This document shows positions 1 to 58,776 of a stretch of 58,776 nt of DNA, in pieces (the stretch's first letter is position 1; the number at the start of each line of letters is the position of its first letter). The position numbers and the translations under genes were made by a program. Below the pieces are notes generated by a model, which was given only the letters and a program-made list of their open reading frames with translations, was not told the DNA's origin and did not search any database. Source of the stretch: Gemmatimonadota bacterium (GTDB lineage: Bacteria > Gemmatimonadota > Gemmatimonadetes > Longimicrobiales > Gaopeijiaceae); assembly GCA_022823365.1 (NCBI GenBank), contig JAJDXG010000033.1:1-58776 (forward strand), given 5' to 3'.

Positions 1-1096
1 CGGTCACGGCCACGCCGGCGTCGGCGCCGAAGGCCCGGGCCACCCCCTCCGCCATGGCGCGCGCCACCTCCTCGGATACCGCCCCCTTCCGGGCCAGCAG
101 GTCGCGGGACACCCCCAGATGGGCGCGCTTTGCCTCGTCCGCATAGGTGACCATCCCACCCTGAAAGTACTCCGAGGACCCCGCCAGCTCCGTGATGCGC
201 CGAGCGACCAGGCCGCCCGTGCAACTCTCCGCCACCGCGAGGGTTCGCCCGGACGACGTCATCTCGGCCGCGATGCACTCGACGATTTCCCCGCTCTCGG
301 CCGGGTAGCGGTATGGCCGCAGGACCGGCTCGACCAGCGCCTCCACCCGGTCGAGCCGGCGGGCCGCCCGGGGATCGTCGGGGGTCGCGCGCGCACTCAG
401 CCGAACGTCGACCCCGGTGAGGCGCGGGAGGAAGGCGATGGACACCGCACCCACGTTCTCGGGGACGCCCGCGTCGATGCGCTCGGCGAGCGAGGATTCG
501 GCGATGCCGGTGGTATGGAATACGCGGTGGACCAGAGGCAGCAGGCGGTCGCCCAGCCGCTCGCGCAGCAGCGGCTCGACGCCCGTGTCGAACAGCCCGC
601 GCATCTCCGCGGGGACGCCGGGGAGGAGCACGACGATCCGGCCTTCCACGTCCAGGACCAGCCCGGGGGCGGTCCCGACCCGGTTGGGAAGCACCAGTGC
701 CCCCTCAGGCACCCGGGCCATGCGCTCGTTGCCGGCCGGAAGCCGGGTGCGGCGCCAGGCCGCCCACCGGGCTCTGAGCTCCTCGAGCAGCCCCTCGTCC
801 AGACGGAGGGGCCTGTCCAGCGCCTCGGCCACGACTTCCCGCGTGATGTCGTCCGCGGTGGGACCCAGGCCCCCCGTCACCAGCACGACGTCGGCAACCT
901 CCAGAGCGCGCGCGAGCGCCCCCCGGATGTCGGGCGCGCTGTCCCCGACCACGAATCTCGCCCGCACCGGAAGTCCCAGGCTCCCCGCCCGCCGGCCCAT
1001 CCAGGCTCCGTTGCTGTCGACGGTGAAGCCGGCCAGAAGCTCGTCGCCCACCGCGACGATGGCGCAGTTGGCCGGGGGAGGCGCCGTCCGGGTCAG
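1..1096 (-). CDS. cinA: CinA family protein (competence/damage-inducible, nicotinamide-nucleotide amidase), C-terminus cut by window edge
   Basis: Reading the minus strand leftward from about 1096 gives some 365 residues of CinA. The N-terminal MoCF-like domain shows VGDELLAGF and TGGLGPTADD, followed by LPGVPAEM. The C-terminal amidase domain shows AVAESCTGG, whose Ser is the family's catalytic residue, and RKGAVSEEV. In the family this domain deamidates NMN in pyridine nucleotide salvage. The last ~50 residues lie outside the window. The start is uncertain: no ATG, GTG or TTG is in frame between the pgsA stop and the first conserved residues. A CTG at 1096-1094 overlaps the pgsA TGA in the manner of coupled genes and is used here. 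Function is confident, start is not. Confidence 0.9.
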   Translation of the reverse strand, partial: MTRTAPPPANCAIVAVGDELLAGFTVDSNGAWMGRRAGSLGLPVRARFVVGDSAPDIRGALARALEVADVVLVTGGLGPTADDITREVVAEALDRPLRLDEGLLEELRARWAAWRRTRLPAGNERMARVPEGALVLPNRVGTAPGLVLDVEGRIVVLLPGVPAEMRGLFDTGVEPLLRERLGDRLLPLVHRVFHTTGIAESSLAERIDAGVPENVGAVSIAFLPRLTGVDVRLSARATPDDPRAARRLDRVEALVEPVLRPYRYPAESGEIVECIAAEMTSSGRTLAVAESCTGGLVARRITELAGSSEYFQGGMVTYADEAKRAHLGVSRDLLARKGAVSEEVARAMAEGVARAFGADAGVAVT

Positions 1097-1734
1097 CGGT
1101 TGCTCCCGGCCAGGCCGCGGTTGCGCCAGAAATAGAGCCCCATTGAATAGATCGTGAGCACCAGCGCCAGCAGCAGGGCCAGACCGATGACGGCGCTGTG
1201 GAAGTGGACCCAAAGATTCCAGGCGGCCCCGCTCCAGCTTCCCTGTTCGGCGAAGCGGACCAGGGCGTACCACAGGAGCACGGCCCCCATGAACACGTTC
1301 TGCAGAAGGGCCTTGTACTTGCCGGCGCGGTCGGCGGCGATCACCACCCCCTGGCGCACGGCGAAACCCCGCAGCAGGGTCACCATCAACTCGCGCCCCA
1401 GCAGGACGACCAGCACCCACAGCGGAAGTTCGCCCCACCACGGGATCTCGCCTCCTCCCGCCGGACGGTGCGAGACGATGTAGATGGGCACGAGGGTGGA
1501 CACCAGCAGCAGCTTGTCGGCGATGGGGTCCAGCAGCTTGCCCAGGTCGCTGATGAGGTTGTGCTTGCGCGCGAGGTAGCCGTCCCACACATCGCTCAGC
1601 GCCGCCGCCAGAAAAAGCCCGAACGTGGCCGCCAGCACCGTGCCGTCGGACGACAGGGCCAGGAAGAAGATCGCGGGACAGGCGGCCATCCGCGACAGCG
1701 TAATGATGTTGGGCAGATTCCGTTGGCTGGCCAT
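1093..1734 (-). CDS. pgsA: CDP-diacylglycerol-glycerol-3-phosphate 3-phosphatidyltransferase
   Basis: This 213-aa membrane enzyme makes phosphatidylglycerol phosphate from CDP-diacylglycerol and glycerol 3-phosphate. The CDP-alcohol phosphotransferase motif is complete at residues 48-73: D-x2-DG-x2-AR-x8-G-x3-D-x3-D, seen as DVWDGYLAR and later GKLLDPIAD. Several hydrophobic helices flank it. The open frame extends about 68 codons further upstream, but that part is low-complexity and overlaps mglA. The ATG at 1734 begins MASQRNLPNIIT, matching family N-termini. It lies 8 nt after the mglA stop and its own stop touches cinA, so the three are probably cotranscribed. PgsA is preferred over other CDP-alcohol transferases from this N-terminus and the neighbour cinA, a common pairing. 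Confidence 0.93.
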   Translation of the reverse strand: MASQRNLPNIITLSRMAACPAIFFLALSSDGTVLAATFGLFLAAALSDVWDGYLARKHNLISDLGKLLDPIADKLLLVSTLVPIYIVSHRPAGGGEIPWWGELPLWVLVVLLGRELMVTLLRGFAVRQGVVIAADRAGKYKALLQNVFMGAVLLWYALVRFAEQGSWSGAAWNLWVHFHSAVIGLALLLALVLTIYSMGLYFWRNRGLAGSNR

Positions 1735-1742
1735 GCCGGACC

Positions 1743-2321
1743 TCAGCGAAGCGACTTCACCACCAACCTGCTCACCGCCGCCAGCGTCTCGAAGACGCCC
1801 TTGCCCTCCGTGGCGACGCTCTCGAAGTCCGGCACGCCGGCCGGATTCAGGCGCGCACGCAACTGTTCCACCGGAGCGATGCCCGGCAGGTCGCGCTTGT
1901 TGTACTGGATCACGAAGGGAAGGCGGGAGACATCGCACCCGCGCGCCTCCAGGGTTTCGTAGAGACTCTGCATCGCCTCGTCGTTGGCTTCGTCGCGGTC
2001 GATCTGGGAATCCGCGACGAAGACGACTCCGTCCACGCCCTCGAGGAGAATCCGGCGTCTGCTCTCGAAATACGCCTGACCCGGCACGGTGTAGAGATGG
2101 AAGCGGGTCCGGAGGCCCTGTACGTCGCCAAGATCGAGGGCCAGAAAGTCGAACAGCAGGGTACTGCCCTGCTTCGTGGCCAGGGAAATGAGCTCGCCCC
2201 GGTTTCCGGGATCCACACGCGAGTGGACGTATTCGATGTTGGTGGTCTTGCCCCCCTGTCCAGGCCCGCAGTAGAGGATCTTGCAGTTGACCTCCCGGCC
2301 GGCGTAGTTCGTCATCGGCAT
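1743..2321 (-). CDS. mglA: MglA-like small Ras-family GTPase
   Basis: This 192-aa protein is a bacterial Ras-like GTPase. The P-loop GPGQGGKTT is at residues 19-27, the switch-II TVPGQ at 78-82 (the MglA form rather than DxxGQ), and the base-recognition NKRD at 141-144. MglA proteins set front-rear polarity for gliding or twitching motility, normally with the GAP MglB (roadblock fold). No mglB is visible within this window. It follows a 104-aa membrane protein by only 4 nt, pointing to one operon. A second ATG two codons in (MTNYAG) is an equally possible start. Family membership is near certain; the motility role is inferred from the family. Confidence 0.93.
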   Translation of the reverse strand: MPMTNYAGREVNCKILYCGPGQGGKTTNIEYVHSRVDPGNRGELISLATKQGSTLLFDFLALDLGDVQGLRTRFHLYTVPGQAYFESRRRILLEGVDGVVFVADSQIDRDEANDEAMQSLYETLEARGCDVSRLPFVIQYNKRDLPGIAPVEQLRARLNPAGVPDFESVATEGKGVFETLAAVSRLVVKSLR

Positions 2322-2325
2322 GGCT

Positions 2326-2640
2326 TCACGCCATCTTCTCGCTCAGCCCCGTCTCCAGCACCGCAAGCTCCCGCTCCATCCGCGCTTCGATGGCCCGTGC
2401 CCGATCGCGGAGCAGCTTGCGGGGCTCCCACGCCATGTAGTCCTTCAGCAGGGTCACCGTGTTCACCGAGGCGCGGGCGCGCGCCATGTGACCCAGAGCC
2501 GCCAGCCGCCGAAAGACCCGGGGGCTGAAGAGGTCCCGCTGGTGCCGGGTCATCTGGTCGTGCGCGACCAGCACCGCGACACCCCCGACCGCCACCACCA
2601 GGAGCGCCACCAGCCCCACCTTCTTCAGCTTCTTGTTCAT
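2326..2640 (-). CDS. small membrane-anchored protein of unknown function
   Basis: This encodes 104 aa with a lysine-rich start (MNKKLKK), one transmembrane helix at about residues 7-27, and a soluble remainder rich in Arg, Ala and Glu that is probably alpha-helical (RARAIEARMERELAVLE). I do not recognise a named domain. It sits between recR and mglA on the same strand, 4 nt upstream of mglA, so it is probably translated with the GTPase. A membrane-bound partner or a simple hitch-hiker are both possible. Composition matches the neighbours, with no sign of transfer. Confidence 0.7.
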   Translation of the reverse strand: MNKKLKKVGLVALLVVAVGGVAVLVAHDQMTRHQRDLFSPRVFRRLAALGHMARARASVNTVTLLKDYMAWEPRKLLRDRARAIEARMERELAVLETGLSEKMA

Positions 2641-2676
2641 CCGCTGGCTCCACCGCCCCGGCGGCGATTCCGTTTC

Positions 2677-3270
2677 CTACATCTCACGGCGCGCTTCCAG
2701 CGCCTGTGCGAGCGTCGTCCCATCCACGAACTCCAGGTCGCTGCCCACGGGCACGCCCGTGGCCAGGCGCGTCACCCTCAGGCCCATCGGCCTGAGCTGA
2801 CGTTCGATATACACCGCCGTCGCCTCGCCCTCAACCCGCGGGTTGGTGGCAAGGATGATCTCGCGCACCTCGCCCGATGCCGAACGGATGCGTTCGAACA
2901 GCGAACGCAGGTTCAACTGCTCGGGCCCGATCCCGTCCAGGGGCGACAGGCGACCGCCCAATACATGATACACCCCCCCGTACCTTCCGGTGCGCTCCAC
3001 CGCACCGACATCGAAACTCCCCTCGACCACGCAGATCGTGGAGGCGTCCCGCCGCGGGTTGGAACATATCGCGCACAACTCTTCGTCGCCGAAGTTGCCG
3101 CACGTGGCACAGGGCCGCACCCGTTCGGCCAGGATCTCGATGGCGGCGGCGAGCCTCCGCGACTCGTCCGGGCCGGTGCGCAGCAGGTGGTGCACCAGGC
3201 GGAGCGCGGTCCTGGGACCGACCCCCGGGAGCCGGGAGAACTCGCTGGTGACCCGGTCGATCACCGACAT
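2677..3270 (-). CDS. recR: recombination mediator RecR
   Basis: The 197-aa length is normal for RecR, which with RecF/RecO loads RecA at gaps. The N-terminal helix-hairpin-helix contains RLPGVGPRTA (residues 13-22). A four-cysteine zinc site follows (Cys54, 57, 66, 69: CATC and CAIC). The Toprim domain begins VVEGSFDV at 81 and includes ILATNP and VEGEATA. Gene order dnaX-ybaB-recR is the classic arrangement and is kept here. The ATG at 3270 gives the usual MSVIDRV start. Confidence 0.97.
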   Translation of the reverse strand: MSVIDRVTSEFSRLPGVGPRTALRLVHHLLRTGPDESRRLAAAIEILAERVRPCATCGNFGDEELCAICSNPRRDASTICVVEGSFDVGAVERTGRYGGVYHVLGGRLSPLDGIGPEQLNLRSLFERIRSASGEVREIILATNPRVEGEATAVYIERQLRPMGLRVTRLATGVPVGSDLEFVDGTTLAQALEARREM

Positions 3271-3289
3271 CGGGCCTTACCGCGCGCCG

Positions 3290-3613
3290 CTAGAACAGTT
3301 TGGGAAGCTGTCCCGGCATCGGAAAGCCGCCGGTCATCTTCTTCATTTCGCTCTCGTAGTGCCGGCGCGCCTTGCTCTGCGCCTCCCCGACCGCGGCCAG
3401 AACGAGATCCTCGAGCATCTCGACATCGTCGGGATCCACGGCCGAGGGCTCGATCGTGATGCTGCGCACGGTACCCTTGCCGTCCACCACCGCGGTAACC
3501 ATGCCCCCGCCGGAGGATGCGCTGAGTTCCTGTCGGTCCAGGGTCTCCTGAAGCTCGGTGACCCGGCTCTGCATCTGCTGTCCCAACTGGATGAGCCGCT
3601 GCAGATCTTTCAT
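3290..3613 (-). CDS. YbaB/EbfC nucleoid-associated protein
   Basis: This is a 107-aa YbaB/EbfC-family DNA-binding protein. It has a long N-terminal helix (MKDLQRLIQLGQQMQ), a central sheet with GKGTVRSITI, and the family's C-terminal region with EDLVLAAVGEA and the Met/Gly-rich tail. It dimerises and coats DNA in the nucleoid. The ATG at 3613 is preferred over an ATG 16 codons upstream, because MKDLQ matches family starts and the upstream part falls beside a repeated intergenic element. It lies between dnaX and recR, as is usual. Confidence 0.93.
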   Translation of the reverse strand: MKDLQRLIQLGQQMQSRVTELQETLDRQELSASSGGGMVTAVVDGKGTVRSITIEPSAVDPDDVEMLEDLVLAAVGEAQSKARRHYESEMKKMTGGFPMPGQLPKLF

Positions 3614-3650
3614 CGAGTGATTCTCGGGGGCGAGGGTGTGAAGGAGCGGG

Positions 3651-3692
3651 CGTGGATGCATCGCCGCTCGAATGCCGGGGGAAGTTCGTCCA
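3651..3692 (-). repeat. 42-nt intergenic element, copy A (upstream of ybaB)
   Basis: Read on the minus strand, these 42 nt match positions 35296-35337 (plus strand) at 39 of 42 bases. The 28 bases at the ybaB-proximal end are identical. The copy lies between the dnaX stop and the ybaB start, ending 37 nt before the ATG. The other copy has the same orientation relative to purF. It contains the palindrome ATGCAT. Its role is unknown. Confidence 0.8.
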
Positions 3693-3700
3693 AAGGGCTG

Positions 3701-5338
3701 CTAATCCACCAATTCGAGATCGAGTTCTTCTACCGCCCGTGCCAGGAGTGGTTCCCGCTCCACGAGCTCCTCGAGACGCTCCTGCCGCACCTGTTGCGGA
3801 GACACCGCGCGGGGTGCGCGCGGTGCCGCCCCGCCGCCCTCGACGATGTCGATTTCGGGGGCGTAGTCGAGGTGACGGGCGAGCGCCTGCCTGAGCGATG
3901 CGACCGAGTTGCGGGGAAGATCATCGAGTCCCATGCCGTCGGGAAGCGCGATCCTCAACCCACTCTCGCCAGCCTTCTCGACGGAGGCACCGTTGAGGAT
4001 GGTCGGCAGGCCGCCGGGCAGGGTTCCCCGTCCCTGACGGAGTACGGTCTTGAAGGCCGTGACGAGATCCGCGCCGGTGGTGGCGGAGGACGAAACGGGC
4101 TCTTGAGCGGGCGGTGCCACCGCGGACGGACGGGACGGGGGCAACGGTCGGGGCGGGGTCGGGTTCGGATCCGGCGCCGGGCGCGCGGGCGCGCCTCCGA
4201 GCCCCTCGATCAGGTCCTCGATTCGGACGGTGTGGTCCAGGTGGCTCAGGCGCAGCAGCAGGAGTTCGATCAGGACGCGCGGCTGGCTCACCCGCTTCAG
4301 GCTGCCCTGAGACTCGAGATCCGCTGCCATCGCCAGCATGCGCACCAGATCGGCGGCTTCAAAGTGCCGTGCGCGCGCTTCGAGGGCGGCGCGGTACTCG
4401 CCCCCTGCATCGACGGATTCCTCGCCGTCCAGACGGACGCGCAGAAGCAGGCGCAGACTCTCCACCAGACCGTGATAGAACTCCACCAGGTCGTATCCCT
4501 CGTCCACGAGCGCCTCGACGAAGGAAAAGACATCCCGGTGACGGTGCCCGTGGATGATGTCGAAGAGTTCGAGGAAGCGTTCCTCTTCGACCAGGCCGAG
4601 CACCTCCCGCACCGATCCGGGCGCGACCTCACCCCCGGTGAGCGCCAGCACCTGGTCGAGAAGGGAGAGGGCGTCGCGCATCCCGCCGTCGGCCTTGCGC
4701 GCGATGATGCGCAGGGCTTCGGCAGAGGCCCGGGCCCCTTCGCTTGCGATCACCTGCTCCAGCCGGGCCACGATGTCGGCCACGCCCAGCCGCCGGAAGT
4801 CGAACCGCTGGCAGCGGGAGAGGATGGGCGATGCGGACTGCTGGATGCGCTGGGGCTCCGTGGTGGCGAAGATGAACATCACCCGGGGAGGCGGCTCCTC
4901 CAGGATCTTGAGCAGGGCGTTCCACGCCTCCCGCGTGAGCATGTGCGCTTCGTCTACGATGTAGACCTTGAAGCGATGCTCGTCGGAAGGCGCGTACATC
5001 GCCCGCTCGCGCAGGCTGCGGGCGTCGTCGACGCCCCGGTTGGAGGCCGCGTCGATCTCCACGACGTCCAGCGATGTGCGGCCGCTCCAGATGAGCGAGC
5101 AGCTCTCGCACATGCCGCAGGGCTCGCCCTCGACGGTTCGCGCGGGGCAGTTGAGCGCCATGGCCAGCACGCGCGCCAGTGTGGTCTTGCCGACGCCCCG
5201 CGGACCACAGAAGAGATAGGCGTGACCGGTGCGATCTGCGCTCACCGCCCGCCGCAGCGTCTCGGAAACGTGTTCCTGGGTCGCAACCTCGGCGAAGCGC
5301 CGGGGACGGTACTTGCGGGCTAGCGCGGTATGGGACAC
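3701..5338 (-). CDS. dnaX: DNA polymerase III subunits gamma/tau
   Basis: This 545-aa clamp-loader ATPase loads the sliding clamp and couples the replicative polymerases. Walker A GPRGVGKT is at residues 45-52, a zinc site uses Cys64, 74, 77 and 80, Walker B is VDEAH at 128-132, and the sensor region reads FATTEPQRI. Domain III and a proline-rich linker follow (about residues 370-430), then a short tau-specific C-terminus. The GTG at 5338 (VSHTALARKYRP) matches the conserved family start. The frame continues upstream for 82 codons, but that stretch is the SRP RNA gene rather than protein. No strong Shine-Dalgarno is visible at the GTG. Confidence 0.96.
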   Translation of the reverse strand: MSHTALARKYRPRRFAEVATQEHVSETLRRAVSADRTGHAYLFCGPRGVGKTTLARVLAMALNCPARTVEGEPCGMCESCSLIWSGRTSLDVVEIDAASNRGVDDARSLRERAMYAPSDEHRFKVYIVDEAHMLTREAWNALLKILEEPPPRVMFIFATTEPQRIQQSASPILSRCQRFDFRRLGVADIVARLEQVIASEGARASAEALRIIARKADGGMRDALSLLDQVLALTGGEVAPGSVREVLGLVEEERFLELFDIIHGHRHRDVFSFVEALVDEGYDLVEFYHGLVESLRLLLRVRLDGEESVDAGGEYRAALEARARHFEAADLVRMLAMAADLESQGSLKRVSQPRVLIELLLLRLSHLDHTVRIEDLIEGLGGAPARPAPDPNPTPPRPLPPSRPSAVAPPAQEPVSSSATTGADLVTAFKTVLRQGRGTLPGGLPTILNGASVEKAGESGLRIALPDGMGLDDLPRNSVASLRQALARHLDYAPEIDIVEGGGAAPRAPRAVSPQQVRQERLEELVEREPLLARAVEELDLELVD

Positions 5339-5363
5339 GCGGATTCGGCGGCGGGAGAAAGGA

Positions 5364-5468
5364 ACATGCCCCAGGTGAACCGCAGCCGCGATCGCCGCAC
5401 ATACCGCTGCTGCCTGCACGGCCCTGACGGGGTTCGGTGGGTCTTCGCTCTGCGGACCTGGGGCACGC
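5364..5468 (-). ncRNA. ffs: bacterial small SRP RNA (4.5S, ffs) with an unusual apical loop
   Basis: This was recognised by motif and fold. On the minus strand the conserved domain IV reads GTCAGG (5428-5423), a GCC/GGC stem with a 5-nt loop GUGCA, then AGCAGC (5411-5406). CCGU/GCGG closes the symmetric CAGG/AGCA loop. Outward helices also form: CC and CAC with GUG and GG, GCGA with UCGC, CCGCAG with CUGCGG, and a terminal 10-bp UGCCCCAGGU with ACCUGGGGCA. The RNA is about 105 nt and ends 25 nt before dnaX, a frequent location for ffs. SRP RNA binds Ffh for cotranslational membrane targeting. The oddity is the loop: the usual GNRA-type GGAA is replaced by GUGCA. Confidence 0.85.
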
Positions 5469-5471
5469 AGC

Positions 5472-5500
5472 AATCTGGAATCGGGGGTATCGCGCGTCAA
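5472..5500 (-). promoter_or_regulatory. putative sigma-70 promoter for the SRP RNA
   Basis: Minus-strand TTGACG (5500-5495) is followed after 17 nt by CAGATT (5477-5472), a few bases before the 5' end of the folded RNA. The -35 is good and the -10 is weak (3 of 6). Position and spacing support it. Confidence 0.45.
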
Positions 5501-5571
5501 GCGGAAGCGGGGGTCGCCAGCCCGGCTCCGTCCGACGCCGGCTAACGGGGCGGACGGGTGCGCGAACCGGG

Positions 5572-5949
5572 TCAGAGGCGCCACGCATCGGCGACATGAT
5601 CGACGTGCGGAGCTCGGGAGGCGCGGCGTGTGCTACCGAACTGGACCGCCACCGCGTCGAAGCGCAGCGACAGTCCTCTGAGGCCGCCGCGCGCATGCAT
5701 CCACGCGCGGGCGACCTTGGCGATCTCGCCCTTCTTGCGCTCCGTGATGGCCTCGAGCGGATGGCCGAAGCCCGTTCCCCGTCGCGCCTTGACCTCCACG
5801 AAGGCCACCGTGCGCCCGCGGCGGACGATCAGGTCCACCTCGTTGCGGCCCGCGCGGTAGTTGCGTTCCAGCACGGTCCAGCCCGCGTCCTCGAGATGGC
5901 GCGCGGCGATCGCTTCGCCCTCGCGCCCCAACTGCCCGCTTGCGGTCAT
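5572..5949 (-). CDS. yraN: YraN family (UPF0102) nuclease-fold protein
   Basis: This is a 125-aa protein of the UPF0102/YraN family, a PD-(D/E)xK endonuclease-like fold of uncertain cellular role, related to Holliday-junction resolvases. The N-terminus MTASGQLGREGE is followed by NYR-x3-NEVDL (Glu37, Asp39) and FVEVKAR (Glu52, Lys54), the expected catalytic set. GFGHPLEAIT and KKGEIAKVARAW are typical C-terminal family segments. The ATG at 5949 fits the family start. It lies 53 nt downstream of hutU and upstream of the SRP RNA. Confidence 0.92.
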   Translation of the reverse strand: MTASGQLGREGEAIAARHLEDAGWTVLERNYRAGRNEVDLIVRRGRTVAFVEVKARRGTGFGHPLEAITERKKGEIAKVARAWMHARGGLRGLSLRFDAVAVQFGSTRRASRAPHVDHVADAWRL

Positions 5950-6002
5950 GAATGAATGTGCGGGCGAAGCGCGGGCGATGGAATGGCCTCGTGGGACCGC
6001 GG

Positions 6003-7667
6003 TTACTCCAGCATCGGGATGCGGATTCCTTCGCGCCGAGCGGTCCGGAGGGCGATGGGGTAGCCGGCGTCTGCGTGGCGCGCGACCCCGATGCCGGGGT
6101 CGTTGGTGAGCACCCGCTCGATACGCGCGCGCATCCCGGCGGTGCCGTCGGCGACCACGACCTGGCCGGCGTGAAGCGAGTAGCCGATTCCGACGCCGCC
6201 GCCGTGGTGGAAGGACACCCAGCTCGCCCCCGACGCGGTGTTGAGCAGCGCATTCAGGATCGGCCAGTCGGCGATGGCGTCGCTGCCGTCGCGCATGGCC
6301 TCGGTTTCGCGGTTGGGGGACGCGACGCTCCCGGTGTCCAGGTGGTCGCGGCCGATGACCACGGGCGCACTCACCTCCCCGCTTGCCACCAGGTCGTTGA
6401 TGGCGCACCCGAAGCGCGCCCGCTCTCCCTGCCCCAGCCAGCAGATGCGCGCGGGAAGGCCCTGAAACGCGACCCGGTGGCGGGCCAGCCGGATCCAGCG
6501 GCACAGGTGCTCGTCGCCGGGGAACATCTCCAGCACGAGGTTGTCGATGCGGTGAATGTCGGCGGGATCTCCCGATAGCGCGGCCCAGCGGAAGGGGCCC
6601 TTGCCCTCGCAGAACAGGTCGCGGATATAGGCGGGCACGAAGCCCGGATAGGCGAAGGCGTTCTCCAGGCCCGCCTCCAGGGCGAAGCCGCGCAGGTTGT
6701 TGCCGTAGTCGAACGCCACCGCGCCGGCCTCCTGCATCGCCACGATGGCCGCGCAGTGGGCGCGCATGGAGGAAAGCGACCGCCGCTGGTATTCGTCCGG
6801 GTCGGTTTCGCGCAGGCGCGCCGCTTCCTCGAGAGAGAGGCCGGCCGGGACGTACCCGCCCAGCGGGTCGTGCGCCGACGTCTGGTCGGTGACCACATCC
6901 GGGGTAACCCCGCGCGCCACCAGCTCCGGAAGCACTTCGGCGCAGTTGCCGACCAGTCCGACCGAGACGGCATCGCCCGCCAAGGCCGCGCCCCGCACCC
7001 ACGCCAGGGCTTCGTCGAGGTCGTGGGTCATGCGGTCGCAGTAGCGGGTCGCGATGCGCCGCTCGATGCGCTCGGCGTCGACCTCCACGCACAGGATGGC
7101 GCCCTCGTTCATGGTTGCGGCGAGCGGCTGGGCTCCACCCATGCCGCCCATCCCGCCGGTCAGCACCCAGTGCCCGCGCAGCGACGCCCCGAAGTGCTTG
7201 CGGGCGAGCGCCCCGAACGTCTCATATGTGCCCTGCAGGATGCCCTGGGTGCCGATGTAGATCCACGATCCCGCGGTCATCTGACCGAACATGATGAGGC
7301 CGCGCCGCTCCAGCTCCCGGAAGTGTTCCCAGGTCGCCCAGTTGCCGACCAGGTTGGCGTTTGCGATGAGCACCCGCGGCGCCTCCGGGTGGGTGCGGAA
7401 CACTCCCGCCGGCTTTCCGGACTGGACGAGCAGCGTCTCGTCGTCGGCCAGGTCGCGCAGCGTGCGCACGATGGCGTCGAAGGCGTCCCAGGAGCGCGCC
7501 GCCCGGCCGGTGCCGCCGTACACCACCAGGGCGTCGGGGGCCTCGGCTACCTCGGGGTCGAGGTTGTTCATGAGCATGCGCAGGGCGGCCTCCTGCGTCC
7601 AGCCGCGGCACGAGATGCGGCCTCCTGTGGGGGCCCGCACGGTGCGGGTGCGTTGCGTGCGGGTCAT
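6003..7667 (-). CDS. hutU: urocanate hydratase
   Basis: Urocanase is the second step of histidine breakdown, converting urocanate to imidazolonepropionate with NAD+ as electrophilic cofactor. The 554-aa length is typical. The NAD-binding glycine-rich stretch [26 protein letters not shown] and [12 protein letters not shown] are all present. The ATG at 7667 overlaps the hutH stop as ATGA, so hutH-hutU are translationally coupled. No hutI, hutG or hutF is visible in this window. Confidence 0.97.
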
Positions 7668-9235
7668 GAGCCTTCCCCGGCGCTGCGGGTGATGTCGGCG
7701 ATGGCGCCCGAGGCCACCAGGTCGGCGAGCGCCTCCAGATCCGCGGTCAGCGACCGGTCGCCGGAAAGCGTGGCAACCCGGGTACGGACGAGCGCGTGGA
7801 TCTCTTCGACCGCGTCGCTCGAACGCAGCGGACGGCGGTAGTCGATGCCCTGCGCCGCGCACATGAGTTCGGCGGCCAGAATGTGCTCCAGACAAGACAC
7901 GGCCCGCCCCGCCTTGCGCGCAGCCGCGAGGCCCATGGCGACATGGTCTTCCTGGCCGGCGCTGGTGGGCACCGAGTCGACGCTGGCCGGATGGGCCAGA
8001 ACGCGCATCTCCGACAGCAGGTCGGCGACCACCACCTGCGCGACCATCAAGCCGCTCTCGAGCCCTAGGCGCCGGGCGAGAAAGGCGGGCAGCCCGAGTG
8101 ACAGGTCCGGGTTGACGAGCCGTTCGATGCGGCGCTCGGACATGGAGGCCACGTCCACCAGCGCGATCGCGAGCAGGTCGAGCGCCTGCGCCACGATCTG
8201 GGCGTGGAAATTGCCTCCGGAGAGGACCTCGCGCGACTCGCCGGCGCCCCCTGCCGCTTCCGGGAACACCAGCGGATTGTCGGTCGCGCTGTTCACCTCC
8301 ACCTCGAGGATGCGCCGCGCGTAGCCGAGCGCGGAGCGGGCGGCCCCGTGCACCTGCGGGATGCAGCGAAGCGAGTACGCATCCTGCACCCGCGGGTCGC
8401 CGAGGCGGTGCGACTCCCGAATCTCGGATCCCGCGATGAGGGCACGGAGGCGGGCAGCGGACGCCGCCTGTCCGGGGTGGGGGCGCGCGGCCTGGATCTC
8501 CGGCCGGAACGCCTCGGGGGTCCCCAGGAGGGCCTCCGTCGACATCGCGCCGCTCGCCTCGGCGGTGTCGAGCGCCCGCTCCGCGGCCAGCAGCGCCAGC
8601 ACCCCCAGCGCGGTGGTCGCCTGGGTTCCGTTGATGAGCGCGAGGCCCTCCTTGGGTCCCAGCCCGATCGGCGCAAGCCCCGATTCGGCCAGGAGGTCTT
8701 CCATCGAGCGCCGCTCGCCGCCCACCTCGCCGTACCCCTCGCCCAGGAGGCTGAGGGCCACGTGCGCCAGGGGCGCGAGATCACCGCTCGCGCCCACCGA
8801 GCCGAATTCGGGGATGACGGGGTGGATCCCGCGGTCGAGCATGTCCAGCAGCCGCTCAACGAGCCGCGGGCGGCATCCCGAATGTCCCCGGGCCAGGGCA
8901 TTTGCGCGCAGCAGCATGATCGCGCGCACGCATTCGCGCGGGAGGGGTTCGCCGACGCCGGAGGCGTGGCTGCGGATGAGGTTGTGCTGCAGCGCCCGGC
9001 GGTCCTCGGGTGCAATGACGACCTCGGCCAGCCGCCCGAACCCGGTGGTCATGCCGTAGACCGGTTCGCCCGACCCGATCAGCCGCTCGATCGTGGCGCG
9101 GGAAGCCCGCATGCGCCGGGCGGCCGCGGCGTCCAGTGAAAGCCGCCCGGTGCCGGGGGCCGCGCGCGCCACCGCCTCCACCGCCTCGAGCGTGAGCGAG
9201 TGTCCGTCGATCGGGATCTCGTGCGGAACGTCCAA
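7664..9235 (-). CDS. hutH: histidine ammonia-lyase
   Basis: This enzyme deaminates L-histidine to urocanate. In its 523 aa, the Ala-Ser-Gly that cyclises into the MIO cofactor is at residues 149-151, within [14 protein letters not shown]. Tyr60 in YGMTTGFG is the expected active-site tyrosine. NGTQATTA and the C-terminal QEDHVAMG are further conserved segments. It starts 6 nt after mgtE and overlaps hutU by 4 nt. HutH is preferred over phenylalanine or tyrosine ammonia-lyase because of the adjacent urocanase. Confidence 0.97.
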
Positions 9236-9241
9236 TATCGG

Positions 9242-10597
9242 CTACATCAGGAGGGCGGTGGCAAGGCCCAGCAGGAGCATGAAGCCCAGAAAGTCGGTCG
9301 TCGTGTGCAGGAAGACCGAGGACGCGACCGCGGGGTCGAATCCCAGGCGGTGAAGCAACATGGGGATGAACGCCCCTCCGAACCCCGCCATCAGCATCGT
9401 GCCCCACATCGAGATCAGCACGACCAGCCCGAGGCGCGGATCCCCGCCCGGCAGAAGCAAGCTCGCCCCGGCCACGATGCCTCCCAGCACGGCGCCGTTC
9501 ACAAGCCCCACCAGGACTTCCTTGCTCACCACCGCGCCCGGATCGGCGCCCACATCGGCGCGCAACGCCAGGCGGCGCACCGTCACCGCCAGGGCCTGCG
9601 ATCCTGCATTGCCGCCCATCCCCGCGATCACGGGCATGACGACCGCGAGGATCACCGCGCTCTCCACCGTATCGGAATAGAAGTAGACCACCAGCGCCGC
9701 CGCGCTTGCGGTGAGCAGGTTCAGCACCAGCCACGGAAGACGGGTTCGCACCGCCGCCAGCCAGTTCGCCCCCAGCGACTCGTCGTCCGAGACCCCCCCG
9801 AAGCGCAGGATGTCTTCGGTCTGCTCGGCTTCCATCACATCGAGCACGTCGTCGAAGGTAATCCTGCCCAGCAGCCTTCCACCGGGATCCACCACCGGCA
9901 CGGTGGGCAGGTTGTAGCGGGCCATGAGGCGGCCAACCTCCTCCTGGTCCTCGTCCGGGCCTACCGCGGCCGCCACGGGCTCCACCAGCGTCGATACCGG
10001 GTCCTTCGGCTCAGCCAGGATCAGGTCGTCGAGCGGCACCGTCCCCACCAGCCGACCCCCGCCGTCCACAACCCACACGGTGTAGAAGTCCTCCACCTCC
10101 CTGCCCTGCCGGCGGACCTCCTCGATCGCCTGCCCCGCGGTGAGGGTTTCCGGCACCGAGACCAGCGCCGCGGTCATGATGCCGCCCGCGCTCTCCTCCG
10201 GATAGGCGAGCAGTTCGCGGATCTCTCCCGCGTCCTCGACGGACATCTCCGCGAGGATGCGCGCCCGCTCCTCGGGCTGCAGGTCGGCCACCAGGTCGGT
10301 GGCGTCGTCGTCGGCCAGCTCGCTCAGGAGCTTTGCGCCCCGGTGCGGGGTCATCGCCGCGAGCAGGTCCGCCGCGTGCTCGTCCTCCTCCATCTCGGCC
10401 AGCGTCTCGGAGGCCAGCTCCGCGGGGAGAGCGCGCAGGACCACAAGGCGGTCGGCGTCCGAAAGCGACTCCAGGACATCCGCCACATCCGAAGGATGGA
10501 GCTTCGCCAGCGCGTCGTTCGCCTCCGCGATCCTCCCCTGGGCGATCGCGGCCAGCAGAACCTCCTTTCGGAGCGCGAGAGACTCTTGCGACGACAC
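9242..10597 (-). CDS. mgtE: MgtE magnesium transporter
   Basis: This 451-aa Mg2+ channel/transporter has the family order: an N-terminal helical MgtE_N domain (about 1-125), two CBS domains (about 130-255; TVWVVDGGGRLVGTV, LPTVPVVDPGGRLLG), a linker helix and five membrane helices (about 280-450). The pore signature GGNAGSQ sits in the second helix segment. The N and CBS domains sense cytoplasmic Mg2+ and gate the pore. It starts with GTG at 10597, 17 nt after ybeY, in the place where many bacteria have a CorC/YbeX-type metal protein. Confidence 0.96.
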   Translation of the reverse strand: MSSQESLALRKEVLLAAIAQGRIAEANDALAKLHPSDVADVLESLSDADRLVVLRALPAELASETLAEMEEDEHAADLLAAMTPHRGAKLLSELADDDATDLVADLQPEERARILAEMSVEDAGEIRELLAYPEESAGGIMTAALVSVPETLTAGQAIEEVRRQGREVEDFYTVWVVDGGGRLVGTVPLDDLILAEPKDPVSTLVEPVAAAVGPDEDQEEVGRLMARYNLPTVPVVDPGGRLLGRITFDDVLDVMEAEQTEDILRFGGVSDDESLGANWLAAVRTRLPWLVLNLLTASAAALVVYFYSDTVESAVILAVVMPVIAGMGGNAGSQALAVTVRRLALRADVGADPGAVVSKEVLVGLVNGAVLGGIVAGASLLLPGGDPRLGLVVLISMWGTMLMAGFGGAFIPMLLHRLGFDPAVASSVFLHTTTDFLGFMLLLGLATALLM

Positions 10598-10614
10598 GGC
10601 GGTTGGTCCGGAAG

Positions 10615-11127
10615 CTAGAGCGGGTTCGACGAGGGCGGGTTCGACGAGGCGCGAGAATTGTCGCGGGACCCGTCGCCGGCGGCAAGCACGCGCTTCACCA
10701 GCGCTTCCTGGCGGAGGAAGAAGGCGCTCGCGAAGCGATCATCGGCGGGATGGTCGTACCCCAGCGCGTGGAGAGTCCCGTGGATCGCGAGCCGCACCAG
10801 TTCCTCGTGCGCGGACAGGCCGAGTTCGGCTGCCTGGCGCAGGGCCTGCGGGTATCCGATGTAGATGTCGGCCAGCAGCGGCTCGTCCGGACCGTGCAGG
10901 TCGAAGGAGATCACGTCGGTGACGCGGTCGCGGCCGAGGTAGTCGCGATTCAAGGCACGGATGCGGTCGTCTCCGACGAGGGTGAGCGACACCTCCCCGT
11001 GCGTCGTTCCCTCGTCCTCGAGCGTGGTGCGAACGGCACGGGCGAGGCTCGCCCGGGCGCGAGCCGAAACCGCAGATTCGGCCTCGGCAGGGGAGTCCAC
11101 GCCGACCAGCACCTGGGGCCCGGTCAC
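10615..11127 (-). CDS. ybeY: endoribonuclease YbeY (rRNA maturation)
   Basis: YbeY is a single-strand RNase acting in 16S rRNA 3'-end maturation and ribosome quality control. The zinc-binding H-x3-H-x5-H motif is visible as HGTLHALGYDH, with DVISFDL and DIYIGYPQ also present. The GTG at 11127 gives about 170 aa, near the family norm. A longer frame from an ATG at 11238 would overlap the pgpH 3' end by 95 nt with a proline/arginine-rich extension and is considered less likely. The last ~20 residues (SSNPPSSNPL) are a low-complexity tail. It belongs to the usual phoH-pgpH-ybeY order. Confidence 0.92.
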   Translation of the reverse strand: MTGPQVLVGVDSPAEAESAVSARARASLARAVRTTLEDEGTTHGEVSLTLVGDDRIRALNRDYLGRDRVTDVISFDLHGPDEPLLADIYIGYPQALRQAAELGLSAHEELVRLAIHGTLHALGYDHPADDRFASAFFLRQEALVKRVLAAGDGSRDNSRASSNPPSSNPL

Positions 11128-11143
11128 GGCTCCGGGAGCGGTG

Positions 11144-13426
11144 TCAGGGGGAGGAGGAGGGGGACGGCGCCGCGTCGCCGGCGGGATCACCGTTTGCAGC
11201 GGCCTCCGAAGGTTCGTCGCCGGCCGCTTCGCCGTCATCGCGAGCCTTGCTGATATGCGCCGTTTCGGGATAGTCGATGCGGCGGTGGTACATCGCTTCG
11301 AGCACCTTCGCGAACTGCTCCTTCACGAGCGAGACCTGCGCGAAGGTGAGCGGAGCCTCATCCAGCTGGCCCTCGGCCACCCGGCTGTCCACGATCGCGT
11401 CGATCATGGCTCTTATGCGTTCCGGGGTGGGATCGCGCAGGGTGCGCGCGGCCGACTCCACGGGATCTGCCAGGAGCACCACGGCCGTCTCCGTGGACTG
11501 TGGCTTCGGTCCCGCGTAGTGGAACTCGCTTGCGTCGACATTCTCTTCGCCCGCCTGCTCGAGCGCCTTGCCGTAGAAGTAGCCGATGCGCTGGGTGCCA
11601 TGGTGTTCGGCGATGAAGGCCGAGATGGCCGCGGGCAGCTTTTCCTGACGGGCCAGCCGGAGTCCCTCGGTCACATGCCGCCGCAGGATGGCTGCCGAGA
11701 TCGCCGGATCGAGCCGGTCGTGCGGGTTTACGCCCCCGTGCTGGTTCTCGATGAAATACTGCGGCTCGAGCACCTTGCCGACGTCGTGGTAGTACGTGCC
11801 CACCCGGCACAGAAGACCGTTCGCGCCGATGGCAGTGCCTGCCGCTTCGGCCAGGTTGGCCACGTTGACGGTGTGCGCGTAGGTACCCGGAGCTTCCATC
11901 GACAGCCGCTTGAGCAGTGTGCGGTTGGGGTCCGCGAACTCAAGCAGGGTCTGATCGGTGGTGATGCCCGTGAACCACTCGAAGGCGGGCACGAAGAGGA
12001 GCGCCAGGCCCGCGCTCACGATGGCGTTCCCGGTGGTCCAGCCGATGGAGGAGAGCACCCCCGCGGAGGGCTGCATCCGGCTGAGCCACAGTGAGAGCGT
12101 GACGAAAGCGTAGGAAGCGGCAATGATGGCGATGAAGGTCCAGCTCTGCGAGCGCCGGCGCACCACCCCCACGCCGAGCGCCGCCGCGCCGCCGCCGACC
12201 ATGGTGGTCACCATCACGCCCGCACCCTGGAAGGGTGTGAGCGACGCGGTGACGACGGCCAGCACCAGCGCGAGCGTGAGCGCGAGGCGGCCGTCCCACA
12301 CCACCGCCACCGAGAGCGTCACGAAGGCTATGGGAAGCAGCTCGGGCGGGAAAATGGCAACCCGCGAAATGACGATTGCGGAGGCGAAGTAGGTGGCCAG
12401 CAGCAGGGCCAGGAGCGTCATCCAGCGGAAGTTGGTGTACACCTCGCCGCGATATGCCCACAGCACGATCCAGAGCATCCCGAGCAGCAGCACCTGCAGG
12501 AGGTACGCGCCGAGGGACGGCAGAAAGCCCGTGGCGGTGGCGCCGAGCAGCCCGAGCGTCCGCAGCTGCTCTTCGTAGGCGCGCAGGCGGACCAGGTCCT
12601 CGTCGGTGACCTGCTGGTTGGCGCGCAGGATGGCCTCTCCGGTGAGCACGTTGCCGCGCGTGGTGGCGACGGACTGGCGGGCCGCCGTGCGCCGGGCCGC
12701 CGTGGCCTCCTGGTTGGGCACGTAGCTGAACTCGCGGAAGCGGATGAGGAGCAGACGCAGGATCTCGGTCGCCTCCGGAGAGGCGTCCTCGGGGAGCAGC
12801 GCGGCGGAGCGGTTGTAGAGGTCGGTGGCGGTCAGCAGCTCTGCCGCCGACACGAAGCGTTCGCCGGCCTCGTCGAGCACCGTGATGCGGTCACCGAGGT
12901 AGTCCCGCGTCGTCGCATCGACCACGCCGGCCGGGATGAGTTCCCGCGCGGCGCGCACTCCGGCCCGGAGCACCTCCTCGCGGACGGCCGCATCCCGCAG
13001 CATCTCCACCAGCGCAGGTGTCGCGGCGATGTTCTCGGCCGCCAGCACGGAATCGAGCGCGGGGGGATCCGCCCCCACGGTGTCCTCGACCGTGGCGAAG
13101 AAGCGGTTGAGGGCGTCGGCGGTGGAGTCGCCCGCCTCCGGGCGGTAGCGGTAGATCATCGGCACCGCGGCAACCGCGGCCGCCCGGTCGCGCTCCAGCT
13201 CGGCCGCGGACTTGGGCACCGCGAACTCGACCTCGGCAATCAGGTCCTCGGTCGCGACCACCCCGGCCTCGTACCCGCTCACGTCGGCCACCCGCGGGTT
13301 GGGCGGGAACCCCACCGTCACCATGAGGGCGAGTCCGCCGAGCATCACGACGCGCGCGCCGTGGTGGACGACCGCCTCCGGCCAGAGGCGCCCGGGCGGG
13401 CTCGACAGCATGCGCCAGAGCGTCAC
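11144..13426 (-). CDS. pgpH: 7TM-HD phosphodiesterase (PgpH-like, c-di-AMP)
   Basis: The 760 aa follow the PgpH/YqfF plan: an N-terminal transmembrane helix, an extracytoplasmic 7TMR-HDED domain (about 50-290), a seven-helix membrane region (about 295-475) and a cytoplasmic HD domain (about 510-700). HD residues are seen in AHTVNVAN, YYHDVGK, DRLDPAIS and AEHHGT. PgpH proteins hydrolyse cyclic di-AMP to pApA. The acidic low-complexity C-terminus (DGEAAGDEPSEAAANGD) is a local feature. The start overlaps the phoH stop by 4 nt. c-di-AMP hydrolysis is inferred from the family; no c-di-AMP synthase is visible here. Confidence 0.93.
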   Translation of the reverse strand: MTLWRMLSSPPGRLWPEAVVHHGARVVMLGGLALMVTVGFPPNPRVADVSGYEAGVVATEDLIAEVEFAVPKSAAELERDRAAAVAAVPMIYRYRPEAGDSTADALNRFFATVEDTVGADPPALDSVLAAENIAATPALVEMLRDAAVREEVLRAGVRAARELIPAGVVDATTRDYLGDRITVLDEAGERFVSAAELLTATDLYNRSAALLPEDASPEATEILRLLLIRFREFSYVPNQEATAARRTAARQSVATTRGNVLTGEAILRANQQVTDEDLVRLRAYEEQLRTLGLLGATATGFLPSLGAYLLQVLLLGMLWIVLWAYRGEVYTNFRWMTLLALLLATYFASAIVISRVAIFPPELLPIAFVTLSVAVVWDGRLALTLALVLAVVTASLTPFQGAGVMVTTMVGGGAAALGVGVVRRRSQSWTFIAIIAASYAFVTLSLWLSRMQPSAGVLSSIGWTTGNAIVSAGLALLFVPAFEWFTGITTDQTLLEFADPNRTLLKRLSMEAPGTYAHTVNVANLAEAAGTAIGANGLLCRVGTYYHDVGKVLEPQYFIENQHGGVNPHDRLDPAISAAILRRHVTEGLRLARQEKLPAAISAFIAEHHGTQRIGYFYGKALEQAGEENVDASEFHYAGPKPQSTETAVVLLADPVESAARTLRDPTPERIRAMIDAIVDSRVAEGQLDEAPLTFAQVSLVKEQFAKVLEAMYHRRIDYPETAHISKARDDGEAAGDEPSEAAANGDPAGDAAPSPSSSP

Positions 13427-14400
13427 CCTGATTCTCCTTCCACGGTGTCCTTCTCGTACGCGCGGATGATGTGCTTCACCAGCCGATGGCGGATGACGTC
13501 CACCGCGTCCAGATAGACGAGCGCGATGCCGTTCACGTTGCGGAGGATGTTCTCCACCTGAAGCAGACCCGAATCCGCTCGATTGGGGAGGTCGATCTGG
13601 GTCTTGTCGCCGGTGATGACCACGCGCGAGTTCAGGCCCAGCCGGGTCAGGAACATCTTCATCTGGGCGCGGGTGGCGTTCTGCGCCTCGTCGAGGATGA
13701 CGAAGGCGTCCGAAAGGGTGCGGCCGCGCATGTAGGCGAGGGGCGCGATCTCGATGGTGCGATCGTCCAGGGCGCGGCGCACGCGCTCGGGCGGCATCAT
13801 GTCCTCCAGCGCGTCGTAGAGGGGCCGCAGGTAGGGGTCGACCTTCTCCTGCAGGTCGCCGGGGAGAAAGCCCAGGTTCTCGCCCGCCTCCACCGCGGGC
13901 CGGGCCAGCACGATGCGCCGCACCCGTTTCCGGTAGAGGGCCTCCACCGCCTTGGCCACGGCCAGATAGGTCTTGCCGGTGCCGGCCGGACCGATCGAAA
14001 TGACGATGCCGAAGCTGTCGATGGCCTCGACGTAGCGCCGCTGTCCCTCGGAGCGCGGGCTGATCACCCGGCGTGACCCGGGCAGCGCGATGCGGGACGG
14101 CTCTCCCGCCTCCACGGGCGCGGACGGGCTGCCGGTGGCGCGCTCCTCGGCGAAGCGCGCAATGTCGGAGGCGTCGAACCCCACCCTCATGCGCGCCAGC
14201 TCGATCATGTGGCGCACCACGGGGACGGCCCGCTCCACGCCTTCCAGGGCGCCCGAGAGCAGCAGCCGGTCGCCGCGCAGGATCACCCGGATGCCGAAGA
14301 GACGCGCCAGTCCCTGCATGTTGGCGTCGTTGACCCCGGCCAGCAGGAGCGGATCAGCTCCCTCGGTGTCGAGGCGGTGCTCCACCATGGTCTGGGTCAT
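13423..14400 (-). CDS. phoH: PhoH family ATPase (PhoH-like protein)
   Basis: This is a 325-aa PhoH-like P-loop ATPase. Walker A GPAGTGKT is at residues 137-144, Walker B FVILDEAQNA and the downstream TGDKTQIDLP follow. An N-terminal region resembling a KH-type fold (LFGIRVILRGDRLLLSG) precedes the ATPase. Proteins of this type pair with YbeY in rRNA and RNA metabolism, consistent with the neighbouring genes. It overlaps both pgpH and aspS by 4 nt (ATGA). Confidence 0.95.
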   Translation of the reverse strand: MTQTMVEHRLDTEGADPLLLAGVNDANMQGLARLFGIRVILRGDRLLLSGALEGVERAVPVVRHMIELARMRVGFDASDIARFAEERATGSPSAPVEAGEPSRIALPGSRRVISPRSEGQRRYVEAIDSFGIVISIGPAGTGKTYLAVAKAVEALYRKRVRRIVLARPAVEAGENLGFLPGDLQEKVDPYLRPLYDALEDMMPPERVRRALDDRTIEIAPLAYMRGRTLSDAFVILDEAQNATRAQMKMFLTRLGLNSRVVITGDKTQIDLPNRADSGLLQVENILRNVNGIALVYLDAVDVIRHRLVKHIIRAYEKDTVEGESG

Positions 14401-16169
14401 GCCAGCTTCAGCGCCTCCAGCTCCGCCCTTCCCGGACGTCCGGGCGCGGCCTCGAAGAGCGCCCTCGCCGCGGTGGTCTTCGGGAACGCGATCACGTCCC
14501 TCAGGCTTGTGGCTCCTGCGAAATGCTGCACGATGCGGTCCATTCCCAGGGCGATTCCGCCATGCGGAGGAGCACCGGAGCGCAACGCCCGAAGGAGGAA
14601 GCCGAAGCGCTCCTCGATCTGCCGGTCGCCCAGGCCCAGGACCCGCAGGACGCGCTCCTGCAATGCCGCGTCGTGGATGCGCAGGCTGCCAGACCCGAGT
14701 TCCGAACCGTTATACACCAGGTCGTACGCACGTGCCCCGCACGAAAGCGGATCCGACTCCAGGCGAGGCAGATCGTCCTCGGCCGGCATCACGAAGGGAT
14801 GGTGGTTGAAGGTGATGCCCGCCCCGTCCGGAAGCGGATCGAAGAGCGGGAAGTCGAGGATCCACGCCCACGCATGCTTGCGGTCGCGTGGGACGGCGGC
14901 CACATCCGCCGCCCGCAGCCTCGCCGCCGCGAGCGCCGGCGAGGTGACCGCGTCCGGCCCAGCTGCGGCCAGAGCCAGATCGCCGGCACGCAGGCCCAGG
15001 GCGTCGTAGTGCCACTCGCCCAGGAAGCGGGCGAGCGGGCCGGAGCCGCCGTCCTCGGTGCGCTTGACCCAGAGCAGCCCGGGCGCACCGGCCTTCCTCG
15101 CGGCCGACTCAATCACCCCCACCTGCTTGCGGGAGAGCGATGCCCCTCCCGTAAGGCGGAGTCCGCGCACGCGCCCGCCCGCATCCAGCGCCGCGCGCGT
15201 AATGCGGAAGTCCACATCCGCGAAGGGCTCCGACCAGTCCTCGATCTCAAGCCCGAAGCGGAGGTCGGGGCGGTCGCTGCCGTAGCAGTCCAGGGCATCG
15301 CGGTACGCCATGCGCTGGAACGGCGCGGGCGTGCCCATCCCCGCCACCTCGGAAAGGCGGACCATGAGTCCCTCGATCCACCCCAGGAGATCCTCGGGCG
15401 CGATGAACGATGCCTCCACGTCGATCTGGGTGAACTCGGGCTGCCGGTCGGTGCGCTGATCCTCGTCGCGGAAACAGCGCGCGATCTGGAAGTAGCGGTC
15501 GAAACCCGCCGTCATTAGGATCTGCTTGTAGATCTGCGGGCTCTGCGGCAGGGCGTAGAACTCTCCCGGATGGACCCGGCTGGGCACCAGAAAATCGCGC
15601 GCCCCTTCCGGCATCGGCTTCGTGAGGATCGGCGTCTCGATCTCCAGGAAGCCCAGCCGGTCGAGGTAGTTGCGGGTCTCGAGCACCAGCCGGTGACGCA
15701 GTTCCAGCGCGGCCTGCATGGGCGCGCGCCGCAGGTCCAGGTGCCGGTGCAGAAGCCTCAGTTCCTCCGCGGGAGGCTCCTCTCCGGGGTTCTGGTGCAC
15801 CGGGATGGCGGGCGTGTCCGCGTCCCCGAGCAGTTCGAAGCTCGTGGCCTGCAGTTCCACCGCGCCGGTCGCCATTTCGGGGTTTCGCGCCTCTGCCGGC
15901 CGCCGGACGACCTCGCCCAGCACCGCGATCACGTCTTCGGCGCCCAGCTTGCCCGCCGCCCCGAACGACTCCGGTTCCGTCCAGTCCGGGCCGAAGGAAA
16001 CCTGCACGATCCCGGAGCGGTCGCGCAGATCGATGAACACCATGCCGCCCAGGTCGCGGCGCCGATGAACCCAGCCGGCGAGTCGCTGCATGCTGCCCGC
16101 GTCCTGTTCGCGGAGGCTTCCCGCCATGCGCGACCGCCGGGAAGTGCGCTCCGGTTTCGGATCAGTCAT
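14397..16169 (-). CDS. aspS: aspartyl-tRNA synthetase
   Basis: This class II synthetase charges tRNA-Asp. The anticodon-binding OB fold is near the start (GWVHRRRDLGGMVFIDLRDR), motif 2 is around RCFRDEDQRTDRQPEFTQID, the bacterial GAD insertion lies at mid-protein, and motif 3 is GGIALGMDRIVQ. The ATG at 16169 (MTDPKPERTS) gives 590 aa. An ATG nine codons upstream is also open. It is divergent from rlmN with about 220 nt between. Whether it also charges tRNA-Asn cannot be decided by eye. Confidence 0.96.
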   Translation of the reverse strand: MTDPKPERTSRRSRMAGSLREQDAGSMQRLAGWVHRRRDLGGMVFIDLRDRSGIVQVSFGPDWTEPESFGAAGKLGAEDVIAVLGEVVRRPAEARNPEMATGAVELQATSFELLGDADTPAIPVHQNPGEEPPAEELRLLHRHLDLRRAPMQAALELRHRLVLETRNYLDRLGFLEIETPILTKPMPEGARDFLVPSRVHPGEFYALPQSPQIYKQILMTAGFDRYFQIARCFRDEDQRTDRQPEFTQIDVEASFIAPEDLLGWIEGLMVRLSEVAGMGTPAPFQRMAYRDALDCYGSDRPDLRFGLEIEDWSEPFADVDFRITRAALDAGGRVRGLRLTGGASLSRKQVGVIESAARKAGAPGLLWVKRTEDGGSGPLARFLGEWHYDALGLRAGDLALAAAGPDAVTSPALAAARLRAADVAAVPRDRKHAWAWILDFPLFDPLPDGAGITFNHHPFVMPAEDDLPRLESDPLSCGARAYDLVYNGSELGSGSLRIHDAALQERVLRVLGLGDRQIEERFGFLLRALRSGAPPHGGIALGMDRIVQHFAGATSLRDVIAFPKTTAARALFEAAPGRPGRAELEALKLA

Positions 16170-16391
16170 GTGAGCCCGGGTTGAGAGCGGGGACAAGCCG
16201 ACGAATCGGACTTGCGGGGAGTGCCCGCCCGAGAATCTCGCGAGCGGGGATGGAAGAGGAAGCCGACGGCCCCTCTCCTGCGAAATCGCGCTAAGTTAGT
16301 CAGCGTGCGCCCCCGGCTCAAGCAACGAGACTTCGCCTGTTTCCGGAGGGTGCCTGAGAACGAGCGTGCGGTGACTTCCTTCCGGACGGCC

Positions 16392-17474
16392 ATGGTGCCA
16401 AAAACGAACGGCGACGAGCGCCCCGACCTGCTGGGCCTGGTTCCGGCGGAATTGCGCGAAGTGCTGCGCCGCCACTTCCGTGAACGCGGACAGCCGGAGT
16501 TCCGCACCGGTCAGGTGGAACGCTGGGTGTTCCACAACGACGCCCGCAGCTTCGGGGAGATGAACGACCTGCCGTTGAGCGAACGCGATGTACTCGGCAC
16601 GGCCTTTCGTCTGCAGGAGCCCGCCACCGCCAGCGTGTCGGTCTCGCGGGATGGGACCGTAAAGCACCTGTGGCGGCTTTGGGACGGCGAGCTGGTGGAA
16701 TCGGTGCTGATCCCCACCCGCTCGCGCCTCACCCTGTGCATCTCGTCGCAGGCGGGCTGCCCGCTGGGGTGCACCTTCTGCGCTACCGGCTGGTCGGGCT
16801 TCCGGCGGCAGTTGACGGCGGGCGAGATCGTGGCCCAGTTCCGAACCTCCCGGCGCTGGGCGCGGCAGCGCGACATGGGCGAAGTCTCCAACATCGTGTT
16901 CATGGGGATGGGCGAACCGCTCGCCAACCCGCGCGCGGTCCTGCCCTCGCTCACCATCCTGAATGGCGGCTACCGGGTCGGGGCGCGCAGAATCACGGTG
17001 TCGACGGTGGGCGTGGTCCCCGGAATCCGCTCCCTGGCCGAACGGCCGGAGCAGTTCGGGCTCGCGCTTTCGCTGCACGCTCCGGAGTCCGAATTGCGCC
17101 GAGAGCTGATCCCGCTGGAGAAGCGCTATCCGCTGGCCGAGGTGAAGGCCGCCCTCGAGCGATTCCGCCGGGTGCGGGGCCGCCGCATCACGCTCGAGTA
17201 CACGATGATCCGGGGCGTGAACGACGACCTCGCGCTCATCCCCGCCCTGGCCGGTTTCGCGCGCGACACGCGCGCCTTCGTGAACCTGATCCCCTTCAAC
17301 CCGATTCCCTACCAGCCCGAGTGGCGCCCGAGCACTCCCGCGCGAGTGCAGGCATTCCGCAGGAAGCTGGAGGAGAGCGGAGTGGCGGTGATGGTGCGCG
17401 AGCCCCGCGGGCGCGACATCGACGCGGCGTGCGGTCAGTTGCGGGCGAGCCGGCTGACGGTGCTCACCGGGTAG
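16392..17474 (+). CDS. rlmN: 23S rRNA (A2503-C2) / tRNA (A37-C2) methyltransferase RlmN
   Basis: This 360-aa radical-SAM enzyme has the cluster motif Cys-x3-Cys-x2-Cys at 123, 127 and 130 (CPLGCTFC), GMGEPLANP for SAM binding, and a C-terminal Cys in DIDAACGQL that fits the methyl-carrying cysteine. The ATG at 16392 (MVPKTNGDER) is preferred to an open frame 60 codons longer, whose extra part is arginine-rich and untypical. The gene stands alone, divergent from aspS and convergent with lepB 16 nt away. Confidence 0.95.
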   Translation: MVPKTNGDERPDLLGLVPAELREVLRRHFRERGQPEFRTGQVERWVFHNDARSFGEMNDLPLSERDVLGTAFRLQEPATASVSVSRDGTVKHLWRLWDGELVESVLIPTRSRLTLCISSQAGCPLGCTFCATGWSGFRRQLTAGEIVAQFRTSRRWARQRDMGEVSNIVFMGMGEPLANPRAVLPSLTILNGGYRVGARRITVSTVGVVPGIRSLAERPEQFGLALSLHAPESELRRELIPLEKRYPLAEVKAALERFRRVRGRRITLEYTMIRGVNDDLALIPALAGFARDTRAFVNLIPFNPIPYQPEWRPSTPARVQAFRRKLEESGVAVMVREPRGRDIDAACGQLRASRLTVLTG

Positions 17475-17490
17475 GCGTTGCCGGCCCGCG

Positions 17491-18225
17491 TCAGCGGATG
17501 CGGTCCCCTATGCGATCCCAGCGAATGCGGCGGAGCCAGGGGAAGGGCGTCATCGTGCCGCGTTCGTACGAGTAGTAGATGAACAGGGCGCGGCCCTCGA
17601 GCCGCCAGCCCTCCAGCAGCCCCCAGTAGCGCGAATCCTGGCTCTCGTCGCGGTTGTCGCCCAGCATGAAGTAGTTGTCGGGCGGAATGATGATGGGACC
17701 CCAGTCGTCACGGCTGGGGCGATACGAGTCCGCATCCTCCCCGGGCACCAGGAACGGCGTCTGCCAGGTCATGCGGATGTCCGTGTGGTCCTCGCTCGCC
17801 GGGTTGTGCTGCGCATAGGGCTCATTCGCGGCCGAGCCGTTGATGTAGAGGGTCTTGTCGCGCATCTCCAGCGTGTCGCCGGGCAGGCCGATCAGGCGCT
17901 TCACCAGCATCATGTTCTCCTCGTGCGGCGGATCGAACACGAGGATGTCGAAGCGTCTCGGGCTCGAGTAGCCCGGGATGCGAATGGAGGTGCCCGGGAT
18001 GGGCGAGCCGATCGCGGCCCGGTTCACCACCAGGAAGTCGCCCAGCAGGAGCGTGTCCATCATCGAACCCGAGATGATGACGAAGGTCTGGAGGACGAAG
18101 AACCGGATCAGAAAGAAGAGGCCACCCCAGATGAGCAGGATGCGCAGCCATTCGCCCAGAGTCCCCTCGGATCTGTCGTCCTTCCCCCGCGTCGCCCGGC
18201 CCGCCTTGCGCTTCTTCCTGCTCAT
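17491..18225 (-). CDS. lepB: signal peptidase I
   Basis: This 244-aa type I leader peptidase cleaves Sec and Tat signal peptides at the outer face of the inner membrane. There is one N-terminal membrane helix (about 27-50). The catalytic Ser54 lies in SGSMMDTL, the general-base Lys109 in VKRLIGLPGD, and box E reads FMLGDNRDESQDSR. The ATG at 18225 overlaps the stop of the upstream LytR_C gene (ATGA), so the pair is coupled. The large secretome of the right half of the window would depend on such an enzyme. Confidence 0.96.
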   Translation of the reverse strand: MSRKKRKAGRATRGKDDRSEGTLGEWLRILLIWGGLFFLIRFFVLQTFVIISGSMMDTLLLGDFLVVNRAAIGSPIPGTSIRIPGYSSPRRFDILVFDPPHEENMMLVKRLIGLPGDTLEMRDKTLYINGSAANEPYAQHNPASEDHTDIRMTWQTPFLVPGEDADSYRPSRDDWGPIIIPPDNYFMLGDNRDESQDSRYWGLLEGWRLEGRALFIYYSYERGTMTPFPWLRRIRWDRIGDRIR

Positions 18226-18770
18226 TGCTGGTTCCCCGCCTGGTTCAGACCGTCCGCCCACTCCCTCAGACGCAAAAGGACCCCGCGCCAGCCCGAGGGG
18301 GGCGGAGGGGCCGCCACCGTGTCCTGCGCGCGTTCCGCCTCGAGTTCGATCAGGATGGCGGGAGTCCAGATGCTCCCGAGCAGCACGGTGACGTCGACGT
18401 ACGCAGTCGAGTCGGGCTCGTCCTGGTAGGTGGGGATCGCCAGGGCATCCGCCACCATCGACGCCAGGTCGACGCGACCCAGCCGCGCCAGCACCAGGGA
18501 GCTGTCGCGGTCGAACGCGCCGGCGTTGCCGAACTCGACCACATCGAAACCGGCGTCGCGCAGCACCTCGGTGGCCTCCCGCGCCATCCCGGGGACCCCA
18601 CCCGCGTTCAACACCTCCACGCGTACCCGCTCGCGCGGGTTGGCGATCACGTCGGCGGTCAGGGGCGGGGCTTCGGGCGGCTCCCACCACTGAAGCACCG
18701 CCGAGCCGGCCAGCACGGCCAGTCCGCCGAGCACGGCCACCAGGGCCAGTCCGCGGAGCAGCCTACTCAT
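18222..18770 (-). CDS. membrane-anchored LytR C-terminal-domain protein
   Basis: The protein has 182 aa with one N-terminal transmembrane helix (about 5-27) and an extracytoplasmic LytR_C domain (about 47-130: RVRVEVLNAGG, REATEVLRDAGF). LytR_C domains occur after or without the LytR-CpsA-Psr catalytic domain; here the catalytic part is absent. Their function is poorly known and probably cell-envelope related. It overlaps the upstream HD-domain gene by 8 nt and lepB by 4 nt. A yqeK-rsfS-LCP neighbourhood is common in other bacteria, which fits this order. Confidence 0.85.
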   Translation of the reverse strand: MSRLLRGLALVAVLGGLAVLAGSAVLQWWEPPEAPPLTADVIANPRERVRVEVLNAGGVPGMAREATEVLRDAGFDVVEFGNAGAFDRDSSLVLARLGRVDLASMVADALAIPTYQDEPDSTAYVDVTVLLGSIWTPAILIELEAERAQDTVAAPPPPSGWRGVLLRLREWADGLNQAGNQQ

Positions 18771-19356
18771 GAGCCCTCATCCTCAGCAGTTCCAGGAAGG
18801 CTGCGGTTTCGGGCCGGACGGCCCCGCCGATCCCCCGCAGGTGCTCTGTGCGCGCGCCCGCCACCTCGAGAGCGACCTCGTCCAGTTCATCGGGCATGCG
18901 TCCCCGGAGCGACGCCCGCCACTGCGCCCGGGCCGCGCGGCCGGGTTCGAGAAAGTCCGCCGCGTATAGAGCCACGCCGGCGGTGTCGAGGCCGGGATGA
19001 CCGAGCGTGTGGAAGGCCACCGCCCGCAAGAGGCCATCGTCCTCGACGCCCTCGCGGGCGAGGCGGCCGGCGGCGGCGGGCCCGTGCAGCAGCTTCCCGG
19101 GGAACTCCGCGAACTCATCGTCCACCATCGCCCGCAGCTCCGCGGAATCGCCGTCTCTCAGGACATCGTGGAGATGCCCCAGCGCCGCCCATCGCACCAC
19201 TTCGTCTTCGCATTCTGCGCGTACTACTGCCCATTCGCGCATAAGGTTCGACACCCGGGTCATGTGGAGGCGGCGGGACTCGCCTGCCTGCGCCCAGGAG
19301 GGGAGCAGCCCGTCGGCGGCGCGGACGACGAGAGGGTGGTTGCGCGGGGGATTCAT
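18763..19356 (-). CDS. YqeK-like HD-domain hydrolase
   Basis: This 197-aa HD-superfamily protein follows the YqeK pattern: a His in RRLHMTRV, the HD pair in GHLHDVLRD, His in LLHGPAAAG, His in FHTLGHPG, and Asp in YAADFLEPGR. YqeK enzymes hydrolyse Ap4A symmetrically to ADP. The ATG at 19356 (MNPPRNHP) is chosen; a 50-codon extension upstream is unlikely because it would run into the divergent rqcH promoter. The Ap4A activity is inferred from the family; another HD phosphohydrolase specificity is possible. Confidence 0.75.
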   Translation of the reverse strand: MNPPRNHPLVVRAADGLLPSWAQAGESRRLHMTRVSNLMREWAVVRAECEDEVVRWAALGHLHDVLRDGDSAELRAMVDDEFAEFPGKLLHGPAAAGRLAREGVEDDGLLRAVAFHTLGHPGLDTAGVALYAADFLEPGRAARAQWRASLRGRMPDELDEVALEVAGARTEHLRGIGGAVRPETAAFLELLRMRAHE

Positions 19357-19474
19357 ACAGGGGAGTAGATAGCGCCTCGGGCCGGGCGGAATCAACCCCG
19401 GCGAGGGCCCTCCGGACCCGGATCCGTCTCCGGAGATGGCGCATGGATTCCCGGTTGCCGATAGCTTTGCGGTC

Positions 19475-21109
19475 ATGCAATGGGACAGCCTGCTGGTGGC
19501 GGCCACCGCCCGCGCGCTCGGGCGCGAGTTGCGCGCAGGACGGACGCGCGCCCTTCATCTGGATCGCGGCGCGGGCCAGGTTGCGCTCTTTCTGCGGGGC
19601 CGGACGGTCGTGTTCGGACTTCATCCGACCTCCACGGGGCTCGCGGTCCTGGACGAGGCGACGCCTCCGACGGGCGCGGTGCCGCTGGCGGGGATTGTGC
19701 GCGAGGTCTCCGCACCTGCGGATGAGCGCGCCATCCTGGTGGAAATCACCCGCCTGCGGGGCCGGACGCGCCGCACGCGACTCGTGCTGGAACTCTCGCC
19801 GGGCCGGTGGAACGCAATCCTGACCGAGGGCGCCGACGACCGCATTCGAAGCGTGCTCAGACCACGTCGCGCCGGCGAGCGCAAGCTGCTGCCGGGCGCG
19901 GTCTACGAGCTGCCGCGCTCGTCGGAGCGCCGGGGAGCCAGCCGGCCGATAGCGCTGGCGTCGTGGCGCGATCTGTTCCAGGACGTCGAGCCGCGGCAGC
20001 GGGTGGCCACTCTGGTCCGCAACGTCGCCTACACCTCCCGCATGAACGCGCGCGCGTTTCTGGATGACGGGGACGAGGACGGCTGGAAGCGCTGGCGCAG
20101 GTGGCGCGATCTGAAGGACCTCGATCCCCGGCTGCTTTCCTCCGGCCAGGCACTCCAGCCCTATCCCTATCCCCTTCCGGGGATGGAGGGCAGCGCGTGC
20201 GAGACCCTTCTCGCCGCGCTGACGGACGGGTCGGAGGCGCTCGCCCGCGCGAGCCTCGTACCGTCCGAGGTGATGTCGGCCCTGGAGAAGCGCATCGGCG
20301 CCGCCGAGGGCCGGCTGGTGCGCCTGCAGGAGCAACTCGCCCGGCTCGAGGACCCGGTCCGGATGCGGGGGATCGGGGATCTGCTGCTAACCAGGATGAA
20401 GCTGATCCCGCGCGGGGCGGCCCGGGTGTCGCTCGAGGACTTCGAGGGCGGCACGATCCGCGTCTCGCTCGATCCCACACTGGCGCCGCACGAGAACGCG
20501 GCGCGCTACTACGCCCGCGCGGCGCGCGTGGATCGGGCCGCCGCCACGCTCCCGGGCGAGATCGAGGAAGCGGACGCCCGGCTGGCCGCCTGGTACGCGG
20601 TCTCCGAAGAGGTGGCGGAGGGGTCGATGAATGCCGGGGAACTGGAGCGGCGGCTGGGACTGCCCGCTGCGGGGCCGAGGTCCCGGAAAGCTTCTGCCCG
20701 TCTCCCCTACCACCGCTTCCGCAGTTCGGCGGGAACCGAGATCAGGGTGGGTCGCGGGGCGGCGAGCAACCACGAACTGACCTTCCATCACTCCGATCCC
20801 GACGACATCTGGCTGCACGCCCGTCACGCCTCCGGCGCGCACGTGATCCTACGCTGGCGCGGCGAGGGCAGTCCCGCGCCCCGCGACCTGGAGGAAGCCG
20901 CCGTCCTGGCAGCGGTCAACTCGAAGGGCCGCACCTCCGCCACCGTCCCGGTGGACTGGACCCGCCGCAAGTACGTGCGCAAGCCGAGGGGCGCCCCGCC
21001 CGGCACGGTCACGCTCGAGCGCGAAAAGACGGTGTTCGTCAGCCCGGACAGGGAGTTGGCGGAGACGTTGCGGGTGGATCCGGACCGTCCCGCTGCATCG
21101 CCCCCCTGA
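19475..21109 (+). CDS. NFACT family ribosome quality-control protein (RqcH/FbpA-like)
   Basis: The 544-aa protein resembles RqcH/Rqc2/FbpA. An NFACT-N domain begins MQWDSLLVAATARALGREL, a central coiled-coil lies near 270-380, and the C-terminal NFACT-R domain includes SNHELTFHHSDPDDIWLHAR and AAVLAAVNSKGR. RqcH binds split 50S subunits carrying stalled nascent chains and directs alanine tailing. The family's DxR-type motif near the N-terminus is not clearly intact, so tailing activity is uncertain. The ATG at 19475 is used; an in-frame ATG lies 13 codons upstream. Its 3' end overlaps trpA on the other strand by 71 nt. Confidence 0.85.
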   Translation: MQWDSLLVAATARALGRELRAGRTRALHLDRGAGQVALFLRGRTVVFGLHPTSTGLAVLDEATPPTGAVPLAGIVREVSAPADERAILVEITRLRGRTRRTRLVLELSPGRWNAILTEGADDRIRSVLRPRRAGERKLLPGAVYELPRSSERRGASRPIALASWRDLFQDVEPRQRVATLVRNVAYTSRMNARAFLDDGDEDGWKRWRRWRDLKDLDPRLLSSGQALQPYPYPLPGMEGSACETLLAALTDGSEALARASLVPSEVMSALEKRIGAAEGRLVRLQEQLARLEDPVRMRGIGDLLLTRMKLIPRGAARVSLEDFEGGTIRVSLDPTLAPHENAARYYARAARVDRAAATLPGEIEEADARLAAWYAVSEEVAEGSMNAGELERRLGLPAAGPRSRKASARLPYHRFRSSAGTEIRVGRGAASNHELTFHHSDPDDIWLHARHASGAHVILRWRGEGSPAPRDLEEAAVLAAVNSKGRTSATVPVDWTRRKYVRKPRGAPPGTVTLEREKTVFVSPDRELAETLRVDPDRPAASPP

Positions 21110-21895
21110 GGGCGGCGACGAACTCTTGCACGCCCTCGGCCCCTGCCTGCTCGCAGCGGTCGATGAGGGCGCTGCCCACCACCACCCCGTCCGCCACCGC
21201 GGCCACGTCGGCCGCCTGTTCGGGGGTGGAGATCCCGAACCCCACCACGACCGGGATGCCCGCGGACCGCTGTTTGACGGCCTCGACTTCCTGCCCCAGC
21301 GCCCGCCGCAGCTGCGCCCGCGCACCCGTGATCCCCGTGCGCGAGATGTAGTACAGGAACCCCGCGCCCGCGCCCGCGATGAGGGCGATCCGCTCGGGGG
21401 ATGTTGTCGGGGCGATCAGGCGGATCAGGTCGAGGCCGTGCGCCGCCAGCCGCTCTTCCAGCGCGGGGTCCGACCCTGCGGGCACGTCGGTCAGGAGCAG
21501 CCCCTGGGCGCCGGCGCCGGCGGCCGCGCGGGCGAACTCGTCCACCCCGTAGCGCAGAATGGGGTTCAGGTAGCCGAAGAGGACCACCGGGGTGTCGTGT
21601 CCGGCGCGGAACGCCCGCAGCACCTCCAGCGTGCCCTCGGTGGTCATGCCGCCCTCCAGCGCCTGGAACGAGGAACGCTGGATGGTGGGCCCGTCCGCCA
21701 GGGGATCGCTGAACGGGATGCCCAGCTCGATGATGTCCGCCCCCGAACGCGCCATCCCCCGCAGGAGCTCCAGCGACTGCTGCCCATCCGGATAGCCGCA
21801 CGTCAGGAACGGGATGAGCGCGGCGCGGCCTTCGGCCCGACAGCGCGCGAAGCATTGTGCGAGGGACATCCCGGTGGGGGCGGGGACCCGGTCAA

Positions 21896-21899
<4 letters not shown>
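21039..21899 (-). CDS. trpA: tryptophan synthase alpha chain
   Basis: This 286-aa TIM barrel cleaves indole-3-glycerol phosphate. [11 protein letters not shown], the catalytic Glu in [16 protein letters not shown], the catalytic Asp in LLLTDVPAG and VVVGFGIST are all present. The ATG at 21899 overlaps the trpB stop as ATGA. The C-terminus runs about 20 residues past the usual end (proline-rich, [10 protein letters not shown]), which puts the last 71 nt over the 3' end of the opposite-strand rqcH gene. Confidence 0.97.
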
Positions 21900-23091
<1,192 letters not shown>

Positions 23092-23095
<4 letters not shown>

Positions 23096-23742
23096 GAGTC
23101 ACTTCCGTTGCTCTGCGCGGCGCGCACGAAGCCGCGCACTTTGGCGGGATCCTTCACGCCCACCCGGCGCTCCACCCCGGAGCTGGCGTCGACCACGTGC
23201 GGACGCAGGATCGAGACGGCCTCCGCCACGTTGTCGGCGTTGAGGCCGCCGGCGGCCACGAAGCGGTGTCCGGGGGCGAAGCGGTCGCGGATGCCGGCCA
23301 GGCTCTTCCAGGGGAAGCGGGTACCGGTGCCTCCAGGGAGCTTCTCGTGCCATCCGTCGAAGAGGAGGCCGTCGGCGACGCCTCCGTACCGGTCGAGCGC
23401 GGTCAGCGCGTCCGCCGCGTCGCGCACGGGCGCGGCCTTCCACACCGTCCAGGGGCCGGCCGCGCGCAGGCGGGCGACGGTGGCGGGGTCCTCGCGGCCG
23501 TGCAGCTGCACCACGGACGCCCCGGTGTCGCGCGCTGCCGCCACTGCCCGGTCGAGGGTCGGGTCGACCAGAAGGATCACCAGCCGGATGCCGGCGGCCT
23601 CCGCCACCGCCCGCGCGGTGGGGATGTCCACGCTGCGCGAGAACCCGGGCGTGAGCACGGTGCCCACATAGGTCGCACCCGCCTGCGCGGCGAGGCGGCC
23701 GTCCGCGGGGCGGGTGATCCCGCAGATCTTCACTTCAGGCAC
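23092..23742 (-). CDS. trpF: phosphoribosylanthranilate isomerase
   Basis: This 216-aa TIM barrel opens with [12 protein letters not shown] containing the catalytic Cys, and has VVQLHGRED and the C-terminal VDASSGVER. It catalyses the Amadori rearrangement of PRA to CdRP. It overlaps trpC by 8 nt and trpB by 4 nt. Confidence 0.97.
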
Positions 23743-24688
23743 GGGGGCGGGTCCGGTGGGGGGTGGGCGGTTCGGGGGAGGTGGCCGGTTCGGGGACGGG
23801 GGCGGTCGCCGGTAGCCTGACGGCGCGGGATGAGCGGGGTGGCGGTGTGGTCGGTCGCGGCTCCGGCCCGACCGTGGCGGTGCGCGGTCCGCGCGGGACG
23901 CCGGTCAGGGCTGCCACCGCGTCGCCGGGGCGCGGACTCCGCAGGAGCGCCTCACCCATCAGGACGGCGTCCGCGCCCGCGGCACCCACGGTGGCCAGGT
24001 CCTCCCGGGTGGCCAGCCCGCTCTCCGAAATCACCACGACGTCCGGCGGAATGCGGCGAACCAGCTCCAGCGTGACGGCCACGCTCGAGCGGAAGGTGCT
24101 CAGGTCGCGGTTGTTGATGCCGACCACGTCGGCGTCTGCTGCAAGAGCCCGCTCCAGTTCCGCGGCATCGTGAACTTCCACCAGAGCGGCCATCCCCAAC
24201 GCTTGCGCGCCCCTCACGAGCTCTCCCAGAAGCGGATCGTCCAGGATGCGAACGATGAGCAGCACTGCGTCGGCGCCCGCCGCGCGCGACTCGTCGAGCT
24301 GAACCGGGTCGATCAGGAAATCCTTGCGCAGAGCAGGCCGGCGCACCCGCGCGCGAACCCGCCGCAGATCGTCCAGGTCGCCGCCGAAGTAGGTGCGATC
24401 CGTCAGCACGCTGATGGCCGATGCGCCCGAGCGCCCGTAGTCCGCCGCCAGACCCGCCGGATCCAGATCCTCGCGAATGGATCCCGCCCCCGGAGAACGC
24501 CGCTTGACCTCCGCGATGATGGCCACATCCCCCGACGATCCTCTCAGCGCGGAGCGGAAGTCGCGGGCCGGAGGCGCCGAACGGGCGGCCCGCGCCAACT
24601 CGGCTCGCGCGGACCTCAGGGCCCGGACTTCGTCACGCTTCGTGCGGACGATGCGATCGAGGATGTTCATGCGTTCGGGCACGGACAT
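23735..24688 (-). CDS. trpC: indole-3-glycerol phosphate synthase
   Basis: This 317-aa synthase closes the indole ring. MNILDRIVRTKRDEV, the catalytic Lys in IAEVKRRSPGAG, LRKDFLIDPVQL and VISESGLATRED are recognisable. About 50 residues at the C-terminus (PEPRPTTPPPRSS onward) are a proline/arginine-rich tail not usual for the family. Two ATGs compete for the start (24688 and 24670); the second matches the family start better. It is divergent from lexA with a 118-nt shared regulatory region, so LexA binding there could in principle also affect trpC. Confidence 0.95.
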   Translation of the reverse strand: MSVPERMNILDRIVRTKRDEVRALRSARAELARAARSAPPARDFRSALRGSSGDVAIIAEVKRRSPGAGSIREDLDPAGLAADYGRSGASAISVLTDRTYFGGDLDDLRRVRARVRRPALRKDFLIDPVQLDESRAAGADAVLLIVRILDDPLLGELVRGAQALGMAALVEVHDAAELERALAADADVVGINNRDLSTFRSSVAVTLELVRRIPPDVVVISESGLATREDLATVGAAGADAVLMGEALLRSPRPGDAVAALTGVPRGPRTATVGPEPRPTTPPPRSSRAVRLPATAPVPEPATSPEPPTPHRTRPRA

Positions 24689-24733
24689 CCGCGGCCGAGG
24701 ACGGATGCCGTTCCGGTTCTTTCGGAGTGCATC

Positions 24734-24777
24734 TTGCGCTTCGGTAAACCTTCGGGTATGTTATTCGGGTCTTGTTC
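24734..24777 (+). promoter_or_regulatory. lexA promoter with two TTC-N8-TTC direct-repeat boxes
   Basis: TTGCGC (24734-24739), 17 nt, TATGTT (24757-24762) looks like a sigma-70 promoter. Two direct repeats lie over it: CTTC-N7-CTTC at 24739-24753, inside the spacer, and ATTC-N7-GTTC at 24763-24777, just downstream of the -10. Alphaproteobacterial LexA uses GTTC-N7-GTTC with the same 11-nt period, so autoregulation is likely. This is inference from pattern and place. Confidence 0.6.
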
Positions 24778-24806
24778 GGTCATCACTCTCGCGGAGCGTG
24801 CATTCG

Positions 24807-25415
24807 ATGCCCCTGACCAAGCGACAGAAACAGATCCTGGACTTCATCGAAGGCTACCTGGACGAGTGGGGCTACGCCCCCAACTTCGAGGAAATCGCGC
24901 ATGCCTTCGGATACGCTTCCCTGGCCACGGTCCACGAACACCTGAGCAATCTGGAGCGCAAGGGCTACATCCGGAAGGCCTACAACCAAAGTCGTTCCAT
25001 CGAGATGGTGCACCGGGAGACGGGCGGCGGCGTCTTCGCGCTGCCGCTGCTCGGAGCGGTCGCCGCGGGACTCCCCATCGAGGCCATTCAGGACACTGAA
25101 ACCCTGTCCGTGCCCCGGGACATGGTTCCGAGCGGCGCCGAGAGCTACGTCCTGCGGGTCGAGGGCGATTCGATGATCGACGAGCAGATTCGCGACGGCG
25201 ACTACATCGTGGTCAGCGCCCGCCAGGTGGCGCATGAGGGCGAGACCGTGGTCGCCCTTGTGGGGGGCGATTCGGCCACCGTCAAGAAGTTCTATCGCGA
25301 GCGGGGCTCCCGGATCCGGCTGCAGCCCGCCAACGAAGCGATGGAGCCGATCGTCGTCGACGCGGCCGACGTCCAGATCCAGGGGGTCGTCGTCGGCGTG
25401 ATCCGCAAGTACTGA
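24807..25415 (+). CDS. lexA: LexA repressor
   Basis: This 202-aa SOS repressor has a winged helix at about 1-65 (TKRQKQILDFIEGYLDEWG), the autocleavage bond Ala87-Gly88 in AVAAGLPIE, the nucleophile Ser122 in GDSMIDEQ and the general base Lys160 in ATVKKFYRE. RecA filaments on ssDNA trigger self-cleavage. The ATG at 24807 gives the classic MPLTKRQ start. The gene is transcribed against the surrounding trp genes and splits trpD from trpCFBA. Confidence 0.97.
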   Translation: MPLTKRQKQILDFIEGYLDEWGYAPNFEEIAHAFGYASLATVHEHLSNLERKGYIRKAYNQSRSIEMVHRETGGGVFALPLLGAVAAGLPIEAIQDTETLSVPRDMVPSGAESYVLRVEGDSMIDEQIRDGDYIVVSARQVAHEGETVVALVGGDSATVKKFYRERGSRIRLQPANEAMEPIVVDAADVQIQGVVVGVIRKY

Positions 25416-25762
25416 GGTTCGACAGGGACAACCGATCGGGACGGGACGATTCACGGGGGGTCGGACCGAGGTTCGGTCACCAGACCGGCTGCGGCCGGAG
25501 GGAGGCTAGGATGAGGATTCCGTTTGCGGTGGGCAGACTGAAGGGCGATTTCGCGGAAGTGGTGCTTGTGGGAGAGGATCCGGGGCCGGGAGACGTACCG
25601 TTCCTTCGCTCGGCGCGGATGACACGCAGCCCCGCACGATTCCGTCCCCAGCGCCGCCGGAGTGCGGCCCGGCCGGCCTGAGAATCGCGATGACGGTCGT
25701 CCCTGAGCGGGACGGACCAGGCGAGCAGATCCCGCGGGGGGTGCGAAGACCCGCGACCTTTC
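25416..25762. other. intergenic region between lexA and trpD 3' ends
   Basis: This is about 350 nt between convergent genes. I see no clear terminator hairpin with a U-tract. The only item worth noting is a 56-codon plus-strand frame (25511-25681) listed separately. Confidence 0.5.
25511..25681 (+). CDS. possible 56-aa small ORF
   Basis: An ATG preceded by GGAGGGAGG (about 5 nt spacing) opens 56 codons. The first half is ordinary protein-like (MRIPFAVGRLKGDF, EVVLVGEDPG), the second half arginine-rich. No family is recognised. It could be chance in GC-rich sequence; the good ribosome-binding site is the only real support. Confidence 0.2.
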   Translation: MRIPFAVGRLKGDFAEVVLVGEDPGPGDVPFLRSARMTRSPARFRPQRRRSAARPA

Positions 25763-26809
25763 TCAACCGCCGCCGGCATGGCTGGCTTCGCGGAGTTCCG
25801 CGAGCTTGCGGATCGCGAGCCCGCGGTCGATGACTTCGGACGCGATCGTAACCCCCTCCGGAAGAGAATGGGCGAGGCCCGCCACGTAGATGGCGGGGCC
25901 GGCGTTGGCAAGGACGAACGAACGCGCCGAGCCCCGGCGGCGGCCTTCCAGCACATCCACGATCAGGGTGGCATTCTCATGCGGGGTTCCACCGGCAAGC
26001 GCCTCCAGACCTCCCGGCTCCAGTCCCAGGTCAGCCGGGATAACGGAGTAGGTCGTGATCCTGCCGCCCCGAAGATCGGACACGGTGGTGGTCCCTGCGG
26101 GGCTCAGTTCGTCCATCCCGGGCTCGCCATGCACCACCAGAGCGCGCTGGTGGCCGAGTTCGAGCAGTGCGCGCGCGATCAGTTCCCGCCAGGCGGGGTC
26201 GGAAACGCCGACCAGCTGGCGAGTCACCCCGGCCGGGTTGGTCAGGGGCCCGAGCAGGTTCATGATCGTGGGGACGGCCAACTCGGCCCGCACCGGACCG
26301 ACGTGACGCATGGCGGGGTGAAGAAGGGGCGCGAACATGAAGACGATCCCGGTTTCCGCCAGAACCCGGCCCATCTCGTCCGGTGTCAGTTCGATGCGGA
26401 CTCCGAGAGCTTCCAGGACGTCGGCGCTTCCGCTTTGCGACGTGAACGAGCGGTTGCCGTGCTTGGCGACCCGCACGCCGGCAGCCGCCGCGGTCAGGGC
26501 GGCCGCGGTGGACACGTTGAACGTGCGCACGCTGCCGCCCCCGGTGCCGCAGGTATCGACCAGCTCGTGGGTTCGCTCCGAAGCCACCGGCCGCATCGCC
26601 CGGCGCAGAGCCCGCACGCCGCCGGCGATCTCCGATGGCACCACCCCCTTGGTCCGGAGTGCGATCAGCAGGGCGGCCATCGCCACGGGCGTCGCCTCGC
26701 CGGACATGACGGTCGTGAACGCGCCCTCCGCCTCGGCCGCAGTCAGGTCGGCGCCTTCGGACACGCGGGCGATCAGGGGAGCCAGCTCGAGTTTCGCTTC
26801 GGGCGACAT
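25763..26809 (-). CDS. trpD: anthranilate phosphoribosyltransferase
   Basis: This 348-aa enzyme joins anthranilate and PRPP. The diagnostic DTCGTGGGSVRTFNVST, the KHGNRSFTSQSGSADV stretch with DVLEALG, and HGEPGMDELSP are present. The ATG at 26809 (MSPEAKLEL) is preferred over an upstream frame of 25 codons. It is divergent from truA (160 nt) and separated from the rest of the trp cluster by lexA. No trpE or trpG lies in the window. Confidence 0.97.
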   Translation of the reverse strand: MSPEAKLELAPLIARVSEGADLTAAEAEGAFTTVMSGEATPVAMAALLIALRTKGVVPSEIAGGVRALRRAMRPVASERTHELVDTCGTGGGSVRTFNVSTAAALTAAAAGVRVAKHGNRSFTSQSGSADVLEALGVRIELTPDEMGRVLAETGIVFMFAPLLHPAMRHVGPVRAELAVPTIMNLLGPLTNPAGVTRQLVGVSDPAWRELIARALLELGHQRALVVHGEPGMDELSPAGTTTVSDLRGGRITTYSVIPADLGLEPGGLEALAGGTPHENATLIVDVLEGRRRGSARSFVLANAGPAIYVAGLAHSLPEGVTIASEVIDRGLAIRKLAELREASHAGGG

Positions 26810-26969
26810 GGCGTATTCCAATGCTGCGCAGCGGGATGGCGGGAACGCACGGGCGATGGTACCAAGGGCGGGGCAGGCGGTCAACGCGCGGGACCCGGGA
26901 TGTTGCCGGCCGTGGCAGAGGATGGGCTCTATTGAGTTGTCGCTTCGGGAATCCTAGTTTCCCGGCGTC

Positions 26970-27929
26970 ATGGCCCGGGGACAACGCCGCTTCCGACTCA
27001 CGCTGCACTACGACGGGACCCGTTTCTTCGGCTGGCAGATGCAGCCGGAAGTGCGCACGGTGCAGGGTGAGTTGCAAGCCACCCTCGAGCGACTTACAGG
27101 CGCGCCGCGCACGGTGACGGGGGCGGGTAGAACCGACCGGGGGGTACATGCCACCGGCCAGGTGGCTGCGGTCGCCCTGCCGCCGCGCTGGAGCGCCGCC
27201 ACCCTCCTGCGCGCGCTCAACGCCACGCTCCCGCAGGACATCTGGGTTGCGGAGGCCCATGTCGCTCCGCCCGGCTTCCACCCGCGCTACGACGCGACGG
27301 CGCGCGAGTACGGATACCGGCTGGGCCTGACGGCTGCGGCCCGCTCGCCATTCCACCGGCCGTGGTGCTGGCCTCTCGCCCACCTGACCGACGACGCTGC
27401 CTCGGGCAGGGCGGCCGTCGATGTCGAAGCCCTGCACGCGGCGGCCGCGCTCCTGCCGGGCGAGAAGTCCTTCGCCGCCTTCGCGCGCGCTGGCCAGGAA
27501 CACCGGGGAGACCGCTGTATCGTCACGGGGGCGCGCTGGACTCCGTGGGCGCTGGGCGTGGAGTTCACCATCCTCGCCAACCGGTTCCTGCACCACATGG
27601 TCCGCTACCTGGTGGGCACGATGGTCGACATCGCCCGCGGACGCCGGCCGCTCGACGACATGCGCGCCATGCTCGCCGGCAACCAGGACGGCCTGGTCAC
27701 GTCGCCCCCCGCTCCGGCCGCCGGCCTCTTCCTGCGCCGAGTGTGCTATCCCGCGCACACAACCGCGCACAATACGGCAATCCCGGACGACTCCGCGACA
27801 GATTCGGACAACACCGCGGCGGCGGCCGAAGTCGCTCCCGAGCCCGTCCGAAGCGTCCCGTTCGCCGACCCCGCCCTGTTAGATTCCGACACCGACCGCC
27901 CACTCGCAGGGAGCGCCAACCACTCATGA
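26970..27929 (+). CDS. truA: tRNA pseudouridine(38-40) synthase TruA
   Basis: TruA isomerises uridines 38-40 in the anticodon arm of tRNAs. The catalytic Asp56 lies in AGRTDRGVHA, with HYDGTRFFGWQ before it and FLHHMVRYLVG near the end. At 319 aa it exceeds the usual ~250, because the last ~65 residues are a low-complexity Thr/Asp/Ala-rich tail without known role. The stop overlaps the tal start (ATGA), beginning the long coupled run to purF. Confidence 0.96.
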   Translation: MARGQRRFRLTLHYDGTRFFGWQMQPEVRTVQGELQATLERLTGAPRTVTGAGRTDRGVHATGQVAAVALPPRWSAATLLRALNATLPQDIWVAEAHVAPPGFHPRYDATAREYGYRLGLTAAARSPFHRPWCWPLAHLTDDAASGRAAVDVEALHAAAALLPGEKSFAAFARAGQEHRGDRCIVTGARWTPWALGVEFTILANRFLHHMVRYLVGTMVDIARGRRPLDDMRAMLAGNQDGLVTSPPAPAAGLFLRRVCYPAHTTAHNTAIPDDSATDSDNTAAAAEVAPEPVRSVPFADPALLDSDTDRPLAGSANHS

Positions 27930-28582
27930 AGATCTTCCTCGACACCGCCGACCTGGGTGAGATCCGCCGCGCCGCCGCCGCGGGCCTCATCGATGGCGTC
28001 ACCACGAACCCCTCCCTGCTGGCCAAGGTGGCCGGCGACCGCGATCCGATGGAGATCTTCCTGGAGATCTGCGAAGCCATCGACGGCCCGGTTAGCGCGG
28101 AGGTCGTCGCGCTCGACACCGAGACCATGATCGACGAGGGCACCCGGCTGGCCGCCGTCCACCCCAACATCGCGGTCAAGGTGCCCCTGACCGAGGACGG
28201 TCTGGTGGCGTGCCGCGAACTCAGCTCGCGCGACATCCCCGTCAACGTGACCCTGTGTTTCTCGGCCCCGCAGGCGCTGCTCGCCGCCAAGGCGGGGGCC
28301 GCCTACATCTCACCGTTCATCGGACGGCTGGACGACATCTCCCACGACGGCATGGAGCTGATCCGCCAGATCCGCGTCATCTACGACAACTACGGCATGC
28401 GGACGGAGATCCTGGCGGCTTCCCTGAGGCACCCGCGCCACGTCGTGGAATCGCTGGAGGTGGGCGCCGACGTCGCCACCCTGCCGCCCGGCGTGCTGCA
28501 CAAGCTGATCCGCCACCCGCTGACCGACCTCGGGTTGGCCGCCTTCCTGGCCGACTGGGAGAAACTGGGACGTGACCTCTAG
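27926..28582 (+). CDS. tal: transaldolase (fructose-6-phosphate aldolase-type)
   Basis: The 218-aa short transaldolase starts MKIFLDTADL and contains DGVTTNPSL, the Schiff-base Lys85 in NIAVKVPLT, NVTLCFSAPQA and SPFIGRLDD. The short TalC/FSA form either transfers dihydroxyacetone in the pentose phosphate pathway or cleaves fructose 6-phosphate. Lying upstream of purB/purC, a transaldolase role feeding ribose 5-phosphate to PRPP seems the natural reading. It overlaps purB by 11 nt. Confidence 0.93.
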   Translation: MKIFLDTADLGEIRRAAAAGLIDGVTTNPSLLAKVAGDRDPMEIFLEICEAIDGPVSAEVVALDTETMIDEGTRLAAVHPNIAVKVPLTEDGLVACRELSSRDIPVNVTLCFSAPQALLAAKAGAAYISPFIGRLDDISHDGMELIRQIRVIYDNYGMRTEILAASLRHPRHVVESLEVGADVATLPPGVLHKLIRHPLTDLGLAAFLADWEKLGRDL

Positions 28583-30071
28583 CAGTCCGGGCCGCGCGGC
28601 CGCGGCCGGGGCATCCAGCACTGGGAAGTCCGCCTCCGGCGGCTACGTGCATCCCCTCTCGGGACGCTACGCCTCGCGCGAGATGCAGCACATCTTCTCG
28701 CAGGCACGCAAGTTCACCACCTGGCGCCGGCTCTGGATCGCGCTTGCGGAATCGCAGCGCGAGCTGGGGCTGGACATTTCGCGAGAGGCGCTGCGCCAGA
28801 TGCGGGCCGGCGTCGACGACCTCGACCTCGACCGGGCCGCGGAGCTGGAGCGCCGGTTCCGCCACGACGTGATGGCGCACGTCCACCTCTTCGGCGAGGT
28901 GGCGCCCGCGGCGCGGGGCATCATACACCTCGGCGCCACCAGCGCCTTCGTGGGCGACAACGCCGACCTGATCCTGCACCGGGAAGCCCTCACCCTGATC
29001 CGCGACCGTCTGGTGCGCTGCGTCGAGGCGCTGGCGGGCTTCGCTCGCCGCTACCGGTCGCTCCCCACCCTGGCCTACACCCACTTCCAGCCCGCCCAGC
29101 CCACCACGGTCGGCAAGCGGGCGACGCTCTGGATCCAGGACATGCTCCTCGACATCGAGGAGATCGAGTTTCGCCTCCACTCGCTCCGCTTCAGGGGCGT
29201 GCGCGGCACCACCGGCAGTCAGGCCTCCTTCCTCGACCTCTTCGACGGCGATTCCGCGAAAGTTGACGCCCTCGACGACGCCGTGGCCCGGCGCATGAGC
29301 TTCGAGCACCGCTACCCGGTGAGCGGTCAGACGTACCCGCGCAAGGTGGACGCCGCGCTCCTGGCGACGCTCGCGGGCACCGCTGCGTCCACATCCAAGA
29401 TGGGGCACGATCTGCGTCTGCTTTCGCACCTGGGGGAAGTCGAGGAGCCCTTCGAGGATACCCAGATCGGCTCCTCGGCCATGCCCTACAAGCGCAACCC
29501 GATGCGCGCGGAGCGGGTTTGCGCCCTTTCCCGCCACGTCATCACTTTGTATCAGGACGGCGCGTTCACGGCCGCCACCCAGTGGCTGGAGCGGAGCCTC
29601 GACGATTCCGCGAACCGGCGCGTCAGCATCCCCGACGCCTTCCTCACCCTCGACGGCATACTGGTTCTGGTCGAAAACGTGTCCTTGGGGCTGGTGGTCA
29701 ACGAAGCGGTGGTCCGCCGCTCGCTCGACGCGCAGCTCCCCTTCATGGCCACCGAGACCATCCTCATGCGCGCGTCCCGGGGCGGAGGCGACCGCCAGGA
29801 ACTCCACGAGCGCATCCGCCGCCACGCCCACGCGGCCACCCGCAGGGCGCGCGAGGAAGGCGGAGACCCCGACCTGATCTCCCGCATCGCCGGCGACGAC
29901 GCCTTCGGCCTGAGTACGGCCGAGCTGGCCGACCTTCTCCGGGGGGAGCGGTTCATCGGGCGCGCCCCCGAGCAGGTGGAGCGCTTCCTGGAAGAGTTCG
30001 CCCAGCCGATGATCGACCGTCTCGGACCCGAAGCCCGCGCGCGCCTGGCCGCCCCCGACATTCGTGTCTGA
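28572..30071 (+). CDS. purB: adenylosuccinate lyase
   Basis: PurB acts twice in purine synthesis, releasing fumarate from SAICAR and adenylosuccinate. The signature loop GSSAMPYKRNP is present, as are HLGATSAFVGDNAD and YTHFQPAQPTTVGKR. It is 499 aa from a GTG at 28572, somewhat long because of a Ser/Ala/Gly-rich N-terminal ~25 residues before GGYVHPLSGRYAS. A downstream start is possible but no better codon is obvious. It overlaps tal and purC. Confidence 0.96.
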   Translation: MTSSSPGRAAAAGASSTGKSASGGYVHPLSGRYASREMQHIFSQARKFTTWRRLWIALAESQRELGLDISREALRQMRAGVDDLDLDRAAELERRFRHDVMAHVHLFGEVAPAARGIIHLGATSAFVGDNADLILHREALTLIRDRLVRCVEALAGFARRYRSLPTLAYTHFQPAQPTTVGKRATLWIQDMLLDIEEIEFRLHSLRFRGVRGTTGSQASFLDLFDGDSAKVDALDDAVARRMSFEHRYPVSGQTYPRKVDAALLATLAGTAASTSKMGHDLRLLSHLGEVEEPFEDTQIGSSAMPYKRNPMRAERVCALSRHVITLYQDGAFTAATQWLERSLDDSANRRVSIPDAFLTLDGILVLVENVSLGLVVNEAVVRRSLDAQLPFMATETILMRASRGGGDRQELHERIRRHAHAATRRAREEGGDPDLISRIAGDDAFGLSTAELADLLRGERFIGRAPEQVERFLEEFAQPMIDRLGPEARARLAAPDIRV

Positions 30072-31068
30072 CCTCACCCATGACCCCACCCCAGCCATGG
30101 AGCTCGACGACAACGTGACGACGATCGTGGATTCCGCCCTCCCCCTCCAGCTCCTCCACCGCGGCAAGGTGCGGGACGTCTACGAGGCGGGCCCCGACAC
30201 CCTGTTCATGGTGGCGAGCGACCGCGTGAGCGCCTTCGACGTGGTTCTGCCTCAGCCCGTGCCCCACAAGGGCGAAGTGCTCACGCAGCTGACCGCGTGG
30301 TGGCTGGCGCGCTTCTCGGCCCGCTCGCCGGTCCCGGGCGCCAAGGGGGGCATCGACCACCACCTGCTCGCCGTCCGGCGGGACGAGATCATCGACCGGG
30401 TCCCCGAACTGGCGCACAGCGTCGACAGTTGGGCGCGCCGGGCCATGCTGGTGCGCCGCACCCGGCCGATCCTGGTCGAGTGCATCGTGCGCGGCTACAT
30501 CACCGGGTCGGCCTGGCGGGAGTACCGCCGGAGCGGCACCCTCGCCGGCGAGCCCCTCGCCCCGGGCATGATCGAGAGCGACCGCATGGAGCCGCCCATC
30601 TTCTCCCCCTCGACCAAGGCACACGAGGGCCACGACGAGAACATCACCTACGACCAGGTGGTGGAGCTGCTGGGCGCGTCCATGGCGGAGACCCTGCGCG
30701 ACCTCTCGCTCGGCATCTACAGCGCCGGATCCGAGACCGCGCGCCAGCGGGGGATCATCCTCGCGGACACCAAATTCGAGTTCGGGATGGACCCGGGTGG
30801 CCGGCTGCTCCTGATCGACGAGGTGCTGACCCCCGACTCCTCGCGCTTCTGGCCCGCCGAGCACTACGCGACCGGCCGCGGGCAGCCTTCCCTCGACAAG
30901 CAGCCCGTGCGCGACTACCTGGCCCACGAGACGACCTGGAACAAGATGCCGCCCCCTCCCGACCTCCCCGACCGCATCGTGGAGGAGTCGACGGCCCGCT
31001 ACCTGGACATCTTCCAGCGGCTGGTGGGCGTGCCTCTGGCCGACTACAGGGGCCCCAGCTTCGGATGA
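30064..31068 (+). CDS. purC: SAICAR synthetase
   Basis: This ATP-dependent ligase joins CAIR with aspartate. HRGKVRDVYEAG, ASDRVSAFDVV, the RGYITGSAWREY segment and FSPSTKAHEGHDENI are characteristic. The 334 aa suggest the longer form of the family seen in many non-Firmicute bacteria. The GTG at 30064 overlaps the purB stop by 8 nt. Confidence 0.96.
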   Translation: MSDLTHDPTPAMELDDNVTTIVDSALPLQLLHRGKVRDVYEAGPDTLFMVASDRVSAFDVVLPQPVPHKGEVLTQLTAWWLARFSARSPVPGAKGGIDHHLLAVRRDEIIDRVPELAHSVDSWARRAMLVRRTRPILVECIVRGYITGSAWREYRRSGTLAGEPLAPGMIESDRMEPPIFSPSTKAHEGHDENITYDQVVELLGASMAETLRDLSLGIYSAGSETARQRGIILADTKFEFGMDPGGRLLLIDEVLTPDSSRFWPAEHYATGRGQPSLDKQPVRDYLAHETTWNKMPPPPDLPDRIVEESTARYLDIFQRLVGVPLADYRGPSFG

Positions 31069-31078
31069 AGAAGATCCC

Positions 31079-32014
31079 GTGATCCGCAAGCGCGCCCGCC
31101 GCAGGCGGCTCCAGAGGGGCATCATCATCATCCCCTCCGCCTTCACCCTGGGCAACGTCTTCTTCGGCGTGTTCGCCATGGTGATGGCGTCGCGGGGCGC
31201 GTACGAATGGGCTGCCTGGTTCATCGTGTTCGCGGGCATCCTCGACACCTTCGACGGCGGCCTGGCGCGCTTCACGCGCACGGGCTCGCGCTTCGGCGCA
31301 GAGCTCGACTCGCTGGCCGACGCGGTCAGCTTCGGCGTGGCCCCGGCGATGGTCATGTACCAGCTCTACTGGGCCGACGGCTCCTGGAGCTGGCTGCTCT
31401 CCTACCTCTTCGTGACCGCGGTCGTGGTGCGCCTGGCGCGCTTCAACGTGGAGCAGGGCGGAGAGGCGAAGCGTTCGTTCCACGGGCTGCCGTCGCCCGC
31501 TGCGGGGATGATGCTCGCGACTTCCTACCCCTTCACCCAGACGGCATTCTTCGAGGCGTATCTGAGCACGCTGCCCTGGACCCAGATCATGGGCATCCTG
31601 ATGGTGCTGCTCTCCGCGCTGATGCTGAGCCACGTCCCCTACGCGCGCATGCCGCGCGTCGGGCTGCGCACCCCCAGAACCCGCATCAACAGCGCCGTCA
31701 TCGCGGCCACGATCGTCACCGCGATCGCCGTCCCCCGCTACTACTTCTTTCCGGCCCTGTTCGGATACGCCGTCTGGGGGCTGCTGAAATCGGTGGTGAT
31801 CGGTTTCCTGGACCGACTCCCCGAGCGCGATCCTCTCCTCGAGCTGGATGAGGATGAGGATGAGGATGCCGACGAGTCCGGGGATGACGAAGAAGCCCGG
31901 CCGCTCGACTATGGCGGCCTCGGACCCCGCTACCGCGCCCGCAGGCGCAATCGGCTCGTCCGACGCCGGCGGACCAACCCCCGGGACGACAACGGCACGG
32001 AGGACACAACTTGA
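31079..32014 (+). CDS. pssA: CDP-diacylglycerol-serine O-phosphatidyltransferase with acidic tail
   Basis: PssA makes phosphatidylserine, the precursor of phosphatidylethanolamine. The CDP-alcohol motif is complete (DTFDGGLAR, then GAELDSLAD), preceded by [12 protein letters not shown], and there are about seven membrane helices. The last ~65 residues form an unusual cytoplasmic tail, first strongly acidic from a GATGAG-type short repeat ([11 protein letters not shown]), then arginine-rich. The GTG start lies 10 nt after purC and the stop overlaps purS, so this lipid gene is embedded in the purine operon. No psd is visible. Confidence 0.94.
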
Positions 32015-32289
32015 GCGCGTACGTCATCGAAATCCGCGTGACCCCCCGCCGCGGACTGCTGGACCCGCAGGGAAAAGCCATTCAGCACGCCCTGGACTCC
32101 CTGGGCTTCGCCGGGGTCGGGGAGGTGCGCGCCGGCAAGCTGCTCGTGATCGAGCTCGAAGCCGACTCGGCGGACGAGGCCGCCGCCCGGGCCACCCGGA
32201 TGTGCGAGAAACTGCTCGCGAACCCCGTGACCGAGGACTTCGTCATCGAGGTCGGACGTGCGGCCGCGCAGCCGGAGGCGGCGACGTGA
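32011..32289 (+). CDS. purS: phosphoribosylformylglycinamidine synthase subunit PurS
   Basis: This small 92-aa subunit bridges PurQ and PurL in the three-part FGAM synthase. It begins [21 protein letters not shown] and contains the conserved [14 protein letters not shown]. The start is TTG at 32011, overlapping the pssA stop (TTGA). It overlaps purQ by 4 nt. Confidence 0.95.
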
Positions 32290-32990
32290 GAGCGGTGGTG
32301 GTGACCTTTCCCGGGTCCAACTGCGACTACGACTGCCTGCAGGTGCTGCGCAAGGTGATGGGGGTCGACACCCGTTTCATCTGGCACCGCGAGCACGAGC
32401 TGGGCGACCCCGACCTGGTGGTGCTGCCGGGCGGCTTTTCCTACGGCGACTACCTGCGCGCCGGCGCCATCGCGCGCTTCAGCCCCATCGTGGAGGCGGT
32501 GAAGCGCTACGCCGGGCGCGGCGGGATCGTGCTCGGCATCTGCAACGGCTTCCAGATCCTGTGCGAGGCCGGACTGCTCCCGGGCGCCCTCAGACGCAAC
32601 GACTCGCTCAAGTTCCGGAGCCACGACGTGCACGTGCGCGTCGAGACCACGGACACCGCCTTCACCCGCGCGTACCGGCCCGGCCAGGTCCTGCGCATTC
32701 CGATCGCCCACGCCGAGGGCAACTACATCGCCGACCCGGGCACCCTCGAGCGCCTTGAGGCGGAGCGGCGCGTCGTCTTCCGCTACACCACGCGCGCAGG
32801 AGCACGCGGCGAAGGCGGCAACCCAAACGGCTCCGCCAACGACATCGCAGGGATCGTGAACCCCGCCGGGAACGTGCTCGGGCTCATGCCCCATCCCGAG
32901 CGGGCCGCGGAAGGCGTCCTGGGCTCCACCGACGGTCTGGGCATGTTCGAGTCCCTGGTCGCCCATTTCGCGCGCGAGAGGGTCGCATGA
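32286..32990 (+). CDS. purQ: phosphoribosylformylglycinamidine synthase subunit PurQ
   Basis: This 234-aa class I glutamine amidotransferase supplies ammonia to PurL. Catalytic Cys lies in [10 protein letters not shown], with the His/Glu pair in [10 protein letters not shown]. It starts [10 protein letters not shown] after a GTG at 32286. It overlaps purS and purL by 4 nt each. Confidence 0.97.
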
Positions 32991-35278
32991 TCGCGGCCGG
33001 CAGCGGTGGAAACGGCACTGGACCCGCGGCGCCGGAGCCGCGTCCCGGAGACCCGGGAATCACCGCGGAGCTGGTCGCCGACCACGGTCTCTCGCCGGAG
33101 GAATACGACAAGATCGTCGGGCACCTCGGGCGCACCCCGACCTTCACCGAGCTCGGCGTCTTCTCGGCGATGTGGTCGGAGCACTGCGGCTACAAGAACT
33201 CGAAGCGCCTGCTCCGGCTCCTGCCCACTGAGGCCCCCTGGGTCATCCAGGGTCCGGGCGAGAACGCGGGGGTGATCGACATCGGCGGAGGATACGCGCT
33301 CGCCTTCAAGATCGAGTCGCACAACCATCCGTCCGCGGTCGAACCCTACCAGGGCGCGGCCACGGGAATCGGAGGAATCCTGCGTGATGTCTTCACGATG
33401 GGTGCCCGCCCGGTGGCGGTGCTCGACTCGCTGCATTTCGGCGACCTGGACTCGAGCCGCGTGCGCTACCTCTTCGACGGCGTCGTGCGCGGCGCCGGCG
33501 ACTACGGCAACTGCGTGGGAATCCCCAACCTCGGCGGCGAGGCCTACTTCGACCGCGGCTACGCGGGCAATCCCATCATCAACGTGATGTGCCTGGGCAT
33601 CATGAAGCGCGAGCAGCTCATCCGGGGCGAGGCCCACGGGGAAGGCAACACGCTGATGGCCGTTGGCGCGCGCACCGGGCGCGACGGCATCCACGGGGCC
33701 ACCTTCGCCAGCGAGGAGCTGGGCGAGGACTCCGACGCCAGCCGGCCCCAGGTGCAGGTGGGCGACCCCTTCACCGAGAAGCTCCTGCTCGAGGCCAGCC
33801 TGGAGCTGATCCGGAGCGGCCACATCGTGGGCATCCAGGACATGGGCGCCGCGGGCATCACCTCCAGCGCCGCGGAGATGGCGGGGCGTTCGGGGAGCGG
33901 GGTGGTGATCGACACCACGCTGGTGCCGGTGCGCGAGCCGGGGATGACGCCGTACGAGATCCTGCTCTCCGAGAGTCAGGAGCGCATGATGGTGGTCGTG
34001 CACAGGGGCCGGGAAGAGGAGGTCCGGCAGATCCTGGCCAAGTGGGAGCTGGAGGCGGCGGAGGTGGGCCAGGTCACCTCCGATGGACGCTTCCGCATCC
34101 TGGAGGACGGCCGCCCGGTCGCCGACATCCCCGCCCTGCCCCTCACCGAGGGCTGCCCGACCTACGAGCGCGAGGGCATCGAGGGCGAAGAGGTGCGCGC
34201 GCTGAGGGAGATGGACCTGACGCCCTACGCGGGCGGCGAGGGCGACCGCACCGCCGACTTCCTCCGCCTGCTTGCCTCTCCCAACCTGGCCTCCCGCCGC
34301 TGGATCCACGACCAGTACGACACCACCGTGCGCACGGCGAGCGTGATCCAGCCCGGTGGGGACGCGGGCGTGCTGCGGGTGCGCGGCACGCGGCGAGGGA
34401 TCGCGGTCACCACCGACTGCAGCGGCCGCTACACCTACCTCGAGCCCGGCACCGGAGCCCGCATCGCCGTGGCCGAGGCCGCGCGCAACCTGGCGTGCGC
34501 GGGGGCGCTGCCCATGGCGGTGACCAACAACCTCAACTTCGGCAACCCCCTCAAGCCGCACATCTACTACCAGCTGCGGGAAGCCGTGCTGGGCATGGTC
34601 GAGGCGTGCGCGCTCTTCGAGACTCCGGTGACCGGCGGCAACGTGTCGCTCTACAACGAGACCAGCGGCACGCCCATCTACCCCACGCCCGTCATCGGCA
34701 TGGTCGGCATCATCGAGGAGCTGGAGCGCGTTACCCGGCATGCATTCCGGGAAGAGGGCGACGTCATCGTGCTGCTGGGCCGCAACACCGACGAGCTGGG
34801 CGCCTCCGAGTACCTGTACGCGATGCACGGCATCGTGGGCGGCAGGCCCCCGCGGGTGGATCTGCTGGCGGAGCGCGTGCTCCAGCAGGCACTGCTGGCC
34901 ATGATCGGCGAGGGGCTGCTGCGCTCGGCGCACGATTGTTCGGAGGGCGGCCTGGTGTGCGCGCTCGCCGAGAGCGCGCTGGACGACGGCGAGGACCCGG
35001 TCGGCATCCGCGTGCGACTGGTGGACCCGCTGCCCTCGACCGCACTATTCTTTGGAGAGGCGCAGGGGCGCGTTGTGGTTTCGTGCGATCCTGCGAGCCT
35101 CGAGCGGGTGCGGCGGCTGGCCGATCGGTACGGCGTGCCCTGCACGGAGGTCGGCACGGTAGGAGCGATCGGCGGCAATTTCGTCGTGGAGAGCGCGGAC
35201 GCGCGCATCGAGGCGGACATCAGGGAGGTGGGTGCGGTGTACTTCGGGGCTCTGCCGGAGCGCATGGACGCGCAGTAA
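32987..35278 (+). CDS. purL: phosphoribosylformylglycinamidine synthase subunit PurL
   Basis: This 763-aa small-type PurL is the synthetase subunit, working with PurS and PurQ. Recognisable parts are [57 protein letters not shown] and [10 protein letters not shown]. The N-terminal ~20 residues are Gly/Pro-rich and variable. The ATG at 32987 overlaps purQ by 4 nt. Confidence 0.98.
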
Positions 35279-35295
35279 CAAGGGACAGTATTCCG

Positions 35296-35337
35296 TGGAC
35301 GAACCACGCCCGGCATTCGAGCGGCGATGCATCCACG
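35296..35337 (+). repeat. 42-nt intergenic element, copy B (upstream of purF)
   Basis: This matches the minus strand of 3651-3692 at 39 of 42 positions, with the last 28 bases identical. It lies in the only real gap of the pur operon, ending 25 nt before the purF ATG. Like copy A, it points toward the gene that follows. Function unknown; a promoter, RNA leader element or mobile intergenic repeat are the options. Confidence 0.8.
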
Positions 35338-35362
35338 AACTGCGGGCGCGCGGAGGCGGCAC

Positions 35363-36862
<1,500 letters not shown>

Positions 36863-36869
36863 GGGTCCT

Positions 36870-37481
36870 TCAGCCGCCCGGAGCACCCGGAGGCACCACC
36901 ACTTCCGCCGTGTAGATGAGGTCGCCGAGCGGCGAGTTGTCGCCGTTGGCGGAATTGCCGGTCACGTGGAACACCACCGGCGACGGTTCCCCGGGCGCCA
37001 CCCACTCGAAGCTCCAGCTGGCGACGTCGCCGGGACCAAGTTGGCTTCCCGCGACCGTGTGGTTGATGTAGTCGACTCCGTCCCCGCTGCGGACGACGGT
37101 GCGGCCGTCCAGGGGGGCCAGCCGCCCTGCGGGCGTGCCCGTCCGCTCGCCCTCGCTGAAGCGCGCGGCGGCCTGGAAGCCGGCGCTTCCCATCCCCTCC
37201 CCCTCCACGATCACGGTGACGACGTAGACGGCGCCCGGCGTGAAGGCGGCAGGGATGCCGTCGAGCAGGAGCGCACCCCCCAGTGCGTTCAGCTCAAGGT
37301 CCAGATGGCACTCGATGCAGGTGAGTTCGCCGAAGCCGCCGGTGCGCGCGAGAGGCGGGCCGTCGGCGTGGGGCGCGGGGGCGCGCAAGTCGGCTGCGGG
37401 AGAACCGCCCGCGCCGACCATCGCCATCCCGGCAACCACGCCGGCGAGGAGCCAGCGATTCGGAATGCGCAGAGTACGCAT
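36870..37481 (-). CDS. secreted protein with single CXXCH motif (choice-of-anchor V-like)
   Basis: The 203-aa protein has an N-terminal signal sequence (LLAGVVAGMAMVGAGG), a CIECH motif about 55 residues in, and a beta-rich domain resembling choice-of-anchor V / Reeler-like secreted domains (YVVTVIVEGEGMGSAGFQ, SWSFEWVAPGEPSPVVFHVTGNSANGDNS). CXXCH could bind c-type haem, but a single motif without other cytochrome features leaves this open. The ATG at 37481 is preferred over an upstream in-frame TTG. It is 6 nt from the purF stop (convergent) and lies downstream of the Vgb-like gene on the same strand. Confidence 0.7.
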   Translation of the reverse strand: MRTLRIPNRWLLAGVVAGMAMVGAGGSPAADLRAPAPHADGPPLARTGGFGELTCIECHLDLELNALGGALLLDGIPAAFTPGAVYVVTVIVEGEGMGSAGFQAAARFSEGERTGTPAGRLAPLDGRTVVRSGDGVDYINHTVAGSQLGPGDVASWSFEWVAPGEPSPVVFHVTGNSANGDNSPLGDLIYTAEVVVPPGAPGG

Positions 37482-37521
37482 TTTACGCAAAACACGTAAA
37501 ACGCGACCGGCCGGGCCGGTC
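37477..37521 (-). promoter_or_regulatory. two adjacent inverted repeats before the CXXCH-protein gene
   Basis: Between the Vgb-like stop and the next start, the minus strand carries GACCGGCC-C-GGCCGGTC (37521-37505). Then comes an 11-bp imperfect inverted repeat CGCGTTTTACG/CGTAAAATGCG (37505-37477) that runs over the start codon. The first could be a terminator or attenuator stem followed by a short T-run. The second could be an operator or an RNA hairpin hiding the start. Confidence 0.4.
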
Positions 37522-37568
37522 CCTCTGACCGACCCGGCCGTTGCGTTCGCCGTCCAGCGCGCGGACGC

Positions 37569-38603
37569 CTAGAAGCTGACGGGCCGCGAGGGCGGCAGCA
37601 CCGCCCGGCCGATGGTGTTCGTGTCGGCCCCGAACCAGACCACGTTGGTGTTCGGATCGTAGTACATGTGGCGGATGGTACCGCCGCCGCTCTCGACCGC
37701 GACCGAGCTGATGTACTCCTCCGTGCGCGTGTCGAAGCCCACGAACATGTTGGGCTGCACGCCGGTTTCAACGAACCAGACCCGGTCGTCGTTGTCGATG
37801 GCGACGCCGTAGGGGCGCGCATCGCCGCCGCTCGGGTTGGCCCACTCGGTGACCTCGCCGGTGGCCGGGTCGACGCGGCCCAGGAAGCCGCGCGCGTAGT
37901 CCACGTACCACGCGATGTCGTTGGAGTCGATCACCATCCGCCGCGGGCGGGCGCCCTCCGGAAGCTCGTAGTAGGTGGGCTCGAAGCTCTCGGGGTCGAC
38001 CATGACCAGCATGTTGGTGCCGAAGAGCGTCGCCCAGGGCCGGTCGCGGGAGTCCATCTTGAGGCCGTAGGGCCGGGTGGATCCGCCGCGAGCGCCGGGA
38101 TTGTTCGGCATCTCGACCAGCCGCACCTCCCCGCTCTCCTTCCAGAACTTGCCCACGAAGTTGCCGCCCTGGACCGTGAACCAGAGGTCGCCGGCCGCGT
38201 CGAAGGCGAAGGTGTGCGGGTCGCGGGCGCGCTCGTCCGGCATGGGGAAGATCTCGATGTCGCCCGTCTCGGGGTCCAGGCGGCCCAGGTTGCCCACCAG
38301 GTTGCCCGTATACCAGACCATGCCGTCGTCGGCCACCACCACGGTGTGCGGGCCGGCGCCGTCGGGCAGGTCGAACTTCTCCATCTCGCCGGTCTCGGGG
38401 TCGAGGACAGCGGCGTAGTGGGAGCGCTGGCCGGCGAACCAGACGCGGCCGTCGGGGGCCACGTAGGGATCGCGGGGCCGGCTCTGCTCCCACGGCACCA
38501 CCCACTCCTCCAGGGTCGGGTCGTTCTCTTGCGCGAACCCGCTGACGGGGGCCGCCAGCAACATCAGGGACACGGCTACCATTGCACTGCACAGGGATTT
38601 CAT
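37569..38603 (-). CDS. secreted Vgb-like beta-propeller (virginiamycin B lyase family)
   Basis: This is 344 aa with a clean Sec signal (LMLLAAPVSGFAQE). Repeated propeller blades follow the pattern DGRVWFAGQ, DGMVWYTGN, AGDLWFTVQG, NDIAWYVDYA, DDRVWFVETG, each followed by G-x-LDPETGE-like turns. True Vgb lyases linearise streptogramin B; most environmental homologues are uncharacterised sugar or lactone-type propellers, so no antibiotic role is claimed. The ATG at 38603 is chosen; the upstream frame lacks a signal peptide. It probably shares a transcript with the CXXCH protein. Confidence 0.82.
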   Translation of the reverse strand: MKSLCSAMVAVSLMLLAAPVSGFAQENDPTLEEWVVPWEQSRPRDPYVAPDGRVWFAGQRSHYAAVLDPETGEMEKFDLPDGAGPHTVVVADDGMVWYTGNLVGNLGRLDPETGDIEIFPMPDERARDPHTFAFDAAGDLWFTVQGGNFVGKFWKESGEVRLVEMPNNPGARGGSTRPYGLKMDSRDRPWATLFGTNMLVMVDPESFEPTYYELPEGARPRRMVIDSNDIAWYVDYARGFLGRVDPATGEVTEWANPSGGDARPYGVAIDNDDRVWFVETGVQPNMFVGFDTRTEEYISSVAVESGGGTIRHMYYDPNTNVVWFGADTNTIGRAVLPPSRPVSF

Positions 38604-38832
38604 GACTCGGACCTCCCGCCGGGTTTCGGAGATGTTCTGCACACGTTGGAACGCTCGGACTGCACTGTTAATCGAAGCTTCGGATGGGGGTGGGGCAAGG
38701 CGGCGAGGCGTGCGCGTCTTCCCACTCCGTCGGCACTCGTTCCCACTGTTGCCCCACGTCACTCCGCCCGCGCACACGCCCCGCCTCGCCCACGTTTGTC
38801 ACTCTGTAATGACACGTGGGCGTCATCCGGCG

Positions 38833-38861
38833 TTGAAGCAGGTCGCGGGGGTTTCTATCTT
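38833..38861 (+). promoter_or_regulatory. tRNA-Ser promoter
   Basis: TTGAAG (38833-38838), 17 nt, TATCTT (38856-38861) lies 8 nt before the first tRNA base. Spacing and distance are ideal for sigma-70. Confidence 0.6.
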
Positions 38862-38869
38862 GCGGAGAT

Positions 38870-38953
38870 GGAGGGGTGGCAGAGCGGCTAATTGCACCGG
38901 TCTTGAAAACCGGCGGGTCTTTACCCACGTGGGTTCGAATCCCACCCCCTCCG
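38870..38953 (+). tRNA. tRNA-Ser (anticodon UGA)
   Basis: The acceptor GGAGGGG pairs with CCCCTCC. The anticodon arm is CCGGT-CTTGAAA-ACCGG with anticodon TGA. A variable arm GCGGGTCTTTACCCAC of serine type follows, and the T arm is GTGGG-TTCGAAT-CCCAC. Discriminator is G and no CCA is encoded. It reads UCA (and probably other UCN) codons. Its 3' end is echoed by the repeats that follow. Confidence 0.93.
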
Positions 38954-38973
38954 CTCGCGAGCGCCGCTCGCGC

Positions 38974-38996
38974 CGGAGGGGGTGTTATTCGAACCC
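38974..38996 (-). repeat. inverted copy of the tRNA-Ser 3' end
   Basis: Read on the minus strand, this matches the last 23 bases of the tRNA (38931-38953) at 21 of 23 positions, 20 nt away. With the tRNA it forms a large hairpin-capable palindrome. Confidence 0.75.
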
Positions 38997-39133
38997 AGGG
39001 TGGAGGCTGCGGGCTTCGCCCTCGCCTCACCTTCGGCGCCGCTGCGCGGCCCCTCGGTTGCGAATCCCACCCCCGGTCGCCTTCAGGCCCGCGGCAGGGC
39101 AACCCGCGTTCGAACCCAAGGTGGAGGCTGCGG
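38990..39133 (+). repeat. tRNA-derived repeat cluster (two units, 121 bp apart)
   Basis: The 23-mers at 38990-39012 and 39111-39133 agree at 22 of 23 bases, and each is followed by a CTCACCTTCGGC segment. Between them (39056-39074) is a direct near-copy of the tRNA T-arm/acceptor end with one inserted base. The order is therefore tRNA end, inverted, direct, inverted. The whole gap from 38954 to 39317 holds no convincing gene. Confidence 0.65.
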
Positions 39134-39317
39134 TGCTCCGCATCCTCTGCTCACCTTCGGCCCGCGGACCCGGAACTCCAGCCACCAGGTGCGTGGTAGG
39201 AGCGGAAGCGGCATCGCAGGGCTCGGTGGAGGAGTTCGGCATCGAGCGGGCGGCGACCGTACCGGGACGCAGGGTTTGGGCGGCTACTCACCAGCACTTC
39301 ACCAAGGAGGTGCAACC

Positions 39318-40340
39318 GTGTCGATCCTGCGATCCATCCCCACCGTGGTGATTCTTGTTGCCCTCACGGCGTCATCCGGCGTCGGGCAGGTCCTCCAGGG
39401 GCCGGAGGGACCCATCGAATTCATCGGGCTCGAGCGTTGGAAGGCGTCGGCGCTGCTCGAGGCGATCCAGCAGACCGCGCCGGACCAACCGCTCCACGCA
39501 TGCGCGGCCACCATGAAGGGTGAGTTGGGCTTCGCCGACGCCGGCGTCTTCGGCTATCTGGCGTCGACTACATCCGGGTCCGAACGATACACGGTCATCA
39601 TCGGCATCGAAGACAGGGCCCGCGTCCGGTACCGCACCGCAGGAAGGGAGACCATCGCGCTGCCGCAGTCCTGGCAGGCGCTGAGGTCCGTAGCCGACGA
39701 GGACCTTCGGGCTCTGGGCATGGCACGCGAGCTGTTTGATCTCCGACAGGATCCCGAGACCGCGCGCAAGTTTGCGGAGCTCTTCGACGCCGACCTGGCG
39801 GCCATCGAGCCCGTCTGGGAGCTGATCGCGGCCCTGGATGGCGAGCAGGATCGGCTCCTCGCCCGCAAGATACTCGCCAATGACGCCTCCTGGAGGTCGC
39901 GTGCGATCGCGGCGACCGTCCTCCTCAACTTCGGCGAGGACGAAACCGCCTGGCACGACCTGGTCGCGGCAACCGTCGATCCCCACGGACAGGTCTCGGG
40001 AGCAGCGACCTCCGTTCTCCGGAGTCTTGTGCAGATGGAGAGCGGCCGCACCGTCCGTTGGGACGCGGCGCGGGAATCGATTGCGGCGGTGCTCGACGGC
40101 ACCAATCCGTTCGCCTTCCAGGAGGTCGTGAGGGCCTTGACTGCCACCGGGATCGAGCTGGCGCTGGCAAAACAGCTGATCCGCGAAGCGCCGGACCTGC
40201 TGCTCGCCCACGTCGGCGCCCGGCACGAGATCACGCGCCAACCCGCGATCGACCTCCTGAAGGCCGTGAGCGGCGAGGATTTCGGCGCCGACCCCGAAGC
40301 CTGGGCGGAATGGCTCGACGGCTCGCGGGACGATTCCTGA
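39318..40340 (+). CDS. secreted HEAT-like repeat protein
   Basis: The 340-aa protein starts at a GTG preceded by a strong AAGGAGG 7 nt away. An N-terminal signal (IPTVVILVALTASSGVGQ) is followed by an unrecognised domain and then, from about residue 170, helical repeats of HEAT type (RSRAIAATVLLNFGED, VSGAATSVLRSLVQM, AFQEVVRALTATGIE). It ends with SGEDFGADPEAWAEW. Function is unknown; such scaffolds usually bind other proteins. A degraded copy of the C-terminal motif occurs at 41503-41561, so the family was duplicated here. Confidence 0.75.
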   Translation: MSILRSIPTVVILVALTASSGVGQVLQGPEGPIEFIGLERWKASALLEAIQQTAPDQPLHACAATMKGELGFADAGVFGYLASTTSGSERYTVIIGIEDRARVRYRTAGRETIALPQSWQALRSVADEDLRALGMARELFDLRQDPETARKFAELFDADLAAIEPVWELIAALDGEQDRLLARKILANDASWRSRAIAATVLLNFGEDETAWHDLVAATVDPHGQVSGAATSVLRSLVQMESGRTVRWDAARESIAAVLDGTNPFAFQEVVRALTATGIELALAKQLIREAPDLLLAHVGARHEITRQPAIDLLKAVSGEDFGADPEAWAEWLDGSRDDS

Positions 40341-40561
40341 CGGGTTAAGTGACCTGCCTGGCGCAACCTGCGTCGACCGGTCGCCTCGCCATGGTAGTTA
40401 ACGGGGGTCCAAACGCTTAATCCAGGGGCAACGAGGGCCGGAAGCGGGGCAACCCGGTGGGCGGTCCCGGAGTCAGTAGCTAACGTACCTTGCGAGGTCG
40501 GGCTCGCGTTGATCGAAAGGTCGACCCTCGCGTCCGTTGCCTTGAGAAGGAGGGAACGTCG

Positions 40562-40951
40562 ATGAGAAGCGTCGCCGCCGTCAGCGTCGTGCTGCTGATG
40601 GGAGCCGGTGTCTCGTGCATGAGCGTCACGGCCCTCAGGCATGAGGCGCTCGAACTGGACGATGCCCCGCGTGTGATCCGGTCATCCGTGAAGGCCCACC
40701 TGGCTGACGGATCCACGGTCCTGTTCCCGGATGGAGTCACGATCGAACAGGAGCAGGTGACCGGCGAGGGAGATCGCTATGACATTCGCCTCAGCCCGGT
40801 CGGCGCCGTCTCCGGGGTGGCGCGCGACAGCGTAATCGCCATCGAGAGCTTCGATACCGAAATCGATCCGGATCGAACGTTCGCATACAGCTTTGTGCCC
40901 ACCCTGGTTTCCATTGCGGTGGGGATTGCCGCAGCCCTGTCTTCGAGATGA
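40562..40951 (+). CDS. small lipoprotein of unknown function
   Basis: A 129-aa predicted lipoprotein with lipobox GAGVSC at about residues 14-19 and GAAGGAGGG upstream as ribosome-binding site. The mature part is beta-rich (HLADGSTVLFPDGVTIEQEQ), and a C-terminal hydrophobic helix (FVPTLVSIAVGIAAAL) may insert in the membrane. I recognise no family. It overlaps the next lipoprotein gene by 4 nt; the two are probably coexpressed. Confidence 0.72.
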   Translation: MRSVAAVSVVLLMGAGVSCMSVTALRHEALELDDAPRVIRSSVKAHLADGSTVLFPDGVTIEQEQVTGEGDRYDIRLSPVGAVSGVARDSVIAIESFDTEIDPDRTFAYSFVPTLVSIAVGIAAALSSR

Positions 40952-41493
40952 CAACCCGGGAGATGACGATGCTGCGTCCAACCAGCCAACTCGCCTTCGT
41001 CGGCCTCATGTCCGCGCTGATGTCGGCCTGCATCCCCTACTATGGGCCCGACGTCAACGAGTTTGCGCCCGCTACCCGACCGGCGGGCATCGCAGCGGTG
41101 CTCGACCTGGGAAGCGAAACCCTCCGGGCAGAGATCCTGGCTCTGGACGACGACGCGCTGATCGTCCTGGTGGACCGGACGCCGCAATACGCAATGGCCG
41201 GGAGGCTGGCGCGGATCCCCTTGGCCGGCATCCAAACCGCTGAATTCGAGAACGCGGGCGGCTTCGATTACAGCTTCTGGACGTTCGCCTTCTCCTGGGG
41301 ACCCCCCAACCCACCCGACCCGCTTTCCCTGTTCACAGAGGCCGGCTCCGCCGACCCGGCCACCCGCGAACGCCTCAACCTCCTGGCCCGCTATCCCCAG
41401 GGCCTTGACGCCGGACTTCTCGCCCGCCTCGAGGGCGTCTATGGGGAGATGGAAACCCTGGATGTCGAGGCACTCGGGAACAGAAACCGGTAG
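40948..41493 (+). CDS. lipoprotein of unknown function
   Basis: The 181-aa protein has a signal ending in the lipobox LMSAC. Its middle (DLGSETLRAEILALDDDALIVLVD, ARIPLAGIQTAEF) resembles small-barrel domains found in bacterial envelope proteins of unknown function. A second ATG at codon 8 (MLRPTSQ) is an equally good start. It is coupled by ATGA to the upstream lipoprotein and converges on the large beta-barrel gene. Confidence 0.7.
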   Translation: MTTREMTMLRPTSQLAFVGLMSALMSACIPYYGPDVNEFAPATRPAGIAAVLDLGSETLRAEILALDDDALIVLVDRTPQYAMAGRLARIPLAGIQTAEFENAGGFDYSFWTFAFSWGPPNPPDPLSLFTEAGSADPATRERLNLLARYPQGLDAGLLARLEGVYGEMETLDVEALGNRNR

Positions 41494-41502
41494 CCGAGAT
41501 CA

Positions 41503-41561
41503 CGAGCGGCGAGGATTTCAGCGCCAGCCCCCACGCGTGGCCGGATGGGATCAGCGGCTGA
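41503..41561 (+). pseudogene. remnant of a HEAT-like protein C-terminus
   Basis: In one plus-strand frame this reads TSGEDFSASPHAWPDG and then stops. It parallels the C-terminus of the 39318-40340 protein (VSGEDFGADPEAWAEW) with a 16-nt identical core at DNA level. No start or upstream coding sequence remains. It is best explained as the tail of a lost paralogue. Confidence 0.5.
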
Positions 41562-41563
41562 CG

Positions 41564-43591
41564 CTATCTCTCCACGCTCATCCCCAGGATCAGGCGTTCC
41601 TTCCTGAACAGATCGATGCCCTGATGGGCGATGTAGAGGTTGAGGGGCTCGCCCGAGACGCCGCGCACGTGTGAGAGCTGGACGTTCACGCCCCAGGAGG
41701 CGTTCAGCACGAGCTCCGAGCCGTCCTGGTTCAGCACCCCGAGACCGAACGAGGTGACGGGGCTGATCCACCAGCTGTCGCGCTGGTAGAGCCAGGGCGG
41801 CCGGTACTGCAGGTTGGCGGCCACCAGCCAGCTGGGTTTCCCCTGTCCCAGCGAGAGGGACGCTTCCGGGACGAAATTGAACGCCGTGAGGCGATCGCTC
41901 GGACCCCAGTCCGCGGCAACGCCGAAGATCCACTGAGTGTGAGGTCCGCCCAGGACGCCCGTGTAGGGGCGCAGTTCATGGGCCGGGAAGCCGAGCGAGG
42001 GATCGAGGCGGCTGCCGTCGTAGACCTGTTCCGGGAGATCGAAGTCGGGCTCGATGGGGGTGAGCTCGGGTCCTGTCAACGCGGGGGCGGGTGCCACTGC
42101 GGTCGGCGCGGGCTCGGGCCGGGGTTCGGTTGGCGCGGGCGCGAATCCGGGCTCAACCGGCGTCACAGGCACCTCCTGTGGCCGGGCCTCGACCGGGGTG
42201 GCGGTTTCGTCGCGAGCGGTCTCCTCCATCCTCCTCTCCATCTCGTCCAGGCGCGCGTCGACCCGGTCCGCGAGGCGGTCCTCCATCTCCGCCAGGTCGC
42301 CCCGGCCGAAGTCCGGACGGCGGCCGCCGCGGTCGCCTCCCACGAGGATCTTCAGGCCGGCGGACATCTGCCAGTTGTGGACGAGGTGCCGCGGATCCCG
42401 GACATCCTCGAAGTCCACGGCAGCGGCGTCGAACTCCGGCCCCGACATGATGTGGTCGCGGGCGGCGGCGGTAAGGCGCAGATGCCGGCCCAGTCCGAGT
42501 TCAATGCCTCCACCCAGGATCAGCGCCGTGCGATCGGCGGGGATGGCCTCCCGACCCCGGACAAGGTCCGGACCGAATTCCATCCTGCCGGCGCCGGCGA
42601 GCAGGTGGGGGGAGAACGGGCCGAGGCCGCCCAGGTTGAAGAGCGCCTCTCCGCCATACCCCCTGATGGCGTCGTCCTCCCACGAGCCGTAGCCATCCTC
42701 GACGCCACGCCAGTAGAAGCCCCGCAGCCCGAGGGAACGGCCCACATCGAATCCCGCTCGGAAGCCCGCGATACCCTGATCGTCGATGCCGAAGCTCTCG
42801 TCGAAGGCCTGCCCGCCGCCGAAGGGCTCGAGCGTCAATGCTGCACTTGAGGGCGAACGCCGGTATCGCGGATCATCGTCCCGCTGCCAGCGCCCGTAGT
42901 CGTCCCGTCCGCCCAGCTCCATACCGAGGCCCACGCGCAGCGACAGATTTCGGCGCAGGGTGCCCGCGCCGGGGTCCTCGGGGAGCGCCGGATCTCCCAC
43001 CGACACGGGTACGGCCAGGTCCAGTGGATCCAGATAGTACCGGCTGCGCTCCACGACCACTTCCCCGTCGAACGCGCCCAGCACCCGGGTGCGGAACCCT
43101 ACCCCGTACTTCAACTGGACGCGCTGGATCTCGTCTCCGAACTCCGGCCTGAGCCTGAGGATGCCCGCTCCGCCGACAACGACCGGAACGAAGGGGCCCC
43201 TTGCCAGCCCGATGGCCAGTTCCGCGCCGTATGAGGCGATTTGCAGATGCTGGTCGGCCAGCGGCGTGCGCACGCCGGCCGCGAACGGCAGACCGGAGAG
43301 GTGGGTCGAGCGGTCGTCGCTCTTCCTGAAGTAGCCCGCCAGGTCAACGTACTCCCCGAATCCCAGCCCGGCGGAGATTCCCAGCGACCGCGCGTCCCCG
43401 AGGCCGAGCGTTTCGTCCCACTCGGTCCAGGTGACGGTGGGACGGAGGTTGACGCGGACTTGCTGGGCGGCGAGGCCGGCGGGGGAGAATGAGAGGCTCG
43501 GGGCGAGGAACCCGGCCAGCGCCAGGCTCCCGGCCGCCAGATGCCTCAGCTGCGATGGAATTGGTGGTCCGACTATAAACCGTATAGTCAC
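41564..43591 (-). CDS. large outer-membrane beta-barrel-like protein
   Basis: This is about 675 aa with a signal peptide (LAAGSLALAGFLAPSL, cleavage near GLAAQQ). An N-terminal and central region of alternating amphipathic strands with aromatic ends follows, then a coiled-coil/proline-rich segment (DRLADRVDARLDEMERRM, then PVEPGFAPAPTEPRPEP), and a C-terminal repeat of barrel-like strands. The linker between two barrel-like parts is unusual. The GTG at 43591 is preferred because AGGAGG lies 9 nt before it; the ATG at 43609 would put that site inside the gene. Substrate and role are unknown. Confidence 0.75.
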   Translation of the reverse strand: MTIRFIVGPPIPSQLRHLAAGSLALAGFLAPSLSFSPAGLAAQQVRVNLRPTVTWTEWDETLGLGDARSLGISAGLGFGEYVDLAGYFRKSDDRSTHLSGLPFAAGVRTPLADQHLQIASYGAELAIGLARGPFVPVVVGGAGILRLRPEFGDEIQRVQLKYGVGFRTRVLGAFDGEVVVERSRYYLDPLDLAVPVSVGDPALPEDPGAGTLRRNLSLRVGLGMELGGRDDYGRWQRDDDPRYRRSPSSAALTLEPFGGGQAFDESFGIDDQGIAGFRAGFDVGRSLGLRGFYWRGVEDGYGSWEDDAIRGYGGEALFNLGGLGPFSPHLLAGAGRMEFGPDLVRGREAIPADRTALILGGGIELGLGRHLRLTAAARDHIMSGPEFDAAAVDFEDVRDPRHLVHNWQMSAGLKILVGGDRGGRRPDFGRGDLAEMEDRLADRVDARLDEMERRMEETARDETATPVEARPQEVPVTPVEPGFAPAPTEPRPEPAPTAVAPAPALTGPELTPIEPDFDLPEQVYDGSRLDPSLGFPAHELRPYTGVLGGPHTQWIFGVAADWGPSDRLTAFNFVPEASLSLGQGKPSWLVAANLQYRPPWLYQRDSWWISPVTSFGLGVLNQDGSELVLNASWGVNVQLSHVRGVSGEPLNLYIAHQGIDLFRKERLILGMSVER
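43571..43589. promoter_or_regulatory. 7-bp inverted repeat overlapping the barrel gene start
   Basis: GACTATA-AACCG-TATAGTC is a perfect 7-bp palindrome with a 5-nt centre, and its outer edge is the third base of the GTG start. A third GACTAT half-site lies a few bases upstream. Operator or start-codon hairpin are both possible. Confidence 0.45.
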
Positions 43592-43985
43592 GACGACTAT
43601 CCTCCTCATATTGGTTGCCCGTCTCGCGTGCCCGCGCTCGCTTACGTTCCGCCGACCCGAAGGTTTCCGGTCCCCGGGCAGCCGGTCTTCACGCCCTGCG
43701 ACGTCGTCGCATGAGATGCATCGTCATCCCATGGGTTAAGCGTTTGGCCTCGCGTAAAATACCATGGCCCCTGAGCGGCGCATCCGGCTGTACCTGCGAC
43801 CGCCCTGGGGAAGCACGCTACGCTCGCCGTCCCCTTGGATCCGGCGGCCTATGACGAGTGGGCGGTTGTGATCGACGAGGTGACGCCGGAGCCCGAGGAG
43901 GGCTGAGGCAGGTTGTTCGCTGACATCCCCTGCGGACCCGGCCAGACTGCTGCTGCCGGGGTTCGCGGACGCAGATTCGCTGAAA
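43592..43985. other. intergenic region between barrel gene and CPBP gene
   Basis: About 390 nt without an intact gene. It holds the ribosome-binding site and upstream region of the barrel gene and a 43-codon coding remnant (43775-43906). Confidence 0.5.
43775..43906 (+). pseudogene. possible C-terminal coding remnant
   Basis: A plus-strand frame after a TGA, without a start codon, ends TLAVPLDPAAYDEWAVVID and EVTPEPEEG. The composition is protein-like and the frame is not explained by another gene. I cannot name a family. Confidence 0.3.
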
Positions 43986-44705
43986 TCAAAACGCCAGATT
44001 GCCCATCCCCACTGCAATCACCGCGTTGCCCGCGCCGTGCATCAAGGCAACAATCCACAGGTTCCCCGAGCGGTGGAACACCAGGGCGAACAGCATCCCG
44101 ACCGCGAGGACGGACCCGAACAATGCGGCCGCGCTCGAAGCGTCCAGCGTATAGTAGCTGGCATGAACCGGTCCAAAAGCGTAGACCGCGTTGCTGACGA
44201 GAATGCCGGGAACCGCGCCCCAGCGCCTGACCAGTTCCGTCTGCAGAATCCCCCGATAGGCAACCTCCTGGTAGAACCCGAAGGCGAAGTACGGAACGAG
44301 TCCCGCCACGACCACGGATCCCCAGCCATGTTCGGCCAGGCTCGGCCCCCACTGGGGCGCAAGCACAAGCGGGAAAACGAGGCCTGCCAGGAGCAGCACC
44401 TGAACCAGATAGGACGCTTCGGTCGTCGTCCAGTCACGGCGTCGGCGGAAGCCCAGCGTCGAGGGGCGGACGCCTGCTATCCGGGGAACCACCGAGAGCA
44501 CCAGCACCAGTCGAAGGAGCATGAAGAATCCCGGGGACGGAGCGGGCAGCTGTAGCCACTCGATGGTCCGGGGATCGAGAACGAGTTCCAGAATGGCGAA
44601 GGCGATGAGCAGACGAAGGCCGGCCTTCGCCGGGTAGTCCCGGGATTCAGGGGGGTCGAAGAGAAGTAGATGACCCCGAAAGTGGGTGCGAAGCGACGCG
44701 CGCAT
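43986..44705 (-). CDS. CPBP family intramembrane protease-like protein
   Basis: The 239-aa polytopic membrane protein has the CPBP/Abi layout: FYQEVAYRGIL (motif 1), GPVHASY (motif 2) and IVALMHGAGN (motif 3). In CPBP glutamyl proteases motif 1 is EExxxR; here it is QExxxR, so the first acidic residue is replaced. The remaining Glu, Arg and both His are kept. Roles in the family include CAAX-like processing and bacteriocin self-immunity. The ATG at 44705 overlaps the stop of a 75-aa upstream frame (TGATG). Confidence 0.8.
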   Translation of the reverse strand: MRASLRTHFRGHLLLFDPPESRDYPAKAGLRLLIAFAILELVLDPRTIEWLQLPAPSPGFFMLLRLVLVLSVVPRIAGVRPSTLGFRRRRDWTTTEASYLVQVLLLAGLVFPLVLAPQWGPSLAEHGWGSVVVAGLVPYFAFGFYQEVAYRGILQTELVRRWGAVPGILVSNAVYAFGPVHASYYTLDASSAAALFGSVLAVGMLFALVFHRSGNLWIVALMHGAGNAVIAVGMGNLAF

Positions 44706-44932
44706 CAGTTCCAGGTGACTTCCGCCACCAGGCGTTCCGAAAGCGAAACCTCCTCGATCACAAGGGCGAGGTCGTCGATCCCACCGCGGAGCCAGCCGTG
44801 GTCGGGCCACCGAAGGGGGTGGCCCCCATGGCCCACATCAGTTTGTTCGGCGGTCACGCGCCAGCGCGCGTGCCTACGGTCCAGAGCACCGGCCAAGACG
44901 GCGTTCACCAGCGGTTCCGTGTGTCGCGCCAT
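44705..44932 (-). CDS. small protein of unknown function coupled to the CPBP gene
   Basis: A 75-aa frame starting MARHTEPLVNAVLAGAL and ending LVIEEVSLSERLVAEV. Its stop overlaps the CPBP start as TGATG, a pattern of translational coupling. It has no signal peptide and no recognised domain. It may equally be the 5' part of a longer upstream frame that has decayed. Confidence 0.45.
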   Translation of the reverse strand: MARHTEPLVNAVLAGALDRRHARWRVTAEQTDVGHGGHPLRWPDHGWLRGGIDDLALVIEEVSLSERLVAEVTWN

Positions 44933-45365
44933 GCGCTAACTCTCAACTCGAGCTGGGGCAAGGTACCCAATCTAACCTCCTTGGGCCGGACTCCGTCGCT
45001 GCTCCGAGCTCCTGCCCGTCGATGGAGGAACCTCCGGACCCTGTCTGTTGTTCCGTAAAATGCAGCCGTAACACCCATTTACGACCCTCGGACACACCAA
45101 GTGACACCCGTTGACCCCGAGGCCAACGGATCACGGATGGAGACAGGCATGATCACCAACCTGACCGAACAGCTGCCTCCGAGAACGTCCAAGAGCGTCG
45201 ATCAGCATCCCGTTCAGGAAACGGGACCCGTTAGGGGAACGGCATCGAGCCATTCGTTCGCCCCATCTCCGGCACCATCCTTTCCGGCAGCCGCCAGATG
45301 GAGCCCGACCGGTCGCCCGCGATCCGGATCGGCTTTCCCCCTTCAGGCCCGGAGATCCGAGAATC
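44933..45365. other. intergenic region upstream of hicA
   Basis: About 430 nt. Open frames here have poor composition. GTAAAATG and CATTTAC around 45056-45083 form a weak inverted repeat. No convincing gene or terminator is seen. Confidence 0.5.
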
Positions 45366-45587
45366 ATGCCCAAGGTGAGAGATGCGATACGCTTGGTTAC
45401 GGCCGACGGCTGGTTCCCTGTGAGAACGCGTGGAAGCCACCGTCACTACTGGCACCCGATCAAGCCCGGAGCCGTCACCATCGCAGGCAGAATGAGCAAG
45501 GACTTGGCCCCTGGAACCTGGAAGAGTATTCTTCGACAGGCCCGACTCGACAAGGAGAAGCACCTTGACATACGCAATCGTCATTGA
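45366..45587 (+). CDS. hicA: HicA-family mRNA interferase toxin
   Basis: This 73-aa double-stranded-RBD-like toxin has the family features RDAIRLVTADGWFPVRTRGSH and HYWHP; the His in GSH is the catalytic residue. It ends with the usual WKSILRQARL helix. HicA cleaves mRNAs and is held by HicB. The gene overlaps hicB by 23 nt, the normal toxin-first order. Confidence 0.9.
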   Translation: MPKVRDAIRLVTADGWFPVRTRGSHRHYWHPIKPGAVTIAGRMSKDLAPGTWKSILRQARLDKEKHLDIRNRH

Positions 45588-45783
45588 GCGAACCCTCAAC
45601 GGCTACTCAGCCTACGTCCCGGACCTGCCCGGGTGCGTTGCGGCCGGGAACTCTCAGGGGGAAACCGAGAAGCTGATCCGCGAAGCGGTCGCATTCCACC
45701 TGGACGCGATGCGAGAACACGGGGATCCCATTCCAGAGCCGCAGACGTCGGTCAGTCTGGTGGAGGTGCCTGCCGCGTCCTAG
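45565..45783 (+). CDS. hicB: HicB-family antitoxin (short form)
   Basis: A 72-aa HicB with the RNase-H-like fold: YAIVIERTLNGYSAYVPDLPGC, AAGNSQGETEKLIREAVAFHLD. It stops after this domain, so the C-terminal DNA-binding part of longer HicB proteins is absent. The only possible start is TTG at 45565, inside hicA, which would tie its translation to the toxin. Autoregulation by this HicB would need another DNA-binding route. Confidence 0.88.
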   Translation: MTYAIVIERTLNGYSAYVPDLPGCVAAGNSQGETEKLIREAVAFHLDAMREHGDPIPEPQTSVSLVEVPAAS

Positions 45784-45848
45784 GACTGATCTTCAGCGGG
45801 GCACGGTCCGCCGTCCCGTGACACTCCGGCCAGGTCGGCACACAGCGA

Positions 45849-46799
45849 CTACCGCTGCCTCCCCAGCGGCCTTCCATCCAGTTCCCATCCGGGATCGATT
45901 CCGAAGCCGAGGTGGTCCAGCGCGGTGGCGGCCACGTCCACGATGAAGGCGGGACCGGGTGGCGGCCAGTCTGAAGTAGCGGGGCCGCTCGCCAGGATGA
46001 AGATCGTCATCTCCTCGGGAGAATCCCCGCCGTGCCCGCCGTCCGCGCGCCTGCCATGGTCGGTGCTGATCAGCACGAGCCAGTCCTCGCTGTCGTAGCC
46101 GGGCCGGGCCCGGACGGCGCCGATCAGCATACCCACGTGCCGGTCGGCGAGCGCGATCGCGTCCCGGTACTCCACACCGATGGAACCGTGCTCGTGGCTG
46201 GTCTCGTCGGGGTTGCCGAGGTAGACGAACATGGCGTCAGGGTCGGCTGATCCCAGATGCGACACGGCCTGCGCGGTGAGTTCGGCATCCGCTTCGGCCC
46301 AGCCGAGGTCGTAGCCGTTGAGCACAACGCGCGTGTCGATCGACACCGGAAGCACCGGGCCACCGCCGTCGAGTTCCGCCAGGGGCAACCAGTCCAGCGC
46401 GGCGAAGGTGGCCAGGGCGGGACGTTCAGCTTCAATGCGCGTCAGGAAGCTCGGCCAGCGATCGTAGTCGCGGCCGGTGAAGTCGTTGTTGGTGACCCCA
46501 TGCTTCTCGGGCCACACGCCGGTGAGCATGGACGACCACGAGGGGCCACTTACCGACGGCGTGGTCGTGCGTGCTTCCGCCGTGTACCACCCGCCCGCCG
46601 CCAGCGCGTCGATGTTGGGCGTGGGGACCTCGGCCAGCACGTCCGGCCGGACTCCGTCGATGCCGATGAGGAGGACCTTCGGGGTGGATTGGGCGGCGGC
46701 GGGGCCGGGCGACGCGACGGAGAGGAACGCGACCGCGGCCAGCGCGCAGACCAGCGACAGGGTGCGGAGGAGGTGCAAGGCGGTCGTATCGGGATTCAT
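45849..46799 (-). CDS. secreted alkaline-phosphatase-superfamily phosphodiesterase
   Basis: The 316-aa protein has a signal peptide (LSLVCALAAVAFLSV, cleavage near AAAQ). It shows the nucleotide pyrophosphatase/phosphodiesterase metal sites: IGIDGVRPD, the nucleophile region TTPSVSGPSWSSMLTG, NPDETSHEHG, STDHGR and GGHGG. Such enzymes hydrolyse phosphodiesters or phosphonate/sulfate esters in the periplasm. The ATG at 46799 is chosen because it puts the signal at the N-terminus. It lies 64 nt downstream of the acetamidase-like gene. Confidence 0.85.
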   Translation of the reverse strand: MNPDTTALHLLRTLSLVCALAAVAFLSVASPGPAAAQSTPKVLLIGIDGVRPDVLAEVPTPNIDALAAGGWYTAEARTTTPSVSGPSWSSMLTGVWPEKHGVTNNDFTGRDYDRWPSFLTRIEAERPALATFAALDWLPLAELDGGGPVLPVSIDTRVVLNGYDLGWAEADAELTAQAVSHLGSADPDAMFVYLGNPDETSHEHGSIGVEYRDAIALADRHVGMLIGAVRARPGYDSEDWLVLISTDHGRRADGGHGGDSPEEMTIFILASGPATSDWPPPGPAFIVDVAATALDHLGFGIDPGWELDGRPLGRQR

Positions 46800-46863
46800 G
46801 AAGGTTGTCCGGCAGCTGCCCGGGTCGGGTTGAACGGTCACGATCGCTGCCCCCATAGGCCCC

Positions 46864-48129
46864 CTACCGCAGAAAAACGCTCTTGGGGATGAACCCCGAG
46901 ACGACCTGCGTGATGTCCACCACCTCGTTGATGCGGAAGTCCACCGCGATGCTCGCCAGCGAGAGCGCCTTCGCCGGCGTGAGCCCCTTCTCCTCGACGA
47001 GGAAGTCGACGACCGCCCGGACGGCGTGTCGCGTGGCCCGGTCCAGGTCGATGTCGATGCCCATCAGGATGTAGTGCTCGTCGTTCTCGGCCATCGGCGC
47101 GTCGATGGACCGGTCCTTGTGCACGGATAGGCGGAAGGTGCCCGTGAGCGACTGCTCGATGGCCGTGCCGCTCACCTCCCCGTCGCCCTGCGCGCCGTGC
47201 GGGTCGCCCACGTAGAAGAGGCCTCCGGGATGGAAGACGGGCAGGTAGACGGTCGTGCCGGTCTTCAGGTGCTTCACGTCCAGGTTGCCCCCGAAGGCTC
47301 CGGGCGGCGTCGACCCCTGGACGCCGGGCGCGCTCACGCCGGGCTGGCCCATCACGGGATCGGGCGCCACGGCCAGGATGCCCATGAACGGCTCCAGCGG
47401 CACGTGGATGTCGTCGGCGAGGAACGCGACCTCCACGCCGTCCGCCATGCCCGTGTGAATCACGTGGCGGCCGCTCTCCGGCGGGATGTCCAGCGCCGGA
47501 TCGCCCTCGCGGAAGCCGGGATACGACGTCGAGAACACGCCGCTGCGCGCACCCGTGCTGTTGATGCCCCAGTTCGCACGCGTCTCGACGGAGAGGATCT
47601 CGATCGCCAGCACATCGCCGGGCTCGGCACCTTCGACGTGGATGGGGCCGGTGATGATGTGGCTGCCCTGCCGGTCCCGAAGCCGCCCGTCGCGCGAGGC
47701 CCAGAAGTCGAGCACGTCCTGGTGGATTTCCTCCCGGGGGATGGCCAGGCCGGTGAGGAACGCGACCGGGTTCTCGTCCTGGCCCGCGCCGGCCGAGGTC
47801 AGCGTGTTCACGCGCACGGTCTCCCCGGACTGCATCCGGAGCACCGGCACCTTGTCGATCGGGAACCAGCCCCACGCCACGTTCTCGGGGGTCGAGGGCA
47901 CGAAATGGTCCGCCTCGATGGGCTGGGTGGTGGCGGCGGGGTCGCTGCCGGCCTCGCCGGTGCCCGCGGCATCGTTCGCCGGCGCGGTGCAGGCGACGGT
48001 AACGGCTAGAGCCAGAGACGCGAAGAGGCCGGTGCGGGAGGCCAGCTGACGGAGGCAGGTGCGCGATCCGCCGTGTGAGTGGGTCGGTTTTCGGTGGTCA
48101 TTCGCGGGATCATTGTTCGACATGTGCAT
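46864..48129 (-). CDS. acetamidase/formamidase-family lipoprotein
   Basis: The 421-aa protein has the FmdA/AmdA fold signature: GWFPIDKVPVLRMQSGETV, GPIHVEGAEPGDVLAIEI, GGNLDVKHLKTGTTVYLPV, FYVGDPHGAQGDGE. A hydrophobic signal ends in VTVAC, predicting a lipoprotein, and a Gly/Ala/Ser-rich spacer follows. Cytoplasmic members release ammonia from formamide or acetamide; exported lipoprotein members are uncharacterised. Two start codons (48129 and 48123) are possible. It lies 25 nt downstream of the TetR gene and is probably cotranscribed with it. Confidence 0.88.
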   Translation of the reverse strand: MHMSNNDPANDHRKPTHSHGGSRTCLRQLASRTGLFASLALAVTVACTAPANDAAGTGEAGSDPAATTQPIEADHFVPSTPENVAWGWFPIDKVPVLRMQSGETVRVNTLTSAGAGQDENPVAFLTGLAIPREEIHQDVLDFWASRDGRLRDRQGSHIITGPIHVEGAEPGDVLAIEILSVETRANWGINSTGARSGVFSTSYPGFREGDPALDIPPESGRHVIHTGMADGVEVAFLADDIHVPLEPFMGILAVAPDPVMGQPGVSAPGVQGSTPPGAFGGNLDVKHLKTGTTVYLPVFHPGGLFYVGDPHGAQGDGEVSGTAIEQSLTGTFRLSVHKDRSIDAPMAENDEHYILMGIDIDLDRATRHAVRAVVDFLVEEKGLTPAKALSLASIAVDFRINEVVDITQVVSGFIPKSVFLR

Positions 48130-48154
48130 TCCTTGGCAGTTGGGGTCCTGGCCG

Positions 48155-48760
48155 TCAATCGGCTCGCATCCCGTCCAGAAGTGTCGAGGTGGTCTGCCGG
48201 ATCAGCCCATCGACATCCACCGCCGTTAAGATCTGCCCCTCGATCAGCAGCGATGCCAGACCGTGCACGGCACCCCATGCCACATAGGCCTGCTGGTGGG
48301 GATCCTTTCGCTTGATCGTTCCGTTCCGCTGGTGCGTCCGGACGATGCGCACGAGTTCGTCGAACAACACGTTCGCGGCCTCGCGGAGCTCGGGTCGGTC
48401 CTCGCGAGTGACCGCTTCCTTGCCGTACATCAGGCGATAGTGCCCCGGGTTTTCCAGGGCGAACCGCACGTACTCCTCGCCGACCCGCCGGAGCCGCTCG
48501 ATCTCCGCGCCGGGGGCTCCCGCGCCCACTGCCTCCAAGCGGTCTCGAAGGCGGCCGAAACCGGCGGCGGCGACCGCCACCAGGAGCGCGGACTTGTCTG
48601 CGAAGTGGCGATAGGGTGCGGACCGCGATACGCCCAGGCGCCGCCCGATCGCGCGCATCGTCACACTCGAGGTCCCTCCCTCGTCGATCATCGCGGCGGC
48701 TTCTGCGAGCAGTGCCGCCCGCAGGTCTCCATGGTGATACGCGCTGCCGTCGAGGCTCAT
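48155..48760 (-). CDS. TetR/AcrR-family transcriptional regulator
   Basis: This 201-aa TetR repressor has an HTH at about residues 27-57 (SVTMRAIGRRLGVSRSAPYRHF) and a C-terminal ligand domain (YVRFALENPGHYRLMYG) of the TetR_C_33 kind. It is divergent from the gene starting at 48877. Two identical palindromes between them are the obvious operators, so it probably represses both its own operon (with the amidase and phosphodiesterase) and the divergent barrel/DUF5671 operon. The ligand is unknown. Confidence 0.93.
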   Translation of the reverse strand: MSLDGSAYHHGDLRAALLAEAAAMIDEGGTSSVTMRAIGRRLGVSRSAPYRHFADKSALLVAVAAAGFGRLRDRLEAVGAGAPGAEIERLRRVGEEYVRFALENPGHYRLMYGKEAVTREDRPELREAANVLFDELVRIVRTHQRNGTIKRKDPHQQAYVAWGAVHGLASLLIEGQILTAVDVDGLIRQTTSTLLDGMRAD

Positions 48761-48795
48761 GCCGAAAGGTGGTCGGTACAGGGATGATCAGCAAT

Positions 48796-48837
48796 GTTGA
48801 CATCGTCAACGTCACCGCTTATGTTGACATCGTCAAC
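48796..48837. promoter_or_regulatory. twin TetR operators with embedded plus-strand promoter
   Basis: The perfect palindrome GTTGAC-ATC-GTCAAC occurs at 48796-48810 and again at 48823-48837, centres 27 nt apart. The plus-strand promoter is built into them: the -35 TTGACA (48797-48802) lies in operator 1 and, after 17 nt, the -10 TATGTT (48820-48825) runs into operator 2. Occupied operators would block both hexamers. Confidence 0.75.
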
Positions 48838-48876
48838 AACGCTTGGAGCAACCCACTCAGGGAGAGAAACCGGCAG

Positions 48877-49866
48877 ATGTCCGTCAACGAGCAGATTCCC
48901 GGGTGCCCGGAGGCAGCCCGCACTCCCCTCGCGATGGCGATTGTCCTGGTCGCCGTGAGTTGGTTCGTCGTCCCCGCGACCGCGAGCGCCCAGGGGCGAG
49001 ACGGCTTCTATCTGCGGGGCGATTTCGGGGACTCGGATGCGTTGACCATCCGGGCTCGAATCGAGGGCGTCGATCAGCCGACGCGTTGTGATCGGCTGTT
49101 GTATCCCGATCCGGCCGCCGTCCCGCGCGACCCGGCATGCTCCGGACATACATCCGGCGTGTTCGCGACGGTGGAGTTCGATCGGGGCGCGGAAACCATG
49201 ACCAGCGCAACCGCTCTCGCCCTGGGGTACGCCCGCGGCAGGCTCCGCGTGGAAGCGGAAATGAGCAACACCATGCTCGGGGGAACCTCCGCGCCGATGC
49301 GGGACTCCGGGCAGCCGGCGGAGGAGCGGCTGCATGAGTGGAGCGCGGTCGAACGGCCTCAGGCCCGGCTGTCGGGGTTCAGCATCAACGACCTGTTCCT
49401 GAACGTGCACCTCGATTTCAGCAATTCGTCGCGCTTCACGCCGTTCCTGGGCGTCGGAGGTGGCTTCTCCACCGTCATTCTCACGTTCGAGGGCTTGCGG
49501 GTCCGGCGAACGCTCGCCGACGGGTTCGCGCCCACAGGGGGCGTAGCGCCTGCCGCGGGCAAGGCTGTTCCCGCATGGCAGACGCGAGCGGCCGGAACCG
49601 CCGACCACATGTCGCTCCCTTTGGCCGAATCGACACTCGGAACCAACCTGATCGGAGGGATTGCGTTCGAGGCGAACGAGCGAGTCAGCCTTGTGTTCCG
49701 GGGACGCTATTCGCGTTACGGCGATGTCCACAAACCGGGCAAATGGGACCTGGTGCGAAGCCACGGGCCGGTCCTCGCCGATGGCCGAACCCCTGCAACC
49801 TTCGATCTGGTGCTCGGCGACATCGCTGCCTACTCGGCCACCATCTCGTTCGTGTACGGCCTCTAG
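48877..49866 (+). CDS. outer-membrane beta-barrel-like protein under TetR control
   Basis: The 329-aa protein has a signal region (MAIVLVAVSWFVVPATASAQG) and a mature part of amphipathic strands typical of small barrels (GFYLRGDFGDSDALTIRARI, FLNVHLDFSNSSRFTPFLGVG, TISFVYGL end). The ATG at 48877 gives MSVNEQI, the same first seven residues as the next gene, before the signal; an internal ATG at 48934 would start directly at the signal. It is first in an operon with the DUF5671 gene, led by the twin-operator promoter. Confidence 0.72.
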   Translation: MSVNEQIPGCPEAARTPLAMAIVLVAVSWFVVPATASAQGRDGFYLRGDFGDSDALTIRARIEGVDQPTRCDRLLYPDPAAVPRDPACSGHTSGVFATVEFDRGAETMTSATALALGYARGRLRVEAEMSNTMLGGTSAPMRDSGQPAEERLHEWSAVERPQARLSGFSINDLFLNVHLDFSNSSRFTPFLGVGGGFSTVILTFEGLRVRRTLADGFAPTGGVAPAAGKAVPAWQTRAAGTADHMSLPLAESTLGTNLIGGIAFEANERVSLVFRGRYSRYGDVHKPGKWDLVRSHGPVLADGRTPATFDLVLGDIAAYSATISFVYGL

Positions 49867-49911
49867 GCAGGCACCAGACCCGGATCGACCACTCAAAGGA
49901 GGAGCTGCCAC

Positions 49912-50556
49912 ATGTCCGTCAACGAACAAATCTCCGGTTTCCTGAAGGCAGGCCTGGAGCGGGGCCTGCCTCGAGAGCGACTCAAGGAGGTGCTTCACGA
50001 GGCCGGTTGGCCGCACAATCAGGTTCGACGCGCCCTGGGTGCCTTCGCCGATGTCGCGTTTCCGATCCCCGTCCCCCGCCCCGCGCCATATCTGTCCGCG
50101 CGTGAGGCTTTCGTCTACCTCGTTCTCTTCGGCACGCTGTACGCCAGCGCGGTCAGCCTGGGGAGCCTCATCTTCGCATTCATCCATCAGGCATTCCCCG
50201 ATCCCTCCCTGGATCCGGCAGCCGCCCTGGAGGCGGCGCGAGAGGAGATACGCTGGTCGATCTCCTTCCTCGTCGCGACGTTCCCCGTCTTCGCCTTCGT
50301 CTTCTGGACGAATGACCGCGCTGTCCGCAAAGACCCGGGTCGACGGCTTTCGCGAGTTCGGCAATCGCTGACCTACCTGTCGCTGTTCCTCGGTGCAGCC
50401 ACCCTCATCGGCGTGGTCACGAGCATCGTCTACAACCTGCTCGGCGGCGAATTGACGGTCCGGTTCGTCCTGAAGGTCCTCACCGTCGGTACGATCACGG
50501 GCTTGTTGTTCGGGTACTTCCTGCGCGACGTGCGCAAGGAGGAGGTGGCACAATGA
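49912..50556 (+). CDS. DUF5671-domain membrane protein
   Basis: The 214-aa protein has a helical N-terminal segment (LKAGLERGLPRERLKEVL, AGWPHNQVRRALGAF) and then the DUF5671 membrane domain starting YLSAREAFVYLVLFGTLY, with four predicted helices (about 60-85, 115-135, 155-180, 185-207). Function of the domain is unknown. A good GGAGG precedes the ATG. It overlaps the next gene by ATGA; the pair recurs together in other bacteria as far as I recall. Confidence 0.8.
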   Translation: MSVNEQISGFLKAGLERGLPRERLKEVLHEAGWPHNQVRRALGAFADVAFPIPVPRPAPYLSAREAFVYLVLFGTLYASAVSLGSLIFAFIHQAFPDPSLDPAAALEAAREEIRWSISFLVATFPVFAFVFWTNDRAVRKDPGRRLSRVRQSLTYLSLFLGAATLIGVVTSIVYNLLGGELTVRFVLKVLTVGTITGLLFGYFLRDVRKEEVAQ

Positions 50557-51056
50557 ACCTCTCGCCGCGATCCATGGCGCTGGCGGCCGCAGGAACGGCC
50601 GTCGTGGCGGCGGTGGCGTTCGGGCTGGTTCTTCTGGGATCTCCCGCGCAGGAGCGCGCGCGCCGGATCGACGATCGGCGCGTGGCGGACCTGCACGGAA
50701 TCGCGGCGGCCAGCAACCTCTACTGGTCTCGACATTCGCGGCTGCCGGCGTCCCTGGACGATCTGACGGCCGCCCCCGGCCTGAGAATCAACACCCGCGA
50801 TCCCGTGAGTTCGGAGAGCTACGGATACGAGGCGCTCGACAGCTCGCGCTACGAGGTGTGCGCGACCTTCGACCGGGAGTCCCTTGCCGGGTCCGGAGAG
50901 GCGGCCACTGTCCCCCCGGTCGTGCAGATGAGCTGCCAGGGTTGCCACGCAGCGGCGAGGATCCGGGTCGACGATCCGGTCACCGGGCACGTCAATCCCA
51001 GGGACCTTTGGACACATGGCACCGGACGGCAGTGCTTTCAGCTGCAGGTGCGGTGA
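50553..51056 (+). CDS. single-pass membrane protein with CXXCH motif, partner of DUF5671
   Basis: This 167-aa protein has one N-terminal membrane helix (AAAGTAVVAAVAFGLVLLG) and a pilin-like or periplasmic domain (DDRRVADLHGIAAASNLYW, LPASLDDLTA, YEVCATFDRE). Near the C-terminus MSCQGCHAAARI contains CQGCH, formally a c-type haem motif, plus further cysteines. Function is unknown. Coupled to the DUF5671 gene by ATGA, it likely works with it at the membrane. Confidence 0.7.
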   Translation: MNLSPRSMALAAAGTAVVAAVAFGLVLLGSPAQERARRIDDRRVADLHGIAAASNLYWSRHSRLPASLDDLTAAPGLRINTRDPVSSESYGYEALDSSRYEVCATFDRESLAGSGEAATVPPVVQMSCQGCHAAARIRVDDPVTGHVNPRDLWTHGTGRQCFQLQVR

Positions 51057-51153
51057 TGTGGGGGTGGAGCTCCCAATCCGGAACGGCCCGGAGCTGGAGG
51101 GTGTCCGGTATGTGTACCCGGATCAAGTCGGACTGCAGCGAAGCGAGGAGGCG

Positions 51154-51513
51154 ATGGGAAAGACCATGATCACCGGCGCGCATACCATCATCTACAGTAC
51201 GGATCCGGCCGCCGACCGGAGCTTTTTCCGCGACGTCCTGGCGTTGCCGAACATCGATCTCGGGGGTGGCTGGCTGCTCTTTGCCCTGCCTCCGTCGGAA
51301 GTGGCGGTGCATCCTTCCGAGAAGAACGACGTCCATGAGCTGTACCTCATGTGCGAAGATGTCGACGCCCTGGTCGAACACCTGTCCGCCGCGGGCGTCG
51401 ATTGCAGTCCGGTCGAGAATCAGGGGTGGGGCAGACTGACGGCCGTAACCCTGCCGGGCGGAGGGAAGCTCGGGATCTACCAGCCATTGCACGAGGTCAT
51501 CGCCGAAACCTGA
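51154..51513 (+). CDS. VOC/glyoxalase-superfamily protein
   Basis: A 119-aa single-domain vicinal-oxygen-chelate protein: AHTIIYSTDPAADRSFFRDVL, ELYLMCEDVDALVEHLSAAG, WGRLTAVTLPGGGKLGIYQP. The fold covers glyoxalase I, dioxygenases and antibiotic-binding proteins, and no specific activity can be assigned. The ATG at 51154 is used; ATG 51166 is an alternative. It may still belong to the TetR-controlled operon, about 100 nt after the previous gene. Confidence 0.8.
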   Translation: MGKTMITGAHTIIYSTDPAADRSFFRDVLALPNIDLGGGWLLFALPPSEVAVHPSEKNDVHELYLMCEDVDALVEHLSAAGVDCSPVENQGWGRLTAVTLPGGGKLGIYQPLHEVIAET

Positions 51514-51602
51514 GGGCGGTGCGACACGATGCCGGGCGCCGGGCCGCGCCCCGTGAACGCCCACCACCCGCAGCCTTCTTGACTCAGGAGCCTCGACGAG
51601 CC

Positions 51603-51839
51603 GTGACCGGATATCTGTTTGTGGCGCTCGCGGTGCTCGTGGCGGTGGCCGGCTGGAGGTTCCGGCACCGGCTGCGTCGCGAGACCCGGAGCGGGGTGAC
51701 GGATGAGATCGTCCGTCAAATCGAGACGGTCGGTCGCATAGATGCGGAGGATGTCGAGCCGCTGGACCTGGAGCAGGTTCGGGCCGAGGAGGACGAGTTC
51801 TGGGCCGAGACCTGGGACGAACCGGAGGAGGACTGGTAG
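51603..51839 (+). CDS. small membrane protein with acidic tail
   Basis: The 78-aa product starts at GTG with one membrane helix (YLFVALAVLVAVAGW), a basic stretch (RFRHRLRRETR), then an acidic, tryptophan-rich end (DEFWAETWDEPEEDW). This order is common among small bacterial membrane proteins. No family is recognised. Confidence 0.55.
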   Translation: MTGYLFVALAVLVAVAGWRFRHRLRRETRSGVTDEIVRQIETVGRIDAEDVEPLDLEQVRAEEDEFWAETWDEPEEDW

Positions 51840-52037
51840 AGCTGCGTCCGAGCCGGGCGGATGTAGTCCCATTCAGCCATTCGCTCGCCCATCGTCGTGC
51901 ACCATCCTGTTATCGGCATTAATGTTACTGGGGCCGACCTGGCTGTCTCGTGGCGGCCCGCCGACCGGGGGAGCGCGTGAACCTTGTGATTTGTCAAAGG
52001 GTAAACGAGCGGTTGAGAGGGGTAAGGTGGAGGTGAC

Positions 52038-52286
52038 ATGGGTGAAATCGCAGGCTGGCTAAGGGGCAGGGGCGAGTTTCTGACGGTGATCGGCCTTATC
52101 CTCGCCGTGGCCATCTGGCTCACGTCGCGCACCGATGCGCTGGGTGACCACGTAGGCGATCTCGAAGTGCAGTTTGCCAGGTTCGATGAGCGACTGGGGA
52201 ACGTGGAGAAGGGCAATGACCAACTCCAGCAGTCGATCAACACGCTGATTCAGCTCCACCTCAACGCAGCTGCACAAGACCGATGA
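52038..52286 (+). CDS. small membrane-anchored coiled-coil protein
   Basis: The protein has 82 aa: a membrane helix (FLTVIGLILAVAIWLT) followed by a heptad-patterned helix (HVGDLEVQFARFDERLGNVE). It resembles phage-type or stress-related membrane coiled-coil proteins without a named family. Stands alone between the small acidic membrane protein and the DUF433 module. Confidence 0.6.
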   Translation: MGEIAGWLRGRGEFLTVIGLILAVAIWLTSRTDALGDHVGDLEVQFARFDERLGNVEKGNDQLQQSINTLIQLHLNAAAQDR

Positions 52287-52425
52287 CCCGCCGGGCGCGA
52301 GCCTCGAAGCCGAACCGGGTGCACTGGTAGACTTCATCCGCTCGTAGCGTCGTCCGGCACCCTCAGCACGCGTGGCGGCTTCGTCGGGGTCGCCCAGCAT
52401 CGCCCAGAACTCGGCGGGGATGTCG

Positions 52426-52756
52426 CTAGGAAAGCGCCAGGAACGCTGCCATCTGGTCGGCTCCGAAGGCAAGGACCTGGGTCAGGTTGGATCGCAGGGC
52501 CTCTTCGATCGGCCGTAGTGCAGTTGCCCCGCCGAATCCAGATGACCTTGGGAGGCGAACCCCTGAGGAAGCTCGCCTGGTGGAAGTCCGAGTCCTTGGA
52601 GACGATGGTTAGCCCGTGATCGCGGGCATAATCCCAGATCGCGGCGTCGGTGGCCCGGGACAATCCGGCGTCTCGAACGTGGACGGACTCCGGAAACACG
52701 TCCGATAGCCCAGCGACGAGACGCGGGGACAGGTTCTCGTCGAAGAGGAGCTTCAC
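52426..52756 (-). pseudogene. DUF5615 PIN-like toxin, frameshifted
   Basis: The first ~82 residues are a clear DUF5615/PIN-like toxin (MKLLFDENLSPRLVAGL, HVRDAGLSRATDAAIWDYA, TIVSKDSDFHQASFL, VIWIRRGNCTTA). Near 52510 the frame breaks. The expected C-terminus continues one frame over as IEEALRSNLTQVLAFGADQM and AAFLALS, ending at the TAG 52428-52426. A one-base gain or two-base loss explains it. Unrepaired, the frame runs on into unrelated sequence. The toxin is probably inactive, although the N-terminal acidic residues survive. Confidence 0.75.
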
Positions 52757-52980
52757 CTGGGCGGAAGCGAGACGAGCCTTCGCTCCCGCTCCGCCGCAAA
52801 CGTCAGTGCCGCGCGGATGTCTTCGCGCTCCAGGTCCGGGAAGTCCTCCAGGATTTCCCCTTCCGTCATCCCGGACGCCAGGTACTCAAGGACATCGTAC
52901 ACCGTGATCCTGAGCCCGCGAATGCACGGCTTCCCGCCCCTTTTTTCCGGCTCGAGGGTGATGCGATCCAGATGGTTCAT
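52753..52980 (-). CDS. DUF433-domain antitoxin
   Basis: A 75-aa DUF433 protein: ITLEPEKRGGKPCIRGLRITVYDVLEYLASGM and EDFPDLEREDIRAAL. DUF433 proteins are the antitoxin partners of DUF5615 PIN-like toxins and bind DNA through a helix-turn-helix. It overlaps the toxin start by ATGA. The antitoxin is intact while the toxin is frameshifted. Confidence 0.88.
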   Translation of the reverse strand: MNHLDRITLEPEKRGGKPCIRGLRITVYDVLEYLASGMTEGEILEDFPDLEREDIRAALTFAAERERRLVSLPPR

Positions 52981-53128
52981 TCTCTACGATACCCGTAGGC
53001 CGGATCGGAGGTCAATCTCCCCCGCCGGCGGAGTTCTCGAAGCTGCGTTTCGGGCCACGGACCGCCCGCCTCCCTGCCGCGCTGCACCGGGTTCCCAGGT
53101 CGGCGGGGCGCCGTTGCCCACCCACCCC

Positions 53129-53812
53129 CTACGCCGCCTGCTCACCCGCGCTGGCCTCCCGCAGCGCATCCGCCATGATCCCGCACGCTGAGCCGATCAC
53201 CCCGATCCCGGCGAACATCGCCACCGTGGCCAGGACCCTCCCGCCGGCCGTCACGGGCTGGATGTCGCCGTAGCCCACCGTCGTCAGCGTGACCACCGCC
53301 CACCACAGGCCATCGTACACCGAGCTGAAGACCTCCGGCTGCACCTCGTGCTCGAGGTGGTACATGCCGAACCCGGCCGTGAACACGACGATGGACGTGC
53401 CTGCGAACAGCGCACCGGCCTCGTCCAGGGCGTGCCGGAACGCCCTCGCGAGCTTGACCACGGCTTGGGTGTGGGTGGCCAGCTTCGCTGTCACGACGAA
53501 GATGCGGAACAGGCGAAAGGCACGAAGCGCCTTCAGATCGAATCCCGTGAACGCCCACAGCGGCAGGACGGCCATGAAGTCCACGATCCCCATGAAGCTG
53601 AACGCGTACTTCTTCCAGTCCTCCGCTCGCCGAATGCGAACGCACCACTCGACCGTATAGACCGACCAGACGCCCACACCGGCCCAGAAGAAGAACGTCC
53701 CCGCACCGGCCATGCCGTCCGCCGTCTCCGCAATCTGGAGCACCAGATCCACGAGAATGACGGCGATCACCGCAAGCTCGGTTCGTTCCGAGAATGGAGA
53801 GGTCTGTCGCAT
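53129..53812 (-). CDS. voltage-gated-type potassium channel (ion transporter)
   Basis: The 227-aa six-helix channel subunit has an S4-like positively spaced helix (LKALRAFRLFRIF, about 93-105), pore helix WWAVVTLT and the selectivity filter TTVGYGD at residues 177-183, then S6. Four subunits would form a K+-selective channel. The short form without a C-terminal regulatory domain resembles KvAP-like minimal channels. The ATG at 53812 is preferred over a 70-codon extension of low complexity. Confidence 0.92.
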   Translation of the reverse strand: MRQTSPFSERTELAVIAVILVDLVLQIAETADGMAGAGTFFFWAGVGVWSVYTVEWCVRIRRAEDWKKYAFSFMGIVDFMAVLPLWAFTGFDLKALRAFRLFRIFVVTAKLATHTQAVVKLARAFRHALDEAGALFAGTSIVVFTAGFGMYHLEHEVQPEVFSSVYDGLWWAVVTLTTVGYGDIQPVTAGGRVLATVAMFAGIGVIGSACGIMADALREASAGEQAA

Positions 53813-53998
53813 GGGGGTCTCCCGGGGGTGAGGGATGGGGGTCGCGGGGTCGGGTGCAGGTTGCGGGTGGGGCAGCGGGGGGTGCAAGGGAGCGAGGGCG
53901 CGGGGAGGGGCCCAGCGCCCCGCGGCCCTTGAACTCCGCCGTGAATCGTCGTCCCTTCCCTGGCCCCTTCCCGGCGCCTCCCGTTTCAAGTGGCCCCC

Positions 53999-54829
53999 AT
54001 GACCCACATCGACAACCGTCACCGCATCGCGGCCCTGCGCGGTCTCCTCCTCGGGCTGGGCTGCCTCTCCGCCGCGCCACCCTCAATCGCAGCCCAGGCG
54101 CCCAACGGTTCCGGCGGGATCTCACTCACCGTCGGCATCGCCGCCGTCCTCCCGGCCGACGTCCGCTTCGTCGACGGTGACGACGCGGGCGAAGCGGCTC
54201 TCTACGGTGCCGACCAGTTCGACGCGGGTACGGTCGGGGTCGGACTGGAATACGGCCTCGCGGCGGGCTACCGGTTCGGGGCGTTTCGCGCTCAGGTGGA
54301 TCTGGGAATCACGGGCCGATTCACGTACGAAGGGCATTCGAACTACGCGCCGGGCGGTCCGGTCCAGCCGACCGAGGCACGCGTGAAGGCCCGCCGACTA
54401 CTGCTGTCGGGGTTCTACGAGTTCGGGGCGCTCGGCGCGGTGCGGTCCTGGGTGGGCGCGGGACTGGGCGCGAACCGTTACCACCTCACCGACTACATCC
54501 AGCGGTTCCCCAACCCCGTCGATCCCTCCGGCCACCTCCGCAGGGGCTCCAACGGCGAGGTGCCCTATACGGCTCTTCCTTCGAGCACGGGCCACAGTTT
54601 CGCGTGGGCGCTCGCTGCTGGCCTGACCGTCCCCTTGGGCGGCGACGCGCTGCTGGACTTCGGATACCGCTACACGGACGCCGGACGAATCGGCACTGCC
54701 ATCGGCGATATCGAGGTGTTCCGCTACAATGAGGATGGCAGCCGCCGACTCCTGCTGCTCACCATTAACCCGACCATCGCCGACCTCCGCTTTCAGTCCC
54801 TCACCGCCGCGCTTCGCTGGCTTCCGTAG
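53999..54829 (+). CDS. outer-membrane beta-barrel-like protein
   Basis: A 276-aa exported protein (signal LLLGLGCLSAAPPSIAAQ) with strands typical of an OmpA/porin-like small barrel: GVGLEYGLAAGYRFGAFR, AQVDLGITGRF, WVGAGLGANRYHLTDY, LDFGYRYTDAGRIGT, terminal SLTAALRWLP. The aromatic-ended strands and a C-terminal strand ending in W-L-P fit BAM-inserted barrels. Function unknown. Divergent from the channel gene. Confidence 0.8.
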   Translation: MTHIDNRHRIAALRGLLLGLGCLSAAPPSIAAQAPNGSGGISLTVGIAAVLPADVRFVDGDDAGEAALYGADQFDAGTVGVGLEYGLAAGYRFGAFRAQVDLGITGRFTYEGHSNYAPGGPVQPTEARVKARRLLLSGFYEFGALGAVRSWVGAGLGANRYHLTDYIQRFPNPVDPSGHLRRGSNGEVPYTALPSSTGHSFAWALAAGLTVPLGGDALLDFGYRYTDAGRIGTAIGDIEVFRYNEDGSRRLLLLTINPTIADLRFQSLTAALRWLP

Positions 54830-55005
54830 CCAAGGCTGCGAATCGCCCGCGCGCTTACCGTGCCGCGTCGCCGCGCCCGACCGATCGCCGCAACCCCCAC
54901 TCGCCAAATGCGGCCAGGCCGATGCCGCCATAGAAGCGCCCCGGATTCCGTCGAGATTACTTCGGCACCGGTGAGGCCATCTGCTTCCAAGGATCCGGGG
55001 TACCC

Positions 55006-55622
55006 GTGCACGACGCCGCATTCAAGAAGAGGTTGTGTCGCTCGTTCTGCACCATGGGGGCAGACCCTGGAATACTCCGGTGCGGCTGGCCGAGCTGTTC
55101 GGACGTTCTTCGCCGGGAGTGTACCGACTGGTCTCCCGGCGATCGGCCGAAGAATCGGCGGCCCCCTCGCCATCCGATTTGCCTTCGATGGCGCTGGCCC
55201 TCGCCCGTGAACGGACTCTGGAGGAAATGCGGCCACAGCTTGGAGCGCTGAGGCGTGCGACAGAAGCATGCCGGGACGAGGACTTCGACCGGTTCATGGG
55301 CGGCTGCGTTCGCGCGATGTTAGTTTCGAGAGGGTTCTCTGGCGAGCAACTGGAGGAGGCGATGACCATGGGAAGGGTCATGACAGCATTCGAGCGCGGG
55401 ATGGAGGAACTGGTCAGCCGGGGGCGCGTCGAGGGCATCGAGCAGGGACGGGCGCTGATGCTGCGTCAGATGGCATCCCGGAAGTTCGGCTCCGAGACTG
55501 CGGACGAGTTGTCACGTCTGCTCGCGGGCCTCTCGGATCCCGAACACGTCGACCAGGTGGCAATCGCGATTCTGGAGTGCAGGTCCAGCGAGGACTTCAT
55601 CGCCCGGGTGCGGGAGGTTTGA
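55006..55622 (+). pseudogene. Rpn-family (recombination-promoting nuclease/putative transposase) gene with internal deletion
   Basis: A GTG at 55006 opens MHDAAFKKRL, the typical Rpn start, but after about ten codons the frame changes. From 55035 another frame reads VLHHGGRPWNTPVRLAEL and runs through the C-terminal Rpn part (RQMASRKFGSETADELSRLL) to 55622. About 100 residues between, holding the PD-(D/E)xK nuclease residues, are missing. The downstream frame (195 aa from a GTG at 55035) may still be made but lacks the catalytic domain. The family is mobile and often decays. Confidence 0.7.
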
Positions 55623-56253
55623 CGCTTCCAGCCGCCTTGGTGAGTCGGCCCATCTTCTACCCTGCGGACGGCCCGACCCCGCAGGAGACCACGCCCCCCT
55701 TTGACCCTGCCGTAACGGCGGATCGCCTGAGGTCTGAATCGCGGCAGAAAATCGGCTAACTACTTACAGGGCTGCACGATCTGCGTTTCCTGCCGTTGGA
55801 CTGGACCCTACTGGACCGTGCCGCGAAAGCGGGAAAAACGGACCGGAATGGCGGGACTCCCAAAACCGTTCCGGCTGCCTTCTTGAGCGGACCCAAGGGA
55901 GTCCGGGGCTCACTTTCAATCAGCCTGTCCAACAAGGTGTGCCTCCGTCCCGGTTTCGCGGGAGTTTGGAGTCCCACACCTCACCTTGCCCCGCACCCGC
56001 CGAGTTGCGGAGCCCTCGCGTTGGTGATCGTCGGCTCAACAGCCAACCCGCCGCCAGTGTTGGCGATCTCGTCTGGGTCTCAGACGATTTGGAAGCAGGC
56101 AGATCGCAAAAGCATCCTCCCCGCACCCTCAGTACAACCTCGACGTAACTCTTTCATTGACAATGTGATAGGATACGCATACGTTAGCCCGCCTGGTTGG
56201 GCGAAGGGAGGACGAGCCTCCCGGCCCGAGAACATCAACAAGGGGAGGGAACC
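55623..56253. other. gene-free region upstream of the cysteine-rich peptide operon
   Basis: About 630 nt without a convincing gene; the open frames have poor composition. GGGACTCCC near 55855 and GGAGTCCC near 55970 form a loose inverted repeat. A promoter for the next gene lies at 56157-56185. Confidence 0.5.
56157..56185 (+). promoter_or_regulatory. promoter of the cysteine-rich peptide operon
   Basis: TTGACA (56157-56162, consensus) and, after 17 nt, TACGTT (56180-56185). It lies about 70 nt before the peptide ATG; the local sequence is AT-richer than its surroundings. The -10 is modest. Confidence 0.5.
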
Positions 56254-56469
56254 ATGAACGATGCCATCCGCAAACTGCTCAGGGGAGCCGCGCTCGCGCT
56301 GGCCGTCTTCGTCGGCGCAGGCATGATGACGGCCACCCCGGCAAGCGCCAGCAGCGAATGTAGTATCACGGTCGGCTGGGACAACGGCTATTTCTACTTT
56401 TGTGAGCTCTGCGTCAGTGACGACTCGTGCGAGTACGAGTGCACGACGGGGCATGAAGGCAGTTGCTAA
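56254..56469 (+). CDS. secreted six-cysteine microprotein precursor
   Basis: The precursor has 71 aa with AGGGGAGGG as ribosome-binding site. A Sec signal (LLRGAALALAVFVGAGMM, likely cut after ASA at about 33) leaves a mature peptide of about 39 residues with cysteines at 36, 50, 53, 59, 63 and 71, the last being the C-terminal residue. The mature part is acidic and aromatic (GWDNGYFYFCELC). I recognise no family. Its stop overlaps the start of the propeller gene by 7 nt, and a DsbA-like gene follows, which suggests three disulfides formed by a dedicated oxidase. Alternatives are a metal-binding or thioether-modified peptide. Confidence 0.72.
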   Translation: MNDAIRKLLRGAALALAVFVGAGMMTATPASASSECSITVGWDNGYFYFCELCVSDDSCEYECTTGHEGSC

Positions 56470-57596
56470 AACCCACGTGGGTGCTAGTCTCGGCGCTGGC
56501 ATGTGCGATGCCGGCGATGGCCCAGGGCGCTCCGAGTTCTTGCGGGGTGCCAACAGCATCCGAGACACGGTGGCTGGCCGAGTCGTACGCCGAGACCAGC
56601 ACCTACGGTCGTAGTAGCGTCGACGAGTGGATCGGGTCTTACGGCGCGCTCACGGCTGTGGGCGAGAGCCTGTTCCTCTACGACCAATCGCGAACGCGCA
56701 TCGTCCATCTTTCGGGAGAGCTCGAGGAACGGCACGCGTTCGGCCGGCAAGGGGATGGTCCTGGCGAGTTCGCCCGTCCGCGGGCTATCCCATGGGTGAG
56801 CGATGCGTCCGAGGGGCACTTGGATTTCGACGGGCGGCAGTTAGTAATCTACGACCGCAACGACTTAACGTTCTTCGATACCGAGGGCGAGTACCTCTGG
56901 TCTGCTCTGTTGCCCGGCTTCGGCTTCAACCTCGGCCGGCGCGGTGTTGTGTTCGTGAGCCCGGTGTCCGAGGACGCGGCGGTCTACGGCGCGGACTTGC
57001 TGGGCACTGGCCCGCGTCGCCTTGAGCTCCGGACCGTGCGGCGCTCGGACCGGAACCGCAGCGAAATGCTCTGGGAGCGGGCCGTGCCGACGCGCAGCCG
57101 CGAGGCGCGCGAGGCGGGCCGAGCGCAGCTACACAGCAGGCAGGCAAGGTCTTATTGGGCGCGGCACCAAGGCTGCATCGTCGTCTCGGATGGCGGTGGC
57201 GGATTCCTTTGGGTCGTGAACCTGGAGACGCTGGAGACGGACTCGATCGCTCTGCCCGAGTGGGATGTGCCCGATTTCGGGGATGTACGCTTCGATCGCT
57301 CTGGCATCAACATCGCCGGGCGCGTGATGGGCGACACGAATCCTCAGCCGCCGGACCTGCTCTGGCGCTGGAGAGGGCTGATCGTAGATCCGGACGGCCA
57401 TGCGTGGGTGCGCGCGTGGACGCAGGCCCGAGACGAGTTCGAGGTCTTCGTCGTCTCGCTGGCGTCCGGTGAGGCGCGACAGCTGAGTCTACCGGGCTTC
57501 CCTACGGCCTTCGGCCCGCCGGGCGTGTTCTACACGGTGCTACAAACGGCTGATGAAGAGCACTACATCGGGAGGCTCGAAGCGGAGCGGAGATGA
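56463..57596 (+). CDS. secreted six-bladed beta-propeller-like protein
   Basis: The 377-aa exported protein has a signal (VLVSALACAMPAMAQG) and propeller features: SYGALTAVGESLFLYDQSRTRIVHL, FGRQGDGPGEF, RQLVIYDRNDLTFFDTEG, LIVDPDGHAWVRAW, FEVFVVSLASGE. The GRQGDGPGEF turn is typical of six-bladed propellers in Bacteroidota- and Gemmatimonadota-type genomes. The start is TTG at 56463 within the end of the peptide gene; a GTG six codons in is possible. It overlaps the thioredoxin gene by ATGA. A binding or maturation partner of the peptide is the attractive reading. Confidence 0.75.
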   Translation: MLKPTWVLVSALACAMPAMAQGAPSSCGVPTASETRWLAESYAETSTYGRSSVDEWIGSYGALTAVGESLFLYDQSRTRIVHLSGELEERHAFGRQGDGPGEFARPRAIPWVSDASEGHLDFDGRQLVIYDRNDLTFFDTEGEYLWSALLPGFGFNLGRRGVVFVSPVSEDAAVYGADLLGTGPRRLELRTVRRSDRNRSEMLWERAVPTRSREAREAGRAQLHSRQARSYWARHQGCIVVSDGGGGFLWVVNLETLETDSIALPEWDVPDFGDVRFDRSGINIAGRVMGDTNPQPPDLLWRWRGLIVDPDGHAWVRAWTQARDEFEVFVVSLASGEARQLSLPGFPTAFGPPGVFYTVLQTADEEHYIGRLEAERR

Positions 57597-58228
57597 TGAA
57601 AAAGAGAAGAGACATCCTGAGCATGTCCGTGAACATCGCGGTACTGCTCTTCCTCGGGTACGCGGTGCTGGGTCCAAGTGGGCCGCTACGGACGGCGGTC
57701 CAAGGCTACTTCGCGGAGCGGGACGCGCGGAGCGCCGCCGAGGACGCGCTCGGGCAGCTGGCGTCAAACGAGGGACTGCCGACGCTCATCGAGTTCACCG
57801 ACTTCCAGTGCCCGTACTGCCGCGACATGCACGATGTCCTGAAGCAGGGCGTGGCGGAGGGTAAGTTCGAGCATGTGACCATGCACTTCCCGCTCGATCG
57901 CATCCACCCTCTCGCGAGGCCGGCCGCAAAGGCCAGCCTTTGCGCCGAGGCGCAAGCCAGCGCAACCGAGATGAACAGCCTTCTGATGTCCACGAGCGAA
58001 TGGATGGACGAGCCCGATTGGGTTCAACTCGCACGCGACGCGCGAGTCCCCGACCTCGCGCAGTACGAGAAGTGCCTAGTGGCGCCCAGCACCGAGCAGG
58101 AGCTCGAGCGGCACGGAACCATCGCGGGCAACATCGGCATCAGGGCAACTCCGACCTTCGTGTCACACGGCGGCGTCCGCAGTGGCGTCGCCACCCTGGA
58201 CGAACTCGTGGAACTAACGAAGAAGTAA
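57593..58228 (+). CDS. membrane-anchored DsbA-like thiol oxidoreductase
   Basis: The 211-aa protein has one N-terminal membrane helix (about 12-30) and a DsbA/DsbG-type thioredoxin fold. The active site is CPYC at residues 73-76 (IEFTDFQCPYC), the helical insertion carries HFPLDRIHPLARPAAKAS, and the cis-proline loop is IRATPTFV. Two further cysteines (CAEAQ, EKCLV) lie in the insertion, as in many DsbA-like proteins. It would oxidise or isomerise disulfides outside the membrane. Last gene of the three-gene operon with the six-cysteine peptide. Confidence 0.9.
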   Translation: MMKKRRDILSMSVNIAVLLFLGYAVLGPSGPLRTAVQGYFAERDARSAAEDALGQLASNEGLPTLIEFTDFQCPYCRDMHDVLKQGVAEGKFEHVTMHFPLDRIHPLARPAAKASLCAEAQASATEMNSLLMSTSEWMDEPDWVQLARDARVPDLAQYEKCLVAPSTEQELERHGTIAGNIGIRATPTFVSHGGVRSGVATLDELVELTKK

Positions 58229-58776
58229 GCAAGGGGGCGGCACGGAGGCGGAACCCGGGCGACCATCACCAATCAGAAGAGGCAAAAGCCACGGGCCGCA
58301 TCTTGGTCGCCTCCCAAGATGCCCTTCACGTCCCGCCGTCCCGAACCCTCCCTGCTCCTCGGCTTGCTTTCTCGTTCCATCCAGATACTCCCCGGCCGCT
58401 GCACCGACCTGGGACGAGTCCATGCGCTCTTCGTTCCAGTGTCGGCTATCCCCCTGACGGTATCCGATTGGATGCAGTGCGGCATAGGGAAATGAATGCC
58501 GAGTCGCGGTGCAGACTGCCGAGATGATAGGTCTCCAAACGTCCGGTGGGATCAAGCCAGTTGAGTTCGGACGTTCGCCGGCCCAGGACGTTTGTTCGTC
58601 CAGCCTCACCGCGAGCACCTGGCCGTCGAAACCCACATCCACGCCATGCCAGTTCGACGCGCAGTGAGTCGGTCAGCCCGTTGGTCGAGGTATTCTCAGT
58701 TAGCACCGTCTGCGGCTTGGGTAGATTGGCCACCAGCGCCAAGGGAATGGAGAGTCATTTCCAATACGGAGATGAG
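58229..58776. other. right edge of window; possible decayed propeller-like coding on the minus strand
   Basis: No intact gene is seen. On the minus strand, protein-like stretches occur in different frames: VANLPKPQTVLTEN, then WHGVDVGFDGQVLAVRLDEQ, then RRTSELNWLDPTGRLE. They resemble propeller blades broken by frameshifts. A real gene entering from the right edge cannot be excluded. Confidence 0.25.

What the first reader, a model, noticed from the sequence alone, without database searches (positions are those of the whole stretch)
56157..58228. Candidate new system: secreted six-cysteine microprotein with its own propeller and DsbA-like oxidase
A consensus-like -35 leads a tight operon of three genes with 7-nt and 4-nt overlaps: a 71-aa precursor with a ~39-residue mature peptide carrying six cysteines, a secreted propeller protein, and a membrane-anchored CPYC thioredoxin. 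The overlap pattern means coordinated production. A cysteine-rich peptide plus a private disulfide enzyme suggests an exported folded effector, metal binder or signalling peptide. No export transporter is needed because all three have Sec-type N-termini.
Basis: partly seen in the sequence, partly recalled or inferred. Interest (0 to 1): 0.62.

Follow-up and report, generated by a model that had tools for sequence, protein, structure and literature searches.

The report
Cystine-rich miniprotein with private folding enzyme
A three-gene operon makes a small secreted protein full of paired cysteines next to its own disulfide-forming enzyme and a propeller-shaped partner, and the same arrangement, with very diverse small proteins, recurs in at least 61 Gemmatimonadota genomes without (as far as I could find) having been described.

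Summary
The proposed tests were run and the finding survives. The trio is conserved in a relative (G224; partly in G002) with the same cysteine framework. In the wider phylum, 60 loci chosen only by similarity to this DsbA subfamily carry a secreted Cys-rich small ORF on the same strand in 49 cases, against 8 on the opposite strand (p=2e-14). DsbA-like proteins of other phyla lack it. In all, 89 peptide-DsbA loci were found in 61 genomes of five families. Mature parts are hypervariable, acidic, and have an even number of cysteines in 73 of 79 dissimilar peptides (p=5e-16), which points to disulfides. The propeller is common but optional (56/89 loci) and is fused to the DsbA in several genomes; other loci instead have outer-membrane barrels, PDZ proteins or MacB-type permeases. 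The closest known parallel is the uncharacterised NVEALA peptide/TolB_like propeller loci of Bacteroidota. Most likely: a Sec-exported miniprotein oxidised by its own DsbA and bound by the propeller. Its role outside the cell is inferred.

The parts
56254..56469 (+). 71-aa precursor of a secreted cystine-rich miniprotein; signal peptide ~56254-56352 (ASA/S), mature ~56353-56466 with six Cys, framework C-x13-C-x2-C-x5-C-x3-C-x7-C
   Evidence: orthologue in L295/L038; nine-member alignment with five invariant Cys and the sixth missing in one member
56463..57596 (+). secreted NHL-type six-bladed beta-propeller, TTG start, overlaps the peptide gene by 7 nt
   Evidence: AlphaFold2 pLDDT 83, pTM 0.84; Foldseek best matches NHL propellers; relatives reach Pfam TolB_like/DUF5128
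57593..58228 (+). membrane-anchored DsbA-like thiol oxidoreductase, CPYC at codons 73-76 (57809-57820), invariant Thr-Pro at 186-187 and a second invariant Cys pair C117/C161
56242..56249 (+). Shine-Dalgarno-like GGGGAGGG before the peptide start codon
   Evidence: sequence
56157..56162 (+). TTGACA, -35-like hexamer; no good -10, not conserved in the orthologous locus

Best explanation
This is one member of a Gemmatimonadota-wide family of small operons that make a Sec-exported, cystine-stabilised miniprotein together with a dedicated membrane-anchored DsbA. Shown: gene order, overlaps, conserved and evenly numbered cysteines, linkage to one DsbA subfamily, frequent adjacency or fusion to an NHL-type propeller. 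Inferred: the precursor is exported by Sec and cleaved; the anchored CPYC enzyme, recharged by the genome's DsbB, closes its disulfides in the periplasm; the propeller binds the folded miniprotein or holds it for oxidation, much as the Trx-NHL protein SOQ1 uses its propeller for protein-protein contacts. The mature miniprotein evolves fast around fixed cysteines, is acidic and changes framework between lineages, so the likeliest use is specific recognition outside the cytoplasm (competition, signalling or surface display) and not catalysis or metal storage.
For: 49/60 loci picked by DsbA score alone have the peptide on the same strand vs 8/60 on the opposite strand; background density of such ORFs is 3 per 532 kb of strand; 89 loci, 61 genomes, five families; peptide-linked DsbAs are strongly clustered on the tree (16 label changes vs 68 shuffled); even Cys number in 73/79 dissimilar peptides; Cys invariant while the mature part evolves faster than DsbA (omega 0.46-0.76 vs 0.27-0.30); DsbA-propeller fusions in single ORFs; the propeller has no conserved catalytic His/Asp cluster; DsbB in the own genome; full trio in G224 (L295) and a more distant one in G027 (L039).
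Against: No biochemical evidence exists. The propeller is absent in 33/89 peptide loci, and its family is far larger than the peptide system (tandem arrays without peptides, L045/L046). The closest propeller homologues in G061 and G034 have no adjacent peptide or DsbA. The AlphaFold2 model of the peptide is low confidence (pLDDT 62). No outer-membrane export route is encoded in the window operon itself.
Confidence: 0.6

Rival explanations
1. The miniprotein is a small structural or catalytic subunit that stays bound to the propeller in the periplasm, as the Cys-rich small subunit does with the propeller subunit in methylamine dehydrogenase; the DsbA-like protein is its MauD-like maturase.
For: Same three ingredients (cystine-rich small chain, propeller, thioredoxin-fold maturase); DsbA-propeller fusions; published link of MauE with disulfide formation in the small subunit (PMC7794033).
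Against: One third of peptide loci have no propeller; mature peptides share no conserved non-Cys residue across frameworks and the window peptide has only one Trp, while TTQ needs two Trp (recalled); the top 50 fold matches of the propeller are NHL-type and other propellers, not the MADH heavy chain.
Confidence: 0.2
2. Secreted antagonistic peptide (bacteriocin-like) with its own disulfide enzyme, like pediocin/PedC or sublancin/Bdb operons; propeller or other neighbours give self-protection or release.
For: Fast-evolving mature part behind a near-frozen signal, tandem paralogues (L082, L083, L086, L254, L292), recent transfer between genera (99% nt over 1,650 bp), MacB-type permease or outer-membrane barrel next door in some loci.
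Against: Mature peptides are acidic (mean charge -4.4), unlike most membrane-active bacteriocins; no recognisable immunity gene; no PADLOC or bacteriocin model hit.
Confidence: 0.25
3. Thiol-metal binder or redox sensor: the cysteines bind metal or shuttle electrons, with the DsbA-like protein acting as reductase.
For: Cys content 13% of the mature part; CxxC in the window peptide.
Against: Even Cys number in 73/79 and low His (1.1%) fit disulfides better; the linked enzyme is of the DsbA/BdbD/ScsC type and the genome has DsbB; export to the oxidising periplasm.
Confidence: 0.08
4. Chance neighbourhood of unrelated secreted proteins.
For: Peptides of different frameworks show no sequence homology to one another.
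Against: Strand-controlled, unbiased linkage test p=2e-14; absence in other phyla and in canonical DsbA relatives of the same genomes.
Confidence: 0.02

Closest known systems
NVEALA peptide (PF14055) / TolB_like (PF15869), DUF5128 (PF17170) propeller / DUF1573 lipoprotein loci of Bacteroidota
   Same: Small peptides with conserved leader and variable, partly Cys-rich tail beside six-bladed propeller proteins and a CxxC-bearing DUF1573 lipoprotein, checked in Phocaeicola massiliensis OY726023.1; propeller families shared.
   Different: No NVEALA model hit in Gemmatimonadota relatives; a DsbA-like membrane-anchored enzyme instead of a DUF1573 lipoprotein; function of the Bacteroidota loci unknown too.
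Bacteriocin operons with a dedicated disulfide enzyme (PedC/BrcD TIGR01295; sublancin BdbA/BdbB, recalled)
   Same: Secreted Cys peptide plus operon-encoded thiol oxidoreductase.
   Different: Sec signal instead of double-glycine leader and ABC exporter; the window DsbA does not reach the TIGR01295 cut-off (14.1 vs 120 bits); acidic peptides; propeller partner.
Trx-NHL propeller proteins (SOQ1, NHLRC2)
   Same: Thioredoxin fold coupled to an NHL six-bladed propeller; fusions exist here as well.
   Different: Different Trx subfamily (DsbA-like); partnered with a variable Cys-rich miniprotein; bacterial operon.
Methylamine dehydrogenase (MauA/MauB/MauD/MauE)
   Same: Cys-rich small chain, propeller, thioredoxin-like maturase.
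   Different: No MADH model hit, six-bladed NHL type, only one Trp in the peptide, no Pfam-recognised MADH component in the operon.

Membership tests
DsbA-like thiol oxidoreductase (Thioredoxin_4/DSBA) | thioredoxin fold with CxxC, cis-Pro loop, over curated cut-off | tested here: met
   PF13462 55.1 bits vs 23.2; DSBA 37 vs 25.6; invariant C73, C76, T186-P187; 3gyk/BdbD/ScsC-type relatives
DsbA-like thiol oxidoreductase (Thioredoxin_4/DSBA) | oxidase activity on the linked peptide | not testable with these tools
   needs enzyme assay
NVEALA/TolB_like propeller loci | peptide matches NVEALA PF14055 | tested here: not met
   no Pfam hit for the window peptide; 0 of 20 relatives
NVEALA/TolB_like propeller loci | six-bladed propeller of PF15869/PF17170 | tested here: inconclusive
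   window propeller has no Pfam hit; its family members L107 and L078 exceed the cut-offs
PedC/BrcD bacteriocin maturation isomerase | TIGR01295 over cut-off | tested here: not met
   14.1 bits vs 120
NHL-type six-bladed beta-propeller | six-bladed NHL fold | tested here: met
   AlphaFold2 model pLDDT 83, pTM 0.84; top Foldseek matches Brat/TRIM NHL domains, E about 1e-11 but TMq only about 0.5
Peptidyl-hydroxyglycine amidating lyase (NHL-type enzyme) | conserved metal-binding His cluster | tested here: not met
   no conserved His in 36 aligned propellers
Methylamine dehydrogenase | MADH heavy-chain propeller and TTQ small chain with two Trp | tested here: not met
   no Pfam hit, NHL-type matches, one Trp in the window peptide

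The most novel reading that the evidence does not exclude
Gemmatimonadota carry a phylum-wide repertoire of secreted, framework-switching cystine miniproteins (comparable in evolutionary style to conotoxins: near-frozen signal, fixed cysteines, variable loops), each delivered with its own folding oxidase and a swappable partner (propeller, outer-membrane barrel or permease). It would be a new class of bacterial intercellular effectors or signals whose specificity is read or carried by the propeller.
Probability: 0.35. Interest if true: 0.85.

Novelty: new variant of a known kind. Interest (0 to 1): 0.68.

Why it matters
The phylum is widespread but almost uncultured, and its secreted peptide chemistry is little known. 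A dedicated oxidase paired with more than 70 dissimilar cystine miniproteins gives a search handle (the DsbA subfamily) for finding them, a ready co-expression partner for producing correctly folded disulfide miniproteins, and a testable entry into the equally unexplained NVEALA-propeller loci of gut Bacteroidota.

Tried and rejected
A genome-contig scan with the window DsbA alone found nothing; with alignment A1 it returned mostly DsbAs of other phyla, which served as a control. Rfam on the locus: nothing. PADLOC: nothing. Peptide profile against PDB sequences: nothing meaningful. AlphaFold2 of the peptide: too uncertain to use. The four-Cys ORF scan also picks up false ORFs inside other genes (for example L104 'MYSWERS', L305); two were removed before the parity test. 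Literature searches for NVEALA, cysteine-rich peptides with propellers, and Longimicrobium precursor peptides found no description of the system; the library holds open-licence papers only. Rejected: amidating lyase (no His cluster), metallothionein-like binder (parity, low His), defence system.

Full report
OBSERVATION. The peptide begins with a typical Sec signal ending ASA and has six cysteines in its ~38-residue mature part. Pfam and NCBIfam have no model for the peptide or for this propeller; the third protein is a Thioredoxin_4/DSBA member. The TTGACA at 56157 is real, but no -10 accompanies it, and the stretch differs in the orthologous locus.

ORTHOLOGUES OF THE TRIO. In the same genus, G002 has the peptide (41% identity in the tblastn alignment, same framework) followed by the propeller, which is cut by a contig end. 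G224, a different genus of the same family, has the complete trio (L295; DsbA 65% identical, propeller 56%), and its peptide is identical to that of G002; the two loci are 99% identical over 1,650 bp, which points to recent transfer. G027 has a more distant trio in the same order (L039). G061 and G034 keep the propeller without peptide or DsbA next to it.

A PHYLUM-WIDE PAIR. Scanning the surroundings of DsbA relatives showed small secreted Cys-rich ORFs again and again. With a strict filter the background is 3 such ORFs per 532 kb of strand, while 39 of 65 DsbA genes have one upstream on the same strand and none on the opposite strand. Because that set helped to define the profile, I fetched 60 further loci chosen only by profile score over the phylum: 49 of 60 have a peptide on the same strand, 8 of 60 on the opposite strand, p=2e-14. 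Among all 103 DsbA genes of score 180 or more, 88 have it, and at least four of the rest are cut by contig ends. DsbA relatives from other phyla do not show it: the few hits are Gemmatimonadota records or chance ORFs. In total there are 89 loci in 61 genomes of five families; 56 have an adjacent or fused propeller. On a tree of 203 DsbAs the peptide label needs 16 changes against 68 for shuffled labels. Named records place the group in Gemmatimonadota (Longimicrobiales, Gemmatimonadaceae).

THE MINIPROTEINS. Apart from close relatives, the peptides do not resemble one another; they share architecture only. There are 78 exact Cys spacings among 103 peptides, and 97 of 103 peptides (73 of 79 dissimilar ones, p=5e-16) have an even number of cysteines. 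I had not selected for parity, so this is statistical evidence for disulfide pairing. The window's own framework (C-xn-C-x2-C-xn-C-x3/4-C-xn-C) is shared by nine peptides from several lineages, with one Cys missing in one of them. Mature parts are acidic (mean -4.4). Within two ortholog groups the cysteines never change, the mature part evolves faster than the DsbA (omega 0.46 and 0.76 against 0.30 and 0.27), and the signal peptide is nearly frozen, even at synonymous sites (dS 0.10-0.14 against 0.40-0.51).

THE PARTNERS. The propeller model is good (pLDDT 83, pTM 0.84) and matches NHL-type six-bladed propellers. No catalytic polar cluster is conserved, only the GxGPGE turn and structural residues. 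Family members reach Pfam TolB_like (L107, 1e-29) and DUF5128 (L078). DsbA and propeller are fused in single ORFs in L087, L094, L106, L112 and L115. Where the propeller is missing, mainly in family f3, the neighbours are a PDZ protein and a large CarboxypepD_reg/outer-membrane barrel; in six loci a MacB/FtsX permease follows the DsbA. The own genome has DsbB, the usual electron acceptor of DsbA; some other relatives have VKOR.

MECHANISM. Shown: gene linkage, evenly numbered and conserved cysteines, subfamily of the enzyme, fusion with the propeller. Inferred: Sec export, oxidation of the peptide by its operon's DsbA in the periplasm, binding by the propeller, and a recognition role outside the cell.

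COMPARISON. A Phocaeicola record shows four NVEALA peptides interleaved with TolB_like/DUF5128/DUF4221 propeller proteins and a DUF1573 lipoprotein whose N-terminal CxxC stretch looks thioredoxin-like (my reading; Pfam reports only DUF1573 there). That is the nearest known arrangement; it too has no known function. Gemmatimonadota peptides do not match NVEALA, so this is a parallel and not a membership. Dedicated disulfide enzymes for secreted peptides are known in bacteriocin operons (PedC model not met), and MauE/MauD homologues have been reported near candidate RiPPs in Streptomyces (PMC7794033). Trx-NHL coupling is known in SOQ1, whose NHL domain is described as a protein-interaction domain (PMC10173003). 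I therefore rate it a new variant of a known kind, with an unusually broad and diverse peptide repertoire.

Noticed in passing
window 55707-55860: A roughly 130-150 bp dispersed repeat: 13 matches in the own genome, several at contig ends, and one copy also lies upstream of the G002/G224 orthologue of the operon. Possibly a mobile or recombination element.
   Followed up: partly
L045 5436-19169 and L046 2809-12906: Tandem arrays of many consecutive propeller genes (about ten in G061, seven or more in G034) without Cys-rich peptides.
   Followed up: no
L316 17175-24815 (Phocaeicola massiliensis OY726023.1): NVEALA peptides alternate with TolB_like/DUF5128/DUF4221 propeller proteins; one NVEALA tail has seven cysteines.
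   Followed up: partly
L084, L085, L089, L090, L092, L257, L261, L267: Signal-peptide codons of the twin-CX3C peptides are conserved even at synonymous sites (dS 0.10 vs 0.51 in the mature part), suggesting constraint or recombination at the 5' end.
   Followed up: partly
L037 8215-9311 (G034): A close propeller orthologue in a single-contig genome is split over two frames, possibly a pseudogene or a sequencing error.
   Followed up: no
window 52334-52980, - strand: Two adjacent small ORFs look by eye like a DUF433/DUF5615 toxin-antitoxin-type pair (ORF list); not searched.
   Followed up: no
L141 (JAPPHB010000102.1): Record titled Gammaproteobacteria has the same length and gene content as a contig of G009, placed in the window's genus, so the title is probably a mislabel.
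   Followed up: no
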